Source of the DNA: an uncultured Erysipelotrichaceae bacterium
Lineage (GTDB): Bacteria > Bacillota_I > Bacilli_A > Erysipelotrichales > Erysipelotrichaceae
Assembly: GCA_905201565.1 (NCBI GenBank)
Contig: CAJKOS010000046.1
Location: 1-11,713, forward strand
Length of the DNA: 11,713 nucleotides
Direction of reading: 5' to 3'
Of this stretch, positions 1-11,713 are shown one piece after another (position 1 is the stretch's first letter; each line of letters begins with the position of its first letter). The position numbers were made by a program, and so were the translations under genes. The notes under the pieces were generated by a model. The model did no database searches and was not told the DNA's origin. It saw nothing but the letters and a program-made list of their open reading frames with translations.

Positions 1-376
1 ACATCAGGATGACCGGCAGAAAAGACCCGATGATATCCAGGAAGGCATTGGAAGCTTCCGCATCCACAATAGAAATTCTTGTGTCTGGAAGTTCTTCAAT
101 GACCTCTGCAATTGCAGAGTCCGTACTTGGTATTTTTGCTTCGAATGTGACATCTCTGCCATTTGTCTGATAGACACCACGGACAGTGGTGACATTGTAT
201 CCGACAGAAATTGTTGCGGAATCAATCTCTTCTTCAGCAATCACACTCTTGAGGGCATTGTAGTCCACAGTCTGGGTGCTGGAACCCATGTTCATGTTGA
301 CGAGGGAGAAGAAAGCAACAATCAGAATCAGATATGGCAGAAAGTTAATCCAACTGTTTTTGTTATTCTGTTGCAT
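1..376 (-). CDS. ftsH: ATP-dependent zinc metalloprotease FtsH, N-terminal part (runs off the left edge)
   Basis: Only the first 125 residues lie in the window. FtsH is a membrane-anchored AAA+ protease that degrades misfolded membrane proteins and some regulators. The visible part starts MQQNNKNSWINFLPYLIL, has a first membrane segment at about residues 9-28, then an extracytoplasmic domain of about 85 residues ending in the start of the second membrane segment (FLDIIGSFLPVILM). The AAA and zinc-protease domains would lie beyond position 1. The ATG at 374-376 is preceded by AAGGAG embedded in the end of hpt, and only 3 nt separate the hpt stop from this start. The call rests on the N-terminal topology plus the conserved tilS-hpt-ftsH order; the catalytic motifs are not visible here. 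Confidence 0.88.
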   Translation of the reverse strand, partial: MQQNNKNSWINFLPYLILIVAFFSLVNMNMGSSTQTVDYNALKSVIAEEEIDSATISVGYNVTTVRGVYQTNGRDVTFEAKIPSTDSAIAEVIEELPDTRISIVDAEASNAFLDIIGSFLPVILM

Positions 377-379
377 CAG

Positions 380-934
380 TTACTCCTTACTTGTATAGCA
401 TTCTGGTTTCAGAACACCGATATAGGGAAGGCATCTGTATTTCTGGTCAAAGTCCATACCGAAGCCGACCACAAACTCATTTCCTACGCGGAAGCCATAA
501 TAATCCGGACTGCAGCCATTCACTCTGTTGCAAGGCTTATCGAGAAGGCTGACAATCTTCACACTACGCGCGCCACGTGTCTTGAGAATCTCTGTCACTG
601 TGGCAAGTGTTCTTCCTGTGTCCACAATATCTTCAACAAGAAGTACATCGCGGTTCATGACCGTTGTATCAAGGTCCTTGATAATCCGGATCTCACCGGT
701 AGACTCTCTTCCTTCGTAACTCGAAACATCCATGAAATCCATCTGGATATCCATATCAACATGTTTGATCAGTTCCGCAAGAAATGGCACTGAACCCTTT
801 AACAAAGCCACAAGAAGTGGTGCCTTTTCATTAGCAGAATAGTCATTGGTAATCGTTGCGCCAAGCTCTTTTGCTTTTTCGACAATTTGTTCATTGGTGA
901 ACAGCACTTTCTGAATGTTATCCTTTTCCCACAT
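380..934 (-). CDS. hpt: Hypoxanthine(-guanine) phosphoribosyltransferase
   Basis: This 184-residue protein converts hypoxanthine or guanine plus PRPP to IMP or GMP in purine salvage, in the cytosol. The PRPP-binding loop VLLVEDIVDTGRTL is at residues 97-110, with the acidic pair E101-D102. The purine-site lysine is in LDKP at 131-134. The C-terminal block EFVVGFGMDFDQKYR followed by LPYIGVL (153-175) is typical of bacterial Hpt. An in-frame ATG exists at 1007-1009, but that start would overlap tilS. The ATG at 932-934 has a GGAGGCG Shine-Dalgarno at 941-947 with 6 nt spacing and gives the usual family length. The gene lies 46 nt downstream of tilS and 3 nt upstream of ftsH, so the three are probably cotranscribed. 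Confidence 0.95.
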   Translation of the reverse strand: MWEKDNIQKVLFTNEQIVEKAKELGATITNDYSANEKAPLLVALLKGSVPFLAELIKHVDMDIQMDFMDVSSYEGRESTGEIRIIKDLDTTVMNRDVLLVEDIVDTGRTLATVTEILKTRGARSVKIVSLLDKPCNRVNGCSPDYYGFRVGNEFVVGFGMDFDQKYRCLPYIGVLKPECYTSKE

Positions 935-980
935 AGAAAACGCCTCCATGAGAGATATTCTAGCACAAAGGCGCTTTTTT

Positions 981-2255
981 TCATAAACAGATTGCATTAT
1001 GCTTAACAAACATCACACATTCTTCAGACCAGTGTTCCTTGTCACACCCCAGTCCTGCCACAAAGATCACCTTTCCTTCACTATTTTCCACTACTGGCCA
1101 CGTTTCCCTTTGTCCTTTAGGAACATGGCGGTCAATAAAGAAACGGTGCACTGACTTGGTGCCAAAGCGCATAGCGATCACATCCCCTTCTCTTGCATTT
1201 CGTATGGTTAAAGGAAAATCAGCTGGGGACAGGGAAACTTTTTCGATTGCTTCGCCAGTTGAACAAAGTGAGAAGTAGTCTGTTTTCATCTCCTGTATTT
1301 CATCAATCACAAATGCATACGGTACTGGTTTCTTCTGGATGTACGCTTTTCCTTCACACTGCACAAGCTCCCTGTCACCACAAGGTATCAGGAAGTCATT
1401 CTGATTCATTACGATACTGTCCATCTCTTCCATATACCTGCGGCTATAGTGATGAACACCCTTCTCATCCACAAGTTTGCGCAACGCTGTAAGGCGTACA
1501 TCCTCTTCCTCATTGCGATACAAACATAGATCCAGCGTATGACCAACAAACAATTTATCTCCCTGTTTCCTCATAGAAACAAGTTTCTTGTTCTCTTCAT
1601 CAATTTCCCGTAACAACACATCCCGTTCTTCCTTTGAGAAGGAGGACACATCCTGACGGATGATGTTTCGTGTATGCACTGGTTCAAGATTAGTATGGTC
1701 AATGTAATAGCGGATGTCATGGTTATGACAATAATCCACCAGTTCTTGTTTGGTATAGGAAAGCAAGGGTCTAACAAGCAGAACACCATGGTACATGGAT
1801 TCTTCCCGTAAACCATACCACTGCGGTATGATATTCTTCTTTCTTTGCATGATATAGGTTTCAAGAAGATCATCCTGGTGATGGGCACAAAGAATACCCG
1901 ATAGACCATATTGCTTTACAAGACTGACAAAGAAGTCATACCGCCATGTCCTTGCGGCTGCTTCAAAGTTACCAGTCCATTCAAATGGTTCATTTCTCAC
2001 ATAACAGGGAATGTTATGTGACTGACACCAGTCTCGAACATAACACTCCTCTTCTTCAGCTTCATCTCTTACATTGTAATTAACATGTGCAGCAACAATG
2101 TCCATCCCACATTCATAACACATATGCAATAAAGCCATGGAATCTGGTCCACCAGATACACCAATCAGCCATGTTCCATTTCTTCTTTCAAACATGAGAG
2201 TATTGTAGCAGGAAAAGATACGATTGCGCTGACTTCTGCAATAAACCAACTTCAT
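981..2255 (-). CDS. tilS: tRNA(Ile)-lysidine synthase
   Basis: TilS attaches lysine to C34 of the CAU-anticodon tRNA-Ile using ATP, so that it reads AUA codons; the enzyme is normally essential. The 424-residue product has the N-type ATP pyrophosphatase loop SGGPDS at residues 34-39, the block AHHQDD...ET at 124-132, ARTWRYDFF at 101-109, and a late RN-IIR motif. The C-terminal substrate-binding domain is present (about 350-415: IRNAREGDVI, then the RFFIDRHVPKGQR stretch and FVAGLGCD), so this is a full-length form. The chosen ATG follows directly on an in-frame TGA. Its Shine-Dalgarno is weak (GATGAAGA, very close to the start). A second ATG at 2193-2195 would leave only 13 residues before the P-loop motif. 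It is first in the tilS-hpt-ftsH run and divergent from the neighbouring ATPase gene. Confidence 0.95.
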   Translation of the reverse strand: MKLVYCRSQRNRIFSCYNTLMFERRNGTWLIGVSGGPDSMALLHMCYECGMDIVAAHVNYNVRDEAEEEECYVRDWCQSHNIPCYVRNEPFEWTGNFEAAARTWRYDFFVSLVKQYGLSGILCAHHQDDLLETYIMQRKKNIIPQWYGLREESMYHGVLLVRPLLSYTKQELVDYCHNHDIRYYIDHTNLEPVHTRNIIRQDVSSFSKEERDVLLREIDEENKKLVSMRKQGDKLFVGHTLDLCLYRNEEEDVRLTALRKLVDEKGVHHYSRRYMEEMDSIVMNQNDFLIPCGDRELVQCEGKAYIQKKPVPYAFVIDEIQEMKTDYFSLCSTGEAIEKVSLSPADFPLTIRNAREGDVIAMRFGTKSVHRFFIDRHVPKGQRETWPVVENSEGKVIFVAGLGCDKEHWSEECVMFVKHNAICL

Positions 2256-2330
2256 TCTTCATCGTATTGCCAGCACAATTTCTCTCTCATGTATACCTGT
2301 CTTTGTGAAAGAAAGATTACAATCCACAAA

Positions 2331-2362
2331 TTGACAACTAATCTAAAGTCTGACTTTATATT
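2331..2362 (+). promoter_or_regulatory. Predicted promoter of the DUF4143 ATPase gene
   Basis: A perfect -35 hexamer TTGACA lies at 2331-2336. The -10 is less exact: TTTATA at 2355-2360 (18 nt spacer) or TATATT at 2357-2362 (20 nt spacer). Both candidates sit inside the first copy of the 14-nt repeat element, so a protein bound to that copy would block the -10 region. Transcription would start near 2368, leaving the other two repeat copies in the 5' leader. Confidence 0.55.
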
Positions 2363-2420
2363 AGTCGGTGCAAAGCAAAAATAAATCGACTAATATAAAG
2401 TTGTATTTTATATTAGTCGG
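2353..2420. repeat. Three alternating copies of a 14-nt element (putative operator)
   Basis: The element TTTATATTAGTCGG occurs directly at 2355-2368 and 2407-2420, exactly 52 bp apart. An inverted copy, CGACTAATATAAAG, lies between them at 2387-2400. Copy 1 and the inverted copy form a perfect 15-nt inverted repeat (2353-2367 against 2387-2401). The inverted copy and copy 3 form a second inverted repeat. Such an array upstream of a single gene suggests a binding site for a dimeric or multimeric regulator. The regulator's identity is inference; the ATPase itself has a helix-turn-helix-like segment. Confidence 0.8.
2386..2420 (+). promoter_or_regulatory. Leader hairpin abutting the Shine-Dalgarno of the ATPase gene
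   Basis: Positions 2387-2399 pair perfectly with 2407-2419 (13 bp). The stem extends by a wobble at 2386/2420 and inward by a G-U and a U-A pair to a three-base loop at 2402-2404. The 3' arm runs into the first two bases of the GGAGGTG ribosome binding site (2419-2425), so the fold could limit translation initiation. It is only relevant in RNA if transcription starts upstream of 2386, as the predicted promoter implies. Confidence 0.6.
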
Positions 2421-2428
2421 AGGTGTAT

Positions 2429-3661
2429 ATGTCATATATCGAACGTGCAATTACCCCTGTTTTGAAAGAACGGGTTTCTAAAAGCAAATGTCTGCTATTG
2501 ACCGGCAGCAGACAGGTTGGAAAATCCACACTGATCCATCATGCCTTCCCTTCATACAATACCGCAAGTTTTGATGACAAGTTAACCTGGTTACAGGCAA
2601 AAGAAGAACCAGGATTGTTTTTTCTGAACAATCCATGTCCATTATTTATTGATGAAGTACAAAATGAGACTTCCATTCTCGAAGATATCAAACTTCGTGC
2701 AGACCGCACTGATGAGCGAGGACAGTTTATTTTATCTGGTTCTTCAAAGCTTGAATTAATGAAAGGTGTCAGCGAATCGCTTGCCGGACGTGTTTCTGTT
2801 TCAGAGTTGTGTGGGCTTTCCATGAGAGAACTGCACCAGGTTGACTTCAATATGCCTTTTGTACCTTCTTCAGAGTATCTTTTGAAGCGCAGGGAAAAAC
2901 TTGTACCATACAATGATATCTGGTCTTTTATTCACAATGGATTCTATCCAGAACTATATGACATCGGCAGGGATTGGATAGATTATTATTCCTCCTATGT
3001 TTCCACCTATTTGGAACGTGACATCAACAAGCTCATTTCTGCGGATAGTCTTACATTCACCCGATTCATGACGGCAGTAGCCGCAAGAACCGGAGAGATG
3101 CTGAACTATCGGAATATTGCAAATGCGACTGGTGTCAGCGAACCAACCATCAAGTCCTGGATTTCCATACTGGAAAGAACAGGCATCGTTACCATCCTGC
3201 AGCCATATAGCGCAAGTGCTATGACCAGGGCAATCAAAACACCGAAGATCTACTTCAGGGACACTGGGCTTGCCTGTTATCTGACCCGCTGGCTGACTGC
3301 AGATGCATTGCAGAACTCTGCTGTCAGTGGAAACATGTTTGAGACATTTGTTGTTTCTGAGATCATTAAGTCTTATGCCAATGCAGGAAGAGACTACCGT
3401 TTCAATATCTACTACTACCGTGGCAAGGATAAGCTGACAAGTAGTGAAAACGAAATTGATCTCATCATAGAAGAAAACGGTATTCTCTATCCAATTGAAA
3501 TCAAGATGACGGCTAACCCAAAGGCTTCTATGGCATCCGCAAATTCCATCCTTGACAAAGTCAGTGAAAAGAAACGGGGTACAGGCGTAATTCTATGCAT
3601 GGTTGACAAGATGACATGGCTCAGGGAGAACCTTGTTGCCCTCCCTGTGTCATGGATCTGA
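2429..3661 (+). CDS. AAA-family ATPase with DUF4143 domain
   Basis: This 410-residue protein is of the widespread AAA_14/DUF4143 type, whose cellular role is not established. The ATPase part has Walker A GSRQVGKST at 26-34 (most relatives have Pro at the position of S27), Walker B LFIDEVQ at 72-78, and the sensor-like LSGSS (102-106) and AGR (119-121). A helix-turn-helix-like stretch follows at about 225-253 (YRNIANATGVSEPTIKSWIS). Near the C-terminus, D344, E357 and K359 in the EIDLII...PIEIK pattern match the PD-(D/E)XK nuclease fold that often ends DUF4143 proteins. A GTG at 2423 is also in frame, but it lies inside the GGAGGTG Shine-Dalgarno (2419-2425), which serves the ATG at 2429 with 5 nt spacing. 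It is monocistronic, divergent from tilS and convergent with the PemK-like gene. Its control region with three repeat copies suggests autoregulation, which is inference. Confidence 0.9.
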   Translation: MSYIERAITPVLKERVSKSKCLLLTGSRQVGKSTLIHHAFPSYNTASFDDKLTWLQAKEEPGLFFLNNPCPLFIDEVQNETSILEDIKLRADRTDERGQFILSGSSKLELMKGVSESLAGRVSVSELCGLSMRELHQVDFNMPFVPSSEYLLKRREKLVPYNDIWSFIHNGFYPELYDIGRDWIDYYSSYVSTYLERDINKLISADSLTFTRFMTAVAARTGEMLNYRNIANATGVSEPTIKSWISILERTGIVTILQPYSASAMTRAIKTPKIYFRDTGLACYLTRWLTADALQNSAVSGNMFETFVVSEIIKSYANAGRDYRFNIYYYRGKDKLTSSENEIDLIIEENGILYPIEIKMTANPKASMASANSILDKVSEKKRGTGVILCMVDKMTWLRENLVALPVSWI

Positions 3662-3664
3662 GTT

Positions 3665-4180
3665 TCACATCTTCCCCATCATAAGTTTTAACAATCTTTC
3701 CTGAATGATCGCAAACAAGGCACTGTCTGTGGAGATGTGTGCTTTAACATCTATGACCCTTGCGGTGTTGACAAACTTCATGTCATTGAGGAAGAGCACC
3801 GAAGGTTTGTTCATACCAGGTACCTTGCCTATGCGCAGCAGGTGTTTGGAACCATGTGGGTTTGTCTTTGGATCATAGGCACTTCTGTATTGGATGGCAT
3901 TGCTTGTCATCGGTACAACAAGTGCCTTTTCACGATACAGCACCATGATCAGTCCAAAGTGCTGGTAGCCCATCTCGTTGAGATAGGCTTGTCCAAAGTC
4001 CATGTAACAGATGTCACCTGTACGCACAGTGATGCCAAGGTCATTACAGCTGGTACATCGGGAGCGGATGATCCAGTTTGCCTCCGAGATGAGGTTGTGT
4101 TCAAGATTGTTGGGCTGGATGGTTTCATAAACCTCACAGCGGGAACGGATATAGTTGTTCCAGGAAGTATTTTCATTCAT
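3665..4180 (-). CDS. PemK/MazF-like family protein
   Basis: The 171-residue product has, from about residue 54, the pattern of the PemK/MazF fold. It opens with TGDICYMDFG, continues with the strand pair FGLIMVLYREKALVVPMTSN (75-94), and has a late VLFLNDMKFVNTARVID block (128-144). Classical MazF toxins are ribosome-independent endoribonucleases of about 110-120 residues. This one has an extra N-terminal region of about 50 residues with a CTSC pair (42-45), and the usual GxRP motif before the second strand reads YQHFG, so RNase activity is uncertain. No antitoxin gene is adjacent. The ATG at 4178-4180 is supported by AAAGGGGA at 4187-4194 (7 nt spacing); upstream in-frame ATGs at 4186 and 4231 lack a suitably spaced site. 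It follows the upp-operon terminator, and its stop is 3 nt from the stop of the convergent ATPase gene. Confidence 0.65.
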   Translation of the reverse strand: MNENTSWNNYIRSRCEVYETIQPNNLEHNLISEANWIIRSRCTSCNDLGITVRTGDICYMDFGQAYLNEMGYQHFGLIMVLYREKALVVPMTSNAIQYRSAYDPKTNPHGSKHLLRIGKVPGMNKPSVLFLNDMKFVNTARVIDVKAHISTDSALFAIIQERLLKLMMGKM

Positions 4181-4251
4181 ATGCATTCCCCTTTCACTAT
4201 TTCTATTCCCTGTAAAATCGATTTTCCTCACTTTTTCTTCAAAAAAGTATT

Positions 4252-4283
4252 AAAAAAGCCACTTTTTATACAAAAAGCAGCTT
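4252..4283 (-). terminator. Intrinsic terminator of the upp-DUF1146 operon
   Basis: On the minus strand a 12-bp stem (4272-4283 with 4256-4267, including two G-U pairs) has a four-base loop (4268-4271) and is followed by a run of T at 4257-4252. It overlaps the stop codon of the DUF1146 gene. Confidence 0.85.
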
Positions 4284-4476
4284 AACGATACACAAATGCA
4301 AGGATAAAGGAACCAGCAAGATATGCAATCGATGCAACAATCATGAAATAGAGAATCTGTGCTTCTTTGACATGGTTTGCCTTTAACAGCTTTTCATAGT
4401 TGATAGCTGATAGTCCATACCATGCGGCCGCAAAGCACACAACATAGACAAATGCATTGAGAATGTACTCAATCAT
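4282..4476 (-). CDS. DUF1146 family small membrane protein (YwzB-like)
   Basis: This is a 64-residue protein with two predicted membrane helices (about 3-24 and 41-62) separated by a short charged loop, [15 protein letters not shown]. The pattern, including the E/A-Q-LY motif entering the second helix, matches the DUF1146 family of Bacillota, whose B. subtilis member is YwzB; its function is unknown. The start codon overlaps the upp stop codon as ATGA (4473-4476), so translation is probably coupled to upp. The family is often found near the ATP synthase operon, and upp also neighbours atp genes in many Bacillota, so this pair may be what is left of that neighbourhood (inference). Confidence 0.85.
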
Positions 4477-5093
4477 TTTGTACCAAAGATTCTGTCCCCG
4501 GCATCGCCAAGACCTGGAACGATGTAACCCTTCTCATTGAGATGTTCATCCAGTGCAGCAAGATAGATGTCCACATCCGGATGATCATGCTGAATCTTTT
4601 GTACGCCTTCTGGTACACCGACAAGGCAGACGAGTTTGATATTCTTTGCGCCTCTTTTCTTGACCGCATCAATAGCATCACTTGCACTGCCACCTGTTGC
4701 CAGCATTGGGTCAACGACCATGACAATGGCATCTTCAAGGTTGTCCGGGAACTTGGCAAAGTATTCATGAGGGATGAGTGTTTCTTCATCTCTGTACATG
4801 CCGATGAAACCAACCTTGGCTGTTGGTACAAGTCTTCTGATACCATCTAACAAACCAATACCAGCTCTTAAGATTGGTACGATGACAACTTCTTTACTGA
4901 TAGAGAAACCAGTTGTAGGACCAATTGGTGTTTCTACCGGTACTGGTTTTGTTGGCAGATCACGGCATACTTCATATGCCATGAGTTCGGCAATTTCATC
5001 CAGGTTTTCACGGAAATCCTTTGTTCCTGTGTTCTTATCGCGCATGATTGTGAGTTTGTGTGTAATCAGTGGGTGATTTAATACTTCTAACAT
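4473..5093 (-). CDS. upp: Uracil phosphoribosyltransferase
   Basis: This 206-residue enzyme makes UMP from uracil and PRPP in pyrimidine salvage (cytosolic). The PRPP loop [10 protein letters not shown] is at residues 128-137. The flexible-arm and substrate region includes [13 protein letters not shown] (72-84). The uracil-binding C-terminal motif [13 protein letters not shown] is at 189-201. The length fits the family (about 208). AGAGG lies 7 nt upstream of the ATG, and a strong promoter lies just beyond. The stop codon overlaps the next start by four bases. Confidence 0.97.
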
Positions 5094-5116
5094 ACTATGA
5101 CCTCTTTCTCTTTCTA

Positions 5117-5145
5117 ATCATATTTCTATGTTCCATCATTTTCAA
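5117..5145 (-). promoter_or_regulatory. Predicted sigma-A promoter of upp
   Basis: On the minus strand, TTGAAA (5145-5140) and TATGAT (5122-5117) are separated by 17 nt. The predicted start near 5110 gives a leader of about 17 nt that contains the upp Shine-Dalgarno. The -35 box lies within the -35 region of the divergent gene's promoter. Confidence 0.75.
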
Positions 5146-5160
5146 TGGACTTTTCACATC

Positions 5161-5169
5161 TGCTATAAT
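5161..5169 (+). promoter_or_regulatory. Extended -10 promoter of the glycosyltransferase-like gene
   Basis: TGCTATAAT is a perfect extended -10 box, with TATAAT at 5164-5169. The -35 region at 17 nt spacing is only TTCAAT (5141-5146). Transcription would start close to 5176, the A of the ATG, implying a leaderless or nearly leaderless mRNA. Confidence 0.7.
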
Positions 5170-5175
5170 AGTGCC

Positions 5176-6279
5176 ATGAAAGTTCTCATTGCGCCATTGA
5201 TTGTACATCCACGTTGTGATGCAGGGTATCATATTGCAAAACAACTCACAGATTTGTTCATCGCACATGATATCACATGTGCTGTTTCAGCAGATTCTCA
5301 CAATGACTTTCAACATGTTTCTCTCTATCCTGTACCTAAAGCAAGAAAACCATTATTCAACTTCGGGGCAGATAACCGGGCACATGAAGAATGGCTCTAT
5401 AGCAATGGGTTCTTCTCTAAGCAATATATAGAAAATGACTATGCCAGTCTTTGTGCTGCCATTGATCAGTTTCAGCCAGACCTCATCATCTCTTATGACA
5501 GGCCTGCTGCACTTATGGCAGCTTTACAAAGACAGATACCTTGTTGGGAATTTGTTGTCCCTGCCATGTACCGCAATGCCTACTTTCCTACCCGCTGTAT
5601 GCATGGACTCAATGCAGTCCTTGAAGAAAACAACATGGTACAACAGCTCAACCTGCAATACTTCTATGACAAAGCCACAAGAAGAATTGGCTATGGTCCT
5701 ATAGAAACTGCACCATATTTATCAGAAAACAATGTAACACGCATTGGTTCAGCTGCCATACCACAAAAGAAAGAAACCCGTACAAACCGGGTATGTATCT
5801 TCATCAGTGAATATGATGGCAATGCCATCACACTGCGGAACATGATAGATTCCGCCTTCCTTGGTGCACCTTATTATGTCTATGTTTCCATTCCTGCTAT
5901 CACAGCCCATAAAGAAAGCAACCTGCACTACCTGAGATATCCGGATGTCAAACTGATCAATGGGGCAAGCGCCATCATCCATGACGGAAATGATTTCTAT
6001 TTCAACCAGGCTCTTGTCTATGGTGTTCCACAAATGATTATTGCGGACCACTCCTATGAAAGAAACTTCAATGCACTTGCCACAACAAGATACAAATTTG
6101 GAAGATATATCTTTGAAGAAGATCTTTCCATGGCAGCACTCTATGAAGGGTATCGCACATTGATGGCGGATGATATGTATTATGAAAATACACAACTTAT
6201 GCGCACAAAGATAGAACAATACAATGACATCAGTGAATTGTTAAACTTACTACACATAGACACAAACAAGCTGCAGTGA
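5176..6279 (+). CDS. GT-B fold glycosyltransferase-like protein
   Basis: The 367-residue product resembles UDP-glycosyltransferases of the GT-B fold. It starts with a first strand and glycine-containing turn, MKVLIAPLIVHPRCDAGYHIAKQL, typical of the acceptor domain. Its C-terminal half has INGASAIIHDGNDFYFNQAL, then GVPQMII and N298-A300 (about 261-300). This matches the donor-site pattern in which an HxG motif is followed by an acidic/ALxxGVP segment. There is no signal peptide or membrane helix. The donor sugar and acceptor cannot be read from sequence. An in-frame ATG at 5128 would add 16 residues, but it lacks a ribosome binding site and lies upstream of the TATAAT box; the ATG at 5176 fits the promoter. 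No Shine-Dalgarno is present at either start. It is monocistronic and divergent from upp. Confidence 0.7.
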   Translation: MKVLIAPLIVHPRCDAGYHIAKQLTDLFIAHDITCAVSADSHNDFQHVSLYPVPKARKPLFNFGADNRAHEEWLYSNGFFSKQYIENDYASLCAAIDQFQPDLIISYDRPAALMAALQRQIPCWEFVVPAMYRNAYFPTRCMHGLNAVLEENNMVQQLNLQYFYDKATRRIGYGPIETAPYLSENNVTRIGSAAIPQKKETRTNRVCIFISEYDGNAITLRNMIDSAFLGAPYYVYVSIPAITAHKESNLHYLRYPDVKLINGASAIIHDGNDFYFNQALVYGVPQMIIADHSYERNFNALATTRYKFGRYIFEEDLSMAALYEGYRTLMADDMYYENTQLMRTKIEQYNDISELLNLLHIDTNKLQ

Positions 6280-6291
6280 ACCCTGCAGCTT
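6268..6291. terminator. Perfect 9-bp hairpin between convergent genes, probable terminator
   Basis: AAGCTGCAG (6268-6276) pairs with CTGCAGCTT (6283-6291) around a six-base loop that contains the stop codon of the glycosyltransferase-like gene (6277-6279). The T-tract is weak on the plus side (TTATTCATT) and somewhat better on the minus side (TTGTTTGTGT). It may serve both convergent genes. Confidence 0.6.
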
Positions 6292-6296
6292 ATTCA

Positions 6297-6740
6297 TTAT
6301 GCTTTCATCTCCAGCAATTCCTTCACCTTTTCCACTGTTGTTTCCAGAACCTTGGCGATCACCTCTACAGGTGTATGCATTGCCTTAAGGTTAAAAGCAA
6401 CCATTCGCATTGTTTTTTCCTCACCACGAACCGCTCCACGCGCTTCACCTCGAGCTTCACCACGAGCCAGAATAACATCTGAGAAATTGCACATCTTTGT
6501 CATCACCTCTTTCACTTCTACTGTCATTTTGACATGAAACACATCTTCCAATACTGTTATGATTTCTTCTATTGTCATAGTAGCAGAGAAAATCACATCC
6601 AGCAACTGCAGAATTTCTGGAATTCCTTCCTGATATGGATTTCCAAGGTACAGGTATATCAGTTTCATCACCTGCAGAACATCATCTTTATTATTCTGCA
6701 ATACATATTCTTCTATCGTATTTTCACACGCATACTGCAT
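6297..6740 (-). CDS. C-terminal remnant resembling Rpn-family nuclease/putative transposase
   Basis: This is a 147-residue open frame. The last part, ILARGEARGEARGAVRGEE at 90-108 and a closing helical segment with PVEVIAKVLETTVEKVKELL (124-143), looks like the tail of Rpn (recombination-promoting nuclease, PDDEXK_2) proteins. In that family a charged RGEARG-type repeat precedes a short helix-turn-helix-like end. The catalytic N-terminal nuclease domain, normally about 150-200 residues, is absent, and only 56 bp separate this frame from the ltaS-like gene upstream. The ATG at 6738-6740 has no recognisable Shine-Dalgarno, and it lies right after the ltaS terminator with no promoter seen. It is therefore most likely a decayed remnant. 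A small genuine protein of unknown function is the alternative. Confidence 0.5.
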   Translation of the reverse strand: MQYACENTIEEYVLQNNKDDVLQVMKLIYLYLGNPYQEGIPEILQLLDVIFSATMTIEEIITVLEDVFHVKMTVEVKEVMTKMCNFSDVILARGEARGEARGAVRGEEKTMRMVAFNLKAMHTPVEVIAKVLETTVEKVKELLEMKA

Positions 6741-6744
6741 ATAG

Positions 6745-6787
6745 AAAACGGGTATGTGTTTATGAAGAGATCACACATACCTGTTTT
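6745..6787 (-). terminator. Terminator downstream of the first ltaS-like gene
   Basis: Positions 6745-6759 and 6773-6787 are inverted repeats of 15 nt with one imperfect position (6750/6782: G-U in plus-strand RNA, C-A in minus-strand RNA) and a 13-nt loop. In minus-strand RNA the stem ends in GTTTTCT. It starts 9 nt after the stop of the ltaS-like gene. The plus-strand reading is also followed by a T-rich stretch, so it may work in both directions. Confidence 0.7.
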
Positions 6788-6796
6788 AATTTGCCT

Positions 6797-8389
6797 TTAT
6801 TTTTCGGTTACTGTTCTTACAGCACCATTGCCACCCATCTTTTCATTTCTCTCACTAACATCAGAGTTTATAAGATTTGCCCTTTCTTCCATAAATTCTG
6901 AATCAGCCATTAATTTCCGATTTTCATCTTCAACACCAAACATTTCAGTTAATGTTTCTGTTCCAGAGAACAGGTTTGTGCCTAGACCAAGCCTGTCTCC
7001 CTCAATGGTTGCGCCAAGTGCCGCAACAGTTGTTGGAAATGTGTCAAAAGAAGAATAAATACGGTAACTATCAGATGCCTGGTTAGTTGCTGCGGGATTA
7101 ATGTATGCCGTATAAACCTTTCTTTGGTAGTTTTCCGGTATATCTGCACAAAAGTCACTATCCATGGTTGGATGGTCACCAGTGATAACGATAGTTGTAT
7201 TGGCATACCATGGCTGCTGCGCACACCAATCCAGGAATGCACTTAACTGACGGCTGGCACATGAATAAACATTGGCATATTGATTTGAACCATGTTCTTC
7301 TCCGCATAGTTCACAAACGAAGCCATCCTCAAAATGCGTATCTACCGTTAACATTGTGAGATTAAACGGCTGTCCGGAACTACCAAGTTCGGTAAGTTTC
7401 TCCTGGGCAAACTGGTACAAGTACATATCTTCATAACCCCACCAGACTGAATAATCATCTGAAGGCAGTTTATGATTACTTTGCATATAAGGATGGTCAA
7501 GGATTTCATAATTTCCATGTGTTGAATAGTACAGTCTTCTGCCACCAAATGTCGCATCAGAACCAATGAGTAACGTATTGTGGTAACCATTGTCTTCCAG
7601 AATGTCACCTAATGTTTGTGTAGTAGAAAAGAACTGTGTCTGTTTATCCATCGAGTTATAATCTTTGAGATTCACCTTCATTGGAAGCCCTGAAGAAGAA
7701 CCAAACATTGCACCGATCGTCCACGTCGCACCGCTTAGTGCATATGCACCATTAAGTGTTGTATTACTTCCAGAGAATGTTTCATTGTTCAAAGCAATAT
7801 TTGTCAGTTCTGGAATCACATCTTCATCAAATGCACCACCATATTGTTTCGAGGAGAATGTTATTTCAGTTGATTCAAGATAAATCATGAGAAGGTTTCT
7901 CTTCTGTTCAGGAAAGGTAATGTTCACATTTATCGGATCTACATAATAATTTTCAATAAACTTTTTGTTTTCAATATTATTAGCATCAAGATATGCATTA
8001 ACATCCAGTCTTTCATAGACAACAGTTGCCGAAAAGCCTACCATTCCTGCTGTCGCAAAGATCATTGCGGTGCGCAATACCCTTCTGCCATTCTTCTTCA
8101 GGAAATGAATCAGTACAATGGCAACCATTACTGCAATAATGGAAGGAAGAAGAGCCGTCAAAATAAAGTCCTGAATCATCTCCGAATTGGTGCCTTCAAT
8201 AGGAGCATTGATCTGGTATAACAACTCATCGAGTTTGACATGAGGAAATGTTTTAAACAGCCAGAACATACTGAAAAGAACTAACGACCCTGCCCAGAAG
8301 AGAACCAGCGTCAGAAAGTTCATCAGTTTCAATATTAACATCAATGTTTTATAACTTAGCGTTTTTACGTGTTTCTTTACCTGTGCCAT
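6797..8389 (-). CDS. LtaS/OpgB-like phosphoglycerol transferase (sulfatase superfamily), paralogue 1
   Basis: The 530-residue membrane enzyme belongs to the LTA synthase/MdoB group, which moves glycerol-phosphate from phosphatidylglycerol onto a growing polymer on the outer face of the membrane. Hydrophobic segments lie at about 15-46, 75-97 and 106-124, followed by an extracytoplasmic sulfatase-fold domain. By analogy with LtaS, metal/active-site residues are E172 (in IYLESTE), the nucleophile T222 (GATWTIG), H352 (DTHFEDG) and D405-H406 (GDHPTMD). A CELC pair (359-362) and C377 match the cysteine-bearing OpgB-like subgroup. The ATG at 8387-8389 has AAAGGAGA just upstream; an in-frame ATG at 8440 would add 17 residues without a comparable site. 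It is about 95 nt downstream of the SH3b gene and closely related to the enzyme encoded at 9189-10790. Whether it makes lipoteichoic acid or decorates another polymer cannot be told. Confidence 0.9.
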   Translation of the reverse strand: MAQVKKHVKTLSYKTLMLILKLMNFLTLVLFWAGSLVLFSMFWLFKTFPHVKLDELLYQINAPIEGTNSEMIQDFILTALLPSIIAVMVAIVLIHFLKKNGRRVLRTAMIFATAGMVGFSATVVYERLDVNAYLDANNIENKKFIENYYVDPINVNITFPEQKRNLLMIYLESTEITFSSKQYGGAFDEDVIPELTNIALNNETFSGSNTTLNGAYALSGATWTIGAMFGSSSGLPMKVNLKDYNSMDKQTQFFSTTQTLGDILEDNGYHNTLLIGSDATFGGRRLYYSTHGNYEILDHPYMQSNHKLPSDDYSVWWGYEDMYLYQFAQEKLTELGSSGQPFNLTMLTVDTHFEDGFVCELCGEEHGSNQYANVYSCASRQLSAFLDWCAQQPWYANTTIVITGDHPTMDSDFCADIPENYQRKVYTAYINPAATNQASDSYRIYSSFDTFPTTVAALGATIEGDRLGLGTNLFSGTETLTEMFGVEDENRKLMADSEFMEERANLINSDVSERNEKMGGNGAVRTVTEK

Positions 8390-8454
8390 GACTCTCCTTT
8401 CAAAATTCAGAAACAGTCTAACACAACACGTAAAATTCATGAAAAGAAAACATT

Positions 8455-8478
8455 AATAATTGTGCATTTCACATTATT
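8455..8478 (-). terminator. Weak A+T-rich hairpin after the SH3b gene
   Basis: On the minus strand AATAATGTG (8478-8470) can pair with CACAATTATT (8464-8455) with one bulged base, followed by a T-rich stretch (TGTTTTCTTTTC). The low GC content of the stem makes it a poor terminator. It may only attenuate read-through from the SH3b gene into the ltaS-like gene. Confidence 0.35.
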
Positions 8479-8484
8479 TTCCCA

Positions 8485-9123
8485 TCATTCCTGATAGGTT
8501 ACCCATGTGCCTTCACTGGCAACCCATGTATTATCAGAAAGCTGATACCATGTATAACCTTCACTTTCCTGTATATTGATAACCTGGTAAGACTCACCTG
8601 CATAGGCTGAACCAACCGCGGTGCCGTTTACGCTTGGCTGGTCACGTTTGATGAGTTCCGCATTAATAACAGCTGTACCATATTGTGGTGCAGGTTCTGG
8701 TGTTTCTGCTACAGGTGTTGGTGTTGGCGTAGCAGAAGGAGTAGGCGTTGGTGTTGGTTCTGGTGTTGGTGTTTCTTCTGCGATCTGCTGTTGTCTTTGT
8801 TCAGCCAGGTGTTCCTCATCCTGTCTGTTAGAAAGAACCGCAAACAAACCAAGACCAACAAGAATGAGGGCAAGAATAACCAATACTACTATTCTTCTGA
8901 CAAGATAGCCTCTATCTTCGTCCTCTTCTTCTACCACATCATTTTTCTTCTCTGGCTGCATCGTTACTTCTACTGCATCCAGCTTCAATGTCTTTGTATG
9001 GTCATCAATAGACTTCAGATACGCTGGTTCATCTGAACTATATTCTTTTCTTTCTTCTGTTTCTTCAAGTGTCGGAAGATCAACTTCTCTTTCTTCCATG
9101 AAATCTCTGTTACTTTTATTCAT
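8485..9123 (-). CDS. Membrane-anchored protein with Pro/Thr linker and C-terminal SH3b domain
   Basis: This 212-residue protein has an acidic cytoplasmic N-terminal part (1-74), one membrane helix at about 76-97, a short charged segment, a low-complexity Thr-Pro/Glu-Pro linker at 118-146, and a C-terminal bacterial SH3-like domain at about 149-211 (pattern A-VINAELIKRDQPSVNG ... YQVI ... TWYQLSDNTWVASEGTWV). The topology is N-in, with the SH3b domain outside. SH3b domains commonly bind peptidoglycan, so the linker may let it reach the wall (inference). The ATG at 9121-9123 is preceded by GGGGA with 5 nt spacing; in-frame GTG (9135) and ATG (9129) starts overlap that site. It lies between the two ltaS-like genes on the same strand, suggesting a role in the same envelope process. 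It is not assignable to a named gene. Confidence 0.88.
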   Translation of the reverse strand: MNKSNRDFMEEREVDLPTLEETEERKEYSSDEPAYLKSIDDHTKTLKLDAVEVTMQPEKKNDVVEEEDEDRGYLVRRIVVLVILALILVGLGLFAVLSNRQDEEHLAEQRQQQIAEETPTPEPTPTPTPSATPTPTPVAETPEPAPQYGTAVINAELIKRDQPSVNGTAVGSAYAGESYQVINIQESEGYTWYQLSDNTWVASEGTWVTYQE

Positions 9124-9188
9124 AAACATCCCCACATGTTATACAACGTTACCATCATAGTGAATTTAAGGAAAAAAGAAAAGGGATT

Positions 9189-10790
9189 TTACTCCCCTTC
9201 ATCGTAAACCGTCTTGCCATGGTCTTCATGGTAGGACTTTGCCTGGTTCTCTCTCAGTTCTTCACTTGTAAAGTCAATGTCTGCCAGTTCTTCCATGAAC
9301 TCTGATTTCTTGTTCATTTCTTCTGTGACTGTTTCCAATCCATATTGTTCTAGCAGCGTTGGTTCATCTGAGAACAGGTTAGTGCCAAGTCCTAATTTGT
9401 TTCCTTCAATGGTTACTCCCATTGCCGCAAGGGTAGTTGGGAAATGATCCATTGTAGAGTATTCTCTGTAACTGTCTGACTGAACAATTACAGCTGAGTT
9501 GATATAAGAGACATATGCCCTTCTCTGGTAGCCATCCTGCATATCATTGGTGAAGTCGCCATCCATGGTTGGGTGGTCTCCCACAAGGATAATCGTTGTA
9601 TTATCATACCATGGCTGTTCTTTACACCAGTCAAGGAATTCCTCTACCTGTTTTGATGAACAAGCCATCACATCTGCGTATTGGTTACCATCAAATTCTT
9701 CACTGTATGCATTACCGCATATATCACACTTATAACCATCTTCGAAGTGTGTATCAACCGTTAACATCGTGAGGTTAAATGGTTCTTCTTGTGTAGAAAG
9801 GTTATTCAATACATCTTTGGCAAAGCTGAACAGCTTTTGATCTTCATAACCCCACCATACTTCATAGTCATCTGGAATCAATCCATTATCCTGTGCATAA
9901 CCATGGTCATAAATGGTGTAGTTACCATGTTCTGTGAAGTACAGTCTTCTTCCACCAAATGTCGCATCAGAACCAATCAGTAATGTATTACTGTAACCAT
10001 TGTCTTCAAGAATATCTCCAAAACATGTTGTGTCCGCAAAGAACCTTGACTGGGTGACCATGTCATTGTTTTCAAGGTTGTTTTTCAAAGGAAGACCAGA
10101 AGTTTGTGCAAACATAGCGCCCATAGTCCATGTCGTATACGGAAGTGCATACGCACCATTAAGTTTAGTTTCACTACCAGAGAAGTCTTCATTGCTTTGT
10201 GCAATATCTGTCAGTTCTGGAATCACATTCACATCAAAGCCACCACCATGAGATACATCAGAATATGTTGTTTCCATTGATTCAAGGAAGATATAAATCA
10301 GATTTCTTTTCTGTTCCGGGAAAACCACTTCAACATCCGTAGGATCTACATACTCATCCTCAATAAACTTTGATTCTGTATTCTGATCTTTCAGATAATC
10401 TCCGACTCCCAGTTCTGTCCAGGTATATCCCAACATCACAATAATCCCGACCAGTGCGACCAGGTTGATGATTCCTCTGAACAGATGTACTTTTTCTTTT
10501 TTTCTCCATGCTATCAGGATCAAAATAAGGAAGAAAATCACCAGAATTGTCGGGACAGCACAGACACGGACATAATCCCATATCATATCCGTATTTGTAC
10601 CGTCTAAAGGTGCTGTCAGATGATACACCAGTTCATCCATCGACAAATTCGTCCATGTTGCAAACATCCATCTTACACTTAATGCCAGGAGTACACTAAG
10701 TCCGGCTATAAAAACAGTCAGTATTTCACCCACCCAGTATAAAATCTTCAATAGAATCTCTTTCCATTTTGACGGCTGCTTTTCTCCCAT
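9189..10790 (-). CDS. LtaS/OpgB-like phosphoglycerol transferase (sulfatase superfamily), paralogue 2
   Basis: The 533-residue enzyme shares the layout and catalytic blocks of the 6797-8389 product. Hydrophobic segments lie at about 14-46, 76-96 and 105-125. Predicted catalytic residues are E170 (IFLESME), nucleophile T220 (YTTWTMG), H348 (DTHFEDG) and D405-H406 (GDHPTMD). A CDIC pair (355-358) and C377 are conserved with the paralogue. The C-terminus differs and ends in a charged tail. The start is uncertain. The ATG at 10788-10790 has AAGGCGG about 9 nt upstream and gives the same N-terminal spacing to the first helix as the paralogue. An ATG at 10836-10838 would add 16 residues (very basic, KRREKRRKRK) but has only GGGA two bases away. 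It is first of three same-strand envelope genes, behind an extended -10 promoter. Confidence 0.9.
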   Translation of the reverse strand: MGEKQPSKWKEILLKILYWVGEILTVFIAGLSVLLALSVRWMFATWTNLSMDELVYHLTAPLDGTNTDMIWDYVRVCAVPTILVIFFLILILIAWRKKEKVHLFRGIINLVALVGIIVMLGYTWTELGVGDYLKDQNTESKFIEDEYVDPTDVEVVFPEQKRNLIYIFLESMETTYSDVSHGGGFDVNVIPELTDIAQSNEDFSGSETKLNGAYALPYTTWTMGAMFAQTSGLPLKNNLENNDMVTQSRFFADTTCFGDILEDNGYSNTLLIGSDATFGGRRLYFTEHGNYTIYDHGYAQDNGLIPDDYEVWWGYEDQKLFSFAKDVLNNLSTQEEPFNLTMLTVDTHFEDGYKCDICGNAYSEEFDGNQYADVMACSSKQVEEFLDWCKEQPWYDNTTIILVGDHPTMDGDFTNDMQDGYQRRAYVSYINSAVIVQSDSYREYSTMDHFPTTLAAMGVTIEGNKLGLGTNLFSDEPTLLEQYGLETVTEEMNKKSEFMEELADIDFTSEELRENQAKSYHEDHGKTVYDEGE

Positions 10791-10898
10791 TTTTCTTTTC
10801 CGCCTTTTTTCCCTTCTTTTTGAACTATTATTTTGCATTCCCGTTCTCTTTTCTTTAGTTTTTCTTAATTTTTACTTAATTTTCACACACTATCCGCC

Positions 10899-10907
10899 AT
10901 TATAACA
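10899..10907 (-). promoter_or_regulatory. Extended -10 promoter of the second ltaS-like gene
   Basis: On the minus strand TGTTATAAT (10907-10899) is an extended -10 box with perfect TATAAT. The region at -35 (AGTGCA or GTGCAA) is far from consensus. The leader to the preferred start is about 100 nt and rich in A. Confidence 0.65.
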
Positions 10908-10930
10908 TATTTTTGAACATTTGCACTATT

Positions 10931-10958
10931 TTTTTGGAAAGTTTGTTTTTGGAAAGTT
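10931..10958. repeat. Tandem 13-nt direct repeat upstream of the ltaS-like promoter
   Basis: TTTTTGGAAAGTT occurs at 10931-10943 and again at 10946-10958, a 15-bp period. On the minus strand it reads AACTTTCCAAAAA and sits just upstream of the weak -35 region of the 10899-10907 promoter. An activator site or UP-like element is possible; no regulator is identified. Confidence 0.7.
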
Positions 10959-10974
10959 CACAGATATAACAAGA

Positions 10975-11020
10975 AGAGCGCCATGAAAAAATGAGAAAAG
11001 TTTCATTTTTTCACAGCTCT
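10975..11020 (-). terminator. Terminator of the LCP-family gene
   Basis: An 11-bp perfect stem (10984-10994 with 11003-11013) with an eight-base loop is extended, after a small internal loop, by four more pairs (10976-10979 with 11016-11019). It lies 24 nt after the gene's stop. In the minus direction it is followed by CTTCTTGTTATA. In the plus direction it is followed by a run of six T, so it may work both ways. Confidence 0.65.
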
Positions 11021-11043
11021 CTCTGATTTTTTATTCAATCCTG

Positions 11044-11713
11044 CTAATTCAAGGATTCTCCGTCTTTCAATGTGCCACCCTCTTCAACAACATTTGCCAG
11101 ATCTATAATCTCCTGAACAACATCTTCATCCGGATCCATGATAAATAACGGTATATCTCCACTGGAATAACAATATCCTTTATCATTTGTTCCCGTAGCG
11201 GCAACTGACTGGATCGTCCATGTCGCATTCTTATTCAGTTGATACTTGATCAGTGAATTAATCTGTGCTTGGGATAAATTAGTCTCCACTTCACTGCTTA
11301 CCTGATTCATGATCGTACCGGCTTTCAGAAGCATGGTCGGGGAAAGACACTTTCTGAGCATCGCGGTCAGAACTGCCTGCTGGTTCTTTCCTCTCTGATT
11401 ATCTCCATCTGCAAGTGCATGACGTTCTCTTGAGAATGCCAGTGCCTGTTCGCCATTCAGATGATTCCACCCCTCCTGAACATCCACAATACTCTGTTCC
11501 CGTCTGGAATGCAAGTTCTGAATATACATCAACTCCACCCAACGTATCTACAATATCAATCAGGGACGTGAAGTTCAGTCTTGCATAATAGTTAATATCT
11601 GTCTCATATAACTCACCCAAGGTACGCATAGAGGCATCTATACCGTAAATTCCGGCATGTGTCAATTTATCTTTCTGTCCACCGGAAACTCCAGGAATCG
11701 GAACATAATAATC
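11044..11713 (-). pseudogene. LCP (LytR-CpsA-Psr) family wall-polymer ligase, frameshifted and cut by the right edge
   Basis: LCP enzymes move teichoic acid or capsule-type polymers from undecaprenyl pyrophosphate onto peptidoglycan outside the membrane. The domain is visible but split over two frames. The first frame (11713 down to about 11507) reads DYYVPIPG..., [16 protein letters not shown]..., then [20 protein letters not shown] and YSELAF. A second frame (about 11500 to the TAG at 11044-11046) continues [38 protein letters not shown] and the usual LCP C-terminus. Going from one to the other needs loss of a single base, for example in CC (11506-11507) or GGG (11499-11501). As written, the first frame continues for about 33 foreign residues to a stop at 11399-11401. 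A sequencing error or a true null allele are both possible. The membrane anchor and first half lie outside the window. Confidence 0.85.

Follow-up and report, generated by a model that had tools for sequence, protein, structure and literature searches.

The region directly upstream of the AAA_14-DUF4143 ATPase gene in an 11,713-nt stretch from an uncultured Erysipelotrichaceae bacterium (hereafter the window) is probably an autoregulatory operator, at which the ATPase-nuclease would bind dyads and repress its own promoter. The evidence is computational and consists of the dyads, their conservation, their overlap with the promoter, the near absence of such sites away from this gene, and a coupled change of recognition-helix residues and operator bases. 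According to the proposed mechanism, a dimer or higher oligomer of the ATPase-nuclease would bind a 31-35 bp dyad at its own gene, with a winged helix between the ATPase and nuclease domains reading the inner part of each half-site. The bound dyad would cover the -10, the transcription start and the DNA leading to the ribosome binding site, and would thereby block RNA polymerase at sufficient protein, acting in repression rather than activation. In about a third of the loci, including the window, a second dyad about five or six helical turns upstream may support cooperative binding or a DNA loop. The coordinates of the features are collected in Table 1.

Table 1. Features of the operator region, the ATPase-nuclease gene and its divergent neighbour, in positions of the window
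Feature	Positions	Strand	Basis or detail
tilS, divergent neighbour, outside the module	981..2255	-	PF01171 and PF11734
TTGACA hexamer of the promoter in the earlier note, before the distal dyad	2331..2336	+	sequence
Distal operator dyad, 31 bp, centre 2351	2336..2366	+	half-sites 2336-2349, 2353-2366
Weak candidate -35 GTGCAA (3 of 6), 17 bp from the candidate -10	2368..2373	+	read from sequence
Proximal operator dyad, 31 bp, centre 2403, with outer pairs about 2386-2420	2388..2418	+	half-sites 2388-2401, 2405-2418
Candidate -10 TAATAT, left arm of the proximal dyad	2391..2396	+	-10 position in homologues; hexamer read by eye
Shine-Dalgarno GGAGG, adjoins the dyad	2419..2423	+	sequence
AAA_14-DUF4143 ATPase, 410 aa, predicted operator reader	2429..3661	+	Pfam PF13173 and PF13635, PADLOC PDC-S01
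Winged-helix segment, residues 206-262	3044..3214	+	AlphaFold2 helices 207-219, 227-234, 238-251
Predicted recognition helix (start and body), residues 237-251	3137..3181	+	237 and 239 are coupled to half-site position 5
PD-(D/E)XK-like motif E342-x-D344 ... E357-x-K359 in DUF4143	3452..3505	+	residues invariant in alignments

Proposed operator dyads and the ATPase-nuclease gene

The window protein belongs to the AAA_14 plus DUF4143 proteins, since PF13173 (74.8 bits) and PF13635 (143.3 bits) both exceed their cut-offs, and the model of PDC-S01, a phage-defence candidate in PADLOC, spans its residues 1-408 (E 1.3e-94). The conserved acidic and lysine residues of DUF4143 form what we take to be the motif of the PD-(D/E)XK superfamily, and the protein is a suspected anti-phage ATPase-nuclease. 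PMC12988326 describes PDC-S01 as an ATPase fused to the PD-(D/E)XK superfamily. The winged helix is placed between the ATPase and the nuclease domain; of the five AlphaFold2 models the best alone is good (mean pLDDT 79; the others 70, 54, 47 and 43), and HTH_36 matches residues 226-254 weakly, under its cut-off. The top Foldseek matches, Cdn1 and Can2, have TM-scores of 0.18-0.25 and were set aside. A PDB sequence search using the alignment gave no match, and a search of viral contigs found no relative. Around the module, tilS starts at 2255, and a convergent 188-residue reading frame (3665-4231, minus strand) without a Pfam or PADLOC match lies 3' of the ATPase gene. Two long reading frames lie near each other further along the minus strand; the one at 6797-8440 is a PF00884 sulfatase, and the one at 9189-10838 resembles it by eye.

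The earlier note had described a 14-nt element present three times in direct-inverted-direct order. These copies are found at 2353-2366, 2388-2401 (inverted) and 2405-2418, with the direct copies exactly 52 bp apart as claimed, but a fourth half-site had been missed, which comes first along the DNA (2336-2349; 12 of 14 positions match), and the unit is instead two dyads with centres 52 bp apart. Each dyad holds two half-sites of the type GACTAATMTAAAGT, some with one or two changes. Counted along the DNA, the third and fourth half-sites form the 13-bp perfect stem (2387-2399/2407-2419) that had been reported to end in the Shine-Dalgarno, and it does adjoin GGAGG. A 13-nt perfect inverted pair occurs in 120 of 5000 shuffles of positions 2200-2440 and in 179 of 300 shuffles of the entire window; judged from the window alone, the stem is only moderately beyond chance. 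Whether the repeats exceed chance is decided by conservation upstream of homologues and not by the window.

A scan of genome contigs found at least 558 relatives, and the 80 best of them, with proteins 70-77% identical, make up the close set; together with the window this gives 81 loci. The half-site consensus used for the dyad search came from the loci of this set themselves. At least one dyad is present upstream in 79 of the 81, the window included, and two or more in 28, the window again among them; absence of the element upstream of orthologues, which had been named as grounds for refutation, was thus not observed. The two loci without the element at threshold are L017 and L026, and L026 shows a shortened version by eye. 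A dyad lies within 60 bp of the start codon in 76 loci, with the centre of this proximal dyad 26-53 bp before the start codon (26-33 in 61 of the 76); in three loci (L042, L056 and L059) the dyad is found only further upstream. No neighbouring protein family is common to more than 8 of the 81 loci (flanks up to 3 kb except for the window), and hence no partner regulator is in sight. The gene and operator also occur together in MAGs labelled Eggerthellaceae and Spirochaetaceae, besides Lachnospiraceae and Erysipelotrichaceae (L065, L067 and L075 were noted), which suggests joint transfer, or binning errors.

Promoter position and the nature of the stem

Positions 4-9 of the dyad match TATAAT at five or six of six letters in 64 of the 76 proximal dyads; this match depends on the search consensus, whereas the match at the -35 is independent of it. 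A TTGACA-like hexamer (5-6 of 6 letters) stands 16-18 bp before this -10 in 59 of the 76 (searched at 15-19 bp), at exactly 17 bp in 52, and single-letter shuffles of the upstream sequence contain such a -35 at a rate of 2.8%. From this -10/-35 geometry in the homologues, the dyad covers the -10, the predicted transcription start and the run to the ribosome binding site, and a dyad over the promoter of the putative regulator's own gene is conserved in homologues. The proposal that the first copy covers the -10 of a TTGACA promoter is doubtful, because the homologues put the -10 in the third half-site (2391-2396), and because TTGACA at 2331-2336 leads, at 18 bp spacing, to TTTATA at 2355-2360 inside the distal dyad, which by eye agrees with TATAAT at 3 of 6 letters. 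The window could use either this TTGACA or the poor GTGCAA/TAATAT promoter.

Most proximal copies have broken base pairs under the -10: pair 7 is Watson-Crick in 13 of 76 of them and pair 8 in 5 of 76, whereas the further copies keep pair 7 in 23 of 29 and pair 8 in 18 of 29, and reach 5 of 6 TATAAT letters in just 3 of 29. Operator and promoter thus seem to be reconciled by compromise in the left arm of the proximal dyad; the operator in the distal copies appears less disturbed.

Following the possibility of alternative structures raised in the earlier note, the repeats could be an RNA switch, in which the proximal leader stem would hide or free the ribosome binding site and the first copy would serve as the alternative partner. 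The window offers some encouragement for such a switch, as its stem is perfect over 13 bp, folding z-scores are -6.4 for 2337-2440, -4.4 for 2366-2440 and -4.4 to -7.7 over the stretches holding the stem, and the stem would be transcribed if the promoter at 2331-2336 were used. The homologues point the other way. Their -10 lies in the left arm, so most of that arm would be untranscribed; pair 7 is not Watson-Crick in 63 of 76 and pair 8 not in 71 of 76, so that the base pairs are not kept in a transcribed leader across homologues; GGAGG is mostly outside the stem; and a search of Rfam returned four matches, all to unrelated microRNA families and far under their gathering scores. With pairs 7 and 8 broken under the -10 and the start predicted inside the dyad, the element is better explained as a DNA operator than as an RNA hairpin, and we rejected the RNA switch, which we consider very improbable.

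A T-rich stretch follows 12 of 32 distal or far copies (including the three loci with a shifted dyad) compared with 3 of 76 proximal copies, and some distal copies may double as terminators; by eye, neither copy in the window has such a stretch after it. The 27 dyad-dyad spacings range from 49 to 69 bp and give R 0.37 at 10.5 bp, a value reached by 0.022 of uniform draws; the rows are related, and the indication of helical phasing of the paired dyads is weak.

Distribution of the sites and diverged homologues

A degenerate operator pattern with up to two mismatches was run on 20 genomes chosen for holding the gene. The pattern gave 70 strand matches versus 17 for the reversed control, and the 37 matching places comprise 33 at the gene, one downstream and three isolated two-mismatch matches. 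A second scan covered 200 genomes from the same family, allowed at most one mismatch, and gave 29 strand matches versus 7 for the control, in 18 places in 17 genomes. Seven of these places are in 6 genomes with a homologue of at least 70% identity, and the site is present in all 6 such genomes. Three stand before homologues of about 41% identity, one of which is visible over its first 131 residues only, two before decayed gene remnants (L169 and L172), and one (L174) is 86 bp short of a contig end, with first codons that by eye resemble those of the gene. The remaining five are without a relative nearby, and one of them, L171, looks like a true orphan site. The sites are therefore nearly confined to this gene and its remnants (33 of the 37 places in the first scan; 5 of 18 without a relative nearby in the second).

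Several observations were made along with the scans. The operators at L172:1501-1531 and L169:1501-1531 outlast the gene, and L169 retains a short piece of the C-terminal domain. The downstream place of the first scan, L032:5185-5219, is an extra dyad about 1 kb past the ATPase gene, between convergent frames, and is followed by a terminator-like T-run. One 3.5 Mb genome (G002) has 22 DUF4143 matches, many paralogues together.

From the first loci and further genomes together, 240 unique homologues were pooled; 155 of them are diverged, and 150 of those have 130 bp of upstream sequence. The last 130 bp before the gene were searched without a consensus for dyads of at least 12 of 16 pairs. Such dyads are found at 69 of the 150 diverged homologues versus 3.5 expected from dinucleotide shuffles, and in 4 of 146 cases in the shorter control block from -220 to -121; the other 81 homologues fall below 12 of 16 pairs. 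Dyads of at least 14 pairs precede 25 diverged genes versus 0.03 expected, with 1 of 146 in the control block. The diverged dyads have the same build but another sequence, for example TCGACTAATTTGGAGTTAAACTCCAAATTAGTCGA (L258) and TGGGATAATCCAAACTGCCACTTTGGATTATCCCA (L262), and their arms change together. Plasmid copies of the gene in Moraxella bovis and Treponema succinifaciens have dyads of 16 of 16 pairs; the Treponema copy has the dyad of L258 and is probably the same record. Among 10 other plasmid homologues (27-35% identity), 8 have no dyad beyond shuffles. An alphaproteobacterial plasmid homologue of about 29% identity (L327:300-398) shows by eye three spaced direct repeats, TTTCAAWCRGTCA, and no dyad.

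Residue-base coupling, alternative regulators and known systems

In partial Mantel tests on whole segments, the winged helix did not stand out. Its partial r is 0.097 for 113 sequences (73 of 999 permutations at or above), 0.058 for 32 diverged sequences (183 of 999; 1 of 999 for the AAA segment and 5 of 999 for the nuclease) and -0.043 for 69 diverged sequences (741 of 999; 29 for the AAA and 22 for the middle segment). The winged-helix segment predicts operator similarity no better than other segments, and the AAA or middle segment does so better in some sets.

A second, finer test by single residues was run after this negative result and then repeated with different sets and weights. Among 350 columns, residue 239 ranks first and residue 237 fourth in coupling to the operator, both with half-site position 5, and both lead or nearly lead with either operator arm. 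Recognition-helix columns make up 4 of the top 10, compared with 1 of the top 10 when the 5' flank is used as a control and 0 of the top 10 in each of three runs with operators shuffled in strata. The enrichment drops to 2 of the top 10 (P about 0.02) when the sets are stricter or limited to the left arm, and the rank-sum P for the recognition helix runs from 0.001 to 0.12 over nine settings. The second-ranking column, residue 334, is in the nuclease domain, and DUF4143 loop residues 333-334 (window 3425-3430) couple with positions 13 and 16 in the outer part of the half-site, which would fit a contact of the nuclease domain with the operator as well.

An acidic residue reading cytosine is chemically sensible, and C on both arms at position 5 is found in 16 of 24 operators with Asp237 versus 2 of 164 without Asp. 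Among diverged homologues with dyads of at least 13 pairs, the figures are 11 of 12 for Asp237 and 1 of 33 for the others. By eye, the dyads of six of the eight Asp237 exceptions appear spurious, and the remaining two exceptions carry C on a single arm; L241, counted as a match, has a doubtful dyad as well. Parsimony on a tree from which the winged helix was left out gives six gains of Asp237 (two of the clades are nested), and C on both arms occurs in three non-nested gain clades and is missing from two. The combination Ser237 and Pro239 goes with T on both arms in 107 of 118 cases, mostly close relatives. A new sample was obtained with an Asp237-type query from 398 genomes of the phylum, to which five plasmid copies were added. 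Of its 33 proteins, 18 have a dyad of 11 pairs or more; identical proteins alone were removed, so that some rows are kin of earlier ones. At this threshold C stands on both arms in 4 of 5 Asp237 cases versus 1 of 13 others, and that one has Glu237, although grouping Glu with Asp here is post hoc. With dyads of at least 12 pairs, the counts are 3 of 3 versus 1 of 8.

These results bear on two further explanations of the dyads. A separate regulator of the host or of a mobile element could bind them, the ATPase taking no part in its own control. Binding by the ATPase is a prediction from sequence, the segment-level test did not favour the winged helix, and other DUF4143 proteins could bind in trans, given the 22 matches in one genome. 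Such a regulator would nevertheless have to serve sites that are almost private to this gene, with no shared neighbour in the flanks, and to accompany the same operator before the gene in MAGs labelled as four families; moreover, the operator sequence shifts with the gene lineage and with residues 237-239 of the gene's own recognition helix. We regard a separate regulator as unlikely, while still giving it some weight. Less plausible still is that the dyad is mainly the target or end of a DNA transaction (a cleavage site, a mobile-element end or an invertible segment) and overlaps the promoter by accident. The nuclease-like domain, the operators that persist beside decayed remnants and the stray dyad downstream in one locus fit such a role, but a linked downstream copy occurs in 1 of the 20 genomes, and the fixed 17-bp promoter geometry would be left unexplained. 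Autoregulation by the ATPase, which the earlier note had raised as an idea, is accordingly the reading that we prefer; operators at the gene's own promoter are well supported by computation, and control by the ATPase itself is predicted, with two dyads in place of the three-copy unit.

A wider reading, which we put forward tentatively, is that PDC-S01-like nuclease-ATPases, as a whole class, may act as transcription factors for their own genes, with private operators and a protein-DNA code that can be read. By this code an acidic residue 237 would call for C at position 5 and Ser237-Pro239 for T, and residue 238 would follow position 8. If so, private operators would keep the many paralogues in one genome from acting on one another's promoters, a possible reason why they coexist. 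As the winged helix that reads the DNA lies between the ATPase and nuclease domains, the operator-bound form could also be the resting state; release from the operator upon infection would then increase expression and at the same time set the nuclease free. A private operator and a recognition rule would also provide a handle, as a reporter of DNA release and a route to the trigger.

PDC-S01 is among the most frequent unexplained defence candidates. PMC12988326 ranks it as the fourth commonest defence in prokaryotes, and PMC13356809, a rumen survey, counts 10,358 PDC-S01 loci, the most frequent individual locus. No regulation of PDC-S01 is described in the available parts of these two papers, and the system is not named in the available part of PMC11514479. 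In the literature searched, whose coverage lay outside preprints and most subscription papers, we found no report of this operator or of PDC-S01 control. STAND-like and archaeal AAA+ ATPases (2qen, 2fna) are among the closest systems, and CED-4 and Apaf-1 are more distant. The winged helix of Apaf-1-like proteins belongs to the switch and is not a DNA reader, whereas the one described here appears to read the promoter of its own gene. Another parallel is offered by self-repressing toxin-antitoxin operons and restriction-modification C proteins, as small self-contained modules whose own promoter is controlled through dyads over the -10 or start. In those systems a separate antitoxin or C protein does the binding; here no partner gene recurs in the flanks, and the effector-like ATPase-nuclease itself seems to bind.
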